Origin: Paramarasmius palmivorus
Lineage: Eukaryota > Basidiomycota > Agaricomycetes > Agaricales > Marasmiaceae
DNA: 64,000 nucleotides
Assembly (NCBI GenBank): GCA_037176845.1
Contig: JAYKXP010000029.1
Location: forward strand, 62,001-126,000
Direction: 5' to 3'
Part shown: piece by piece, positions 1 through 64,000 of the stretch
How the letters are laid out: each line of letters opens with the position of its first letter
Position numbering within the stretch: position 1 is the stretch's first letter
Translations under genes and position numbers: made by a program
The notes under the pieces: generated by a model
Databases searched by the model: none
Told to the model about the DNA's origin: nothing
What the model saw: the letters and a program-made list of their open reading frames with translations, nothing else

Positions 1-360
1 AAATATCATGGTGAGCAGCAACAATATCATCAACATCTTCATCCATATCATCGTCATTCTCGTCCCCAGCTTCGACTTTCTCCGCTGACCCCTTTTTCAC
101 AAAGTCAACAGATACAGATGGAAGCTTACTGTTGATGTGGGCCAACACGTCGACCTCGCGTCCAATGAGTGCAGGGCGCAAGATTGAGCGAAAAGCTTTC
201 CCGGCGTTGAGGTAAGGAAGCTTCTTGACGACGGCGGCCACTTCCTCGAGCTCGGTGAGCTGTAAGACATTCAAAATTAATCTTTGAGACAGGGGATGTA
301 AGAAGGGGGACGTACCACGACAGAGGTAGTAGAAGTAGCGGAGATCATAGTAGATTGCAT
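1..360 (-). CDS. Hypothetical protein, 5' part only (runs off the window)
   Basis: Not recognised. Read on the minus strand from ATG at 360: a 15-codon first exon (316-360) rich in Ser and Thr, an intron at 260-315 (donor GTACGT, acceptor ACAG, 56 nt, phase 0), then a long open exon to the window edge. The second exon begins LTELEEVAAVVKKLPYLN and becomes strongly acidic (a run of D, E and V around residues 85-100), so the visible part is a short amphipathic helical region followed by an acidic linker. No signal peptide or membrane segment is visible. The clean phase-0 intron and unbroken frame argue for a real gene. Function unknown, and the 3' end is outside the window. Confidence 0.5.
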
Positions 361-1166
361 TTGAGTATAGTTCACGTCTGGCAAGCAGAGATGATGGGGT
401 TCACAAAAAAGATTGGGAATAGGGTCTAAAATGGAGAGGCAAGGATTTTATAGCCACTCAGCGCTGAAATTAAAACTCCCACGCATCGACCAGGGCAGGC
501 TCGAGAACGGAAAGAAAACCACGGATTCTCTTTGCTATAGTCCCAGTCCACCCAATTCAGTGTTAACGGGCATCGGGGAAAGACCGTGACCATCGGGCTG
601 ATATTTTTGATTTAGGGCTTTGGTGGTCGCTATCGTCTCTCAACGCGACCTGAATACTGATTGTATTATGCGACGAAGAGAATACCTAAGCAGCCAAAGG
701 GTTCAATATTTCAATCTAAAGTGAACGCGGTACGCGCACCTTTCACCAGCCATTGAGTATTGAAATCCCTGAGCTAGTTACTCCAACCAAGGACAGGCAA
801 TTAGGAGCTCCACGTGTACTTTTTGGGTTCTTTATCCAATCGTCCAAGCTGATATCAGCAGAATGCTCGTCCTCATCGTGGTGAGAAGTGAGAGGGAAAC
901 GCGCTAGCACTTGACATCATGATGTTCCCATGACGTTCAGGGATAGCGTTTCCCAGGCCCGACAGGGTAGCAAAAACTTCCAGCCTTGCGTTCTGGGCAG
1001 CATAGTCAGATAGCAGCTACAAGCCAGGGGCTGGTGACTGGACTCCTGCAATGAGTGTTTTGCTGCATGCGATTTTATACAGAATTATTCAGTCCGTGTA
1101 TCCTACCATAATATAGCGTGTATGTCCTTCCGTCTGGTCACAATCCAAACACAAATCCCTCAAGGC
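361..1166. other. Intergenic, nothing recognised
   Basis: About 800 bases between the start of the leftmost gene and the 3' end of the PC-esterase-like gene. No open frame with family resemblance, no repeat and no RNA gene was seen. It should contain the promoter of the leftmost gene. Confidence 0.5.
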
Positions 1167-2698
1167 TCAGTGGCTACCTCTCAAACGGAACCCTATCTCA
1201 TTCGAAGCAAAGTGCCACAGGTAATGGGTCCATCCTTCCATGACACCTGCACCCGTCATAATGTGTAAGCAATCACCAGTTGCATGCTATAAACCGTCGT
1301 ATCAACATTATAGAATCCATGCAGGCCAAATGAATCCACTCACCGCATCTGGACGTAACCTCGCCGGCCTATCAATCCCGACGAAATGAATGTTAGGGTA
1401 CTTCGCCGACGACAAAAGTTTCTACATCAACATTCCATCAGTCACACGGCTGACACCAATGAAACGCCACACATACCGTAAATATTTCATTATACTCCCA
1501 AATGTTCCCCCAATTGTACCAATTCCAAACGAACGGCTCAATCTCTGTCCACGGCGCCCTATGGCTATGACAATCCTCGTGTCCAGGCAGATACGCTCTG
1601 ACTATCGTTTCCCTCTTCTTGCGTTTTCCAGTCGAAAGTACCACTCCCTTGTCATCGTTAATCGCTTCCTGTACTCGATCAGCCCACGCCTCCATAGCTT
1701 TCCCAAAGAACCCAATGACACCGTCGATACCATACCCAGTCGTATCCTTACTCTCGTCGCGGTACCCAGAGAAAAGCGTCGTAGTCCAGTGCCCTGCGGT
1801 ACTAACAACCAATGCACCGTAATTTCCTTCAGGGAGCGGTCTAGTCAACAGTTCGTTGAGGTAGTACTCCGGACTGAGAGTCCACACTGCCTCGTCGCTG
1901 AAAAGCTGGAAGTCTGCTGGTGGGTTGTATAATGAACGGTGGAGCTCTACGAGCTCGGATTCCTCGAATAGAAGATCGACGCGGCGGAATGTCATGAGGG
2001 GTGTCTTTGCTATGTCAAAGCCCTTGGGAAACTTGAGACGCTTAACTAGTGGAGATGCGGGGTTGAGGTAGAGATTTTGGGGGTGACCTCGGTCGTACCA
2101 GTCGGTGGTGTAATCCGGAGTGGCAGTAACGTGTGGATATAATGAACACGACATGGAAAAGAAGTGGTTCTCTGAGACGGAATCTAGACATTGAATAAGC
2201 ATGAGCCTTGGTTTTCCTACGTCGTGGTCGAGAAAGCAGAAATTCACCTCCAAGAACGAGCCAACCACCATTCTGTACCAAGTCTCTAACCATCGCCTCG
2301 CCAGAGAACGCTGGCATTCGACATTGTTCTTTATCGTTAGGTTCCCATCTCCAGGACTGAGCAGCAGGAAACCTATCCCACTGTTCTTCTCTATCCGCAG
2401 CCAAATGCCAAAAATACTCTGCCGAGCTAGCGCATCCTTCAAAGCCCGAAAACTCGACAGCGTCCTCTCTATCCGTCATGACCGTTCGATTTGTCCATGG
2501 TCTCAAGATCCATGAACCGTTCGAGTACGCTTCAGGTGGACAGGTATATATCTCCCTAGCAGCTCCAAAGAAGCTTGATAAGGTGAATCCCGATTCTGGT
2601 GCGGTTTGTGTATAGATAAAGATGAGAGTAATGAAAGTTGATGTTGCAAGAAGGATGGGCTTGTATAGGGAGCGTATAACTGAAGATCTGACGACCAT
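1167..2698 (-). CDS. PC-esterase/TBL-like SGNH-fold membrane protein
   Basis: Predicted type II membrane protein of about 451 aa: a short cytosolic start, one hydrophobic anchor (about residues 12-30), then a lumenal domain of the PC-esterase / trichome-birefringence-like SGNH family. Members are known as O-acyl (acetyl) transferases or esterases of cell-surface glycans. Seen: C-P-P and S-N-G-S-W early in the domain, the catalytic serine block G-D-S-V-S-E-N (about residue 150), and the C-terminal R-P-D-A-H followed by D-C-L-H, the Asp-x-x-His pair. Four exons: 2248-2698, 1477-2183, 1344-1421, 1167-1286. Introns of 55-64 nt; the first splits the GDS codons, and the third joins RPDA to HATGDCLH and is fixed by that motif. 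Start chosen at 2698, just before the hydrophobic segment; an in-frame ATG at 2806 is possible. Substrate is inferred only. Confidence 0.75.
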
Positions 2699-4300
2699 TG
2701 GGAGGCGAGAAAGGACGACAGGTCCTAGCTGTTGAAGTGACAGCAGACACCGAAAATTGGGGGCCTTTGACGTCGCACTGCCGCGTGTGAGCTTCAGGCT
2801 CCACACCGGTCGCTACGGAGCCTGTCATACGCGCCTGACAGTGTTTTCGAGTGAGATATTGCTTGCATAGCGTTCTATCAAGTCTCCGGAGATGGAAGAA
2901 ACAGAAAGAGAAAGGATCTGCGCAATAAAATGCCGAATTTAGATTCTCTCGACAAATGGGCAACTGAACTGATTTTTTCTATGATCTTCCCTGCCAAGTT
3001 CCCCGGCATTAGTACTTCTCTGGGCGCCGATGCCGTTGCCGACGAAGTGATATGCATCTCGCTCCAAGAATTGGGTGAAATAGCTTTAGGCTTTCAGATT
3101 GCTACGCATACAGAGAGGATATCCTTTGTATACGTTTCAAGTGATCCAAGGCAATTGAGGTTGTCTGTTGTTGGAACGACCCAATGAGGAAGGGACAGTG
3201 TTCGGCTTCGGCGTAGGATCCCCGAACACTCGGCATGTTCCGAGAACGCGTTTCCTTGTTCAAGCCAGGTTCAACTTCAAGCTCTTCTCTCGACCACCAT
3301 CTGCGTCTCAGTCGGTAAAGTAGTCAGCTTGCCTGAGATATCACCAGAACTACATGGAGCTTTCAATGAAACACAGAGGCACATAGCTTCGTGGTTGCCT
3401 TATTCTCATGTCCGTAATTTGATCCGGCGAAGCCAAGGGAATTTCTCTTCGACGAGGTTCTCGAACAGTAGTCAAGAGTTGGTCAATATGCACGTTTGCC
3501 GTCGCCAAGTGTTTGTGCCGGGAGAAGAGGAAAGGAGAGGTAGGTACTTTGCATGAGACTTGGCGAAGCTTCATACCGGTACGTACAAGAGCTAGTGGTA
3601 TCAAGGGCCCGCACGCGAGAGATTGTGCTGAACATCGCGCAGGTCAATTGAGCCGTATGAGTTTTTGTGGACGAGGGTATATACACGTCTATACAGGACT
3701 CGCTAGCAAACAATAAACGGCGGCAGATAGACGAGGAATGAGGATAATTTTCCTTTTCTCGATTTGGCCTGGTCCAGTGGCGTCAAGAATAAGGATTCGG
3801 TAGGTAAGTAGCTTCTTGGCGATGTAGCTATATGCAGGTCGGACGCTTGGTATTATGGCTACAAACGTTGTGTTCCGTTCCGCAGCATCGCAATTTGACG
3901 ACTGACCATGACAAAATTCATTCATGACGAGCGGTGAATGGTCAGCGAACCGAATTTTTTGCCTCGTTGAAGACAACCTTAGTTCAAGTTTGCTAGATCC
4001 CGATAATTTAGCGTGAGTTGGGTAGAGCTAAGATGGATAGAAAGGTTTTAATGAACGGTGCAGTGATTTATTCGGTTGGTAGGGAAGGTAAAAAGAGAGC
4101 AAGAGGATCCAAATATTTAAAGTCCGACACGAGGATACTCAACTGTAGTGGCGGACGTAAATTTTCAACTCAGTCACTCGCCTTTTTCTCAACGTCCTTC
4201 TGCATCGAGCTCATCGTCATCGACGACGGGCTCAACCTTTCGCTCGTTATGCTCTACCTTACCGCCGATAGCTTTCCTATCTGTAAGTCTTCGTGCCACA
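2699..4300. other. Divergent intergenic region
   Basis: About 1.6 kb between the head-to-head PC-esterase-like (-) and GT2 synthase (+) genes, so it holds both promoters. Short open frames occur (for example 2930-3187 +) but none has family resemblance or splice support. No repeat or RNA gene was seen. Confidence 0.45.
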
Positions 4301-6197
4301 ATGAGCGACCCTGAAATTGACATTCTTGGAAACAGTCGTACCATTCGGCGTTATTGGGTAAGCCCTCGCTTAGCTGGTCGTTGCCGACGACGGCGACAAC
4401 GAACCTTTCTTCTAACAACCCTCATCTCCAGATTTTACCGATATCTGTGGTACCTCATCCGAATCGCAGCTTCTTTCACATATCGCCCAGTTCCTTTACC
4501 AGAACGACCAACTTATGTCGCCGAAGAAGATGTCACCATCATAGTACCCACTATCGACGCCGGCGAGGAGTTCAAAGAGGCGGCGCGAAGCTGGCTAGTC
4601 GGAAAACCCAAAGAAATCCTCATCATTACCGAAGAAAAAATGCGTGAACCTCTCCAGGAACTCGCAGATGCCGTAGACCCAGAACGTATCCGCGTTTTGA
4701 CGGTCCCGTTCGCGAATAAACGACTCCAGATGACGCATGGAATCAAGAACACTACAACGGATATCATTGTGTTTGCGGACGACGACGCGATTTGGCCGCC
4801 TACGCTTTTGCCGTATGTTTTGGCGTGTTTCGAGGACCAAAAGATTGGAGGTGTGGGAACGAGCCAGCGTGTCAAGCCAGTGGGAGATCGGATGACTGTG
4901 TGGGAGGTTCTCGCTGCTTTCAGGTTGTCCATCAGGAATATTGAGATCAGCGCGTCTACCCATATCGATGGTGGTATACCGTGTCTTTCTGGTCGGACGG
5001 CGGCGTATCGAACCATTATTCTCAAGGATCCCGAGTTCCTACACGGTTTCACGCACGACTATTGGTTGAACAGGTATCAGCTCAATTCGGGAGACGACAA
5101 GTTCCTTACGCGATGGATGGTCAGTCATGGCTGGAGTACCTATGTGCAATGTTGTAAAGAGGCAGAATTGCTCAGTACGATGAAGCCGAATTGGAGGTTC
5201 TTGAAGCAGGTTTTGCGATGGACACGGAATACCTGGAGATCCGACTTGCGAAGTTTGTTCATGGAACGGCACGTTTGGACGGCTCATCCTTATGTCGCCT
5301 ACACGATGGTGTGTTTCTGTTTCTTTTCTCTACAGTCTGATTATCCGAACTGACTGCTGTCGTCTACAGGTGGACAAGTTGTTTAACCCGTTCACGCTGC
5401 TAGCCGGACCCTGCCTGGTTGCATACCTCATCTACAAAAGCACAAAAGCAGTTCAAGATGGTGGCTATCATTTACCCTGGTGGTAAGTTGCTGTCTTCAA
5501 TTCATTGCCTCGGTTGGATATATCGCCTCGGCTGTTCCTCGTTGAGCTTGTATGGAGCCATTTTCTTTCCTGTGTTACCAGCCGCTGTCCATTAAGCTCA
5601 TCTGCTTGATTTGCTGTTTTTATGAAAGTTAAACTGACACGCCTCACAGGAATATCATCTTGTCCTACGTTGTCTGGCTCTCCTGTACCCGTACCGCCAA
5701 GCTACTGCCCCATCTGTGGAAGCGGCCCCAGGATATCATCTATGTTCCAGCTTTCATCCTGTTTGGGTACTATTTCGCTGTTATGAAGCTATACGCGCTG
5801 TGTACCCTACACGAGGTGCGTACCTTTGCTCATGTGTTCTAGCTTTCATTGATGCATATCACAGACCGGATGGGGTACTCGCTCAGGGATTGGTGATGCT
5901 TCTATCGCAACGGCCGCTCTGGAAAAGCAAAATGCTGAGGCTGCTATCGCCGCCGACAGCGAGAAGTACGAACAGCGTGCTGCTGTACCACCGGTGATGA
6001 ACAGGAGAGGTGGAGATGGTGTTTCACCGTTTGGCAGCGGGAGTGGGAGCACGTATGTTGGAAGTGGTAGTGGAAGTGGAGCCGATAAACACGGTGTTAG
6101 TGGTGTTGAAGGAGGAACATTTAGGAGACGAGGCGATTATGGGCCTTTTGTTGACTTGGAGGCGGGTAATCCGGAGCAGCATGGACAAGCATACTAG
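4301..6197 (+). CDS. GT2 polysaccharide synthase (Cps1/hyaluronan-synthase-like)
   Basis: Membrane glycosyltransferase of family 2, about 539 aa, expected at the plasma membrane polymerising a surface polysaccharide from a nucleotide sugar. Seen in order: an N-terminal hydrophobic segment, T-I-I-V-P-T-I near the start of the GT-A fold, F-A-D-D-D-A (metal/UDP-binding DxD), G-G-V-G-T-S-Q-R, G-D-D-K-F-L-T-R (acceptor/base region), the Q-V-L-R-W motif (QxxRW), then several membrane helices and a Gly/Ser-rich tail. Exons 4301-5308, 5370-5482, 5650-5815, 5865-6197; all junctions keep frame and motif continuity. Oddity: 4358-4431 looks like an intron (GTAAGC, branch-like TTCTAAC, CCAG) but is 74 nt, so removing it would shift the frame; it is kept as coding. 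Start 4301 opens the coding frame; a longer in-frame start at 4148 is less likely. Substrate not determinable. Confidence 0.85.
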
Positions 6198-6426
6198 ATC
6201 GGGTTCTACCTCTTCACCTATGGTCACGACTCCAGGACCTCACGATACACATCTCCCACGTTGTATGAACCATCATAGATCGCATCTCTGGACCCACAAA
6301 CAGCCTCGTCTCTTCGGGTTTCTCGCTGTTCTAGCAATTCACTTCTTATCATCGTTATTTATCACGAACTCTTGTTGTTACAGCAGTACAGCACACTTGC
6401 ATCTAGCTTTGTATGTACAGGAAAGG

Positions 6427-9400
6427 CTATGCTTCAACACGCTTTGACGATAACAATTGTTGTAACAGATTCTCGATACCAGCAAGACGGGATTCCATAA
6501 TCTCTAAACCTCCCAGTTTACTCTCGACAGCGGCCAATCTGCTCTCCAGTGATGACAACCGCGCCTCTGCTGAGGTAGGTTTCGCTGTTTGAGGTCCTCG
6601 CAGTTTCAGCAAGGTGTGCGTAGAACTGTGGTCGGGGGATATGGACACTTCACGACGTTCGCATTCTGCGCAGATGAACGTTTCTCGAGCTGTAGGGCCA
6701 CCATCAGCAAGCATACTATTAACGGATAGATGAAGGTACGTACAGCAGTCAAAACACATCCAGCACTCAGAGGTTTGAAGTGAAGAGCGGCAACAGCGCT
6801 GGGCTATCCCAAAGCCGGACTTCCTCTTGATCATGTTGCTCCTCCTGAGAGCGCTCTGTTGGAGCCTTGCGGCGGGTTCAGCTTCAGATGTTGCTCGAAG
6901 CTTGATCCGCTCATTCGTAGAGCGAGCTTTTGGTATCATCCATGCAAGCTCGGCATTGAAAACAGCATGGTGTAGTTTCATCATGAGATGACTGGGCGAA
7001 TGAGTAAAGACCCCTTTGGAAAGAGATTTTGCACAACACCGGGAACAGAGATTGATGTTCTCTCCATAACTATCTGAGATGCAATCGAGACACATGATCC
7101 TTTCCCCAAAGATCTCTTTATTGCAAGCGTCGCAGACACAGCCTCTAAAGGGAGCAGTAAGTTATATGAGGCATGAGGCGTGTCGGGAAGAACTCACAGG
7201 TGCCAGGTACAGGCAGAGCTATCCTGCTCCACTGTACTCGGCATCACGAGCTGATGCTTCAGGACGGAAAGGGGATTCTCAAAGTTGTCATCAAGGTAAG
7301 TGGTAAAGAGGTCTTGATGATAGAGGCTGCGCGTTGGTTGCCATGTACACAACGTATTATGCCTCAGCTCGCATTGTTGATCGTCAAGATCATACGAGAG
7401 CCGTAACTGGGATATGAATGAGAGGACGAACAAGAAGAGGGAACAGATTCTACTTACCATCCCGAATGCAAAGTTTTCGAATCGCCCTCTGACATCAACG
7501 TGAGCTTGTCTGAAAACCGAGGCCAAGCCCTCAATCCGGTCATCTAGAACCTCGAACACGGACATGAGCGTAGTGGTCATGGTCACGAACTCATCTGGAT
7601 CAAGAATATGCTCCGTGGCCAGGTCAACAATGGTGCGTTGTCGCCTCAGTAACAGATAGACGAGGGGGAAAATGAACTGAATAGGTAGATTAGCGTCACG
7701 AAAATGGTATGGAATCGGCACGAACTCTTTCAATTCGCCCAGGGCCTGTAACGAGAGACACCACTTCAGGGGTGTCGATTTCATAGGCCATATGCTCCAG
7801 AGCTCGTTCGAGCCTCTTCTGCTCTGCGTTCGTGTAGGTGTCTATTGCCTCAGACAAGTATCGATCTGCGGTGAATGTGTGACTGAGACTTCTTGTCGAA
7901 CGCAATAACAATTCAATCCGGTCGAAGTTCTGGTGGGCAAGGTATTGGTCAACTACTCTCCGATTCTCTGGGAGTGTTCTCCGAGCACATTTGATCATAT
8001 CCTGAACGAGACGATAGATATGGTGCTTGTACTGATCAATGCTGGGATGCCAACCTAATAACGGCTGAGTGAATGGACAAAAAAGATGAACGCATGTTTA
8101 CCTGCTGCCCAGTACGCTATCCAATGAGGCAAGCTATTCACAATGAGCAGGTATTTCAGGCGTTGTGAAACAAGACACACCTCCAACCGTTTGGTCGAGA
8201 TTCAACAAAAGCGTTGACTTCTTTGATGGTAATGAAGCCAGTGCCATCGTCGTCGAAGGCCTCCAGTATCGGTTGCACGTGATTGATATTGATATATGCC
8301 AGCGCCCATTTGTCTCCTTTCATGAAGTCTGGGACTTCAGTACTAACCGGCCTGGTATGTTCTCCAGCACTCTTGCTAGCAGTCACTTCATCATTGTAGT
8401 AGTCGTGCAAAGCCAGCACAAAATGCCGAGCTTTCACACTTCCTCTCCAGTTCTGAGCAGCAGTCAATCATGATAACAACGTAAAAGGCAAACATTGACG
8501 CACCATTTCCTTCCAAACATGGCGCAAATCCTAGAAAAATGGTCAGAAACCGGGACTACTAGAGATTTGATGAGAAGGCACTAACCTCATTCCGGATCCG
8601 CTCATGCGCACCAGATTGCATTGCAGCAATGATATTTTTCTCACTGTTTTTGATTGCTTCTTCGAGTTCTTGCCTTTGAACTTCCAGCTTGCGTTCAAAA
8701 AGTTGCATATGCCTATTGAGAGCACAGTCCAAATCTTCATCGAGCTCTTTGAGGACATTCGTGCGGGTTTCAGCAACGATTGCTTCTACATCTACAGAAG
8801 CCTTGGCTGAGGGCTCGCTTCCACAGAGGCAGAGCAGTTCCGTAACGTGTTCATCACTATCGAGACACTTCTCGGCACCACCAACATCGTCTAAAAGCTT
8901 TCGGGCATCCTTCTCTTGCGGAGTATCGAGCTGGCGGAAGAAATGAAGCATTTCGTCGAGTTTAGACTCCATACGATCCAGTTGGCTCTGTTGGCGGTCC
9001 AGCTTGTTATTGGCAGCGTCAACTCCTAAAGCCGTATGAAGCGACAATGCGTCCAAAAGCTCATCGCGGTACTGGATGAACAGGGTAGCCTTCTCTGCGA
9101 AGCGGTGTTCGTAAACTGTAGCCTTCACTGTCTTGGCTGCCTCAGATCATCAGAAACACGGTGGGATTGAATGTGGTGCCGATAAACTCACATATGCAAT
9201 TCTTTTTCCGATAGAGGTCGCACATCGACCCTGTTTCCTGGATATCTTTGTCGATTCGGGCCATCAGGTGCTTCATTCGATGTTCGACACTGACCCCATC
9301 ACTACCCAGCTCATCCGAATGTTTCATTTTGCGAAGGCTGTCGCGGGCGAAAGAAATAATTTAGCATCAAAGCTGGACAAACAAAATGTGAAAGCTTACT

Positions 9401-9953
9401 GGAAAAGAACTGATAGGGCATCCTGGATGCGCGCATGTACTGCCAGAACCTTTTTGTCGTTGTCCCTTCGTTTGAGATGCAGTATAACCACCGCATTGAA
9501 GGACAAAACCGCAGCTGAGATCGCGCATCAGTTGAATCCTAGGGTAACAGTAGGGAGTACTAGATACGAACCACCAATGAAAGGATGCACTTTGCATAAT
9601 GCCTTGAGCCCATTTGCGACTACCCTCATCCCTTCTTCGGCAGCTTGACAGTCAATTTGGACTGTGAGCATCTTTGTTATGACATTTTCGATGGTCCCTT
9701 GGTTCTCGCTGTAATATGCGTTCACATAGCTCCATGCGGAATTGGTGGAAGTGACACCACTGCTGAAAACATCAACTAAAGGTGAGTGGTTCAGCAAATG
9801 ACCTCCTTCATAAAGCAGGTGAGACGAACCTATCTTGCTTCCAAGCCCTTCTTCTTCACTCGGAATTCCGCACCGCACAGAAACTGTAATCCCTTCTGCT
9901 TCTGCTTCAGGTTCAGAAGCTTGACGCGAAGAGGCAAACTTGAAGAGACCCAT
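6427..9953 (-). CDS. EF-hand / double ZZ-finger protein with N-terminal helical domain
   Basis: Large multi-exon protein of an architecture common in Agaricomycetes but functionally uncharacterised. N-terminal half: a helical bundle region (A-E-E-G-M-R-V-V near residue 85, H-P-F-I-G, then L-H-L-K-R-R-D-N-D-K-K) resembling the helical adaptor/MLKL-like N-termini of fungal signalling proteins. It is followed by a coiled coil, one EF-hand (D-D-D-G-T-G-F-I-T loop), the block S-L-P-H-W-I-A-Y-W-A-A-G-W, V-T-G-P-G-R-I-E-R, two ZZ zinc fingers (C-V-C-D-A-C...C-L-D-C...H-S-P-S-H; C-W-M-C-F-D-C...C-A-E-C...T-H-T-L-L-K-L), and a C-terminal Leu-rich coiled coil. At least ten introns were traced; two clearly use GTTCGT donors and a third probably does. 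Start 9953 is the ATG opening the first exon. Role inferred: calcium- or ubiquitin-related signalling or scaffolding. Confidence 0.75.
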
Positions 9954-11497
9954 GACTTATGGGCACCAGTGGTCGTATGCCCCAATCCTTATATCATTAA
10001 GCATGCCCGTGCGTCACGGGGGCCCTGTCTTCTTTCACGTTGTGCAAGCCACTCTACGCCTGCGCACTCGTGTGCATCAGACGATTTGAATGTATGATCG
10101 AGCAGAATTTGACATGGTGCCTATCGATAAACAGGGAACTCAGTCTTGGTTCGAGCACGATTACTGTGAATGATAGACTTGCCGATGACGAGAAAACACA
10201 ACGTTTGGTGCGTGATTGCCGCTAGGCCATGCTTGAGATCCTGAGACCTTATTCCAGGTCGAGACACGAAAGGAATGGTTTCATAAATCCAATGGAAATG
10301 AGCTGGGATGAAGCGAAGGGGCTACAAATAATGGCACGTCTTCGGTTGGAGCTACAGTGCATGGGGTAGCCTGTGGTTGGTCGATCTGAGGTTGACATGC
10401 GTTTGAGGCACGATTTGACGAGCTCGCTGCTGGCTGCTGGCTGGTACGTCAGTAGAGCTTGACAGCTTCCATGAAAGCAGGTAAAGCTCACCGAATGATG
10501 AGGCCTCCACGTCCCACAGAACCTGCCCATTGGTAGCAACATCTGCAGTTGAATAGCATTTCCATGCTGAGATAGCTCCAGCGAATAGGTGGCATGTATC
10601 CTGCGCTAGGGGTCACCGGTCACCGGTCAATATTCCGGTCAATGTCGATTTAGTCAAGGGAAAAAAGTAGGATAAGCATCAACACATTCCGGCGGTGCTG
10701 ACAGGCCGGAGATAAACGATTCTTCGCACGTTGACCTCGTCCTTCGACGTAAGCTTCCTTCACCCGCGCTTTTGAGGCTCTGCAGTATTCTGTGATTTTA
10801 ATCAAATCTGACAAGAATCGATACCGCATGTGAATAATTCCAAAAATTTGTTTGGTGCGTCGAGACGTAAATCGCTCAATAAAGCTGATAAGTAATCGTT
10901 AATTCAAAACTTCACTATCTCTTAGAGCTAACTAACTTTCTTTAGCCGATATAGATTATTACAACGGAGACTCGAGAAATGCTATCAAACTGAGCAGTGT
11001 GTCGGGGTGTGTAACATTTTCTTTTGATGCTGAGCCTGCTATTGGGATGACTCGCCTTCATTTTAGTTCAACCGAATTCAGAACGCATGAGCAAATCATG
11101 AATGAGTAAAATATCCCTGGTGGCCTCCACTGAAGTAAAGAACGCTTTTGCCTTCATTTTTGTTCATTCTCACTGCGATAGCCTTTTAGTGTTATATTAC
11201 TGTTTAGAGAATCAGTGATAAACAGCTTTGTGTACCGGGAGTCGGTACCGTCTGCACCAAGTTTGGCGATTTGCATGCATCTGCTTCAACGCCTAGATGC
11301 CAATATGAACTTCCCGTGTTCACGAAGGCAGAGCGCTATTCATGACTCGATTTACAGCATCACCGTCACGTCTTCGTGGGATTCGTTGGACAGCCCAGCT
11401 TCGCGATTAAGGCACTCGTCTCGTTATTCGTCGATCAGGGCCGGGGCTTGCCAAAGCTGTACCACAGCTTCTGTGGAGTGGGATTGTCTGTGCATCT
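9954..11497. other. Intergenic, mostly unassigned
   Basis: About 1.5 kb upstream of both the EF-hand/ZZ gene (-) and the hypothetical gene (+). No supported coding region was seen. The one notable structure is the CCGGTCA repeat cluster at 10611-10644. Confidence 0.4.
10611..10644. repeat. Short cluster of CCGGTCA motifs
   Basis: Three copies of the heptamer CCGGTCA lie within 34 bases: two in tandem sharing a GTCACCGGTCA phase, the third after an ATATT spacer. Each copy contains a CGG triplet, the core bound by fungal Zn2Cys6 regulators, so a regulatory role is possible. It lies about 660 bases upstream of the EF-hand/ZZ gene start. This is pattern recognition only. Confidence 0.25.
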
Positions 11498-12244
11498 ATG
11501 GTCGCATCCGTTAAGTCTTCCTTAGTGAAATGGATGAGTTTTAACCAGCATTCTTTAGGCGCGATCCGAAGCCGACAGATACAGCAAAACAACTTTGCTT
11601 TAAATTACCGCGGCAAACAAGTCAATGCCCTCCGCATATCTCAGGCAACCATTGCAGAAATCACCGGAATGAACACTCTACCACTAGAAATCTACATTCC
11701 TCCTTCCGTGACTGACGTCAACCTCCTTCGCTCCAGTGTTGCGCGAAATTCGCTTTACATCGGCGTCTCGTACGATAGTCTATCAACAAACCATTACCCG
11801 CCCGACTTGTACTGGACGTTTTACCAGGTTGACGGATATGGGGAGATCACCAGATACGATCTGACACCCGGGCCCCAAGGTGAAGTTCGAATCACTTCCG
11901 GGCTCGATGCTTGTGATGTCTTCGTCGAGAGCGTGGGTCTCGACGTGGACATCACATCGGGTAGAGGCAATTGGATATTCTATCGTTTTGCCAATCTAAA
12001 CAACAAGAGATGCACCGTGGAAAGATTGGCTAGGATTGCACGGGCTCAGAGATATGGGAACGCGTTGGGATGGGGGTATACATTCTTGATGAAGTTGTTG
12101 GAGCAAGGTGTTTTGGCAGATGGGGTAGAGAGGTTACAGGAATACGAACAATACATCAGGACCATGGCATGGCGACACGTGACACCGTACCGGATACGCC
12201 ACCCTGGATCCCTTCCACGAGACTTTACAATGTTTGGAGCGTGA
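11498..12244 (+). CDS. Hypothetical protein
   Basis: Single-exon open frame of 248 aa, not confidently recognised. Soluble: no signal peptide or membrane helix. The middle (about residues 100-140) alternates hydrophobic and Gly/Pro turns (Y-W-T-F-Y-Q-V-D-G-Y-G then Y-D-L-T-P-G-P-Q-G) in the manner of fungal DUF7770-type proteins, and the C-terminal third is helical (N-A-L-G-W-G-Y-T-F-L-M-K-L-L). The DUF7770 resemblance is a weak impression only. Start 11498 is the most upstream ATG; M53 (N-T-L-P-L-E-I-Y) is an alternative, and an upstream non-coding exon cannot be excluded. The unbroken frame and protein-like composition support a real gene. Confidence 0.5.
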   Translation: MVASVKSSLVKWMSFNQHSLGAIRSRQIQQNNFALNYRGKQVNALRISQATIAEITGMNTLPLEIYIPPSVTDVNLLRSSVARNSLYIGVSYDSLSTNHYPPDLYWTFYQVDGYGEITRYDLTPGPQGEVRITSGLDACDVFVESVGLDVDITSGRGNWIFYRFANLNNKRCTVERLARIARAQRYGNALGWGYTFLMKLLEQGVLADGVERLQEYEQYIRTMAWRHVTPYRIRHPGSLPRDFTMFGA

Positions 12245-12339
12245 AGACACAGTGAAATGCTGGATCATATTATGACATACCCCCATGATACCTTTTTGTA
12301 CGATTAGCCTTTAATATACACCAAGTATACAAGACTTTC

Positions 12340-14190
12340 TCAATCAAAAGACGCATCTGACTCCGCACCACTCAGGCGTATATCCAGATCGGTGCTTTCA
12401 ACATCCAGGTCTAGATCCTCTTTGCGCAAATCTTCTATGCACTTCCCTACCCGCCCAAGCTTGCGAAGTGGGCAGTAGTGAAAGACCAAACGCAATTTCT
12501 TCAGTCGTTGATCTAGTGGTCTTTGCAGCCGTGACCGAACCATTTCGCGTAGACAGTTGGCTGCAGGGTGCACCTTGAAGTGGAGTTGGAGGCTGGCGAC
12601 GCCGGGTAGAATAACGTCTGATTCCGAAGTGATCGTCAGACGACGCAATAATTCGTCCGTAACCAGGAATGGTGATCCTTGATCCAACCGGGATCGTTGG
12701 TCTTCGATATTGAAAGAAGTTACTAGGGGTAGAACAGCAAGCAACTCGACAAGCTGTTCATGTGTCAACGTCTTTGTTATGTTGAGACTGAACTCGGTGA
12801 GGGGGGTCTAGAGCGCGACATGAAATGAGCCAATTCTGAACCGTGATCTACCTCGACGGCGGAGTAATTGGCATAGGTCTCGGAAACATGTAATGAGGAT
12901 AGGTGTGATAGAGTGAGGTGTCGGAAGAGTCCAGGTACTATGGAACGAAGATATTTCGCCTCGAGGGTCTTCAGCTGGGAGGTAACAACCAAGTTACTGC
13001 TTGCCGGTGCTAGAGTGGGGCCCTTTATGTGAACGTCGACCAAATTTGGTGCATGTCGTAGGACGTCTAATAGCGTATCTATGTAGTAGCCTTCCAGCGA
13101 AAGGTACATTAAGGAATTTAGGTTGACGGGTTCGATCAAATGGATTTCTATGCCTGCCAGACTCAGATCTGAAAGACGAGGAGCGAATAAGGGAGAAGGG
13201 GGACCAGGATCCGGAATCCACTCTAAATCCTGGTTCGAATCGTCGAGAACCTCGCGGCGCAAAACCGACAATGTTATGAGGTGAGGTAGGACTTGCGGCA
13301 GGATGAACTCTTCGTCGAGCATCACTGTCGGGTCGACAGCCTTCCATCTGGCACTGTGCCGCACCAGCTCAGATAATATTGGTCGATGGGTTTCCGCATT
13401 ATACTCGCGCACCTGCTCCTCATCCGCTTCGTCGAGATACCTTTCCCATGAGTACTCCGGTACCCTGAACTGAATGGTAAGACGACGGCGACGATTTTTC
13501 TCTAAGAGAAATCTCATCCACCTAAGGATCCTTTGGGAAGACTTTGGACCATCGCTGACTCGAAATTCAACGGCAACGTTCGACCATAGTTTCGGGGTAG
13601 AGTGGACCAATGTTCGCCAATGGGAACATACTTGCCTCAAGGTGAGGGTTATCCGAGTTTTCGATTGTCCACAACTCCATCGACTTGCGTCCTTTGTGCG
13701 TCCTCCCAGGCTATGTAGAAGACATGCAGCAGAATTTCAGGAGGAAGTCGACGAATCGAAGGCTTGAGCATCTCCTTGAGTCTGTTTGCTATGTCCGAAA
13801 GGTACTCCTTCCGCTTCTTCATCTGCCTGACCGTATCCTGCAACCTCTTCAGTTCTCGTCCATAACCATCAATCTCCGTAATACATTCCTGCAAAGCCTC
13901 ATCAAGAGGAGTCATCTCATGATCAAGCGAGATGTGGTTCCCTGGATGCTGCGAGAGATATTTCTCGATGACAGGGAGATAATGACTGGATAGTGATTCG
14001 GCTGGAAAGCATTCATGACACCTATTGCAGAGCTCGATTGGTGTGTCGAATGCGTCCTGAGAAGGCGTTAAAGTTTATTCGCTCTTATTTCCAAGAGATC
14101 GCTACTCTCACCTGTTCAGCGTCAACCGCTACTGTCGGGTCGCTCCTCGGCTTTCTTAGGCTGCGGCCGGGTCCGCGGTATTTTGTTTGA
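12340..14190 (-). pseudogene. F-box/LRR-type protein, copy 1, frameshifted
   Basis: Paralogue of the interrupted F-box gene at 52250-62240. Seen: an N-terminal Cys-pair segment (D-T-P-I-E-L-C-N-R-C-H-E-C-F-P) in an exon starting at 14056 after an intron at 14057-14111, a coiled coil, an F-box (R-R-L-P-P-E-I-L-L-H-V-F), Q-V-C-S-H-W-R and P-K-L-W, then leucine-rich segments to the stop at 12340. F-box proteins recruit substrates to SCF ubiquitin ligases. Lesions relative to copy 2: about 35 extra nt after the F-box (around 13645-13685) that shift the frame, and a C6 tract (12801-12806 on the + strand as G6) one base short, which ends the frame after S-R-P-P-S-P. No in-frame ATG was found in the first exon. 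It may be a true pseudogene or carry assembly indels. Confidence 0.7.
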
Positions 14191-14220
14191 CCTGCCCTAC
14201 ATAAAGTGCCTTTCGTCACG
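14189..14220 (-). promoter_or_regulatory. Conserved upstream segment shared by F-box copies 1 and 2
   Basis: The segment beginning GACCTGCCCT and ending AGTGCCTTTCGTCACG recurs at 62293-62320, upstream of F-box copy 2, with one 4-bp indel (ACAT). It lies just 5' of each gene, so the duplication included the promoter. A TCACG core sits in the conserved block. Inferred proximal promoter. Confidence 0.4.
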
Positions 14221-14550
14221 TGCACATGGAACACATCCTGATACTATCACTGTGACTCCTCGAGCCAACCTCGAGCTCTACTCCACTCTTCCTTCACCCT
14301 GTTCTTCTTAAAGAGGTGAGAATTAACTTCCTTGGAACCTACCAGCAGCGGATTGGAAGCCCCTTGGACTCTTGGCAGCTACCCGGACCATCTTCTCATG
14401 TCAACGCTTGCAAAAGGTCCAGCTCCCTGGCCCTGAACGAAACCCAACGACCCAACTTTCTGTGTTCGTTCCTGGGACAAATTAATTATTGTAGTGGACC
14501 TATGATCTGTCAACGGCGTTGTGTACCCGCACTGTCACAAAACAAACGAG

Positions 14551-14557
14551 TATAAAG
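14551..14557 (+). promoter_or_regulatory. TATA box of the small secreted protein gene
   Basis: TATAAAG lies about 55 bases upstream of the ATG at 14606, at normal spacing for a strongly expressed fungal secreted-protein gene. An ATG at 14562 lies between the TATA box and the start but would fall at or before the expected transcription start. Confidence 0.5.
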
Positions 14558-14605
14558 TAGCCATGGGTCCCGTAAGTTCGCGAACCCAGTGCCAAAAAAG
14601 CTATC

Positions 14606-14929
14606 ATGAAGCTTGTCTATTCTCTGGCTCTTACCGCCTCTGTTTTGTTGGTTGCAGCTGCTCCTTCCCCGGAGGCAAGAGCGACAGCGACATGTACTTG
14701 TGTTGTCGGCGGTCTCTCTGACAATTGGCTGGACAACATACCTGAATCAACACGGCGAGTGTCCCTGTTTAATTCCTAAGAACCTTACCTGACATCCAGA
14801 ATCAATAGAGCATGTTGTGTCGGTGCAGGCGACGCCCTAACCGCAAACGATGAATGCGAAACAACCAATCCCTTCAGTTTCCGTACTTGCTGCCCCAATC
14901 AAGGACATCCTTTCTATTGCATCCAGTAA
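14606..14929 (+). CDS. Small secreted cysteine-rich protein (92 aa, 8 Cys)
   Basis: Two exons, 14606-14754 and 14800-14929, with a 45-nt intron. Translation starts M-K-L-V-Y-S-L-A-L-T-A with a clear signal peptide (about residues 1-18, cut near A-A-A-P). The mature part has eight cysteines ordered CxC, CC, C, CC, C, ending F-Y-C-I-Q. The spacing resembles hydrophobins (C-CC-C-C-CC-C) but the first pair is CxC and one isolated Cys is missing, so it is called only a small secreted protein. The intron uses a GC donor (GCGAGT): the alternative GT donor five bases downstream runs into a stop, while the GC-AG junction keeps the frame to the natural end. Mushrooms use such proteins in surfaces, symbiosis or defence. 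Function unknown. Confidence 0.7.
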
Positions 14930-15730
14930 ACAGGACATGTTGGATGGTATGTGATCTGTTCTCATAGACACCGACAAGGTATTCAAGCTTAAGCTTGCAT
15001 CAGCGTCCTTTCCTAGTTTAATCCCTGCCGCGTGAAGACCTTTGCCTAGGACCTTCATTGAATGTACTCGTGACTGTCGTATGATCCTAACGAGACGTAC
15101 GCAATATATGTATAAATGAATGGACAGCTACACTATGGATGTTCTGCTATACACCTTGACATATGTTTCCTCGGCTAGACGAGGTCGCTAGTTATCATAA
15201 TCTCAAACTTCATAAAGCTCAAAGCTTTTCCGGTCGGTTCCCTTTCATCGAGGAAAGGGCCATCTCGTGTCTCCTACATAATCTATACATGTCCACCAGT
15301 CGAAGAATTTCAATCACTGAGATGAGAAACCCCGACCTATTCGCATTCTCGATTTTGACCCGGTAGCCATCTTGGTACCAATGCCACTGACAAATCTGGT
15401 TGACTTGGACCTCGAGTCTACTTCATGGAGCCACCAGTGGGTGAATTCGTAGATATGGTGACGATTCAAGGTAGGACTTGGTCTTACCAGGCGGCTCGAG
15501 AAAGGACTGTTCTGGAGAGGTAGATTCATGTTTGTCTACGAGAATACGGAACGGCTATGTACTTCTTACTTCCTAATACAGTCTAGCTCCAATTATCCGG
15601 GAGGAATGGGATGTATAACGACTACTTTATACCCCACATACCAATGCTAATACAAGAATGTTTGTTTACATGGACTAGATACAGCTTACCGATAGTTAAC
15701 GAGAACAAAGCGACATAAAAGGAATAGGTA
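14930..15730. other. Intergenic, convergent 3' ends
   Basis: About 800 bases between the 3' ends of the small secreted protein gene (+) and the securin-like gene (-). No supported feature was seen. Confidence 0.45.
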
Positions 15731-17349
15731 TTATACATCGAACAAGAAATCGTCATCGTCTGCCTTGACTACATCAACCTTGAATATTAAATCTTCCTCT
15801 GTCTTCTCTTTCGCGTGAACCGCGGGTGCCTTCGACGAACCGGGTCGCGTAGTAGCCGTCCGACTGCTTCCCATAGGCTTGTGATGAGAAGCAGACGTCG
15901 CGGGCCGTTTCATGGAAGCTGCAGGTGCTTTAGCGCTGGCTACGCGGGAGGTCGTTGCAGAGGCTTTCACAGCAGCTCCAGTAGCAGGAAGTTTCCTTTG
16001 GGCTCCTGCGGTGACACCTCTCGATTGCGACGTAGCGGTAGGTACCCTCGCTCCTGTAGCTGTAGTCGTCGTGGCCTTCTGTCTCGCTGTCGTAGCTGAT
16101 GCCGCATTCTTTGATTTCGCAGTCACTACTGGTGGACGACTCACAGCAGGGGCGGTTCTCGCGTGCGTGGTAGGTGGTGCTGTGGAGGCTGAAGTGCCAG
16201 GACGTGATGCGCGAGTGGCAATGGTAGTAATAGGTCGTGCCCGTGTGACAGCGGGTACAGGGACAGGTTTCGAGACGGTTCGTACAGGGGCAGCAGTTGA
16301 ACGAGGAGCTGGTTTGGGAGCTACCATGCGTTTTTCTTTTTGGAGTTCCGCTCGAGCAATACGGAATGGATCATCGTCCTCTATGGTTCCAATGATCAGG
16401 TGATTCTGTTGTGATACCGCAGCTCGTACATACCTAACTCAGGGAGAGGTAACATATCCCACGAAACGAAACCAATGTCTTTCATATCTGGTACGATATC
16501 TGGGGGCGTTTGGGGCTCTTCCATCATCCACTTTCGAGCTTCCAAGATCGACCGACCGACTTCCTTGTAGTCTGGCAGTTCAAAATCTAATGGCGGTTGA
16601 TAAGGTAGATCTACATCGACTGTCAGCCAACAACGTCCATGCATTTGTTTGTCTCAGACTCACCAAGTGTATTCGGGGCCATGTACTCCACTTCATCATA
16701 GTCCTCCTTCTCTTCAACTACTGGTGGAACCTCCATGGGTACGGCCAACTCGAAGTCATCCTCGCTTATGTCCCAGTGAGGCTTAGTGTTCAAAGGTGTC
16801 TCAAACTTCTGGGAATGTCTCGGTAAACGTATGTGCTTTCTGGTTGAGCTGGGTCGTTGTGCAGAGTCTGGTGTCTCTGAAAGATCTCTGGCAAAAGGCG
16901 TTTGCTCTTGAAGTGTGATAATACGGTTGGGAAAAGGTGTCTTGTCAAGGAATGGGCGAGAGATGGTGTGTAGCTGTATAGCTGGAACCTTGCTAGGACC
17001 AGTTTGAACGTCTTTAGGTCCAGCTTCTACACAAAATGAGGCCGTATGTCATGCTCAGAACATATAAAGACGTACTAATACTCTTGGGTTGAAAAGGGGT
17101 CTGCAATATATTGCTTTTTCCTCGTCCAACTGTTCCCTGTAGATTACGGAGTGCGTTCTCATTTTGGAGCCCACGACCGGGCGTTTTGGCTATTGGCATC
17201 TTTTGATGAATCGCATTTTCCCCGTTGCGAGATATTGGCCTCGATGCGAGCATAGATGTCAATGAAGGGGTAGTGGTGATGGTAGCGGAAAGAGAGGCAA
17301 GGTCATGCAATTTCTCACGTGGCCGTGTTGGAGATTGTGCACGGACCAC
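15731..17349 (-). CDS. Putative securin (Cut2/Pds1-like), 5' end unresolved
   Basis: Disordered, Pro/Thr/Ala-rich protein with many CDK-type T-P sites (A-K-T-P-G-R, L-Q-T-P-F, D-K-T-P-F-P, E-Q-T-P-F). The diagnostic part is E-V-E-Y-M-A-P-N followed across an intron by D-L-P-Y-Q-P-P-L-D-F-E-L-P-D-Y. It matches my memory of the separase-binding segment of fungal securins, which hold separase inactive until the anaphase-promoting complex destroys them. RxxL D-box-like motifs are present near both ends (R-E-K-L-H-D-L). Introns join the D-L-P-Y exon and, further on, L-P-E-L to E-D-D-D-P-F-R-I. The C-terminal 200 aa are Ala/Thr/Pro/Lys-rich and basic, ending in the acidic D-D-D-D-F-L-F-D-V. No in-frame ATG was found at the 5' end, where the open frame runs back to about 17400; a short upstream exon probably supplies it. 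Securins diverge fast, so the name is moderate. Confidence 0.5.
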
Positions 17350-17486
17350 CTTTTCTTGCGTCTTCTCTCCAGGCTGGGCGTTGAATGGGGGACGATACAG
17401 AGGTTACAATATATTTGTTCCTAGACGAACGAAATAGATCTATCGGTATAGCGGTATACACTTCGAGAGCTATAAATCCTCTCTTT

Positions 17487-18995
17487 TTACACACAGCGAA
17501 CACTCCATTTTTCAAACTCGAACTTTCCTGTCTGAATATCCGAGATCCTATCAAAGAATGCCTGAGCTACAGGACTCGTAGAGCCCGGATCCTTGCTCAG
17601 CACAAGATCTTGGCCTTCATGGCCAATCCTAGTGACAGAGCAAACAATGGCTGCGGTTCCGACACCGAACGTCTCCACCAGCTTGCCCTCGGCATACCAC
17701 GTCTTGAGCTCTGTCATAGTGAGGTCACGTTCGTGGATGTGCAGCTTTTGTGATGGTGAGATTCCAGGGAGGGCAGATTTCCCTTGTGTGTGCGCATTCG
17801 CGAGCTCGATTACAGACTGCCGCGTGACACCTGGCAGGATGGTACCATCCAGCGAAGGTGTTATGAGATCCAAGTCTGTTCCGTGAATTAAAAAGTTAGA
17901 TAGCTCACGGCACTACCGGAAACCAACTTACCACCATCATCTCGCTTGACTGCTGCGAAGAAGTTCATAGCACCTGCCTCCATTACCCTATCACCCAACA
18001 ACCATAGCACCTGACTGTATCCTTTTTGCACTGCTTCTCTCAACGGCTGGAACCCTGGCCCATAGTTGACTGCGAGTTTGTATGCACCATGTCCTCCGGG
18101 CCACGCACGAACGCTCTCGCTTACCGCAAGGAGCGCAAACTCTTTGGCAATACCTTGGAAGTAAGGGCCAGTCGGCGATAAGATAATATAGAGCATAGCA
18201 TGATCAGAGGCTGTTACTCCCAGAGCTGTCAAGAGAGAAGATCAAAGAGAGGTCTCTTGAGTGGTTAAGAAGATAGCTACATGGACGTGTACCAATCATT
18301 GTGGGGCGTATGTATAGACTGTACCCAGGCTTGGTTGGGATCCATCTTCGTTCAATGTGAACAAGCTTCTTGATGAGAGTTAAGAGCGCTTCAGGATTGA
18401 ATGGCTGTCATGATCTCTGTTGAGAAAGTCGTGGTATCAAAAACCAAAAGAACGCACTGGCAGGGCTACTCGATCAACAGACCTCGCCATTCTTGCCATG
18501 TTCAGGTCGGGTCTGAAAAGACGCGGTTCTCCGTCTGAGCCAATGTACGCCTAGATTACATCTTGTTCAGTACGATTTCTCGACTGTCATCTCAACACGC
18601 ACCTTCATACCCTCAAACACATTTGTCGCATATTGAAAACAACTCGAACTAGGATCCAAGCTCAAAGGTCCGTAGGGCTTGATCTCCGGTGCAGACCAGC
18701 CAGTGACGGGGTCAAATGTAACGGTCAACATGTGGTCCGTTTTAACCTGTAAAGAAGGCCAATCAACGATGATCAACCACAACATGAATTCAAACAAACC
18801 TGTCCAAAAACCAAAGTCTCTGGGGGTGGAATTGGCTTGAGCTCATCACTCAGGTTGATGACGAGCTTTGAAGGCTACACATATCCTATTTTCAGTATTC
18901 ATCGCCCTCCGTTGAGAGCAAGTATGAAGACGTACATCTATATCTGGCACATTAGTGATACCCTCGAGAGTGCCGTTTCCAACAGATTTCCACAT
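17487..18995 (-). CDS. Branched-chain amino acid aminotransferase (cytosolic type)
   Basis: PLP-dependent class IV aminotransferase that reversibly transfers the amino group of Leu, Ile or Val to 2-oxoglutarate; final step of branched-chain synthesis and first of catabolism. Seen: L-T-V-T-F-D-P near the start, N-V-F-E-G-M-K-A-Y, F-R-P-D-L-N-M-A-R-M, Y-I-R-P-T-M-I-G-T, G-A-Y-K-L-A-V-N-Y-G-P with the PLP lysine, E-A-G-A-M-N-F-F, I-L-P-G-V-T-R-Q-S-V, and V-E-T-F-G-V-G-T-A-A. Start 18995 opens M-W-K-S-V-G-N-G, with the next intron immediately after V-P-D-I-D. No mitochondrial presequence is visible, suggesting a cytosolic isoform. At least five introns. Its 3' end lies about 90 bases upstream of the securin-like gene on the same strand. 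Confidence 0.88.
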
Positions 18996-21175
18996 TGAAT
19001 ATGACTCGAAGGATGAAGAGAAAAGGTGACCGGGTAAAAGTAAGAGCAGTGGAATTTATTACACGCCGGATCGAGTCATCGTGGTTGGGGACAGAATTTC
19101 CAGGAAACATTGATGGTGAAAATTTTTGCGATCTTATCTTATCAACAGGCGCACCGCAGACCACCGTCGGACAAGATGGATCACACAAGCTCTGATTTTA
19201 CTCGTATGTACTCGTGTATGCCTAGAAGGTTCAAGAAACAAGATAGATAGCATGATAATATGTATTAGCTGGCCCAAGGCATGTCCGAACGTCCCGGAAC
19301 TAATCTAAACGCTGAAGACCTAAAGCGTCGACGATACACCAAACGCATGATGTCCGCTAACGCCTGCCCCCGCCGCTTCAAGACCAGAGATCTTCGATGT
19401 GATACAGATCTTGAGGTACTTGCTAGCACGCCAAACGCAAATTACTCTTCTTCGAAATAGTCACTGGCGGCTATGGAGCGGTGTAAAGCTGGAGAAGGGA
19501 ACAAGAATTAGGACGGCGATAGGCTAATGAAACTGTAGAACGCACTACTGGTAGCGAATTAGCTGCTCGTATTTGAACCAAACTCCTTTAACGTAAACGG
19601 TAGTAAATGGCAAAAGGGGTGGCTCAGGCCTCGAGTCGATTTCACGATGAAGACGGCCCGCTGAAAAGATGGTGCCAACGGTGTGTTGAGGCTAGTTATG
19701 AGGGCTTTGTGCGATAATTTTATCCGTGGCGATAGTAGCTGGTTCTCTTGCCAAAAGTTGAAATACCGTGACGAAAATCATAGCCCAGCCACGGTCCTAC
19801 ACGGGGACGAGGAACCCATGCTCGATGCCAAGTCATCACTGATTTTGGATTTCTTGTCGAAGGGACTCGATCATTTTGAAGTCTTGCGCAATAATTGCTC
19901 CAACTGGTATATTCGATTCGAGGTGCCGGTCTGAGAGGCCGCTGTAGATCATTTCTACTTGGCCAAGGCTTGGACGTCCAAGCTACCGCTAGCTGCTCGA
20001 CTCAGATCCCCAGAACTCACTGAGACAGGTCACTATCTGGTGCCATTCGTGCCCATCTTCAGCGAGACAAGATGCAAGCTTTCCTATTGGTGAAGAACTG
20101 AAGGAAAAAAGTAAGCATGGGTATCCATATCTGAGGCTTTCCTTACTAACAAGTATCCCTCAGCTGTCGAGTGACCATAACACGGTGACCGTCGACTAGA
20201 AGACTAGAAAGGTGTAAGAGGGAGAGTTGTCTAACCGAGAATGATCCGGCAGCTCTGACCACCTCACGGTTCCCACGGAATATGCTTTGTTCTTCACCAC
20301 TACTAGCTACTACCAGGGCCAGAATGGTGCGCTCAACTCCATTTCCCCTTTGCTTATCTCAAGTTCTCGAAAGGTTTCTCCGGATCGACGTAGCGACGGT
20401 CTCCATATCAATGCAGTGCTCGATGCTCAGCGTGAGCAGCTATGAACAGTTCAGACTTCTCGGAGTCGTTTAATTCTCGCGGAAACTCGAACAGTTGTGC
20501 AAGGCAAAGCATCACGGTTTCTGTAGTGGGATAGACTCGGAACATTGTGGAGCGATCTATCCTTTACCAGCGTAACAGTCTGTAACCGGAAACAACGTAT
20601 CTGTTACGTTCTTCTCCGAGATATTCTCTTTTTCTGAACAAGAAGCTGACAAGGTCAGATATCTATCGTAATCCCCTACAAGAGCACGAAAATGAGACTA
20701 GCTCGCTGCTTGTCTTTCAAAGCGAAATTATTGAGATTCGGGACAGCTTTCTGTGAGTGATCAGTTCTCTTTCATATTCACGACTAACGAAGAGTCTTAA
20801 CTGCGTGATGTGCATCCTTGAAGTTCTTCCATTGATGTCATTATTCTTATCTAGCTTCCAGCACCTTTTGGTCCGAAGCATTCTTCTTTTCATTCAATTA
20901 CTATCACAAGCATCGTGCGGCTCTCGGTCCACAAGCTACTCCACAGTCGCAAGATGGGCTGCTCATCAAAATCTATGTATCTATGTTTGTGTACCGCTGT
21001 CAGTACTGCTGATGCATAGAGACTCGGCTATGTGGTCAACTTCTCCGACGGTTGTACGCTATGGCCTTCAGGAAAACTTCCTCACTCGGATTCTCTTCGG
21101 GGCGACCGATTATTTACAGACTTCCACTCTATGGGAGAGGAGACGGACTGTGGTTATCAAGCGCATCTGGTCGAA
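18996..21175. other. Long intergenic region upstream of GH7
   Basis: About 2.2 kb between divergent genes. Several short open frames (for example 19683-19934 +) have no family resemblance or splice support. It holds the BCAT promoter at its left edge and the GH7 promoter at its right. No repeats or RNA genes were recognised. Confidence 0.45.
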
Positions 21176-21184
21176 TATAAAAGG
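21176..21184 (+). promoter_or_regulatory. TATA box of the GH7 gene
   Basis: TATAAAAGG lies about 77 bases upstream of the GH7 ATG at 21261, a strong consensus as expected for a highly inducible cellulase gene. Confidence 0.6.
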
Positions 21185-21260
21185 TGCACAGTTCTCGTTC
21201 ATATTCTGCATCGATCCAACAGATCCAACAGGTCTTTCACAGGTCTTACTGGTCCTCGAA

Positions 21261-22960
21261 ATGTTCCCCAAGGCTGCTTTGCTCTCTCTCGCTCTCCTCG
21301 CTGTTGGCATCTCTGCCCAGCAAGTCGGTATGAGCTATCTTTCATGCTCGGTCTGTGCACCAATCTCACCGCTTCTTAGGTACACAAACTGCTGAGACGC
21401 ACCCCGCGCTCTCTTACTCCCAATGCACGGCCCCAGGAAGCTGTACCTCCGTGTCTTCTAGTGTGACACTCGACTCGTATGTCGATCACCACTTTCACGA
21501 CGAAAACATATGACTGACAGCATCAATCAGCAACTGGCGTTGGCTCCACACATTGGAAGGAGTGAGCAATCTTTTGCTGCTCATACAATTGCCTTATGGC
21601 TAACTTCCACTTCATTATTAGACTGACAACTGCTACACTGGGAACGAGTGGGATGCAACCCTATGCCCGGATGGCGCTACTTGCGCTCAGAACTGCGCTC
21701 TCGACGGTGCTGACTACAGTGGAACATACGGTATCACCACTTCTGGTGACGCTCTCACTTTGAAGTTTGTTACCCAAGGCCCATACTCGACCAACATTGG
21801 CTCTCGTGTCTACTTGATGGACGGCGAAGATGCCTACAAAACTTTCGACTTGAGAGGCCAGGAATTCAGTTTCGATGTTGACATGTCCAACTTGCCTTGC
21901 GGTCTCAACGGTGCTTTGTACTTTGTTGAGATGGCCGCCGATGGTGGTCTGAGCGGCAACAACGCCGCTGGTGCCAAATACGGTACTGGATACTGCGATA
22001 CCCAGTGTCCACATGACATCAAGTTTATCGGTGGAGAGGTGAACTTTCATATAATCCCAGCTTCACTGTTTCGCTGATGAACTTTTCAGGCTAACGTCGA
22101 GGGATGGACGCCTTCCGACAACGATCAGAATGCCGGAGCAGGAACCCTCGGTGCCTGCTGCAATGAAATGGATATCTGGGTCAGTCACTTTGATCGGCTC
22201 CTCAGTGTTATCGCTAAACATGCTCTTTAAACAGGAGGCCAACAACAACGCCGCGGCTTACACTCCTCACGTCTGCACTGGCACTAGCACTGGTCAAACC
22301 GCTTGTGAAGGTAATCAGCTTGATTTTCCCCCCGAGGACTATTGATCTGAATTCACGGCAGGCACCGATTGTGGTGATGGAGACCAGAGATACGATGGCC
22401 TCTGTGACAAGGATGGCTGCGACTTCAACTCCTTCCGTATGGGAGACCAGACCTTCCTTGGCCCGGGCATGACCGTTGACACCAACTCCGTATTCACCGT
22501 TGTCACTCAGTTCATCACGGACAACAATTCCACCACCGGTACTCTCACTGAGATCCGTCGTCTCTACGTCCAAAACGGTCAAGTTATCCAAAACTCGCAG
22601 ACCAACATCCCCGGAATGGACACCTTTGACTCTATCACCGACGAATACTGCGCCCAACAAAAAGAGGCATTCGGCGACACCAACTCTTTCGCTGACAGGG
22701 GAGGAATTGCTGCCATGGGTGATGCCTTCTCACGTGGAATGGTCTTGACCATGAGTCTCTGGGATGACCACGCAGCCGAGATGTTGTGGCTCGACTCCAA
22801 CTACCCTCTCGACAAAGATGCCTCCACCCCTGGTGTTGCTCGTGGTACTTGTGACGCCGAATCGGGTGACCCTGAAACCGTCGAGTCCCAACACGGAGAC
22901 GCTACTGTCATCTTCTCAAACATTAAAGTCGGCCCCGTCGGCTCCACTCTTCCTGCCTAG
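21261..22960 (+). CDS. GH7 cellobiohydrolase (no CBM1)
   Basis: Secreted reducing-end cellobiohydrolase (family GH7) that processively releases cellobiose from cellulose. Signal peptide [13 protein letters not shown] then [11 protein letters not shown], the classic GH7 mature start. Catalytic block E-M-D-I-W-E-A-N carries nucleophile, assisting Asp and acid/base. Y-G-T-G-Y-C-D and [10 protein letters not shown] are also present, with many paired Cys. Seven exons: 21261-21327, 21380-21476, 21531-21561, 21622-22038, 22090-22179, 22235-22310, 22362-22960; each junction restores the family sequence, and the fifth intron splits the catalytic block between W and E. It ends G-P-V-G-S-T-L-P-A with no linker or CBM1. 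It fits a wood- or litter-decaying lifestyle together with the GH2 enzyme downstream. Confidence 0.95.
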
Positions 22961-23245
22961 ATGTGAGACTACTATTCCTTTCCCTGATGAAATACCCTTG
23001 TGCTAACGTCCTACTCAGTTCTCGACCAAAGATACCCACCATTCATACTGTACCAGTAGGATTATCATCTGCCCCGCATCTCTGACAGGTTCACGACTCG
23101 TGGGGTCATTGGTCACTATTACTTGCACACGAATGAAGGAAAATAGGCTGTACAATCACCTGTATTCTATAAATATGTATCTTTCAATTCAACAGTTCTG
23201 CTACACAAATTATGGCAACGGTATCCCTAAATGAATAAGACATGA

Positions 23246-24854
23246 TCAATCGACAATCTCTTGACGATGTTCCTGCTCCGAATCAAACGAATGCCAGAAA
23301 TCTTCGCGATCCATCTCGTCTTCATCGAAAAATGGTGGTGGTGGAACATCATTGCCAGGATGATGGGGTACATGCTCAAAAGGAGGAGGAGGAGGTGGTG
23401 GTGGTGGTGGTGGCGGCGGCGGCGGAGCAGGATGATGCGGACCATGCTCAAAAGGGGGCGGAGGTGGAGGTGGTCCGTGATGTCCATGTCTCGGGGGTGG
23501 AGGTGGTAGTGATGGTGGATGTTCGTGCTCATGCCCACCTCGATGAGGATCCCTTCGGGGACCACCCTTCGATGGTTTATGTTTGGGACCACCCGGGTGG
23601 TGTCTTGGTCGATGCGGCCGAGAGACAAGGGCATGATCTCCTCGAATGTTCATGAAGGAATACTTGAAGAAATTACAATCAGATCGTCAGCAACATTCCT
23701 TCTTTTACGATGGGGTACTCACCTGCACGGTTCCGTTCTTAGGAGATACCCAGAATGGTCTTAACCCCAGCTTCTCTAACTTCTCCCACCACTCGAGGAA
23801 GGCAGGTAGCTGGTCGTGTTCACTGTGACTTGAGGAGAATATTGCCGCCAATTGGCCAACAGGGAGCATGGGAGCCAATTCAGATGGTCGTGACGGAATC
23901 TCAGGAATTGGTGGATATGGCTCAGCGGGCGATGCAAGTTGCTTGAAGTCGTACTCCTCGAAGAAGGCCGAGAGGAGCTCAAGATTCTCGCTTTCCATAT
24001 CAAGAATGTCGATAAAGCGATGCCCATTTTCCGTCATGAATTCGTAGAGGGTTTGGTTAGACTAGGTGTCATAGGTCAGCGTCAGGGTTCTGTTACGAGC
24101 ACTTGAACTCACCTCCGCAGTATTCAAAATGAAAGTTTTGCACCCATCAAACTTCGACAGCAGATGTTTGTCGAAAGAGGATGAAGCACTCAGGTTGGAT
24201 CCTGTCAAATGCTTCTTAGCCCTGAATTTTGTGGACGACGAATTGTAGGACGGCATACCGACACGATAAACGACACAATCTTTTTTGTGTAGGACACGCT
24301 CCAACCCGCAGAGCCACTTAGGGTTTTCAGTTACCCTGCCGAGGCGTTGAATACGATGCGGGCATTGGAAAGGTGCAGGAAATAGATCCCCTAGCATGAT
24401 GTCAGTGAACCCAGACGTGTACGACTGAAACATGAGACGCACATAAATTTGCTTCAGCTTCATTTGCAATGCTGGCTGCCCTGATTATTTGGGGTCGCTC
24501 CCTTATCAGATCTTGGTATTGCCTTTCGTTGAACTTGATGCGTGCACGAAGGAAGTCGAATGGGAAAGGCGGTGGTGGAGGCGGGTAATGATATTCAGGT
24601 TTTTGGAATGGGCCCTGAAAGAGAAGGGAGAAACTAGAAAACCCTGGAATCGCGAAGAATTGAGAAACAGAAAAGAAAAGAGAAACGAAGAGAGTGACGG
24701 AGAGACATAGGAGTGCCGCAAAACGTGCACGTTGAGTAAACCAGGCTCTTCCCACCCCTGGGCCATCGCTATCGGGTATTGAGACTGGGAGGAGTTGCCC
24801 CATCAAAGAAGAGCGTTGTTGGATGATTTTCAAGCCAGCTGAAGCCAATGTCAT
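23246..24854 (-). CDS. METTL24/FkbM-like methyltransferase-domain membrane protein with polyproline tail
   Basis: N-terminal anchor (about residues 40-65, hydrophobic with many F and L), a P-P-P-P-P-P stretch, then the domain of fungal METTL24-like proteins: P-F-Q-C-P-H-R-I-Q-R-L-G-R, W-L-C-G-L-E-R-V, K-D-C-V-V-Y, M-T-E-N-G-H-R-F-I-D-I-L-D, L-P-V-G-Q-L, F-L-E-W-W-E-K-L-E and, after an intron, Y-S-F-M-N-I-R-G-D-H-A-L-V. The substrate of this family is unknown. The C-terminal extension of about 120 aa is unusual: His/Pro/Gly-rich with an uninterrupted run of 15 prolines (near 23395-23440), ending acidic (F-F-D-E-D-E-M-D). The usual V-x-S-F-G-x block after C-V-V-Y is diverged (Y-R-V-G-M-P-S-Y), so splicing there may be mis-modelled or the SAM site altered. 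Start 24854 is the likelier ATG; 24917 is possible. Confidence 0.65.
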
Positions 24855-25092
24855 TTTATAAGTAGCGTGCCTGTACTGTCCGCAGCAAGATTTCAACAAG
24901 ATACCGCGTACCTCCACCGCAGCGCGCTAGGCTGATCGGTGTTGTGCGATGCGACGCAACGGACTTGTGGCGCGCGCTAATCTTGCCTGAAGCTTATCAC
25001 ATACATTTTGTAAGTCCTTCATAGATATAAATAATCAGTTTGGCACGAAATAAGGGAGCAATCGCAGTACAGAGAGTCCAGTGAGCAAGCAC

Positions 25093-28000
25093 TCAATGAA
25101 CGAATAGTGGAATTTGAGAGTCATCAACAAACGTCATCTGCCCCTCAGCCACCTCCAGGCCAGTGTGTGTATTATTCCACAATGACCGTACAACGAATTC
25201 TGCTGGATCAGGGTCGAGGACTTGAGAAACAGAAGGGTTCAATACGAACTTGACTAGTAAAGTGTGACAATTCAGTTGGTAGTAAAGCTGCAGCAAGAAA
25301 GTGACTTACGTGTACGGTCGACGCCAGGCACGAGATAAAATCCATTGGACAAAACACCAGTAGTAGAGTCTACGAACGTTCCCACCGTTCCGAAAGGATG
25401 CTCTATCCAAGTCCAAGGGGCAACGCCGCCCTTAGCGGACAGTGTAAAAGTGAGGTCAGCATTCCGGGTGACTGCAATCTTAGGATCTTGGAGTGTCGCA
25501 TTTGCTAGCGACGTTGGTGTGAACTAAACCAAATGCAAGTCAGCTAAGTATAGAAACATAGCAAGATTATTATTATTATACATACGTAGTTTTCGTTCGT
25601 AAACGAACGTCCGTCCACCTCGGCTGAGATATTCAACAGCATCCACACGTCTGTCTCGTTAGTGCCAGCGGGCAGAATATTGGCTAGCCCTTGCTGCTGA
25701 AGGATCAAAGAATTGTTCAATGTCGGCACCGTAAAGTCATGCGTGCTTGTGTTCAACACCTTTCCCGACCAGTCGTACCACGTTAACTGCGCAGTGCCCG
25801 AAACATCGTCCCATCGATCAGATGTCACCAATACCTCCAGACTCTGGTTTGATACCGTCCAGAAGGGATGGATAATTAATGGTGCATAGGCGCGAACCAG
25901 CCCATAATGTAGCACCTTCCATCTGCCTGAGTATTCGACACTAGACCAGCTGACGCCTTGCCATATATCGTTCAATTGCCATACAATCCCGCCGAGGTTG
26001 TTCTCCGATTGACCGGCCCCATGACGATACCAAGCAATTTCCGACGTGATAGTCAGCGCCTGGAAGACTTGGGTGCTGTAGCACCATTGGGCAAAGGTCT
26101 GGTTCGAGTCTGAGGTACCAGGTCGAGGCAGCCACATTTCAACAGCTTCTGTCATCTCCCGTTGGCCTTCGGGAGCGTTAGGATTAGGGAATGCAAGCCC
26201 GCCTGCAGGTGGATGATGGTCTCGCGACATCACGACTGTCGAGTTGAAAAAGAAGTCTTCTGGGGATGTCAGTGCTTCCTGCCAAGTATAAAAAGAGGGC
26301 ATTGAGTGGAATCTGTGGGGTCATGTTAAGCAAGCGATACAGTCATGTCAGGATAGCCATTTACCCGAACTCATTAACGAATCTAACGCGGGATGAGTAC
26401 TACGAACTTCGATTGAGCAAAACGCATACCTTGAGACGGGATAGGTACTGTAGTCAAATGCATGACTGGCGTCGTAGTCGAATCGCTCTGATCAAATGTT
26501 ACATTAGTAGCTAAAGAATACCTTGAAAATGCGACTAACCAGAGTTCCCGTATAGGTTTCCGTCGGTCTTGTTGTCTAGCCTCAGAATATAGGGATCCAA
26601 AGACAAAACTCCTCGAGTTGTTGAGCAATCCGTGTAGGGAACCTATCTCCACTTCATGAGTAGGGCACTAACACAACGTGCTGGAGCGCCTCACCGAACG
26701 CGTTTCCGATAAGGCTATGTCATGTAAGAAATCCTGGAACATGAAGACAAACTAGAACGGGCCATGTCTCAGCATAACGCACAATCCGAAATACGAAACG
26801 CACCTCATTCAGGTAGATGGTGCCATTATCTAGCGAGGTATTTGTGGCAATTGCAATGCCTTCGATCTCGTTACCGCCGGCCCACTGCGCGACACTTGGA
26901 TGTCTATTAACTCTGCGGACGTTCTGCCTTACTTCAGGCTCGACGGATTCCAACAAGAAGTCGTTGATGGGCGAAAGGGCGTCAGAGAAGATGAATTCAG
27001 ACCATGCCAGGATACCGAGTTCGTCACAGATCGAGTAGAAATCGTATACACCACCGGCAGTAGCCGCGTCAGAAGGCTGATATATCCCGCCTCCCCAAAC
27101 GCGGAGCTGATTAGAGAAGGCCATTAGCGTCAGAATGTATCCGTAACATTCGACTCACAATGTTTTGACCACTCAGAACAGCGCTCTCTAGTACCCAGCG
27201 AACTTGCTCCGTGGTGATCCTGGGGTAGAATGGATCAAAGGGCACGAGATTCGTGCCCATACTGTAGAACTCTTTGCCATTGATTTCGAAATGATACTGA
27301 TCTCCGGGAAGGATACCACGTTGTTCGACGTCCTCTTGAGAGTACGGAAGTTGCACTAGCCTTATGGTTCGGAACCCAGTTCTGAGAGTGAAAGTTTCGG
27401 TACTGCCACCGGGCAGGGTTAGGGTCCCAGTGAGATTGTACAGCTGCGGTGTACCGAGATTATGGGGGTACCATCTCTTTGGAATCGAGTCTGGCACCTT
27501 CCATTGTACGCTGACAAAGTTTGACACGTTGGCAGGACCAGGTAATGAGGGAAGTGTGAACGTTTCTGATGTCAGACCTAGTTCGGGAAGTGCCAGGGTA
27601 AGCGATGGAGACTGCAAAGCCGCTGCAGACCTCAAGGCCAATGTCACATTTAGCACCCAATCGGCTGTTTGGACTGGAGGTATGGTGAAATTGGAGCCTT
27701 CCTTGTAGATATCCACTGATGATTCCTCGACGAAGATCGTTTCCCCTGCTAAAGCATCAACTTCAGCGGCATTAGTTCCAGAGCCAGAGCCGGCTAGAGT
27801 GATAAGATAGGCAGGTTTGAATATCCCAGTGGGAACGAACGCAGGCCCCTGCATAAGTTTGTGTTGGAAAGCGCTTTAGACATATATATAACGCCTACCC
27901 AATCCCATCCAAAGTCAATTTGAATCTTGCGAATGTAATGTCTCGCTGCTGGATACTCAAACTAACGAAAAGTGGATGAGCATCATACATGAAGCTAACA

Positions 28001-28649
28001 CTCAAGTTGATGTCACTCACTATACCGTTCCCGCCAGGGAAGAACTCTGCGTCGGGCCTACTGCTCACATTCAACCCATAGGCCACAGCAGACTCAAAGT
28101 CCAGAGTCAAGTTACCCGAACCAGCGATCACATGTGGAGTAACGTCAAAGACGTATTCTCTGAATTGATTGTTCACCCAGGCAACGGGTTGTCCAGCAAA
28201 CGTCTGTACACATTGTCAGCCTCGATGCCGCATGAGCTGGAGTGGTACGCACGATGTTTGCGATGGTGTCGATTCCATAGAAGACAAGAAGGGTCTGATC
28301 GTTTGGACTAGGTTGAACGGTGGTGAAAAAGGGCGCTAAGTCTGCGGTATATGTCCAGTTCTCTTCGGCGACCCATCGTTCGGTGAAATCTGACGAGTGG
28401 GTCAGGATTAGCCCATTGAATATGACAAGACGACGCACCATTGATCTCCAGCAAGGGCTCCGTAATCACTCCAGCCTTGACCAGATCCAAATGTGCTTGC
28501 GACGGAATCGTAGCAGGCACAACGACAGACCCATTCCTACTCTTCAACGTCCACTGAAGCTCAGAAAGATCGAATACGGCTCCGAAAACGACGACTGGTA
28601 GACATAAGATGCACAGAATTGCTCGGAAAAGCAATCCTCTTGGAATCAT
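25093..28649 (-). CDS. GH2 beta-mannosidase, secreted
   Basis: Secreted exo-acting glycoside hydrolase (family 2) removing terminal beta-1,4-mannose from mannan and N-glycan ends. Signal peptide M-I-P-R-G-L-L-F-R-A-I-L-C then F-G-A-V-F-D-L. Domain order: N-terminal jelly roll (W-V-A-E-E-N-W-T-Y), F-P-G-G-N-G, F-G-W-D-W-G-P-A-F-V-P-T-G type segment, beta-sandwich, TIM barrel with acid/base G-G-N-E-I-E-G and nucleophile region F-G-F-H-S-M-P-S-F, W-Q-L-N-D-I-W-Q-G near the end of the barrel, then C-terminal beta domains. Many N-glycosylation sites. At least eight short introns. The stop at 25093 follows S-Q-I-P-L-F-V-H. Total length of about 900 aa is normal for the family. Confidence 0.9.
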
Positions 28650-29118
28650 CTTCGGCTATGAAGATGGTGCTCCTTTTGATACGCAACCCGCTCCTTTAAA
28701 TACCAAGAAATCAGTATCGGTAGCTAATAGTAAAAGAATAGAAGAGCTGTAAACGAACCTCGTGGTTACTGTAACAGCTGACGGGGGAAGTTGAGTACGA
28801 TGAGCGAGGGATGGTTGACATGGTCTGAGGTACTATTACATCATGTTCGTCCACATATAGCAAACCGAATACGAGAAGCAGTAATATCCATCACATGCCA
28901 GAATACTTTTTTATTCAAAACAGGCCAAGTCAGAGCATGAGGCTCACAGCACTGAATGTGTAATGAACAATCCTTTATATACCTGTGAGACGAAATGGCA
29001 ACATCGGTGACGAGATGTTCTGACCCGAAAACGACCCCTCAAGATTTCTACCTGTACGATACATAAGGTTTTTGAGAGAAAGGAGGCAGAATTAAATTTC
29101 GAAGGCACCCTCACCACA
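28650..29118. other. Short intergenic region
   Basis: About 470 bases holding the GH2 promoter and the 3' UTR of the Hpm1-like gene. A TTTAAATA element occurs about 45 bases upstream of the GH2 ATG. Nothing else was recognised. Confidence 0.4.
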
Positions 29119-30432
29119 TCATTTCCATACAACTCGCATGATCCGTCTCCCTACACCGATGCTCTGCTCCCAAACCGTCTCCACACTCGCACGTTTCTCA
29201 ACCGCCTGAATGAACTCCGTAACGCCACCACCAACGCCGAAATAGAACACCTTTGCTGCAACAAGGCATAGGTATGGGGTTGACAAAGGCGGTGACACTT
29301 GCAACTTGGAATCCAGTTTCTCGTGTATGGCAGATCCCATGCAGGCGGATTGCAAGAGATCGATGAGGGATGGTTGACTGTCAGCCCGGTAAATTGTTTC
29401 TGAGGTGACGATGACATCGTACTTTCCGCCCGTCTGCTGAACGTCAAAACCAGACCACGATCCCGAGAAGAAGCGCAGGGTGATTTGTCGTTCGCGCAGA
29501 GACGACTGGAAGGCATTTTTGAGTTCGGGTGTTATAGGAAGCTCTGCAGGTGCAGAGGGGTCAGGAGCTGGAAACGTCAAGGCATCCTTGTCTGTCGGTT
29601 CTTCATTCAATGCCGCAGTTTGGCGAAAAACTTCTGACGCAGGGGACATGTCTGTCAAGAAGTTAGTAATAGAGCGTCACTAGAGCAAATAGTGCTCACA
29701 CCAAGCGAGGAGAACGTTGGGAAAGGTAACTAGGTCGAGAGCTGAAGCGTTGTAGTCTTGTAAATGAAGCTCGGTTGGTTGACTTTGAAGTGGTGCGCTA
29801 AAGAGCTCGTTCAGCAGGTACACTGAGGGTATCGCTGTGCCACAGCCGATCTAAATATATGTTCTGGATGAGTGGTGTTTTTTTCGTACCACGAAGATTG
29901 TGTACATACCTCAAGAACACGCTTGCCCTCAACTTTAAACCCTTCGTTGTCCTTCAAACCGCTCAGATAATCCACTACGTCGAGACTACACTCCCATGTC
30001 TTCAGACCACCTTCGTAAACGCCAGGTACGAGGTCAGATGGTTGGTCTATAAAAGCCAAGGCACTCGACGAGTCCACTTCATTGACTTCGCTTTCTCCTT
30101 CCGGTACACCAGTGCCTTCGGAGATGAGCTGAAATCTCGCATCGAAAAGATCTCTTCGAGCGAGATGTTTACTCTTTCCCGAAGATAGAGTAACTTGTAT
30201 CGGCGAATAAGAGACTTGAGATGGTAGAGCATCTAGCTGTGCTTTTGATAACTGTGAGATAACGATGATGAATCGAGGTATGGTAAAGACGTACAAGATT
30301 TGAGAATGGTATTTCCTGGAAGGATTCTTGTACAACTGCGTTTTTCGGTTGAGGTTCGTCTTCATCTTTTGATACTTCTAGAGCTGTTTCCTCGTCGAGG
30401 TCATCGATATTGAAGTTGAATCTGAAGGCCAT
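29119..30432 (-). CDS. Protein-histidine N-methyltransferase (Hpm1/METTL18-like)
   Basis: SAM-dependent methyltransferase of the METTL18/Hpm1 family, known to methylate a histidine in ribosomal protein uL3. Seen: N-terminal acidic M-A-F-R-F-N-F-N-I-D-D-L-D, the family mark V-P-G-V-Y-E-G-G-L-K-T-W-E-C-S-L-D, motif I L-E-I-G-C-G-T-A-I-P-S, L-Q-D-Y-N-A-S-A-L-D (acidic residue for ribose), K-Y-D-V-I-V-T-S-E-T-I-Y (post II) and V-F-Y-F-G-V-G-G-G-V. Start 30432; introns of 50-70 nt join L-E to I-G-C-G and L-L-A-W to the following exon. It ends R-V-V-W-K at 29119. Divergent from the OMA1 gene, sharing a short promoter region of about 355 bases. Confidence 0.85.
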
Positions 30433-30787
30433 GACGATGGTGATGGTACACACTTGAGAAAAAAGAAGAATAATCGCTCTGTGGTTCCCATCACGTGTAA
30501 CACAACGCGTCGCGTGCAAAATTAGAGGACTGCAAGAGGACTGTGGTAAGAGTCACAGCATATCTCGTCTTTAAGAGTTGAGAGTCAAAACAAAAATTTC
30601 ACTCATTCTTACTCCCGATTATTCAACATAGGACATGCTACAGAAAGACGGAAGGAAAGCAAGAGAATATTGGTGAAGGAGCTTATGTAAGTGCCGCCTG
30701 TACGCGCTTCCCGGCAAGGCCGCTAGAGCTTGCCCTGGTTTTCTCCCTGCCTCACTCTGTTCTTCCTTGCCTGGCCTTCTCTCGACC
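30433..30787. other. Bidirectional promoter region
   Basis: 355 bases between the divergent Hpm1-like and OMA1 genes. A CACGTG-like TCACGTGT lies at about 30491-30498. No other feature was recognised. Confidence 0.4.
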
Positions 30788-32328
30788 ATGTTCAACTCGT
30801 TCAAAAAAACTAGACTTCCAAAATTCAGACCTCAACAATCTCGCACCATTTATCAGCGACCTCGATACGTTCGATTTGAGATACCACCTAGCGGAGGAAA
30901 TCCAGGCGGCGGCAAACGACCAGGAGGGAGCTTTTTCGATTCAAGAACATGGCCCATGAAAGTTGGAGTTGGGCTTGGAGGACTTGGGGTGGCCTATTAT
31001 GTCGCACAGTACGTATGGTGAAGTCTTGTTTCTCGTCTGACCTGGTTTACGATTCATTCAGTCTAGAACAAGTCCCAGAGACAGGAAGATACAGATTCAT
31101 CAATGTAGGACCTGAAATGGAGGCACAAGTACGTTGCCGTTGCAGCTTAAAAACGATATGCTGAGGAAGCTACAGCTTGGAGAAATGACGCGACAACAGA
31201 TATACCAAGAATTCCGAGGAAAAATTGTTCCGCCAGACCACCCTGTATCGAAGCATGTTCAACGTGTTGTCAGTCAGATCCTCTCGGCGTCTGATTTGGG
31301 AGTAGTAAAAGGACATGCGCCAGTCGTGCATTCCCCTATCGACGACGTATGGGATCCGGATGCTTCCAGTGTTTCAAAGTCAAGTTCGACACTAGGCCCA
31401 CAGCGGGAGTGGGAAGTCGTCGTTGTCAATGATAAGACTGTGAACGCAGCTGCCACTCCTGGTAAGCCTCCCAAAGCTACAGTGCATTTCCAGTTACTTT
31501 CTGACACCGTCATAGGCACTGTTATCGTGTTCACTGGTATATTACCTGTATGCAAAGATGAGACCGGCTTGGCTGCTGTTCTCTCGCACGGTACGCGTTC
31601 GTTCAAGCTCTCAAGGGTAGATGTAACTGATCACTGGCATTTAGAAATCGCGCATGTCGGTTAGCAATCCCCTTCAACACCAGTAGCAACCTCACATACC
31701 TCCCCTTCCAGTTGCCAGACACTCTGCCGAACGATTATCGTCTCAGGCAATTGCTATTGCATTTGTTGTCCTTCTCACTGCATCTGGCTTAGATTTGGGT
31801 CTCTCGTCCTGGCTACATTCCTTATTGGTTGACCTACCTAACTCAAGAACGCAAGAACGAGAAGGTCCGTCTTAGGACACCTGTAGTGGCTTTACGCTGA
31901 CGCTAATTCACCCACAGCTGATGTTATCGGTCTACGCCTTATGGCAAAGGCGTGTTTCGACCCCAAAGGAGCACCAGAGTGAGTATTGCCTTACCAAGTA
32001 CTCTAGCTTGACATACTGATAGCATGAGCTAGGATGTTCTCTCGGTTAGGTCAACTTGAAGCCAAGATGTCGAGGTTACCAGAATTCATGGCGACACATC
32101 CTTTGTCAACCAACCGAGTCAAGGTACCCACTCTTTCTATCGGATTCGCGTATACATCCTGATCCTCGTCTGTTTTAGTACCTCGAGGAACTACTACCCC
32201 AAGCGTATGATATCCTTGCAGCTAGCCCTGATTGTGCGAGAATTCGCGACCAGGCCACTGCCTTCCGTGATTTGGCGAGGATCCGGGCGATTGGGAATCC
32301 GGCATCGGGTGATCATGAAGTGTGGTAG
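30788..32328 (+). CDS. OMA1-type mitochondrial metallopeptidase (M48)
   Basis: Inner-membrane zinc protease of mitochondrial quality control (OMA1 family, M48). N-terminus basic and Arg/Pro-rich (M-F-N-S-F-K-K-T-R-L-P-K), fitting a presequence, then a Gly-rich membrane segment (V-G-V-G-L-G-G-L-G-V-A-Y-Y-V). Core: F-I-N-V-G-P-E-M-E, V-F-T-G-I-L-P, L-S-H-E-I-A-H-V-V-A-R-H (HExxH zinc site), E-R-E-A-D-V-I-G (third ligand) and H-P-L-S-T-N-R-V. The zinc motif is assembled from three exons: one ends S-H-G, a 15-nt micro-exon (31645-31659) supplies E-I-A-H-V, and the next begins with V-A-R-H; both neighbouring introns have GT-AG ends. Start 30788; stop 32328 after D-H-E-V-W. Confidence 0.88.
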
Positions 32329-32501
32329 TCTTCGGGGAAGGCTTAGAGACTTGGGTAGATGTAACACCACTCGATGGAATGTACCCACTACTGTTTGCGG
32401 TATATTCGTAACAGACCTAGAACATCTGCATGGTCACTCAGAGCTGGGTTGGACGAGGAAGTATTTGCATTCAATAGCGACCTAGCGAGAGATACATAGC
32501 A

Positions 32502-34155
32502 TCAGGCTTTCCATTTCCATCTTCCCTTGTCCCTAGCATCCAGCCAACGCACATATACCACGCACAAGGCCGAAGCAACCAGTAGCACACCATCATAAAT
32601 GACAATGTTGTTAAACTTTGCCTGCAGACCCTTGATTTCACTCCCTGCGTACTCCGTCCTCGCATGACTACCCAAGATGAGCCCAGCCAACGGCGCTCCA
32701 AATAGAGAACCAAGACCACGAATGAATAGTAGTGTCCCATTGACACTCGCATAGTTTTCCACGCCGTATATCTCCGTGATCGTGGTCGGAAGAAGGGCGT
32801 TGTACCCGCCGGCGTAGATACCATAGAGGACAATGAAGGCGACGAAACGGTCTTTGGGAGCATTGTACCATAGTGCGAATACAGAGAGTGCAGATAGGAT
32901 CACCTGGAGATTCGTCGTTGTCAGCTGTGTGAAGCAAAAGGCTTTGTTGAGCTTACTCCTCCGATAAGGGTGTTCTGACGACCAACGTAGTCAGCTAGTA
33001 CACCCATGGCTACCCGCGAAATACCGTTCACGCCGCTGTTGATACTGAGGTATAGACTTCCTGTTTGTGGGGAAAGCGATAGCACTGATACTGAATACGA
33101 CGTCATGTAGTATATTGGCACAATGTTGCCTCCAGCTTGAAGAAAAGCACCGAATGCCTGAGATGATATTTGAGTATGTGCACGACGAAAATTCTCAGTA
33201 GCCGTACCTGATACCAAAATGTTCCTTTTTTAACCAATCTGTTGTCAATCCTCGTCCTTGACCTAAACCCAACTCCAGATCGATGTCGGACAATCATTGA
33301 CACTGGAATGGCTACAACAAAGTTCCATATTCCCAAAGCCCGAAGTGTCCATTGCAAGCCATAATGATCGAGAAAGTATTGTTGAACGGGGGCTAGAACG
33401 AGCCCACCAACGCTGCTTCCGGCTAAAACGATGCCCATGGCGAAGCCACGATGACGATCGAAATACATGGGTGTGATGGCAAGGATGGGAAAGTAGTACA
33501 TGGATGCGCCAAGGCCATATATGATAGCCTGGGTGAGGAATAGATGCCAGAGCTGTAAAGCTGTTCAGCCCGTGCTGGATATCCGAGTATAATTGCACGC
33601 ACCCTTGTAGAGAAACTAGCAAGAACCAGCCCAAGGCTCATGACAAACGCTCCAAGCAATGCGACGAGTTTAATGTTCTCCAACCGAGCCATCAGAGGAT
33701 TTACAAATATGCTCCCGCTCCAAGTGAGACCAGTACCGATAGTACCTACGAACGACACAAGAGCATCCTGTCCTTGTGCGTCCTTGATATTAGTACGAGA
33801 CGAGGTATAGTATTCCTGATACACACTCAGCAAGTCTACAAAGAAAAGACTGTGCATGGTCACGTACCTGGAATGTTCCGTAGGTAGAGTTGATTCCAAT
33901 GACATGGAAAGCCATAAAAAAGCCTCCCAACAAAAGTAATGCCTGATATCGTCGCGTGGGTTGATCCAAGGGTACTGGTACACGATCTAGTTCGCCTGCA
34001 TTCCCTATGGCTCCTTCTGGGTTCAACTCCTGTATAGCGGCCGCCTCTTCCCTTGACAATGCCCCATCCTCGGTATTCCATTGAGGCCTGGTGGTCGACG
34101 TATTAGATTGAACCTTTGAGAGCCCAATTTCCTCTGAGTATCGATTCGACTGCAT
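32502..34155 (-). CDS. MFS transporter, monocarboxylate (MCT/SLC16-like) type
   Basis: Major facilitator with about 12 membrane helices. Cytosolic N-terminus (M-Q-S-N-R-Y-S-E-E-I-G) with Asp/Glu/Pro-rich linker, then Y-Q-A-L-L-L-L-G-G-F-F, G-I-N-S-T-Y-G-T-F-Q, F-V-G-T-I-G-T-G-L-T, Y-F-D-R-H-R-G-F-A-M-G-I-V (the conserved loop of fungal MCT proteins), G-S-S-V-G-G-L, and in the C half D-Y-V-G-R-Q-N-T and Y-G-V-E-N-Y-A-S-V-N-G. Introns split the helices at several points and each junction keeps the family pattern. Ends W-K-W-K-A at 32502. Substrate not predictable; relatives carry monocarboxylates or siderophore-like compounds. Convergent with OMA1, about 170 bases apart. Confidence 0.85.
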
Positions 34156-34682
34156 TCTTTCGACTGTAACGCTCTATCAGAACTTCCTTGTGACTCGTCC
34201 ACAATGAGCCCGAGAAGAGTAAACTGGTTCATAGCGCGTGGGTGCCATGTCGCAATTGAGGAACCCTTGTGGGTGATTGTGAAGAAGCGTAGCGGACCGT
34301 CGAGCCCCGGTTGGTATTTTCTTGCGCACGGACCCTCAGCTTGACTCACCTTTTACCACCATGTACGGCGGATCTACTCGATATACTGACCCTATTCTGC
34401 ATGTTTTCTGGAAAATGGGGAAATAATAAGGTACGTTGTGCTTGTATGCACTTCAGTGGTCGCTGAGTTGATTGAGATTCTCTTGCACTTGAATGCAGCC
34501 TGACAGCGATACAAGGGACACATGCTCAGCGCGTGTTGAAACAGACAAACTTCAAATAACCTCCCTATGCCAGGCTTGTTCTCACCCATCGATATCCAGG
34601 TGAATTCGAAGGGAGGCTCAGGTGCAGCTCTTCAATACTCTTCGTATCCTAATTCATTGATAACATCGAATTGCAATAGATC
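34156..34682. other. Divergent intergenic region
   Basis: 527 bases between the MFS gene (-) and the F-box gene (+). No supported coding sequence or repeat was seen. Confidence 0.4.
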
Positions 34683-36373
34683 ATGGCCGGAAGCTCAGAA
34701 CCCATAGCTTCTTTGTCTGTTACCAGACATTCAGACTTACAATCACGATTTCCTCCAGAGATACTCTCTCTCTCATATTCGAAGTCGCCTGCTCATACTA
34801 CACATTCCATAATGTCGACCAGATGCGTTCCATGGAGTGGGTCGTATCTCAGACCTGTAGTAAATGGCGTTATGTTGCTCTCTCGACCCCGTGGCTTTGG
34901 TCCAAAATTCGTCTTTCAGTCCACTCTCGCACTGTCCGTAAAAAGGGTCTAACGAATCTACTTCGAGAGTATCTCGAACGTTCCCGAGCACTACCAATCT
35001 CCTGCAAGGCCGATTTCGACCTAGATACAGCATGGCAGCCCGACATTCCCTACCACATTGCTTCTGAAGCATTGCACTTGCTAATCGAAAATTCGATGCG
35101 GTGGAAAGCGATGTCCATTTCTTTTAATGGTCATGCCCCTTTGTACAGGCTTTTGGTCAGCATCAGAAACCGGATCCCAATACTCGAATCTCTTATCATA
35201 GACATACCTAACTCCGCATATTCTCGAGATGTTGCAGAGATGTTTGATGTTGCGCCCCGTTTAGTTAACGTGGAATGCAAGGGTACGAAGCTAAGAGTGG
35301 ATTGGATAGAAAATGATGCCAGTGTCGAGGATGGAGAAGAGGACGACGTAGGAGCGGAGGTCGCCGACGATGATAGCGAAGATGAAGATGAAGATGAAGA
35401 TGAAGACGAGGACGAGGACGATGATGAGGACGAAGCTGGTGACATATTCTCTCCTCAATTGCTTGTGCCGTGGGGTCAACTTTGCGAACTCAGCTGCACG
35501 ATTCGTTATCCGGATTCCTTCCACTCAATAGCACCAGACCTCGTCAATCTCGAGACGTTGCATCTCACAGTCCGACGTGAGTGCGACATTGATCGCGTCC
35601 ACGACTCTATCTCCCGCTACAAACTCCCCAACCTTCGTTGTCTGACCCTTGCGGCTCAGCCTTTGGCGATAGTCGACATTTTCAATCATCTCGACGATAT
35701 TGTACCTCTGCGAGAACTCAAATTTGACTCGTATGAAACCATCAAATATACGCACGAGGATGGGCGCAAAATCCTTGCTTGTCTCGCTTCGTTGGTTGTC
35801 CGTACGCAGCGGGTCGACAATAAAGCAGGTATCCGCCGCTTGACGGCACCGATGTCGTTCTTTTGGCAATGTTACGAAGAACCAGAATGGAAGCACCTCT
35901 ACCGCTGTCTTGATACTGTGGAGGAGTTGTGGTTTGATAATTGGGAATATCAGTGGAAGGACGCGTTAGGTATGCAATGCCTATGGACGGACAGAAAGGC
36001 ACCGTTATTCCCAAATCTCCGGAAGATGCATTTTCTCTTTTCTTCGTTCGGCCTGTGCGATTCAGACGAATATAGTCACATTTTAACCCTTGCTCAGGAC
36101 AGATTGCCATGCTACAAAGAGGACTTTCTCAACGGCGACTGGCAGCTTCCAGAGTCCCTCGAACAAGTGTCTTTCCAGTATTATACCGACGAGATGGTAC
36201 CTTTTATGGACGAGTATTTTCAACTATACGGTCTCTCGGGCCTCAAGGAGGATGGATTAGATATGTGTGGGGAGCTTGTTGGAAGTCACTGGAAGTCGAC
36301 GTATGAAGATGATCGGTGGGAAGTGGTGAGGAAAAGGCGGAACGATGAAATGATGGGGCTCTACTACTTCTAG
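34683..36373 (+). pseudogene. F-box protein with CT-repeat frameshift
   Basis: F-box protein of a lineage different from copies 1 and 2. Frame 1 from ATG 34683 gives S-R-F-P-P-E-I-L-S-L, the first half of an F-box; the second half (L-I-F-E-V-A-C-S-Y-Y-T-F-H-N-V-D, then C-S-K-W-R-Y-V-A-L-S-T-P-W-L-W-S) is in another frame. The switch falls in a CT repeat (34764-34774), which is two bases too long for one continuous frame. After it the frame is open for more than 500 codons to 36373: leucine-rich segments, a D/E run (mostly alternating E-D, about 20 residues, near 35380-35430), and a C-terminal region. No intron explains the shift. Either a slippage mutation (pseudogene or switchable allele) or an assembly error; the downstream part shows no decay. 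In SCF ligases such proteins bind the substrate. Confidence 0.7.
34764..34774 (+). repeat. CT dinucleotide tract inside the F-box coding region
   Basis: Eleven bases of alternating C and T directly at the point where the F-box reading frame changes. Loss of one CT unit would rejoin P-P-E-I-L-S to L-I-F-E-V-A. Replication slippage is the likely cause. Confidence 0.6.
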
Positions 36374-39300
36374 CTCGTCTGTGTACTACATAAAGGTTTA
36401 TTTAAGCGCAATGTTCTCCGTGCCGAATTAAAGACGCGTAGACTAACGCGTAGACGAGAACGCGACCTCTGACCACGTGACGAACACCCTTTTCTCCAGT
36501 CCTTCCACCACCATTGAGATTCTTTTTCGTGTTAGCTTTGCTCGTTCATGCCCCAAAACAGACTATAATTCGTCTTACTCTTGGTTTTCTCAAGTCTGTG
36601 GGCTACGCAGCCTCCTGAAGGCAAGACAAAGTTGAGTGACAAGCAGCACGACTCGCGGCTCGATGCAAGGACACGCCACATTTCTCATACCCTTGGATTC
36701 CATGTGGACATGAATACTCGGAGCAATCATCTGGATGCATGAGGCTGTAGGATGTGACGCTGGTAGGACCAGGAGGCTCCAATTTGCGTATAGGCTCAGG
36801 CTGCGGTGAGTTTGATGCTTTCTTGGCTGTAAGTACTGACTCACTTGCAACGATCCCAGCCATTGTCAGAATACACATATCATGCCATCATACGAAGATA
36901 GAAGATGGAATACTCTGCACAGCTTCAATCACTGTCCCGAACACACCTCCTCGGAAGACGCAAGTGTTCTAAATATCATATGCATAGGCTCCACATAGGC
37001 CTATAATCACGGCTTTGCACACCAATAGTCTTACTTACAGACACACTACACGTTGTCCGAGGGCCACTTCGTTCGTCTTTACTCGCACAGACTTGCACCT
37101 CTAATTCAATGCCGCATTGTAGACTATATGACGAAACGATGACAATCGCAGCACTCACTCGTTAGGTGAAGAAACGAATGATCGCACTCGAATCGTACCG
37201 AGGTTTAGACAACATCCTATCATTTCGCTCGTATGAAACTTCAATGACATGGATTACCGCAGATCGTACCTCGTACCATGAAGTAATGGACCCTTACTAC
37301 CTTTGCGCTTCCGAAAGGATCTCATTATACTTTCCAAATAGCTAGTCCCTGCAAGTTCCATCCGGCTTCCGGAAACGATTCGCTGCGACCACCGTTTTCG
37401 TCGTAGATTCTTCCGAAACAAATCTTCCCAAGTTTCGTTGGAATCCACGCGCAGAGGTGTTTACCTTGTTTCTGGTATAGTCCTTCTCGTGTTGAGGCTG
37501 TGTTCCAAAATTGACTGGCCGTTTCGCAGCTCCTACGAACGTTTGAGTCGGATGATATACCCTTTTCACAATCCATAGCTCCAGTTTTCTTTTTGAGGGC
37601 AAACAAAGGAATCGATAGAAGTAGCCCAGTATCAGTGAACATTGGCAGAAGAATTTACTCTCCGCCCTTTCAACTCAGCGAGACCACTGAATTGGGACTG
37701 CAGCAGTGTAGAGAGTCGACAGAAATAGCAGGGCATCCTGGGAGTATAAGCCACCTCGCAAGCTCAGCGAATTCACCGGTACGATCTGATAATCGATAGC
37801 AAAAGTAAATTCCTCGAAAAGGTATGTCTAGCGTATCTTCATGGGGCGAAAGAAGTCTGCTGATCATTGTCCGACTCCGAAGACGTTAAGCGTCTTGATT
37901 GCAGAGCAAGCTTTCGGGGTCAGAACCTGGCTATCTTTGGAGCCTATGTATATCGTCCGAAGGGATTCCACGTTTCGAGTTCGACAGACCAGCTGAGGTA
38001 CTGCGCATAGCGGAACAGTACCATCAGAGATGAGAGGTAACTCTGAGTCTTGACTTGATGACGAGATCAAAACGCATGAATACTTACATCAATTCCGTCT
38101 ATAGTAGGTTCTTTGAACTTGGGTGAGAAACAATGTCGACGGAACGAGAACGAGCCAGGGTTATGGGCATAGAATGTCAGTCAGGAGGACGACTCCAGTA
38201 AATTGGCGAGACCCTTCAAATGAACGATTGGATGGACAAGAGTTCTTGGAAAGGTCGACATCTTTGTTCACTTGCAGTTTGACATGATGGTGATGATCTA
38301 TGCAGGCCGAATTGAGCGGCTGCTCAGGCGGCACTTGAATCAAGTCGTATGACCCCCTACCCGGTGGCTGAATGGGAGTAGGGGTTTAGATTCGCAAAAA
38401 AGCGCGGAGAAGACGAACCAGCGAAATATGGTGAGTAACGGTCGACCTTGATGCAGGTCACCGGATGTAGGCGAGCTAGCGCAGAACCATCCGGAATGAA
38501 ACAGAAAAGAGAAATAAGCATTCCAGAGTGTGCTGGCCGTACACGCCTATAGCTCGAGGTCTGCAATCCAGAGCAGGAAATGACGATTGTTGGCGTTCCG
38601 CCAAGCATCCCCGTTGGCGGGAGGTAGTCCACCTCGAAGGATACGGAAGACACGAGGACTCCGCACCATACTCATCAGGTACGTTATCCGTTCAAACCAT
38701 GTTATCCCCTATTGATACCTTGATTAACCAGGTTTGCTGTTGGGATGTCCTTCGAAATTCGTGGAGAGGTATGTCTATCGAAACTTTTGTGCATGTCCGC
38801 GGCTTGACTGAAATCTGTACTGGAAGACTTACAGAGAAAGGTCTCGAATCGCGGTTTGAATGGCAGATACGGTGCCCCTTCGGTACCTTCGGAAACCAGG
38901 CAGAAGATGGAAATCCGCTATTTCGGTGCCTTTTTGACGGCCTGCCGTGCTTCGCACAAACGCAGACACACACATGCAGACACACGACGCTCAAGCTCAA
39001 ATTGAGCTAGTAGCACCTAAAGGCCTCAAGAGGCATGTGAACGCCATGTTCAATTTTATCGTTCCAGCCCTTCTAGCAGGTCGCACGAGCTCAATAGGAC
39101 GAGCCGTCGGGCATATTTTGAGACGATTCTCCCACGGGTGGTGCTGCGCAAATTCTGTGGGTTGAGGCAGGGATGGGTTGTGTGGGGCATTGAGGGTGAA
39201 ACGATCATTCATGAAGAGCAAACGCTGAAGGAGGCAAAGCATGAACGATCGAATTCGGGGAGATCGGCTTGACGGAAGCAGTCACGGAAGCAGATCAAAG

Positions 39301-39550
39301 TTGGGGACACGTGAGATTTCAGGGTCGCACGAAAAATTTGGTTCACTGGGCGCCTCGTGCTGGTGACAAAGTCGTTCGGCTGGCCTCCAGTAATCTTGTC
39401 CTCGAACCACCATCATCTTCGCCAGTTATCCCCATTTCTCTTCCTTTCCTGTAGTTTCTCTGTCTTCGCTGTCATTCTCGCCCTTTCTATCGCTTTTGTC
39501 ATTGTCAGGAACACTGGACAAGTTCTTTATTGCTTCATTAAACCAGCCAG
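36374..39550. other. Long gene-poor region
   Basis: About 3.2 kb between the F-box gene and the aminopeptidase P gene. Several short open frames exist on both strands but none shows a known family, convincing splice structure or repeat. One weak candidate at 36603-36878 is listed separately. A short ACACACA-type tract lies near 38965. The right end is pyrimidine-rich, as expected for a promoter. Confidence 0.4.
36603..36878 (-). CDS. Weak candidate small Cys-containing protein
   Basis: 91-codon open frame with six cysteines in its C-terminal half (D-D-C-S-E-Y-S-C-P-H-G then K-C-G-V and A-A-C-H-S-T-L-S-C). The N-terminus is only mildly hydrophobic (M-A-G-I-V-A-S), so secretion is doubtful. 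No family recognised and no intron support. It could be a chance frame. Confidence 0.2.
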   Translation of the reverse strand: MCILTMAGIVASESVLTAKKASNSPQPEPIRKLEPPGPTSVTSYSLMHPDDCSEYSCPHGIQGYEKCGVSLHRAASRAACHSTLSCLQEAA

Positions 39551-42500
39551 ATGGCTCCCCCGCCTCCACCACCTCCGCCTCCTATCTGCTTCCCTTTCGT
39601 AGGAAAGAAGCCTCCTCGACGATTATCATTCTCTAGCGCGGAACCCGGCGGAAACCCATACAACCCTTCTTACGCGGCCTCACAACAGTCTGGCTACGTT
39701 GGCGACACGGGAAAGCTCACTCGACACCAATCTTACTCGACGACGTCATCTCAATCTTCTATGGCATACCATGCAGCTAATGGTCACGGACCACCTCCCA
39801 TGGTGCCATCTAAAGCGTCGTCAGGGATTACATTTTTATCTGACTCGGAGAAATACGACGAAATCCCTCGGGATGTGATCATGGATTTTGGAAATGGAAA
39901 CGGAGGGGTGAGGAAGAAGAATGGAAAGCCAAAGTTAATTAGAGGGAATACGATGACGGGTAGCAAGAAAAGGCCGCCGCCATCGGTCACGACGGCCGGT
40001 GAGGCTGACACGGTCAGGAGCGTGGCAGAGGTGAAGCCGAAGAGCGGTGGTTTTGCGAGTAAATTTGGCTATGGGTGGGGTATAGGGAAGAAGAACAAGG
40101 AGAAGGAAAGGCTGGCTGAGATCGAGGAGGCAGATCCCGAGAAGGCTTCCATCATGACTGGGTCGCAGTCCAACTTGCCCATGTACCAGTCCCAGATGTC
40201 AATGCCGCCTCCCATAACACCACATCGCAGCAACACCAGGTCCACTCAGAACACCAAAGATACACAGGACACTTTGGTCAGAAGAGATACTCAACGAACG
40301 CAGACAACCATGCGAAGCCAAGTTACTTGGGAGAGTCGCGATTCCGCTGAATCAGCTCCATATCAGCCCCCCTTGACTAGGGAAATGTCTGGACGCAGCG
40401 GCAACTCTGGTCGTTCCGGGGGTAGCAGAATGAGAGGTGGTGCCGATTTAAGTAGATCTGGCACCGGAGCCTCGCGGCAGACAGACAGGTCTGGACATTC
40501 TGGCGCAGATCTGTATCGTTCGAATACGGGCGTGTCTGGTCGTTCAGGTGCTGATCTCAGTCGGTCAACTACGTTATTGAATCGACGCCCAACGTTGGGT
40601 CCTGCTGATTCATCTTCCACCTTGGTCGGGAGCGCTTATGAGAGGAAGATACGCCCTGACGAAAGCATTCACGAGAGGGTTGAGACAGGTGACCGTCTTG
40701 AGCAGCTGAGAGCGCTCATGGCGTCGGACAAAGAGAAATTGGACTTTTAGTGAGTCTTTACTTGTCCTATAAACAAGCGTTCTTTTCTGACACGATACAT
40801 CTCCAGTATCGTCCCAAGCGAGGATGCTCATCAATCCGAATATGTTGCCAGCAGTGACAAACGTCGCCAGTATATCTGCGGGTCAGCTAGCGATCCCTGA
40901 TCTCTTTCCTATTTCTTGTCTTGCTAATCGATTTCTTCTAGTTTCTCCGGTACGAGTGGGCATGTGATTGTTTCCCATTCCGATGCCTGGCTAGTTACGG
41001 ACTCGCGGTATTGGGGCCAAGCTCAGAGGCAAATCGACTCAAACTGGACTCTGGTGAAAGCGGGAGGCCCGCGCCAGCCAAAGGATTGGATTGACTGGCT
41101 TGTCGTAAGTTTGGACCCTTTCTTCTATGGTGCTAGTTGCTCACGATGTTTCTCAGGGCGTAATACCACCGAATTCACGAATTGGGATTGACGGTCGTAT
41201 GATCTCGTACGAGAAAGCAACGCTACTCAACTCCAAGATCAACAGCAGCGGTTCAAAGTTGGTTTATCCAATTCAAAATTTGGTCGATCTTGTCTGGAAA
41301 GATAAACCTGCCAAGAGTCGGGAGCCTGTCTTCATTCACGGTACTGAATTCACCGGTCAGGATGCAGCGAAGAAGCTGGCAACAATGAGGCAGTGGCTTA
41401 GCGAACTACCTCCAGATGTGCCCAAATATTCCTCAGGACCAGCAGACCCCAAGCCGAATCAGATACCGATTGCTACTTTGATCTCGAGCTTGCCCGCCAT
41501 TGGTAAGTCGTGCTTCTTTCATCAAATTAAGAATATCCAATAAACATGCATTGTACAGCGTATCTCCTCAACCTTAGAGGGAGCGACATTCCCTATAACC
41601 CCCTGTTTCACGCGTACCTCTTCATTTCCGTCGATGGGCCGACCGTGCTATTCCTGGACTCGAGCAAAGTTCAACCTGATGTCCAGAGCTATCTGGATAA
41701 CCTTGGTATCCAGCGTAGAGATTACGTCGATATCTGGTCGTTCTTGAGGCAGAGGGAGTGGAAACAGGAAGGAAAGATCGTCATTTCCCCACAAACCTCG
41801 TATACTATCGCTCTGGTGCTCACTCACTTCCGCACTATGGTGCTGCCCTCCCACGCGGAGTACATGATGTCCATAAAGAATCCAACGGAACTGGAGGGCA
41901 TGAAGAGAGCCTATCTCAGAGATGGTGTCGCTTTTGTGAGTTCTTTTCTTGTCTCTTCGTTTTCGCCGATATCTGATATGACTGATTTTCTAGACCCGAT
42001 TCCTCGCATGGCTCGAATCCAAACTAGCCGACGGATACGATATCACGGAGTGGGAAGCTGCGCATCGGTTAACTGAGTTCAGGAGAACGCAGAAGCATTT
42101 CATGGGTCTGGCGTACGAAAACATTAGTGCCAGTGGTCCAAACGCGGCATTGCCGCACTACTCTCCTAGAAAGGATGAAGCAAAGATGATCAGTCGGAAT
42201 GATGTATATCTAAAGTGAGTTTTTCTCCTTCGCTACTATTACGCATGTCCACTGATATTGTGCAACCTAGTGACTCGGGTGGTCAGTATCGCGATGGTAC
42301 ATGTGACACCACCAGAACAGTTCACTTTGGTCGACCGACTGAGGAACAATGTGAAGCATATACTAGAGTGCTGCAGGGTCATGTAAGTGCATCTGTCTCC
42401 AAAGCGACCACCCCTTCTGACCCTATTATCAAGATCGCTATCGATACCGCCGTATTCCCTGAAGGTACTTCAGGTTTGCAACTGGACGTCTTGGCTCGCC

Positions 42501-43120
42501 GAGCTTTGTGGAAAGATGGCTTGAATTATATGCATGGCACCGGTCATGGTTTCGGTTCTTTCTTGACAGTACACGAAGGACCTCAAGGATTTTCGAGCGC
42601 CGTGCCACTTCAAGTTGGCCATGTGGTGACTAATGAACCTGGATACTGTGCGTACTTCATATCACTGGAATGGTGCAATGTGCTAAATTTTTGATAGATA
42701 AAGAAGGTAAATTCGGTATGCGCATCGAGTCTGCTCTAGCTGTGAGGAAGTTCAAGGTATGTTTTGAGCTCTCCAAATTCTGCAGCGTCTGATTGGATTG
42801 GGTATAGACAAGAGGCGGTTTCAACGGAGATGTCTGGTTAGGATTCGAGAGACTAACCTGCGTCCCAATCCAGACTAGGATGGTGAAAGAGACTATGCTC
42901 ACGAAGGAAGAGAAGCAGTGGTTGAAGGTAAATACTCAATAAACAGCCTAGGGTTCAAGTCTGACTCTTGGCGTAGGAACATAATCAACGATGCTATGAG
43001 AAGCTTTCCCCCTATCTCAAGGACGACAAACGGGCCATGAAATGGCTCAAACGTGAAGCAGATCGTGGAATCGGACTCGCAAGTGCGGGACCTGGTGGAC
43101 TCGCGGTGGAATGGGACTAA
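39551..43120 (+). CDS. Xaa-Pro aminopeptidase (aminopeptidase P, M24) with long disordered N-terminus
   Basis: Two-metal peptidase removing N-terminal residues before proline. The first 400 aa (39551-40748) are an unusual low-complexity extension: [11 protein letters not shown], then Ser/Gly/Arg-rich sequence with repeats of S-G-R-S-G and G-A-D-L-(S/Y)-R-S. The catalytic unit begins [11 protein letters not shown] and continues over a phase-2 intron into [13 protein letters not shown], typical of the family. Metal ligands: [18 protein letters not shown] (two Asp), H-G-T-G-H-G (His), N-E-P-G-Y-Y (Glu), R-I-E-S (Glu). Further introns of 50-70 nt keep the frame to V-E-W-D at 43120. Normal family length is about 610 aa, so this form is around 1,000 aa. 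Confidence 0.88.
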
Positions 43121-44049
43121 AAAAAAGCTCGCAAGCGCCCAAGTGTTATTTATCCTACCCGGCTGGCTCCTCGTGCTCTCCATCTTCATATCGTTTCTCC
43201 CGGACTTTTTCCCCTCTCAATCGTGACCTCGCTATCCGACTATTTATAGCGTTCTGGATACCACTACTCTTGGATGGTTGTTGTACACCTACTTCGGAAA
43301 CCTACCATATGAACCGTTGGCGATATCTTCCTCTCCTCGTTTTCTCCTTACTTTTCGTTCTTCTTTTCCTGTTCGGTGTACTTGTTTGCTTTATCTACAC
43401 ATCCTATACCTACTCAGTTTGTCAGAGGTTATACATTATATAGATTTACCCATACACCGTATATACGGCTTATTTTTACGTGTCGTCGACCAATAGAACT
43501 CACGGAGTGACTCGTTTTCGAGGTTATTTCTTTTTCTGCATTTGTGAGTTGGCCAACAGCTTTGAAGTGGATGGCTACAGTCGTTGAGACCTTCCCACGC
43601 TGTAATCGCGATGGAAATTTTAAACTTGCCGCCGGCTCACTTTTACTCCCTTGTTTGTTTCATCATCTGGTGCTTACCACTACCAGGAACGACTTCAGAG
43701 TTCCCATCCTCCGCTGCATAGGCGTTCCTCACCTCATATACAACTATAAAAGACCCTAGACTCCCGAGGGACTTCTTTTGACATAGCAATCTCTGCCACT
43801 TGTTTCCTGCCAGTTGGATGCACCATCATGTAGTAGTGTGCAGACCATGGAAGATCCATGAAAGTTCCGGAATACTGAAGTAACCGGTTTCGGCATCCTT
43901 GTAAATCCATAGGGCAGACTCCAGTATTATGAAGCACCTTGGCGATTTTGAAATCGCAGACTCGCAACTGGTGCGAAAATCTTGACGATTTGTTACTCTC
44001 GACCTTTCTTCCATCTTGCCTCCATCTCACCGTCTCTCCCCAGTCAACG
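43121..44049. other. Intergenic, nothing recognised
   Basis: About 930 bases containing the aminopeptidase P 3' UTR and the DUF6533 gene promoter. No other supported feature. Confidence 0.4.
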
Positions 44050-45620
44050 ATGCTGGGTGTCTCGAGCCTCACTTATGCCATTGCCGGGGCAATCACGGAT
44101 GGCGAACCTGTAACCGTCGAGCTCGTCGCGACAGGGCTCTGGTTAATCCACGTCCTGCAGGTGTACACATCGGCAATGGTGTGTATTCGCAACGCTATGA
44201 TGAAAATTTTTACTCTAACATTAGCGCTTCGTAGGTGACCCTCGCAGTTTGGGATTGGCTTGCATGTCTTCAAAGTACGTTTCGTACAACATCACACCGC
44301 TGAAGTTCCTCATCATGGACGTTCGATATCAGTGGAATGGGAGCGGATCTGGAAGCGAGAGTGGTCGTTGGTCAAGGTTCTCTATTTGTGGACGAGATAT
44401 TATGGCTTGTTCTCTTTTGCCATCAATCTCTGGCTGTTCAACGGCGACTTCACGATTGAACGCTGTAAAACACTGTTCGTCGTGTTATTCAGACCAGGCC
44501 TACATTACCTGACCCACTTCGTTTCAACAGCCACTACATCATAGCTGCTTCATGCATGTGGACCACCTTGGGTTGCGGTGCGCGAACGTCCAGACATCTT
44601 GTCACGAACATTGTCTGACCTGTCTCTCAGAGGCAATTCTCGCCATCCGAACCTACGCTTTCTTAGGTAAAAGAGTTTGGACCGCTGTCCTGCTCATTGT
44701 CATGCTTCTCGGAGAGACGGCCTTTCTGTTATATGTCGCCATAAAAGCGGTATACCAATCGCCCCTTCCATATGGTACTAGCGGTCCCTGCACAGCTACC
44801 GACTTTCCTGGAAAACATGTTGTTATGGGGTTTTGGCTTGCACCTGTGTTGTTCGACCTCATTTGCACGATTCTCACTGGTGCCAAGGTTCGTGATACTT
44901 TCATGTTTGCTTCCTGGTTATCATACTGAATAAGATTCATAGGCCATCAATATAAAACGTCTTGGGGTCAAGAGCGATATCGTAAAGGTCTTCGTTAGGG
45001 AGGGATTATTCTACTTTATCGTGCGTCCTGATAACACTTTGTCCCTTCTCATTTTCACATGAAAGCTCGTCTCCCAGGCTGTCGCTGCTGTGAATGTACT
45101 GAATGTCAGTTGCATGATGATTACCTTCGTGCTGCACTCCACTCACTAATCCATCGTCCTCCAGGCAGCGTTCATGTTCCAATCGTAAGAATTTATCGTA
45201 AGATATAAGCTTTGCTCACTCACGCGCCACAATCAACAGAAATGTGAACATCCAAAATATCAACTGTACGTATCAGCGCTCCACTTTTTTGGTTATTCAT
45301 ATCTCAACACGTCTTCAGCCTTCCTTGCGCTGGTGCTTTCACAAGTCTTGTGTTGCAGATTGGTGCTCAACCTGCGAAGCGGTTCCGAATCGCAGATGTC
45401 CACCCAGTCTCAGACGCCGACACCGAACCCTCCACGCAACCATACGACTATCCGTTCCAATTTCAACATACCCTTGAGTACTTTCCACGGAAGTTCTGGC
45501 GACCACGGTGACGATGTCTACGCTGGTATCAAGGTATTTGCGCGCATTTCTCAAGTGGCTTGTACAGACCTTTGATTTTGTTTATAGGTGGATGTCGAGC
45601 AAATTCAGTCCGATAAATAG
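44050..45620 (+). CDS. DUF6533 seven-helix-type membrane protein
   Basis: Agaricomycete-specific multi-pass membrane protein with the DUF6533 signature: W-D-W-L-A-C-L near the start, then W-S-L-V-K-V-L-Y-L-W-T-R-Y-Y. About seven hydrophobic segments follow (A-I-L-A-I-R-T-Y-A-F-L with the conserved R-x-Y-A after helix 3; V-M-G-F-W-L-A-P-V-L-F-D-L). The C-terminal tail is hydrophilic (Ser/Thr/Pro), ending V-D-V-E-Q-I-Q-S-D-K. Several introns of 50-60 nt; the exon order was pieced together from fragments in different frames, so the exact splice sites of exons 2-4 are uncertain. Topology resembles G-protein-coupled receptors, but no function is established. Start 44050 opens M-L-G-V-S-S-L. Confidence 0.7.
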
Positions 45621-46301
45621 ATAGTGTGAAGGAGGACGTCCCTGAGGTCCCTCTAATGGTTAATAAACGAAAACCATCCACTCGTTTGGTTACTTATACT
45701 AGTAAATACATCTAATGATACCAAGTCGTCGCGAACGCTACACGCGTGGACATCGGGGAAGATAATTCCATTGACGTTTCTCGGTGATCTTCATCTCCCG
45801 AGGCTCCTCAAATAGGCAGCTCTACACGGGTGTTTCTCTCCATCTTTACTAGCACAAAAGCAATCATTGAACTTGTCCATCGACGGATCATTCCCCTATT
45901 ACGCTTTCGTGTCAGTCATTCTACTCCAGCCTGAGAATGATGCGTCACCACATACCCTGAGCATAAGCAGGATAGAGACCTTTCTGATATCCGTTTCCTT
46001 AGCAGCATACCGGAAGAATGAACCAGCGGGTGTAGAAAATGCGTCACCAGCCGTCACGGTGAGTCGAATCCAGCGATGGTGAATTGGATCTAAGGAGTCC
46101 AGTCAGTATTGCTACAAAGATGAGTCACCGCGACGGTGAACTCGGACTCGGACTCGGCGTTTTACCTTCAATGTCAATGAAATATGAACCAGAGAGAACC
46201 ATGACGAGTAATCCGCTGGTACAGAGTGTGCTAATCAGACGAGACTATTGTCAGCTAACTGCACCTGTGGCACAAGAGCACGGGGATCTGGACGGCGGAG
46301 C
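45621..46301. other. Intergenic, convergent 3' ends
   Basis: About 680 bases between convergent genes. No supported feature was seen. Confidence 0.4.
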
Positions 46302-46946
46302 TTACTTTTGGAGCAATAATTTATTGGCAAAGGCTTTAAATTGCTGAACAAATGCGGCTCATCAGACTTGGTTCTTCAAGGTCATTGATGGAAACGCGAT
46401 CGGCGTACCTTGACGTGGTCCATCCGGCCAAGGTCGACGCTGAAGCCATCAGGTTGAGGATAACCTAGGCTTTTTGCGAGAGTTTTAAAGTTTTCTTGAC
46501 CTTGAATGGTGGCGCCAGGCGTGAATACTCTCCAGCCCAAGGCGTTGATATCTTCAATGAGCACCGGACGAGACGTGTCGAGTACAGCGTCATTTGCGCC
46601 CTCTAACGGAGGAGTAGAGCAGAGGTAGGCACGCATATCCAAAGTGTAAAGTCCAAGGGCCTGGAGCTGTCCTTTTAATGGAGACCATTCCGACTCTCTT
46701 ACCTGAATCGGATGCGAGTAAGCATCGGGAGAAGTTAATACTACGATGTCAGGTGTACCTTGGGGGAAATTCAAGGACATAGAGCGAGGTTTAGATCCCC
46801 TAGGGTTATCTGTTCAATGGAAATGAAATGTCATTCATGTGCTCAGTAAGTGAACACGTACCAAACACGTATCCATACTGGACCGTGATAACCCTACAAA
46901 AGTGCACAGGATGATTATTCTTGGCAAGACCCATTCTAACGCGCAT
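46302..46946 (-). CDS. Hypothetical protein, short
   Basis: Small soluble protein of about 170 aa, not recognised. Built from three exons: a first piece ending Y-G-Y-V-F, a phase-1 intron, the main exon (46409 upward) with P-D-I-V-V-L-T-S-P-D-A-Y, L-Q-A-L-G-L-Y-T-L-D-M-R and I-N-A-L-G-W-R-V-F-T-P-G-A, and a last exon 46302-46343 reading Q-F-K-A-F-A-N-K-L-L-L-Q-K. The last intron (46344-46408) has GTACGC and TTCAG ends and joins M-D-H-V-K to Q-F-K. The regular alternation of hydrophobic strands and the clean terminal exon support a real gene. Start at 46946 or 46934. Confidence 0.5.
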
Positions 46947-47079
46947 GGTGATAGAAGTGACCCTCTCTCAACTCGTGAGAGAAACAAAAGCGCCCTCAAA
47001 CTCTTCGCGTGAACAACACATCTGACATGGCATGAAAGTTAGGCGATGAAAATATTTTTAATTCATTTCAATGGAAGTA

Positions 47080-47646
47080 CAGTCGACTCCCTCCTAACCC
47101 ATACACTGGATAACCCATACTCCCCCTTACCCCATAGAATTTCGATCTCCCATGTTCGTTCCGCAGGGATAACCCATACATACGCAATACCCCATAATCC
47201 ATAGCTTTTTCAGTGGGCAAAAGCGTCGTAACCCATAATTACCTTCCTTTTTTGGCAATATTTCCCGAGTAAGAGACCTGCCGATGAGCCGTAAGGTCCT
47301 TCTAGTTCAGCCAAATCTGTCGCTAAACGGTCCTTTCCAGTCCTGCCGACGATTCTGCCCGATTCTGCCCACATATTTTCGTTGATTTGCCGAGCGGGCC
47401 GTGCAATTGGGAACCAAAGCGTACAGTCAGGATATGGTCTTATGCTTCAAGCACTCTCGGACACTCAAGAACAATTCCATAGTGCACCGCTATTAGGGGA
47501 TAGCACTGTGAATATGGAAGAAAAGGGCCGATGCGTTTTTCTTTGCTTGGATTTCCTTTTTGGGAAATTTCCCTTTACCCATAGTACGCCATAACCCATA
47601 CCTTGGGCTGGGAACCGACCGGTATGGGTTAAGAGGGAGTCGACTG
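47080..47646. mobile_element. Tc1/mariner (pogo)-type MITE
   Basis: 567-bp non-coding element with terminal inverted repeats starting CAGTCGACTCCCTC and continuing to TAACCCATA (about 24 bases, one mismatch between ends), flanked by TA on both sides (47078-47079 and 47647-47648), the target duplication of the Tc1/mariner superfamily. Inside both ends the unit ACCCATA recurs several times, as do transposase-binding motifs in pogo/Fot1-like elements. No transposase frame is present, so it must be mobilised in trans. Only one copy was seen in the window. Confidence 0.8.
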
Positions 47647-48251
47647 TACAACCATAATCAAGTGTACAAACGTGAAAACAGAGAAATCCATCAGACCGAC
47701 ACTCCTCTCGCTGGCTAACGACTTCGAGTGCCCATACGGGCACACAAAGTGCGAAGCCAAACGTCCTCGAGACTCTACTTTCGTAGAGCCATGTTCTCAG
47801 TATGAACGAGGGAGCGCAAATGTCATCGACTGGATTTGAAGAAGTGGCATTTGTAAAAATGCGAGACTCGGTCAGTTTCTATAAAAAGATCCTGATGAGT
47901 ATGTTCTAAGGATTCACAAATGCCGGGAGCAGGGTTTTATATTTTTTCGAAGTGGTCCGTGCGCTATACTCACAGTCACATGATTCACCTGATGGGAAAC
48001 AGCCACATACAGTACTTAACACAACACTGGGCAGTGGGAAGCGGAATGGCTGACATTCACTCTTATGGAAAATAGCATTCTACTGCACAGCAGTTGCAGA
48101 AAGTCGTGTACAGTCCAATCATTACACACGTACACTACCACAAGGCTCAAGCATGTATCAAGTACAGAGAGAACACAAACAAGTCGTACCATCGTAACAT
48201 TTCAAACAGTCCCTAGATAATTATAGTTGTCCATAAATCACTCCACAATGG
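47647..48251. other. Intergenic, nothing recognised
   Basis: About 600 bases between the MITE and the 3' end of the NIPA-like gene. No supported feature. Confidence 0.4.
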
Positions 48252-51024
48252 TTAGAACTTGTTAGGCCCTCCTGATGTCGTGACTAATCTTATCCCTCCC
48301 AGGCTCGTAGGCGAAGTTTCGGGGCTAAGATCCGTCGGCGAAGGCGTCTGCTCACCATCTCGTCTCCACAGGCTAACGCTCTCCTCTCTATCATCTTCTC
48401 CTGCGCCCTTGGGGTACTTCTTCGGTGTTCGCCCTCTGTCGTTTCTTGAGCTCCCTGTCGAACTCTCGTCGTAACTCCTCGCTGAATCCGTGACACTAGG
48501 GAAACTGAGCAGCGTATCCCTGTTCGTGAATATCTCTCTTGAATCCTTTCTGGTCTGGAGAGGTTTAAATGGTTGATACATCGTCGGCGGTGCAGAGGCT
48601 GGATCTGAGTCGTCTCTGCCATACATGGGCATGGATAGAACCTGGCCTTGCGATCTTGGTGGAGGCGGGGTGGATGATGTGGGACTCTCCGAAAACAATA
48701 GATTCTCGGGAGGTGCAGTTGTGCTTATGGGTCCTAGCGGATACCCAGATTCCCCGGAAGCTCCAGAGAATTGCTGTGGTATGGGCCCAGGGGATCCTAC
48801 TGCTGGTCTAACTTCATGCATAGCCGTATCATCTCGGGCATCTCTATTCCCCGTGCCAGGAGCCCGATATTGATGAACCAAGTCTTGGTTATCAAACTTG
48901 ATAGTCGGTCGCTTGTTCATAATTTGGGAATTTGTGGCCGAGGGAGCAAGTGAGCTGGCATCGTCACCTCTCGTCGCAGCTGCTAATGAGGGCGAGGGCA
49001 TTGGTGGATCGTATAGCTGATGCCGCTTGACTCCATCGAGAGGAGCGTGTGATCGAGGAGGCGACAACCATGGTTGGCCTGGGTCGTACGGTGCGGCCGC
49101 ACCTGCTGGTCGGGGTAATATACCAGATGTACGGCTGCTCTGGCTCATCCGTCTGGCACTTCTCGCGCGTATAATAGAACCAACTGTTCCGAATGATCCA
49201 CGTAGAGCATCCATTCCGGGATCTTCGATACCTGTGTGTCCTTTCTCGTCGACATTCTCTGTATTTGAGCGCGCAGCTTGGAGAAGTATTGTTGACCGTC
49301 GATCCAGCTTTGAAAGCTGTACGGGGTCGACTTTGGACATCTGTAGGATAGTGATCCCGACACAGATAACGAGGAATCCCATAACAAGAGTGATGATGTC
49401 GGTGGCAGAAGCTTCGAGCCCCTGGAAAAGAACCTGGGTATTTCATGAGATGGAAATGACGAAGAACGTCGCTTGCCAGACTTACTATAGTGGTTAATAT
49501 GGAAAAAAATGTGACTGTATGGCAGAACGTCAGGTAAGGCCATAGACGGGAATGCTGAAGACGTACATATCACATAATATGTGGGTGTGACCATAGCTAG
49601 AGTTTTGTTTGACACGTTGTTCAAGACATACACAGGGGAAACTCACCTGTATTGAACAGCGCCAGCGCTACATTGAGATAATACACTTCCGTAACTGCAA
49701 AAGAAAACGATATCAGAGCCGAGTTTGTATGGAACCTTTGGGCACGCACTCAGTGTCACAGCGACAAATCCTATCAGGAAATACATGAACCAGTACTTGA
49801 ACTGAGGAAACATATCAAATCATGATCAGAACGCGACAATTTGAGGGCTTACCTGGTTATCGCCTCTAGCAGTTGTAACAATAGCAGCGCCGAGACCCGT
49901 CGTAACGCTGACACTAATTCCTCCAATCATACTGCACACAGCGATATACCACAGCATACTCTTCTTGCCATACCTACGAAACGAGGATGTTGTCAGGATA
50001 CCGGAAATTCGGCAAAACGCAACCTACTTTGGAGCGAAGAAGAATACGATGACAAGTGAGGCGGCGATAAGCACCGATGCATAGGCAAGAAACCCGGGTG
50101 CCAAGAACAGTTTCTGAAAATCTCGAATTTGCCCAACAGTCTCTTCCTTTGGACCTGCAGAAAGCGTAGGTTAGATCGGACGTTATTGATGGAAGCCGAC
50201 GGCTGGGAAAGTGTACCATTGAGGGCAATGATGGTAGATCCAATCTACATTAATGGGGTTTAGAATGTTAGACCGAGATTGACAGCCAAAGATGAACAAG
50301 AACGCACGATACACAGCCCACATCCTAACCAACCGAAGAAAGACAATTTTTCTTGCAGGAATATTGAAGATAGAATCGCACAGACAACCACAGAAAGGGC
50401 GCCAAGAGGAGTCTGTCATAAGTGCGCGAAACCAGGATTGGAAATTGAGGGATGAAGGATCGACGGTAGTAGACGTACGACGACAATTGCTTCCACGAAT
50501 GCGTATGCTGGAACAAAATGGTTTGATTAACTGAAGGTGAAACACAGACCGAAAGACGTACCACCAAAGTTACAAATCTCCCCTAATATCATCACTATTG
50601 CCCATCCTAGTTCAGATATGCGTTAAAGCAGTACGACCCAAAGAACATACTAATCATTCCAAGCCACCATAGCCACTATTGAAGAAAGCAAAGATTGTCA
50701 AGGCCTTTGGGTTTGACGACGATAGCCGGTATCCACTCACCGACTTGAGGTACGCAACACCCTCCCCTGCCACTTGACCGGCTTGTGACTTCAACAACCC
50801 CTTCTTCTTGAAGACAAAACTTGAACCAATGAGTAGGCCGCTGACGATGGCCAATATTATCCCAACGACCTGTTCCAAGACATGAATACAGATAACAATG
50901 ACGCTATCGGGAAAACAGAAGCGACCTTGAGGTTTGAATTGTTGACGCTGAGGCTGGAACTGCCTGAGGAAGCAGAAGCAGAAGCAGAGTTCGTCGTCGT
51001 CGGCGTCGACGATACGGACGACAT
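48252..51024 (-). CDS. NIPA-family magnesium transporter with long C-terminal tail
   Basis: Membrane protein of the NIPA (DUF803) family, implicated in Mg2+ transport. It starts M-S-S-V-S-S-T-P-T-T-T with a Ser/Thr-rich N-terminus, then after an intron V-V-G-I-I-L-A-I-V-S-G-L, S-F-V-F-K-K-K-G-L-L (family hallmark), G-V-A-Y-L-K-S, further helices, A-M-V-T-P-T-Y-Y-V and G-F-L-V-I-C-V-G-I-T-I-L-Q. The final exon (48252-49382) adds a disordered cytosolic tail of about 340 aa rich in Pro, Ser and Arg, ending G-G-P-N-K-F. Ten or so short introns in the membrane part. Start 51024; the N-terminus is supported by its clean exon end before V-V-G-I. Confidence 0.85.
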
Positions 51025-52249
51025 GGTGGTTTGTGAAGAGTGGTATCGGGCAGGCCCAAATGGCGGTTGTTATGAGAGAGGGACCTCCGAATATGGAGCT
51101 ATTGCCATATTTGGAAAGTACATCAAGAAGACCTTCATGACGTCCCCTTGTTGAAGCTAAGTATTCTTCCCGAACTTCAATGTTATCTCGGTCCTAGCTC
51201 GCTCCAATATCTGATTCCAAAGAAAGGGATCCAGATTGCTCAAAATTCTCCCTTTCGAAGCTCAATGCAACCCAGACGTGTCCCAAAATCTTTGCCGAAG
51301 ATTCGGACTTGGTATCCATTCGCGGACGAGTGTTCTCCTACCGCAGCAGAAGCTCCAAAAGCTTTCAGAATCCCTCGGTGTTGTGGCCGCTCCTCAATAT
51401 CAAGCTTCAGGAATTAATGGCTCGTTGCTGTGTCATCCGATGAGTATCCACATAGTATTCCGGAATGTCCAGTGCGGTCGGTATACGTTACTTCCGCATT
51501 GCAGAGTTCACGCTGTAAACAGTGCTTATTATGAAGTAGATATTACGAATATTCAATCGGTGCAGTGCATACTGTCAAAAGGGCTGCATCATATGTATGT
51601 ACAAGCCTCTCCCCCAGCAGAAAAGCTGTTCCTAAAAGGGCATGGCGGCGGGCCGAATGTCGGGTGTCGGGCGTACTGTCACCCTAATTTCGTAGGCACA
51701 GGAACGAAGATTGACAATGGTTGCCACTGGAATATCGAGGGCGGCACTTCAGAGGTACAAGTTCAGCTTCGCAATCCTGCGGGCCATCGTGCATTGTGCG
51801 CTCAGTGTCACTCATCTAGAAGGGGTATACTGAGACCCGGTTCGGGCGAAGAGTCAACGTTATCAAAGTGGGCGCACAGGTACCGGGTGTGCCCACCTGT
51901 CCGGGAGACAGTGTCATACCTCGGTAGTCGATCCGGGCAACACATAGCGTTCCTGATCTTCCTTTGACAATACGTTGTTCGTGCTAGTGCTATAGTAGTT
52001 GCGCATAGTGACCAGGTATGTAACTTGTTGCAATTGGTATCTTCGTACAAGTTCCTAACGAAACTCAGGAGTATGTGGATTACGAGCATCGTACAGGATA
52101 GGACATCCTTTCTCTCTTTGATGCATATGCGGCTTCGTGACCTCGCTATAACGTCCATGCTCAGTATAGCGATCCGCAATAGTATACTAGTTAATAGCTG
52201 AGCTGAGGTCGGCGCTTTATTATCCAACAAGTACACCATGGATGGCTAT
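51025..52249. other. Intergenic with one unassigned open frame
   Basis: About 1.2 kb upstream of the NIPA gene and downstream of F-box copy 2. An uninterrupted frame at 51236-51967 (+, 243 codons) contains Cys and His (C-R-A-Y-C-H, C-A-Q-C-H) but no recognised family or splice context. It may be chance or a relic. The rest is featureless. Confidence 0.3.
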
Positions 52250-53693
52250 TCATTCATCAGAAGTTTCCGAGTCTACATCACCGAATATTATATCCGGAAG
52301 GGACCAATATTCTACATCGAAATCCAGATCTTCTTTACGCAACTCATCCATACACTCCTGCAAAACCCGTCCAAGCTTGCGATATGGGCAGTATTCAAAG
52401 ACCAGGCGAAGCTTTTTCAGCTGCTGGTTTGCTGGTCTTTGCAACCGCGACCGAACCATATCACGTATACAGCTGCTCGTCGGGGGTGTTCCAAAATGGA
52501 GTCGAAGGCTGGTTACATTGGGCAGAATGGTGCTAGAATCCGAAGTAATAGTCAAACGGCGCAACAAATCATCTGTTACCAGATATGGCTCCCTTGGGAA
52601 TCGAGGGTCTCCGATGGTCAAAGAGGTCGTTGTCGGTACCACAGCGAGTACCTGGTCAAGACCCTCTTGTGATAAAGAATTGGATACGCGGAGACAGAGC
52701 TCTGCGAGCGGGGGTCGGGAGCGCGAGATAAAATGAGCCAATTGGTCTTCGTGATCCACCACAAGGGCGAGCTCATTCATGGTCTCCGAAACATGTAGTG
52801 AGGAGAGGCATGGCAGCGTGAGGTGTCGGAAGAGTCCAGGAACGGAGCTAAGATGTCCCGCCTCGAAAGTCCGCACTCTGGAGGTGACGACCAAGTCGTT
52901 GTGGGCTAACGCGATAGCGTTCCCATGCACGTGGAGTTCAACCAAATTTGGTGCATGCCGTAGGATGCCCAAGAGCGTGTCCATATAATAGACCTCTAGC
53001 GTGAGGTTCGTCAAGGAGTTGAGGTCAACCGGCTCGACCAAACGGACCCCTACGCCTGTCAGGCTGAGGTCTGAGAGATGAGGGGCGAACAAAGGGGAAG
53101 GAGGACCAGGATCGGCAATCCAATCTGGGTCTGGATCATCGAGAACCAGATGACGTAGGACAGATAACGTCGTGAGGTGAGGAAGGTCTTGTGGTAGGCT
53201 AAATACTTCGTCGCGCATCACTGTCAAGTCGACGGTCTTCCATTTAGCACTGTGCCGCACCAGCTCAGTTACTACTGGTAGATGCGTTTCAGTGTCATAA
53301 TCGCGGTCCTGCTCTTCATCCTCTTCGTCGATATATCTCTCCCATGGGTACTCGGGAACTGTGAGGTGGATGTCGAGATGACTACTCTGAGCCTTCTTTA
53401 GTAGGAATTTGGTCCATCTGAGGATCCTTTGAGTAGACTTTGCGTTATCGCTGACTCGGAATTCGACAGTGATTTCGGACCATAGTTGCGGAGTAGAGTG
53501 TACCAATATTCGCCAATGGGAGCATACTTGTCCCAAGGTGAGGATCGTCCGAGTTTTCGATTGCTCCCCAGCATTGGAAAAGACGTGCAACAGAATTTCG
53601 GGAGGGAGTCGACGAATCGAAGGCTTGATCATCCCCTTGATCTTGTTTGCGACGCCTGAAAGGTACTCCTTTCGGTTCTTCATCTTCCTCACT

Positions 53694-53698
53694 ACTTC
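53694..53698. repeat. Left target-site duplication ACTTC
   Basis: ACTTC directly precedes the insertion and recurs at 61908-61912 directly after it. By comparison with F-box copy 1 the sequence belongs to the target gene, so it is a 5-bp duplication made on insertion. Confidence 0.75.
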
Positions 53699-53704
53699 TA
53701 GGGA

Positions 53705-53724
53705 GAAATAGACGTCGGGGTCAC
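53705..53724 (+). repeat. Left terminal inverted repeat of the element
   Basis: GAAATAGACGTCGGGGTCAC, six bases inside the left boundary. Part of it (GAAATAGACG) is repeated directly at 53728-53737, and its inverse (GGCGTCTATC) occurs near 53775, so the end is a small array of related motifs. Confidence 0.8.
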
Positions 53725-54161
53725 GCGAAATAGACGCCAGGACCCGCTTAGGTGGTTCACCTGACAGCCGTTGGCGTCTATCTTTTTTACGTTGTCTTCT
53801 GTTTGTATGTACCGCCTCTAGCCAAACATTGGCCGCGTGTCCTGTTCTTTCACCGTCGTCGCCGTCGCTCGACGTTGAGCACCCTCCGAAATATATCACA
53901 TTTTATTAGCCCTCTTCACATTTGCCCCCTCGGAACGTCGCTAATCACAATATCCAGGCCGATCCCAGCTGCCGCTGCTCAAGATGACGACGCAAAGTGT
54001 TTCATCCCATCCTCCGTTGCTGTTGTCGACTTTGCTCTCATTGCCAGTCCCGACATCCCTCAGATTGAATCTCCTTGGGCCCGCTCGTTCTTTGCTCTGG
54101 TCGTTTCATTGAGTATCGGCTATTGGCTGTTTACGAGAACCTGGAAAGCACCCGGTAGATC

Positions 54162-55737
54162 GATGGGTCGACGTCCGAACAATATTCCGCAAGAACTCTG
54201 GGAAAAGAAATATGAGTTGCCTGGGTTTGACGAGAGCGAAGCAGAAGAGGCTTACCTGTGAGCATTGTCCAAGCTTCATAAAGCTGATCACTGAACCGTG
54301 TCTCTAGGTATCAGTTGACCCTTCCGCAATTGAAGGTCTTGTGCAGTAGATACAAGTCGTATGGCTTAAGGGTTTCTGGAAAGAAACCTGACCTACTAGA
54401 GAGCCTGGTCAGGTTAAGTGATGAAAAGAGCCGATGGACATTGTAAGTGCGATTTCATGTATAACTACGTGTACGGTACATTAATATTCTCTAACAGCAA
54501 GCAACCCGCAAAACGTACGCACAAGGGTCTGCAGCCGGGAACGAGGAAAACCTCGACGAAGCGAAAATACAAGCAACGGTTGGAAGAAAAGGGTGTTATC
54601 TTTACTGAGAGTTCGCACACGAAACACATCAGGGGCATGCGTAAGCGCACCGAAGCAGAGATGGACACGGAAATGGACTACGTGAGTTTATTTTGATGGA
54701 TACAGTAGATGTCGCTTGATTAAGTTTGTGTCATAGATCGACAGATACATGGCTCTTCACCCAGAATACTACCAACCCATGCAACCAACACCACAGATAT
54801 CGGTATGCAGAGCTATGATTTACTGAAGTTTTTTTCTCATTATCTATAGGTTGAACCAAAACCTAGCCTCGTAGCTCAAATCGGCGATGTGATGGAGACC
54901 AAGCTTCATCAATTTGCTCGTTCCATTGGCCATCACTCGTTGACAGATGTCGTGACGGAGCCACAGCCAATGGTGTTGCCATCTCTGTCATCATTTCTTC
55001 CTCCTCCACCTGTGCCAGCACCACTATCTCATTCAAATGCGGCTCTTCCTCCTCCTCCATCTACGCCATCAATCTCCCACTCGCATCTTAACCTCATTGA
55101 TGAAGTGTCGACTTCAACGCAAACCCCTCGGGCTGTTTTCTCGGCATCAGCTTTTCAATCGTCCCCTGAAGCGACCACACCACTGGACTATCCAAGTGCT
55201 TCAATGGACAATCCATTGAGCACCGCTCAGCCCCGGATCAAGACTCTCCGTATTTGGGTTGGCACTCCGAAGGAGACCGTGCTGGTTTTTGACCAGACGC
55301 AGCTCCCTGAGCCACCCAGTCTTACGTTTTGTAAAGATCTTGACGAGCTGGGCCGCTTATGGTGTGAAACCAACCCGGGCTTTTGTGAGGACGAATGTGT
55401 ACTGAAGATCAGTGGCCGAGGAATCGCATATCAGCATTGGCGTAACGTATTCAAGCATGGCTCAAAGACCTCACCAGATACAAGATGGGAGGGGCTCCGA
55501 AAGAAATGGGACGTGTGGCGGGTATGTGTTCCTACTCAAGTCGTAGTATCAGTCTGATTCACAGCATGCCAGGTTATCGGTGTATATTACACAGCACAAG
55601 GCAAAGAAGCATTTTGGAACGAGTTCACTGTTGATGGATCTCGGCTTCGCCAGACTGCGATACTTGAAATACTGTGTGCACGGAGCCCAAACAGCACAAA
55701 GGGCCTGAACGGAAATGGAAAGGCAGTTGGTACTTGA
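54162..55737 (+). CDS. SAP-domain protein of the mobile element
   Basis: Predicted DNA-binding protein. After M-G-R-R-P-N-N-I-P-Q-E-L-W comes an acidic stretch and, over an intron, the SAP domain: Y-Q-L-T-L-P-Q-L-K-V-L-C, G-L-R-V-S-G-K-K-P-D-L-L-E-S-L. SAP domains bind A/T-rich DNA. Next a basic segment (K-R-T-H-K-G-L-Q, K-R-K-Y-K-Q-R), a Pro/Ser-rich linker with P-P-P runs (near 55005-55075), and a globular C-terminal domain (T-L-R-I-W-V-G-T-P, W-C-E-T-N-P-G-F-C, W-E-G-L-R-K-K-W) spanning a last intron to G-K-A-V-G-T. At least five exons. The start is uncertain: 54162 is the first ATG in the frame leading to the SAP exon with protein-like sequence, but upstream exons between 53750 and 54160 are likely. 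It may target or tether the recombination complex. Confidence 0.65.
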
Positions 55738-56003
55738 TTTGACAAACCTTTTGCAGTTGATTTTCTTGGTTTCTCGACGCGTTACATGTTCGTCTTATTA
55801 GGTATTAGTGTATTAATGAGTTATATATATAGCAGATTACATGGCTGGTTTTACGATTACTACTGCGCTAAATAGAAGACTATTGAAAGATTATGATGAA
55901 TCATAGATTATTGGCCGCTCGAGCTGGTCATCTGTACGAACTATTGAGAGAACACTTTGTATGAAAAAGCGCATTACTCACTTCGCCCCATTCAATGTCG
56001 CTA

Positions 56004-57864
56004 TCAGAAGCACTGCCTTCTGCACGTACTGCATAGGAAACCTGGATGTGTATGAGAATGTGAACATTGAAAGCATAGTAGATGGCTCACTTCACCCCAT
56101 TCTATATCACTATCTGAGCTGCAGGTGGCGTCGTCATCATCATCCGAGATCTCGATATATTCATGAGCCCGTGTTGCAGACAATGGGAAATTGGATAGTA
56201 TATGTTCGACTGCAGAGACCGCAAGTAGATATGATGGAATTGACACACGGATACTTTGACGGAATTCGTCCATAGCGTCAACAGAAAGTCCAAGATGCAA
56301 CATGGCAGGGCCAAGGAACAGCTTGGCCGTGGAAAAGGTGATATGCATCCGTTGAGTGCTTGTTGTCAAAGGGTTGTGGCGTGTGTGAGCAACAACTATC
56401 GAATGTTGGCTCGGATGAAAGCTGTGACCATACGAAAACCGAGCGGACTCTTGCTGTGACGGTGCGAGAATATTTCCAGATGCACGGTGAAATCGAAGGT
56501 ACCCCTGAAAAGGTTTCGTGAGCACGGCATATGGGTTGGGTCCGAAACTTACTAAAGTGAGCATTCGTGTGATTAAACCAGCCCATAAGCCCTTTTCATG
56601 AAACTTCTTCATCAACCTCTCATTGCTGGTCCACTTTACGAGAGAGCGAGCTTTCTGAATGATATCCTTGAGCTCATATAGCTTGGGAATCCACGTGTCT
56701 TGCGACGGGGGTCTAGACTTTGACCATGAGGTTAGCGGAAGAATGAACGCGTTTATTGCAACAGAGTCTGCTGAAAAAAGACGTTGCTGATCTGCTTTCA
56801 ATCTCTTGCTTGCACTCGGCTGATTCTTCTTCAGGTATCCATGGTAATTGAACTGGAGCTCAGCACATATCTGATGGCAGACATGGCTCAGATGTGCGTC
56901 AAGGTCTTCTGAACGGTGACGGTTGCGATTATGGTGGGGGAACTTGGACATCAACTTGGAGCCGTAGTTGCACCGGGCAACTGCAAGACCGAGTTCATGT
57001 CCAATACGTTCAACCCCTGAGTCGTAGTCATTTCCGACAAGAGTAGCGTAAAGGATTAGGTCGCCATGGGTAAGACGAAGCTTGCGCTCTACATCTGCGA
57101 AACGATAGACTTTGACCATCATGCGACTATCCGTGCTGCCCAGAAGGTCACTCCTCAACACCCTTTGAAGCCTTTGCACACTTACCCCTTGATTACCATT
57201 ACACAGGGAGCACCAAGGACAATCGCGTCACTGTCATCAGTGACAATTGCATCAACGAGGCCGTTTCTGGCCATAACAGCGAGCTCGGCCTCAGCCTCAC
57301 CAGGAGCCTGCCGTGAGCAATTAGTGATTGACTTGATAGGAAAATTAGCCCAAACACACCATATGTACATGGTGCCCAAACGCCTCAACGAGCTCTCTGG
57401 TCTCTTTGTAAAAGCTTGGTTCGTCTGGAATGACTGCCAGTCCCCGTTTTACCGGTGGGCGCTCAGTACCATCAGCTACCCAAATCGACATGACTGAAGA
57501 CCTGTCCAACTGAGCAAGAAGCCGGAAAACTTGAGAATGTGCCCCGTTAGTTGGCGAGTGAGCCTGAAACTTGCTGAATGGGATTAGGTTGTGAGTGATT
57601 CTGTCCAAGGTCGTGCTGCTAAACTTTGAGTATAGGTATCGTTATAACATTTCAAGATGTACACACCTCATGTCAATTCCAACAACAAATGGCCGCCCAG
57701 CTTGATATGTGCCCCCCTTTATACGCCTAACCTGTTCCTCTGCCACGAAATCATCCAGGGAACATTCAACTGCTATTGGCTCCACAATCTGCAGCAATGT
57801 CAGTACCTTTAGTATGCTAAATCATGTTCCATTAACGCACATCCCAGATTCCTTGAACACCCAT
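56004..57864 (-). CDS. XPG/Rad2-family nuclease (GEN1/Yen1-like) of the mobile element
   Basis: Structure-specific 5' nuclease. Start 57864: M-G-V-Q-G-I-W-D then, over an intron, I-V-E-P... and F-V-V-G-I-D-M-S (XPG-N Asp). Next V-A-D-G-T-E-R-P-P-V-K-R-G (second Asp and KRG), A-P-G-E-A-E-A-E-L-A (two Glu), V-T-D-D-S-D-A-I-V-L-G-A (two Asp), and G-N-D-Y-D-S-G-V-E-R-I-G (last Asp plus helix-hairpin-helix). All seven acidic metal ligands of the family are thus present, so it should be active. The C-terminal half is unlike cellular members and ends in an acidic tail (I-S-D-D-D-D-D). Near the 3' end the segment D-I-E-W-G-E followed by a splice donor occurs twice (about 56090 and 55995), so the last exon is unsure. 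Cellular GEN1/Yen1 cut Holliday junctions and flaps. Role in the element inferred. Confidence 0.75.
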
Positions 57865-58649
57865 ATTGATGAAGAGAAGATGAGAGAGAGGAAACGAAGA
57901 GATACTCCTGTTTCTGCCTCCGTCGTCACACTGTTACTTCGATTGTTTCAAGAATATGTGTCATTCCCGAAAAATAATACATTCATGTAGGATATAGCGT
58001 GCTGAAGCTGGTTTCTATTCAGTAATGCCAACCTGTTAGAGCCGTATTAGTGAACAGTTTTAATTGTGTAAAGTAGCAGACACACCGTTCGTAACATTTG
58101 AGTGTTCTAACATTAAGACACGAAACCACTCTCATTCTTCCCTCAGCACCTCAGCTCTTAAAGATATCGGATAGCCTGAGCACCATTTGTAGAAGAGATT
58201 GTACGAAAGGCAAAACAATGGAAGATTGAACGACAGGAAGAATTAAGCTGCAGCCATGAGAATCAGTGACTTGTTCATTGACAGAGGCATACTACACACC
58301 TTTGTGTTTCCCTGGGACAATTCTTCTGCCCTACGCACTTGAATTACTTCTGTTTGAAGTCTCGTTGAGGTTGCGGAGTCAAAGCAGATAGAACGTGTTC
58401 TCTGCTGTTTGAGATCAATTTGAGCACGAGAATGTGAATTGGCATGAGCGTAGCTTGGTGATTATGAAAGGTTGCATCCACCAGGGTCAGGATTTCCACC
58501 TTCAGGCTGTTGAGACCGTGCGGAGTAAAGAGATTAATGCCAGCAGTTAACGCGAGCAGCTTACACATTCAATTCCAAAAAAGGAAGCCGTAAAATTTGA
58601 GACGTAGACTAGTAACTACTGAAGGTATGAAAGGGAGAATAGTAAGAAG
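57865..58649. other. Non-coding stretch inside the element
   Basis: About 785 bases between the nuclease and recombinase genes. It contains the promoter of the nuclease gene and the 3' UTR of the recombinase gene. No coding feature or repeat was recognised. Confidence 0.4.
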
Positions 58650-60815
58650 CTAGTAGGAACATGCACAGGTACGTTTACAAGTAAAACATGTGTTCTCCTC
58701 GGCATCTATAGGTACTGTAGTACAAAAAAAGTTTTCACGCTTGAACATGGGATCGTCATTCCAAGAAATAAGATACTTGACGATTGTGAGGTGCGTAAAC
58801 TCTTCGCTCCACCCGCCCCACTCACAAATCTTCCTCAGAGGCCACCGTCGGTTCACTGAAAGCCACTGGACACCTCCACGACGGAAAGAATGACCACCGT
58901 AAGGATCACCGTCGATGTTGATGTCGGCAAGGTTCTGGCGAAAGTTGTCGAGGAAAGCCTTTGGGGTCTGAGCAAGAACAGAGTATGTTAACATGTACAA
59001 TATATCTGAGTGTTGAGAGCTTACCATTGCCTCATTGTCATCACGTTCAATGCGGTCGTCGCTACCAATCTTCCGGCATAGGTACCCCTTCTTGATCTTG
59101 CACGCCTTCTTCCATCCACAGTAGGCACGTATCGGACACAGATAAGCAAGTTCTGGGGGGAATTCACGCAAGTAAAAAGGCTTGGTGACTAAAAGGGTTT
59201 AGTGAGAGCCTAATACATGATTATAACATGTTAACTTACCACCGTTCTGATGGGTCTTTCTGAATAAGAGCCATATCTCAAGCATATCTCCATGTTCGTC
59301 GTACTTTTCATGAAGGGTTATGTCCTCTGCTCGAATCTGAAGTGTTTCATCAATACGGAGCAAGCACAAGAATGAGATGACGTAGACAAAATGAAGGAGG
59401 CGCCGCATACGACCTCCACACCACTTCGTACTTGACGCCTTCTCCTTCTTTGTCTTGGCCTTGATGATGTTGATGTCGAAATTGCCATCTTCCCGGCTCG
59501 CATTGTACATTTCTTTGATCATTTTCTTGCATGCGTTGATGTCAGTTGAGTGTCCAAAACGGCTAAGAAATGTATGTTACTCACCGCGGTGACAGCTCGT
59601 GAGCTCATTGGTTTTTCGCCCAGCTGAACCTATAGATACGTGAGCTAGGCCACGTAGTCTCCATGGATGAGGTATACCTTTTGCCGTTTGAGGTTAGCCA
59701 TGTATTTGGAGACCTGGTAGGACGCGATTGGGTTGCCGCTAGTCTTGCCCGTCTCCTCGTCGACACGCCAGGGTTCCACAAGGCCAACTTGTTGGTAACC
59801 CCACAGTATAGCCGCCCTCTCCTTCTCGGCGTGGCTGTACCCGCTGCGATAGTCATCGTCGTCCTTCATGTCGCCGTCGGGGTTCTGCGCATCACAGCTA
59901 TTGTCCCAATGTATGTCAGAATTGTCAACTAGAAACTTGAAAGTGTGACTCACGTTTCCATAACCCATGCAATAAAGATGATGGGTGAATCAGGATGCGG
60001 GTTCTTGGAAATTGCGCTGGTCCCGGGTTGCTTGAGGCTTTTTTCCTCGCAGAATTTCTCGAAACGACGACATAGACTGATACTTGATCAGAACATTGGT
60101 ATCAAAGATTCATATCTGCACCACTTACTTGGTGTAACGCTTGACTGTGTCGTCAAGCACACTTTGAGCACGCTTCGCAGCCGTCTTTCGAAGACTCTCA
60201 GGGATGGGCAAGTTGCTGTCGCCACGTTTTTCATCAACATTCATTCGGTCGTCTTGGAATGCCACCTTCTTCTGCTAACAAATTTCAGCACTGATAATGT
60301 CTGCAATATATTTCAAAACATACCTTGAATTTGCTTTCAGTGTCAACATCCATATCATCATGATGTTGCGTGGTCTTCTACGTTACCGCTTCGTCAGCAA
60401 ACATGATGCACAGAAGGCTTAGCTGCCCACGTACCTTAGCTCCTTTCCCCTTCTCCTTGCCCTCGTTGCCCTCTTCGTCTTCATCGTCATCGTTGTCGCC
60501 TTCTTCATCAGACTCCCAGTCTGAGTAGTCATGATCTGACGCCTCGACGAGTTCAGGTACGTCGGTATCCTCAGTGTCCTGTTGCCGGCCTTGCTGTTGA
60601 AATGAAAGATTTCCGAACTCTTCGTCAAGGTCAACCTCAGCATCAATAGCTGCGAGGGACCCGATGGCAGTGTGTGCCCCAATTGATGAGACATGATGGT
60701 CGATGGTAGAAAGGATGTCCTTCAGGCTGGGAACCGCGTCTTCGACGCGGTTCTCGGAGGGAAACATGGTGCAAGAGGCATTGAGAAACGGATTGGTGTT
60801 GGTAGGGACCGACAT
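58650..60815 (-). CDS. Tyrosine recombinase (integrase-fold) of the mobile element
   Basis: DNA breaking-rejoining enzyme. Start 60815 (M-S-V-P-T-N-T-N-P-F) with an acidic N-terminal region of about 130 aa (D-D-D-E-D-E-E-G). A helical core-binding part follows (L-C-R-R-F-E-K-F-C, A-I-L-W-G-Y-Q-Q-V), then the catalytic domain: F-L-C-L-L-R-I-D-E-T-L (first Arg), Y-G-G-H-S-F-R-R-G-G-V-Q-W-L (His-x-x-Arg), C-E-W-G-G-W (Trp), and T-I-V-K-Y-L-I-S-W (nucleophile Tyr). All diagnostic residues are present. At least six introns of 50-70 nt; junctions were checked at H-Q-N-G/V-T-K-P and E-A-M/T-P-K-A. A Cys cluster (C-F-T-C-K-R-T-C-A-C) closes the protein. Closest known relatives are the large basidiomycete family annotated as DNA breaking-rejoining enzymes. 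Expected to integrate or excise the element. Confidence 0.82.
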
Positions 60816-61129
60816 AGTATGAGTTGGTGATGGGCCTGAGAGTTGCAGAGCTTATATATGGTCATCGTAGGCAGAAAAAATAAAGGAGAAAGATACACGC
60901 ACATTGTTGCTATCCTGAATGCTCCCCATGAGCTCCTTAATCGATTGTGCAGCTGGTTAGGAGGTAGAACAGCCCACGGCCCACAGGTAAACTATTTTTT
61001 CTTCATCGAGATCTCCCTAAAAGGAATCAAATGTAAGAGATATCAAGATAGAAGATGAAAGGTGGCACCTACCGGTCTGTGAGCTGGATGAAGAATGAAG
61101 AGAATGTGAGTGAAGGTGTGGGATGGTGA

Positions 61130-61876
61130 TTGGAACAGAGCGTACGTGTGTCGTACGTGTGTCTCTTTGGTGTCGATTTGATGTCTATTTTTCGTGCTGG
61201 AAGTGCTTCCAGACCCTCCGGAAGCAGGAAAGAGACATCAAGTCGTGAAAAAGACAGGGATAAGAGCAAAGAGGAAAGACATCATGAGGGTGACGACACG
61301 TTCAACAACATCGCACCTCGTGTTGCTTCGCGGTTGGCTCATTTCCCAGGTCCCCGCATGCCTCATGCCTCATGTCATAATGCAGAAACGGTTCATTTCC
61401 GAGCTCTGACCATCGATACACGCGTCTTACACGAGTCCGTGAGTCTACATGAGTTTGCTTTTATTGTTCTGTCCATCTTGAAGCACAACCACCGTCTTCC
61501 TTCATCACTTCATTGCCTTTCTCAAGATGTGAGTCCCCTCTTGAATTTTTTCGTACATACTTATTTCAGTTCGTTCAATTGTACCTACATTCAATTGATC
61601 CCCGATCCTCTTGCCCTCTCGCGTTGCGCTCTTGGGGTGGTGACCGTGTCCCCTCTCCCCGATCGTCCTCCTTTTCCGTCGTCGGCGCCCCCGAACATCG
61701 TTGAAATTCCGTGTTTTTTTGCTCCCGCCGCCTCGTCTAGACCCCCGGAGCTCGGGCTCAAGGCCCCTCTCCTCCTCCGGGGATCTCTAAGCGGCTCGTT
61801 TCGGCTGGACTTTGTTTGGCGTCGGGTCCAGCCTGGTTCGTGGACGTTCGTCCGGTCACAGCTTACGCAGCTGTGA
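61130..61876 (+). CDS. Possible small gene at the right end of the element
   Basis: Open frame of 248 codons whose first part (from the internal ATG near 61181: M-S-I-F-R-A-G-S-A-S-R-P then many S, R, K, E, D) is protein-like, while the second half is Pro/Ser-rich and low in information. It ends within the terminal palindrome. It may be a spliced short gene, an untranslated part of an element transcript, or chance in a CT-rich end. Confidence 0.25.
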   Translation: MEQSVRVSYVCLFGVDLMSIFRAGSASRPSGSRKETSSREKDRDKSKEERHHEGDDTFNNIAPRVASRLAHFPGPRMPHASCHNAETVHFRALTIDTRVLHESVSLHEFAFIVLSILKHNHRLPSSLHCLSQDVSPLLNFFVHTYFSSFNCTYIQLIPDPLALSRCALGVVTVSPLPDRPPFPSSAPPNIVEIPCFFAPAASSRPPELGLKAPLLLRGSLSGSFRLDFVWRRVQPGSWTFVRSQLTQL

Positions 61877-61878
61877 CC
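61854..61878. repeat. Perfect 10-bp palindrome at the right end of the element
   Basis: Arms GGTCACAGCT (61854-61863) and AGCTGTGACC (61869-61878) flank a five-base spacer TACGC and overlap the inner edge of the right inverted repeat. Inverted arms around a short asymmetric spacer are the layout of tyrosine-recombinase core sites, and also of a hairpin that an XPG-type nuclease could open. No equal palindrome is seen at the left end, which has only AGGTG/CACCT. Confidence 0.6.
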
Positions 61879-61892
61879 CCGACGTCTATTTC
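61873..61892 (-). repeat. Right terminal inverted repeat of the element
   Basis: Exact reverse complement of 53705-53724, located 15 bases inside the right boundary. The outer 15 bases (GTGCCCGTCCGCGTC) do not match the six outer bases of the left end. Confidence 0.8.
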
Positions 61893-61907
61893 GTGCCCGT
61901 CCGCGTC

Positions 61908-61912
61908 ACTTC
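61908..61912. repeat. Right target-site duplication ACTTC
   Basis: Second copy of the ACTTC at 53694-53698, immediately followed by F-box coding sequence of the 5' piece. Confidence 0.75.
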
Positions 61913-62240
61913 CTCCAACCTGTTCAACACCCGTTCATAACCATCGACCTCTGTAGCACACTCCTGCCAAGCTTCGTCAAGTAAAGGTATCTCGTGCTCT
62001 AGAGAGACTTTATTCCCTGGATGTTGCGAAAGATATTTCTCGATGATAGGGAGGTAATGACTGGATAATGATTGTGTTGGGAAGCATTCGTGGCATTTAT
62101 TGCAGAGCTCAATTGGAGTATCGAACGTGGCCTGAGAAGGTGTTAGAAAGTCGTCGTTCTATATTATGGAAGAGAACTACCTGCTCAGCGTCAGCTATTC
62201 TTGTGGGCGCCGTCGAGGTTGAGGTCGTTCCAAGACGCAT

Positions 62241-64000
62241 CTCCAAAATTTCATTCAAATTCGAGTCAGAACCTGCCCCGTGACCGCTAGTTGACCTGCC
62301 CTAAAGTGCCTTTCGTCACGCGTCACGCTTGAAGTTGAACAGGGCATCGAGCTAAGGTCAAGGCTTATCTTCGTCTTCCTTCGTCCTCAAAATGAAGTAT
62401 TGGAAGGGTCCAAAAGTTGAGCCTTTTTAGTACATATCAGCAACCATGAAACTGGATACTAAGACTTGATCACACTCTCTAGATCATCTCGTATCAACAG
62501 CTCTGATATAACTAGTAGCACCAGCCTGATGATCGTCCAAGCTGGAACAACCTGGATTGCTAGCTTGTCCGTCTCCAAATCAATAAATTGATTGTATTGC
62601 TTAGGACATGTCGGCAGCGTTGCGGACCCAGACGAGTATGAAATGGCCTCAAATATGTGTTCTCTGGATCCCTTTTCGGACTGATCGCAGCAGTCCTGGA
62701 TGGGGACACACCGATACTTGTATGGTATGACTACCCGCTCGCCTCGGGGACATACACTTTCCCTTGTCACCTCATGTAGAGTCATGTTCGATATGTGTTT
62801 CGTGAAATTCTCGAGTCTACGTCTATGCTGTGGTGTCAGGCCCGTATAGACTTACTTGCGTTGTTGGTGGCCTAACAGTTAACTGACTAGGCGTATCCAG
62901 CGACTAGTGAGTCTCTCGGGGTGTCTATAGTCCTCGAACCTATGAGTTGGTTGGGCATACTGAGTCAGTGTGGGTGACCCTTGGGTGACTCCCTTGACCC
63001 TGTCGTCGAATGGTGAATGTGAAATCGGTTTTATTTTGCCTAGCGAATGCCTTCACGGATTCATTACGCCTTAATATTCGTTGTTACAAAGTGTTATCTT
63101 GCTATCAATCAATCGACCTGCCTGAACAGGATCAAATATGTCCCCGTCACTTTGGTGAGCCGTAGCTTTGACGTTAGTTTCGTTTTTACGAAGAGTCTCT
63201 TACGATTTTATGCGGCCGAATTTCGGCCATGCATCGACATATAAGTGCATATCCGAATTTGAACTGGAAAATAAGCTTCAATTGTTGAAACTTGAAAGAT
63301 CTGTCATGGCACGACTGACGCCACACGCCTGCCGAATTTCACGGGTGCTGTATTTGGTGGTGTTCGAGCTGCAGTGTCAGATAAGTACACTGAGAGCCGT
63401 CCGGGTGCAGTTGAGTCTTATTAGACGAGCGCGCAATACATACCTCCCCTAAGAATCTTCGTATTGAAAACATGATCAATCATCCCGCGGGAGTAACCGT
63501 CAGATCTCGGGAGTTGGTGAACTTGAGCTAACCTCCGCCGTTGTGTGCAATGCGCATTGCATACAATGACATGATATGCTGAGCAACCGCCGCCAGCCGA
63601 CTCACACGCACTGTCAAACGTGAGCGCTGGAGCAGGCTGAAGCCTACCGAACGCCGAAGTTTTTACGCAAGAAGTGGTTGAGTCGGATTCTGAGGGATTC
63701 GAAAGACTGAATTCATCGATTAGCGAATGTTAGGCTGTAGGAACATGAGGGTACATGTCGTCACTAGAATTGGGTTTGGTCAGGGCGTGTAAGTGCTAAC
63801 ATAACTTGAAATTATAAGTGTGGACGGCGACTCGTATAGAGGAACGCACTGATGCTGATACAGATAGGGGACCCCATGTACGCACCTAGTCTACTCAGTA
63901 GTATGTACGTTGTGGCGGGAACGTTTGAATCGGTCATTGATACCGAAAGTTGCGGAGAGGCCTCGATTCTGCGTTGTAAGCTGTATTAAGTATGCGACCT
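62241..64000. other. Right end of the window, unassigned
   Basis: About 1.7 kb with no recognised gene. The longest frame, 62459-62785 (-, 108 codons, with C-C-D-Q and a C-terminal hydrophobic stretch R-L-V-L-L-V-I), has no family resemblance. No repeats or RNA genes were seen. Confidence 0.35.
62293..62320 (-). promoter_or_regulatory. Conserved upstream segment of F-box copy 2
   Basis: Matches 14189-14220 upstream of F-box copy 1 apart from a 4-bp indel. It lies about 55 bases before the start codon of copy 2. Inferred promoter element. Confidence 0.4.

Follow-up and report, generated by a model that had tools for sequence, protein, structure and literature searches.

An F-box gene of Paramarasmius palmivorus is interrupted by DNA that carries genes for a tyrosine recombinase (YR), an XPG/Rad2-type nuclease (XPG), and a SAP protein. 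The question raised by this locus is whether the 3 genes belong to a single mobile element and, if so, of which kind and how it might move. The locus was analyzed within a window of 64,000 nucleotides (C29:62001-126000 of the 68.3-Mb genome), and the following features were identified in it:

53699..61907, no strand: whole element, 8,209 bp, flanked by ACTTC repeats; the host frame is restored without the element
53694..53698, plus strand: left copy of the 5-bp direct repeat ACTTC (core RCTTC/GAAGY), a core shared at C15 and a second C29 copy
61908..61912, plus strand: right copy of the 5-bp direct repeat ACTTC
53705..53724, plus strand: left arm of the perfect 20-bp inverted repeat
61873..61892, minus strand: right arm of the perfect 20-bp inverted repeat
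53726..53741, plus strand: second direct copy of the arm motif, CGAAATAGACGCCAGG, the pair agreeing at 88% over 16 nt
54163..55737, plus strand: SAP protein gene VNI00_008465, 6 exons, 438 aa, spliced model
55982..57864, minus strand: XPG/Rad2-type nuclease gene VNI00_008466, at least 544 aa with an uncertain 3' end (535 aa in NCBI)
58650..60815, minus strand: YR gene VNI00_008467, 9 exons, 580 aa, with the active site and the fold of a relative described below
61913..62158, minus strand: host F-box gene, 5' part of the interrupted frame
52250..53693, minus strand: host F-box gene, 3' part of the interrupted frame (F-box-like, E 2e-10)
12984..14053, minus strand: F-box paralogue without insertion, used for the empty-site comparison

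The initial annotation had proposed a mobile element delimited by a 5-bp direct repeat, inverted-repeat ends, and the restoration of a host gene. The direct repeat is present as ACTTC on both sides, and when the window flanks were joined on the minus strand, a single open F-box frame was obtained (344-residue query). The uninterrupted paralogue in the window aligned with the joined flanks at 73.9% over 999 columns, gapless at the junction, and a second F-box paralogue (C29:144904-145914) has an uninterrupted frame that spans residues 1-334 of the 344-residue joined query. The direct repeat and the host-gene restoration therefore stand, and the mobile element itself was borne out by the same 3 genes with comparable ends at 2 more loci of this genome. 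The inverted repeat was claimed correctly as to its presence, perfect over 20 bp, but not as to its position: instead of being terminal, its arms are set in from the ends by 6 bp on the left and 15 bp on the right. When up to 3 mismatches were allowed, this repeat occurred at only these 2 places in the window against 0.01 expected from shuffles, and approximately 4e-5 perfect inverted pairs of at least 20 bp are expected in 9.6 kb of uniform sequence. Across the 68.3-Mb genome, up to 3 mismatches gave 4 places, with the 2 exact ones being both element arms, and the reversed control pattern gave 5 places in the same search. The window copy looks intact. Probes for its own ends (107 and 133 nt) matched only the window locus in the same genome; because there is no second copy with those ends, the boundaries of this copy rest on 1 copy and on analogy.

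The YR, XPG, and SAP genes are consecutive in NCBI (008467, 008466, and 008465). The window YR agreed at 98% with VNI00_008467, and the NCBI model (P0001) has a different 3' end, without the stretch holding the catalytic tyrosine, which the frame used here retains. Residues R, K, H, R, W, and Y were all present in the window, C15, and second C29 copies, and over 91 rows (88 relatives plus these 3 copies) they were counted 80, 87, 86, 79, 86, and 89 times, respectively. An AlphaFold2 model of the YR relative P0003 (mean pLDDT 76.4, at least 90 in 226 of 509 residues) had Cre as its best match in PDB (E 6.8e-8), and all 30 matches with E ≤0.001 were Cre or its derivatives, at 14-18% identity and with TM-scores of approximately 0.3 by query and 0.5 by target. 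The predicted fold of the YR is thus Cre-like. Phage_integrase was matched in 13 of the 46 YR relatives scanned with Pfam.

The window XPG protein carries the Pfam XPG_I domain (E 2.1e-16), and its 7 acidic positions are kept (D, D, E, E, D, D, and D), with the second E replaced by D in C15. By sequence, it matched FEN1, Rad2, and GEN1 chains in PDB, with 35 distinct sequences at E ≤0.01. The GEN1_C domain is present in many of its sequence relatives and was absent from the element XPG protein in the Pfam scan. The spliced SAP model was equal in length and 100% identical to P0094, and its SAP domain was matched at E 0.0015 with 18.6 bits, below the curated cut-off of 23.9; P0095, the C15 relative of this protein, also carries Pfam SAP. 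A structure model of the SAP protein (mean pLDDT 47.7) was too poor for use. Pfam scans of 18 ORF stretches and the 3 spliced proteins identified no other transposition enzyme. The YR with a complete active site, the Rad2/XPG nuclease with a complete metal site, the SAP protein, and the absence of another transposition enzyme, all claimed at the outset, agree with these results.

We searched the genome of P. palmivorus with each of the 3 proteins by tblastn and identified the trio at 2 further loci. At C15, the SAP gene lies on the plus strand (506.6-508.0 kb), followed by XPG (510.1-508.3 kb) and YR (512.9-511.0 kb) on the minus strand, and the second C29 copy (41.9-47.3 kb) encodes YR and XPG on the plus strand and SAP on the minus strand, so that gene order and orientation are those of the window at all 3 loci. 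The C15 models had no stop and no frameshift, and the second C29 copy had 1 frameshift event, in XPG; its SAP protein was aligned for residues 170-401 of the C15 SAP protein. Approximately 30% of coding bases differ between the C15 and second C29 copies. The YR was the best conserved of the 3 proteins, with 79% identity, a dS of 2.9, a dN of 0.15, and a dN/dS of 0.05 (493 codons), compared with 57% for XPG (dN 0.33, 500 codons) and 58% for SAP (dN 0.35, 218 codons), for both of which synonymous change was saturated. Low dN against saturated or near-saturated synonymous change means that YR, XPG, and SAP are all held by purifying selection. The initial annotation had named a trio that failed to recur, or ends that differed, as evidence against its proposal; at C15 and the second C29 copy of this genome, the trio recurs and the ends are comparable. 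The trio can also be incomplete, perhaps through decay: C185 has a related YR without an intact XPG gene, with an XPG piece only, on the other strand, and at C10:195 kb, a trio-type XPG is accompanied by neither YR nor SAP in the 17 kb searched.

The ends of the C15 and second C29 copies were located by aligning both copies with each other, and a search for perfect inverted repeats around these 2 loci revealed no ends. Their right ends are identical in 70 of 70 bases and their left ends in 40 of 40 and 68 of 68 bases, whereas 8 blastn pieces in between are 65-79% identical. The C15 element is 8,229 bp long, with GCTTC at 506122-506126 and 514356-514360. The second C29 copy has its right core, GAAGC, at 40329-40333 and its left core at 56669-56673, and the 16.3 kb between these cores is due to other inserted DNA. 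In all 3 two-ended copies, the 5-mers at both ends match (ACTTC, GCTTC, and GCTTC). Right ends were identified at 8 loci (window, C15, C29, C185, C191, C10:87.6 kb, C45, and C112), with C45 retaining the outer 32 bp only, and GAAGY stands at the boundary in 7 of these 8 and is not recognisable there in C112; matches at C29, C191, and C45 are biased toward the core because the probe started inside it, and those at C10 and C185 are free of this bias. All 4 left ends (window, C15, C29, and C85) read RCTTCTA, from a probe that likewise started within the core and biases some matches to include it. Host bases outside the core vary among ends.

The C15 arms, although inexact, are similar to the window arms in their AGAC and GTCAC blocks, and the distance of the arms from the ends is unequal in both copies. 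A palindrome, GGTCAC...GTGACC, lies inward of the right arm in the window, C15, C29, and C185, and also in C191 and C112. Another inverted pair at C15 (506200/514890) had a better score and was rejected, since homology to other copies fixes the right end, and the arm at 506200 is the left arm copied internally in inverted orientation.

We also analyzed how often an XPG gene adjoins a YR gene, using 14 Pfam XPG_I matches in the genome and 7 YR loci (window, C15, C29, C185, C153, C88, and C54). An XPG_I match lies within 2 kb of the YR at 5 of the 7 loci and within 6 kb at 6; the YR fragment C153:64404 was left out, and its inclusion would give 5 of 8 and 6 of 8. Chance estimates for this co-location under random placement were 6e-14 and 4e-15, both assuming independence, which does not apply among copies of a single element. 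Aside from weak matches to the first type, a second and very diverged YR type was seen at C88 and C54 only, and at both loci an XPG_I match lies upstream, at approximately 1.5 kb and on the same strand, an order opposite to that of the trio; this match is clear at C88 but weak at C54 (E 0.002, just below the Pfam cut-off). In an XPG tree of 33 rows, the proteins of the window, Moniliophthora roreri, C10, C15, and C29 form one clade (99/97), which C88 adjoins with weak support (94/75) on a very long branch. C153, with an XPG gene 3.6 kb from its YR, was considered as the same kind of element and rejected because its XPG groups among GEN1_C-bearing proteins.

Taken with the sequence of the ends, these copies probably represent a family of YR DNA transposons with 3 genes (YR, XPG-type nuclease, and SAP), in which the YR would act at the arms and the GAAGY core via a circle. 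In this model, the YR would attach to the inverted arm near each end, pair the 2 ends, and recombine them at the 5-bp core, releasing a circle with the arms head to head around the core and leaving 1 core in the host; the circle would then insert at another GAAGY. For the window, the circle junction would consist of a 20-bp arm, 6 nt, GAAGT, 15 nt, and a 20-bp arm, a split attachment site made whole. YR sites are described in a passage of PMC3212892 as usually consisting of 2 inverted arms of 11-13 bp flanking a core of 6-8 bp. The position of the inverted repeat, 6 and 15 bp inward of the ends, is most readily understood if the 2 ends each hold part of a recombination site that would be re-formed in the circle, and arms placed head to head around GAAGY after joining would explain both the non-terminal inverted repeat and the constant GAAGY. 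Once the ends are joined, the arm spacer is 26 bp in the window and 29 bp in C15, which exceeds the usual length and may call for additional proteins or a wider complex. Judging from the SAP domain alone, the SAP protein may be a DNA-binding or architectural factor, and the XPG nuclease would most likely cut a branched strand-exchange intermediate.

The closest competitor to a role for all 3 genes is that the YR alone moves the element, in the manner of a Crypton, and that XPG and SAP are cargo or perform another service, such as repair, circle copying, or regulation. We judge this nearly, though not quite, evenly balanced. It fits the complete active site of the YR and its conservation between C15 and the second C29 copy (79% versus 57 and 58%), and passages of PMC3212892 describe YR-only elements, the Cryptons, some of which carry an extra gene such as a C48 peptidase. 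It accords less well with XPG and SAP being under purifying selection and staying with the YR in 3 copies, and with the XPG gene that also adjoins the second YR type at C88.

The most specific form of the three-gene transposon, which we put forward tentatively and regard as rather doubtful, is a two-enzyme machine. The YR would perform the first exchange between the split attachment site and a host site sharing 5 bp, the XPG nuclease of the element, related to Holliday-junction resolvases, would resolve the junction, and the SAP protein would be architectural; the XPG-YR partnership would be old, occurring in at least 2 YR lineages with opposite gene order, and would define a class of eukaryotic mobile elements. 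With no more than 5 bp in common between the host target and the element, the second of the strand exchanges may be disfavoured, a situation in which a nuclease able to cut the junction would help. Eukaryotes have few known kinds of DNA transposon driven by a YR, and there is no settled account of how these insert at sites sharing only a few bases. In the present family, several copies reveal the ends, core, and arms, and the YR is inherited together with a structure-specific nuclease, which allows a direct test of whether the recombinase hands its Holliday junction to the nuclease; if so, some transposons could bring their own enzyme to finish the jump.

A perfect inverted repeat together with a constant 5-bp repeat could also suggest that YR, XPG, and SAP are passengers in an inverted-repeat transposon of the DDE or another type. 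We find this highly improbable, as no DDE domain was identified in the Pfam-scanned stretches, the inverted repeat is not terminal and lies at unequal distances from the ends in the window and C15, and the repeat is always GAAGY rather than any 5-mer. Slightly less credible still is a chance assembly or nested insertion of unrelated elements within the F-box gene. The second C29 copy does hold other inserted DNA (16.3 kb between its cores), which shows that nesting occurs in this genome, but C15 (8,229 bp) and the window (8,209 bp) share the trio, its order and orientation, and comparable ends, and YR-XPG co-location is far above the random-placement estimate, which assumes independence; the trio, present at 3 loci in one arrangement, did not come together by chance. 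Viruses and DIRS/Ngaro retrotransposons can both carry a YR, yet a remnant of either is the least believable origin, since the scanned stretches hold no capsid, polymerase, or reverse-transcriptase domain and viral contigs gave 40 pattern-matching stretches with 0 confirmed as relatives.

Compared with described systems, the element is best placed by its sequence features among Crypton-like YR transposons, as a family equipped with an accessory nuclease; the YR tree holds only relatives of the element YR. Like Cryptons, it has a YR with catalytic R-H-R-Y as the sole recombination enzyme found, no reverse transcriptase was found, and its direct repeats are short (5 bp in 3 of 3 two-ended copies, against 4-6 bp for Cryptons in passages of PMC3212892). 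In those passages, however, Cryptons are described without terminal inverted repeats, whereas here a perfect 20-bp repeat lies just inside the ends, and the extra gene reported in some is a C48 peptidase, not XPG or SAP. Neither the GCR1_C domain of CryptonF nor DUF3435, the captain domain of Starships, was found in Pfam scans of the window YR and 46 of its 93 relatives. Starships resemble the element in having a YR near one end that reads inward and short direct repeats, and some are reported in PMC12134995 with inverted repeats, so the earlier claim that inverted-repeat ends set the element apart from them is not supported. They differ in being giant with variable cargo, against 8,209 and 8,229 bp with 3 constant genes, and they are described from Pezizomycotina, whereas the element is in Basidiomycota. 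DIRS/Ngaro elements differ by their reverse transcriptase, none of which was identified in the Pfam-scanned stretches.

Inverted arms around a core are shared with Cre/loxP, XerH, and Flp, and Cre is the best structural match of the modeled relative (E 6.8e-8), but the arm-core spacing of the element is longer and unequal, and identity in the Cre matches is 14-18%. The nuclease shares the XPG_I domain and the 7 acidic residues with GEN1/Yen1, Rad2/XPG, and FEN1; it differs from GEN1/Yen1 in having no GEN1_C domain, and from all of these in that the element XPG proteins form their own clade (99/97). No YR element with an XPG gene appeared among the titles and abstract beginnings listed from the open literature, a scope outside which subscription papers, preprints, and Repbase reports lie, or in passages of PMC3212892, PMC12134995, PMC10799480, PMC3411680, PMC3783388, and PMC13236599.

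GAAGY, inverted arms, and YR-XPG-SAP together provide a search signature for the family, and relatives of the YR occur across Agaricomycetes. Among 1,017 candidates, 93 proteins were relatives of the YR, and we take the named ones to be mostly from Agaricomycetes, with 3 from Ascomycota. Among the best 8,000 candidates scored for each protein, at least 46 were relatives of XPG and at least 5 of SAP. In the YR tree (38 relatives and 5 own-genome rows), many deeper forks were unresolved; the window, Moniliophthora, C185, C15, C29, and Marasmius crinis-equi form a clade (99/99), Armillaria, Desarmillaria, and Hymenopellis form a group, and Suillus, Tylopilus, and Pisolithus form another. Relatives of all 3 proteins were identified in M. 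roreri (64, 52, and 49%), known as proteins only, and relatives of YR and SAP in M. perniciosa.

Short acidic motifs (DSDIEWGE, DSEIEFGE, and DPDIEFGE) are kept at the C-terminus of the XPG/Rad2-type nucleases encoded by the element in the window (positions 55982-56150), by the copy on contig C15, and by the second copy on contig C29, with the motif present twice in the window model. At the 3' end of the tyrosine recombinase (YR) gene (window 58650-58970), the NCBI protein model P0001 (VNI00_008467) uses other splicing, so that the stretch carrying the catalytic tyrosine is missing from it.

Elsewhere in the P. palmivorus genome, an XPG gene at C10:194.9-197.2 kb (L056) belongs to the same clade of the XPG tree as those of the element copies, and its model contains no stop or frameshift; neither a YR nor a SAP gene was found near it in the 17 kb searched. 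At C45:74715-74746 (L064), the right end of the element is reduced to its outer 32 bp, with unrelated sequence beyond, and this remnant represents either a truncated copy or a scar. Further, a very diverged second type of YR was identified on contigs C88 (32.7-36.6 kb; L060) and C54 (302.4-305.4 kb). An XPG gene lies upstream of it in the same orientation, the XPG match being clear at C88 and weak at C54. This arrangement is possibly another element family.

Near the YR on contig C185, perfect inverted arms of 369 bp, spaced about 2.2 kb, form a separate repeat structure (C185:48016-50947; L052).

When the host F-box frame restored without the element was used as a query against the genome, 117 matches were scored. 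Several close F-box relatives lie on one contig, C29 (window 12984-14053, window 52250-53693, and C29:144904-145914).
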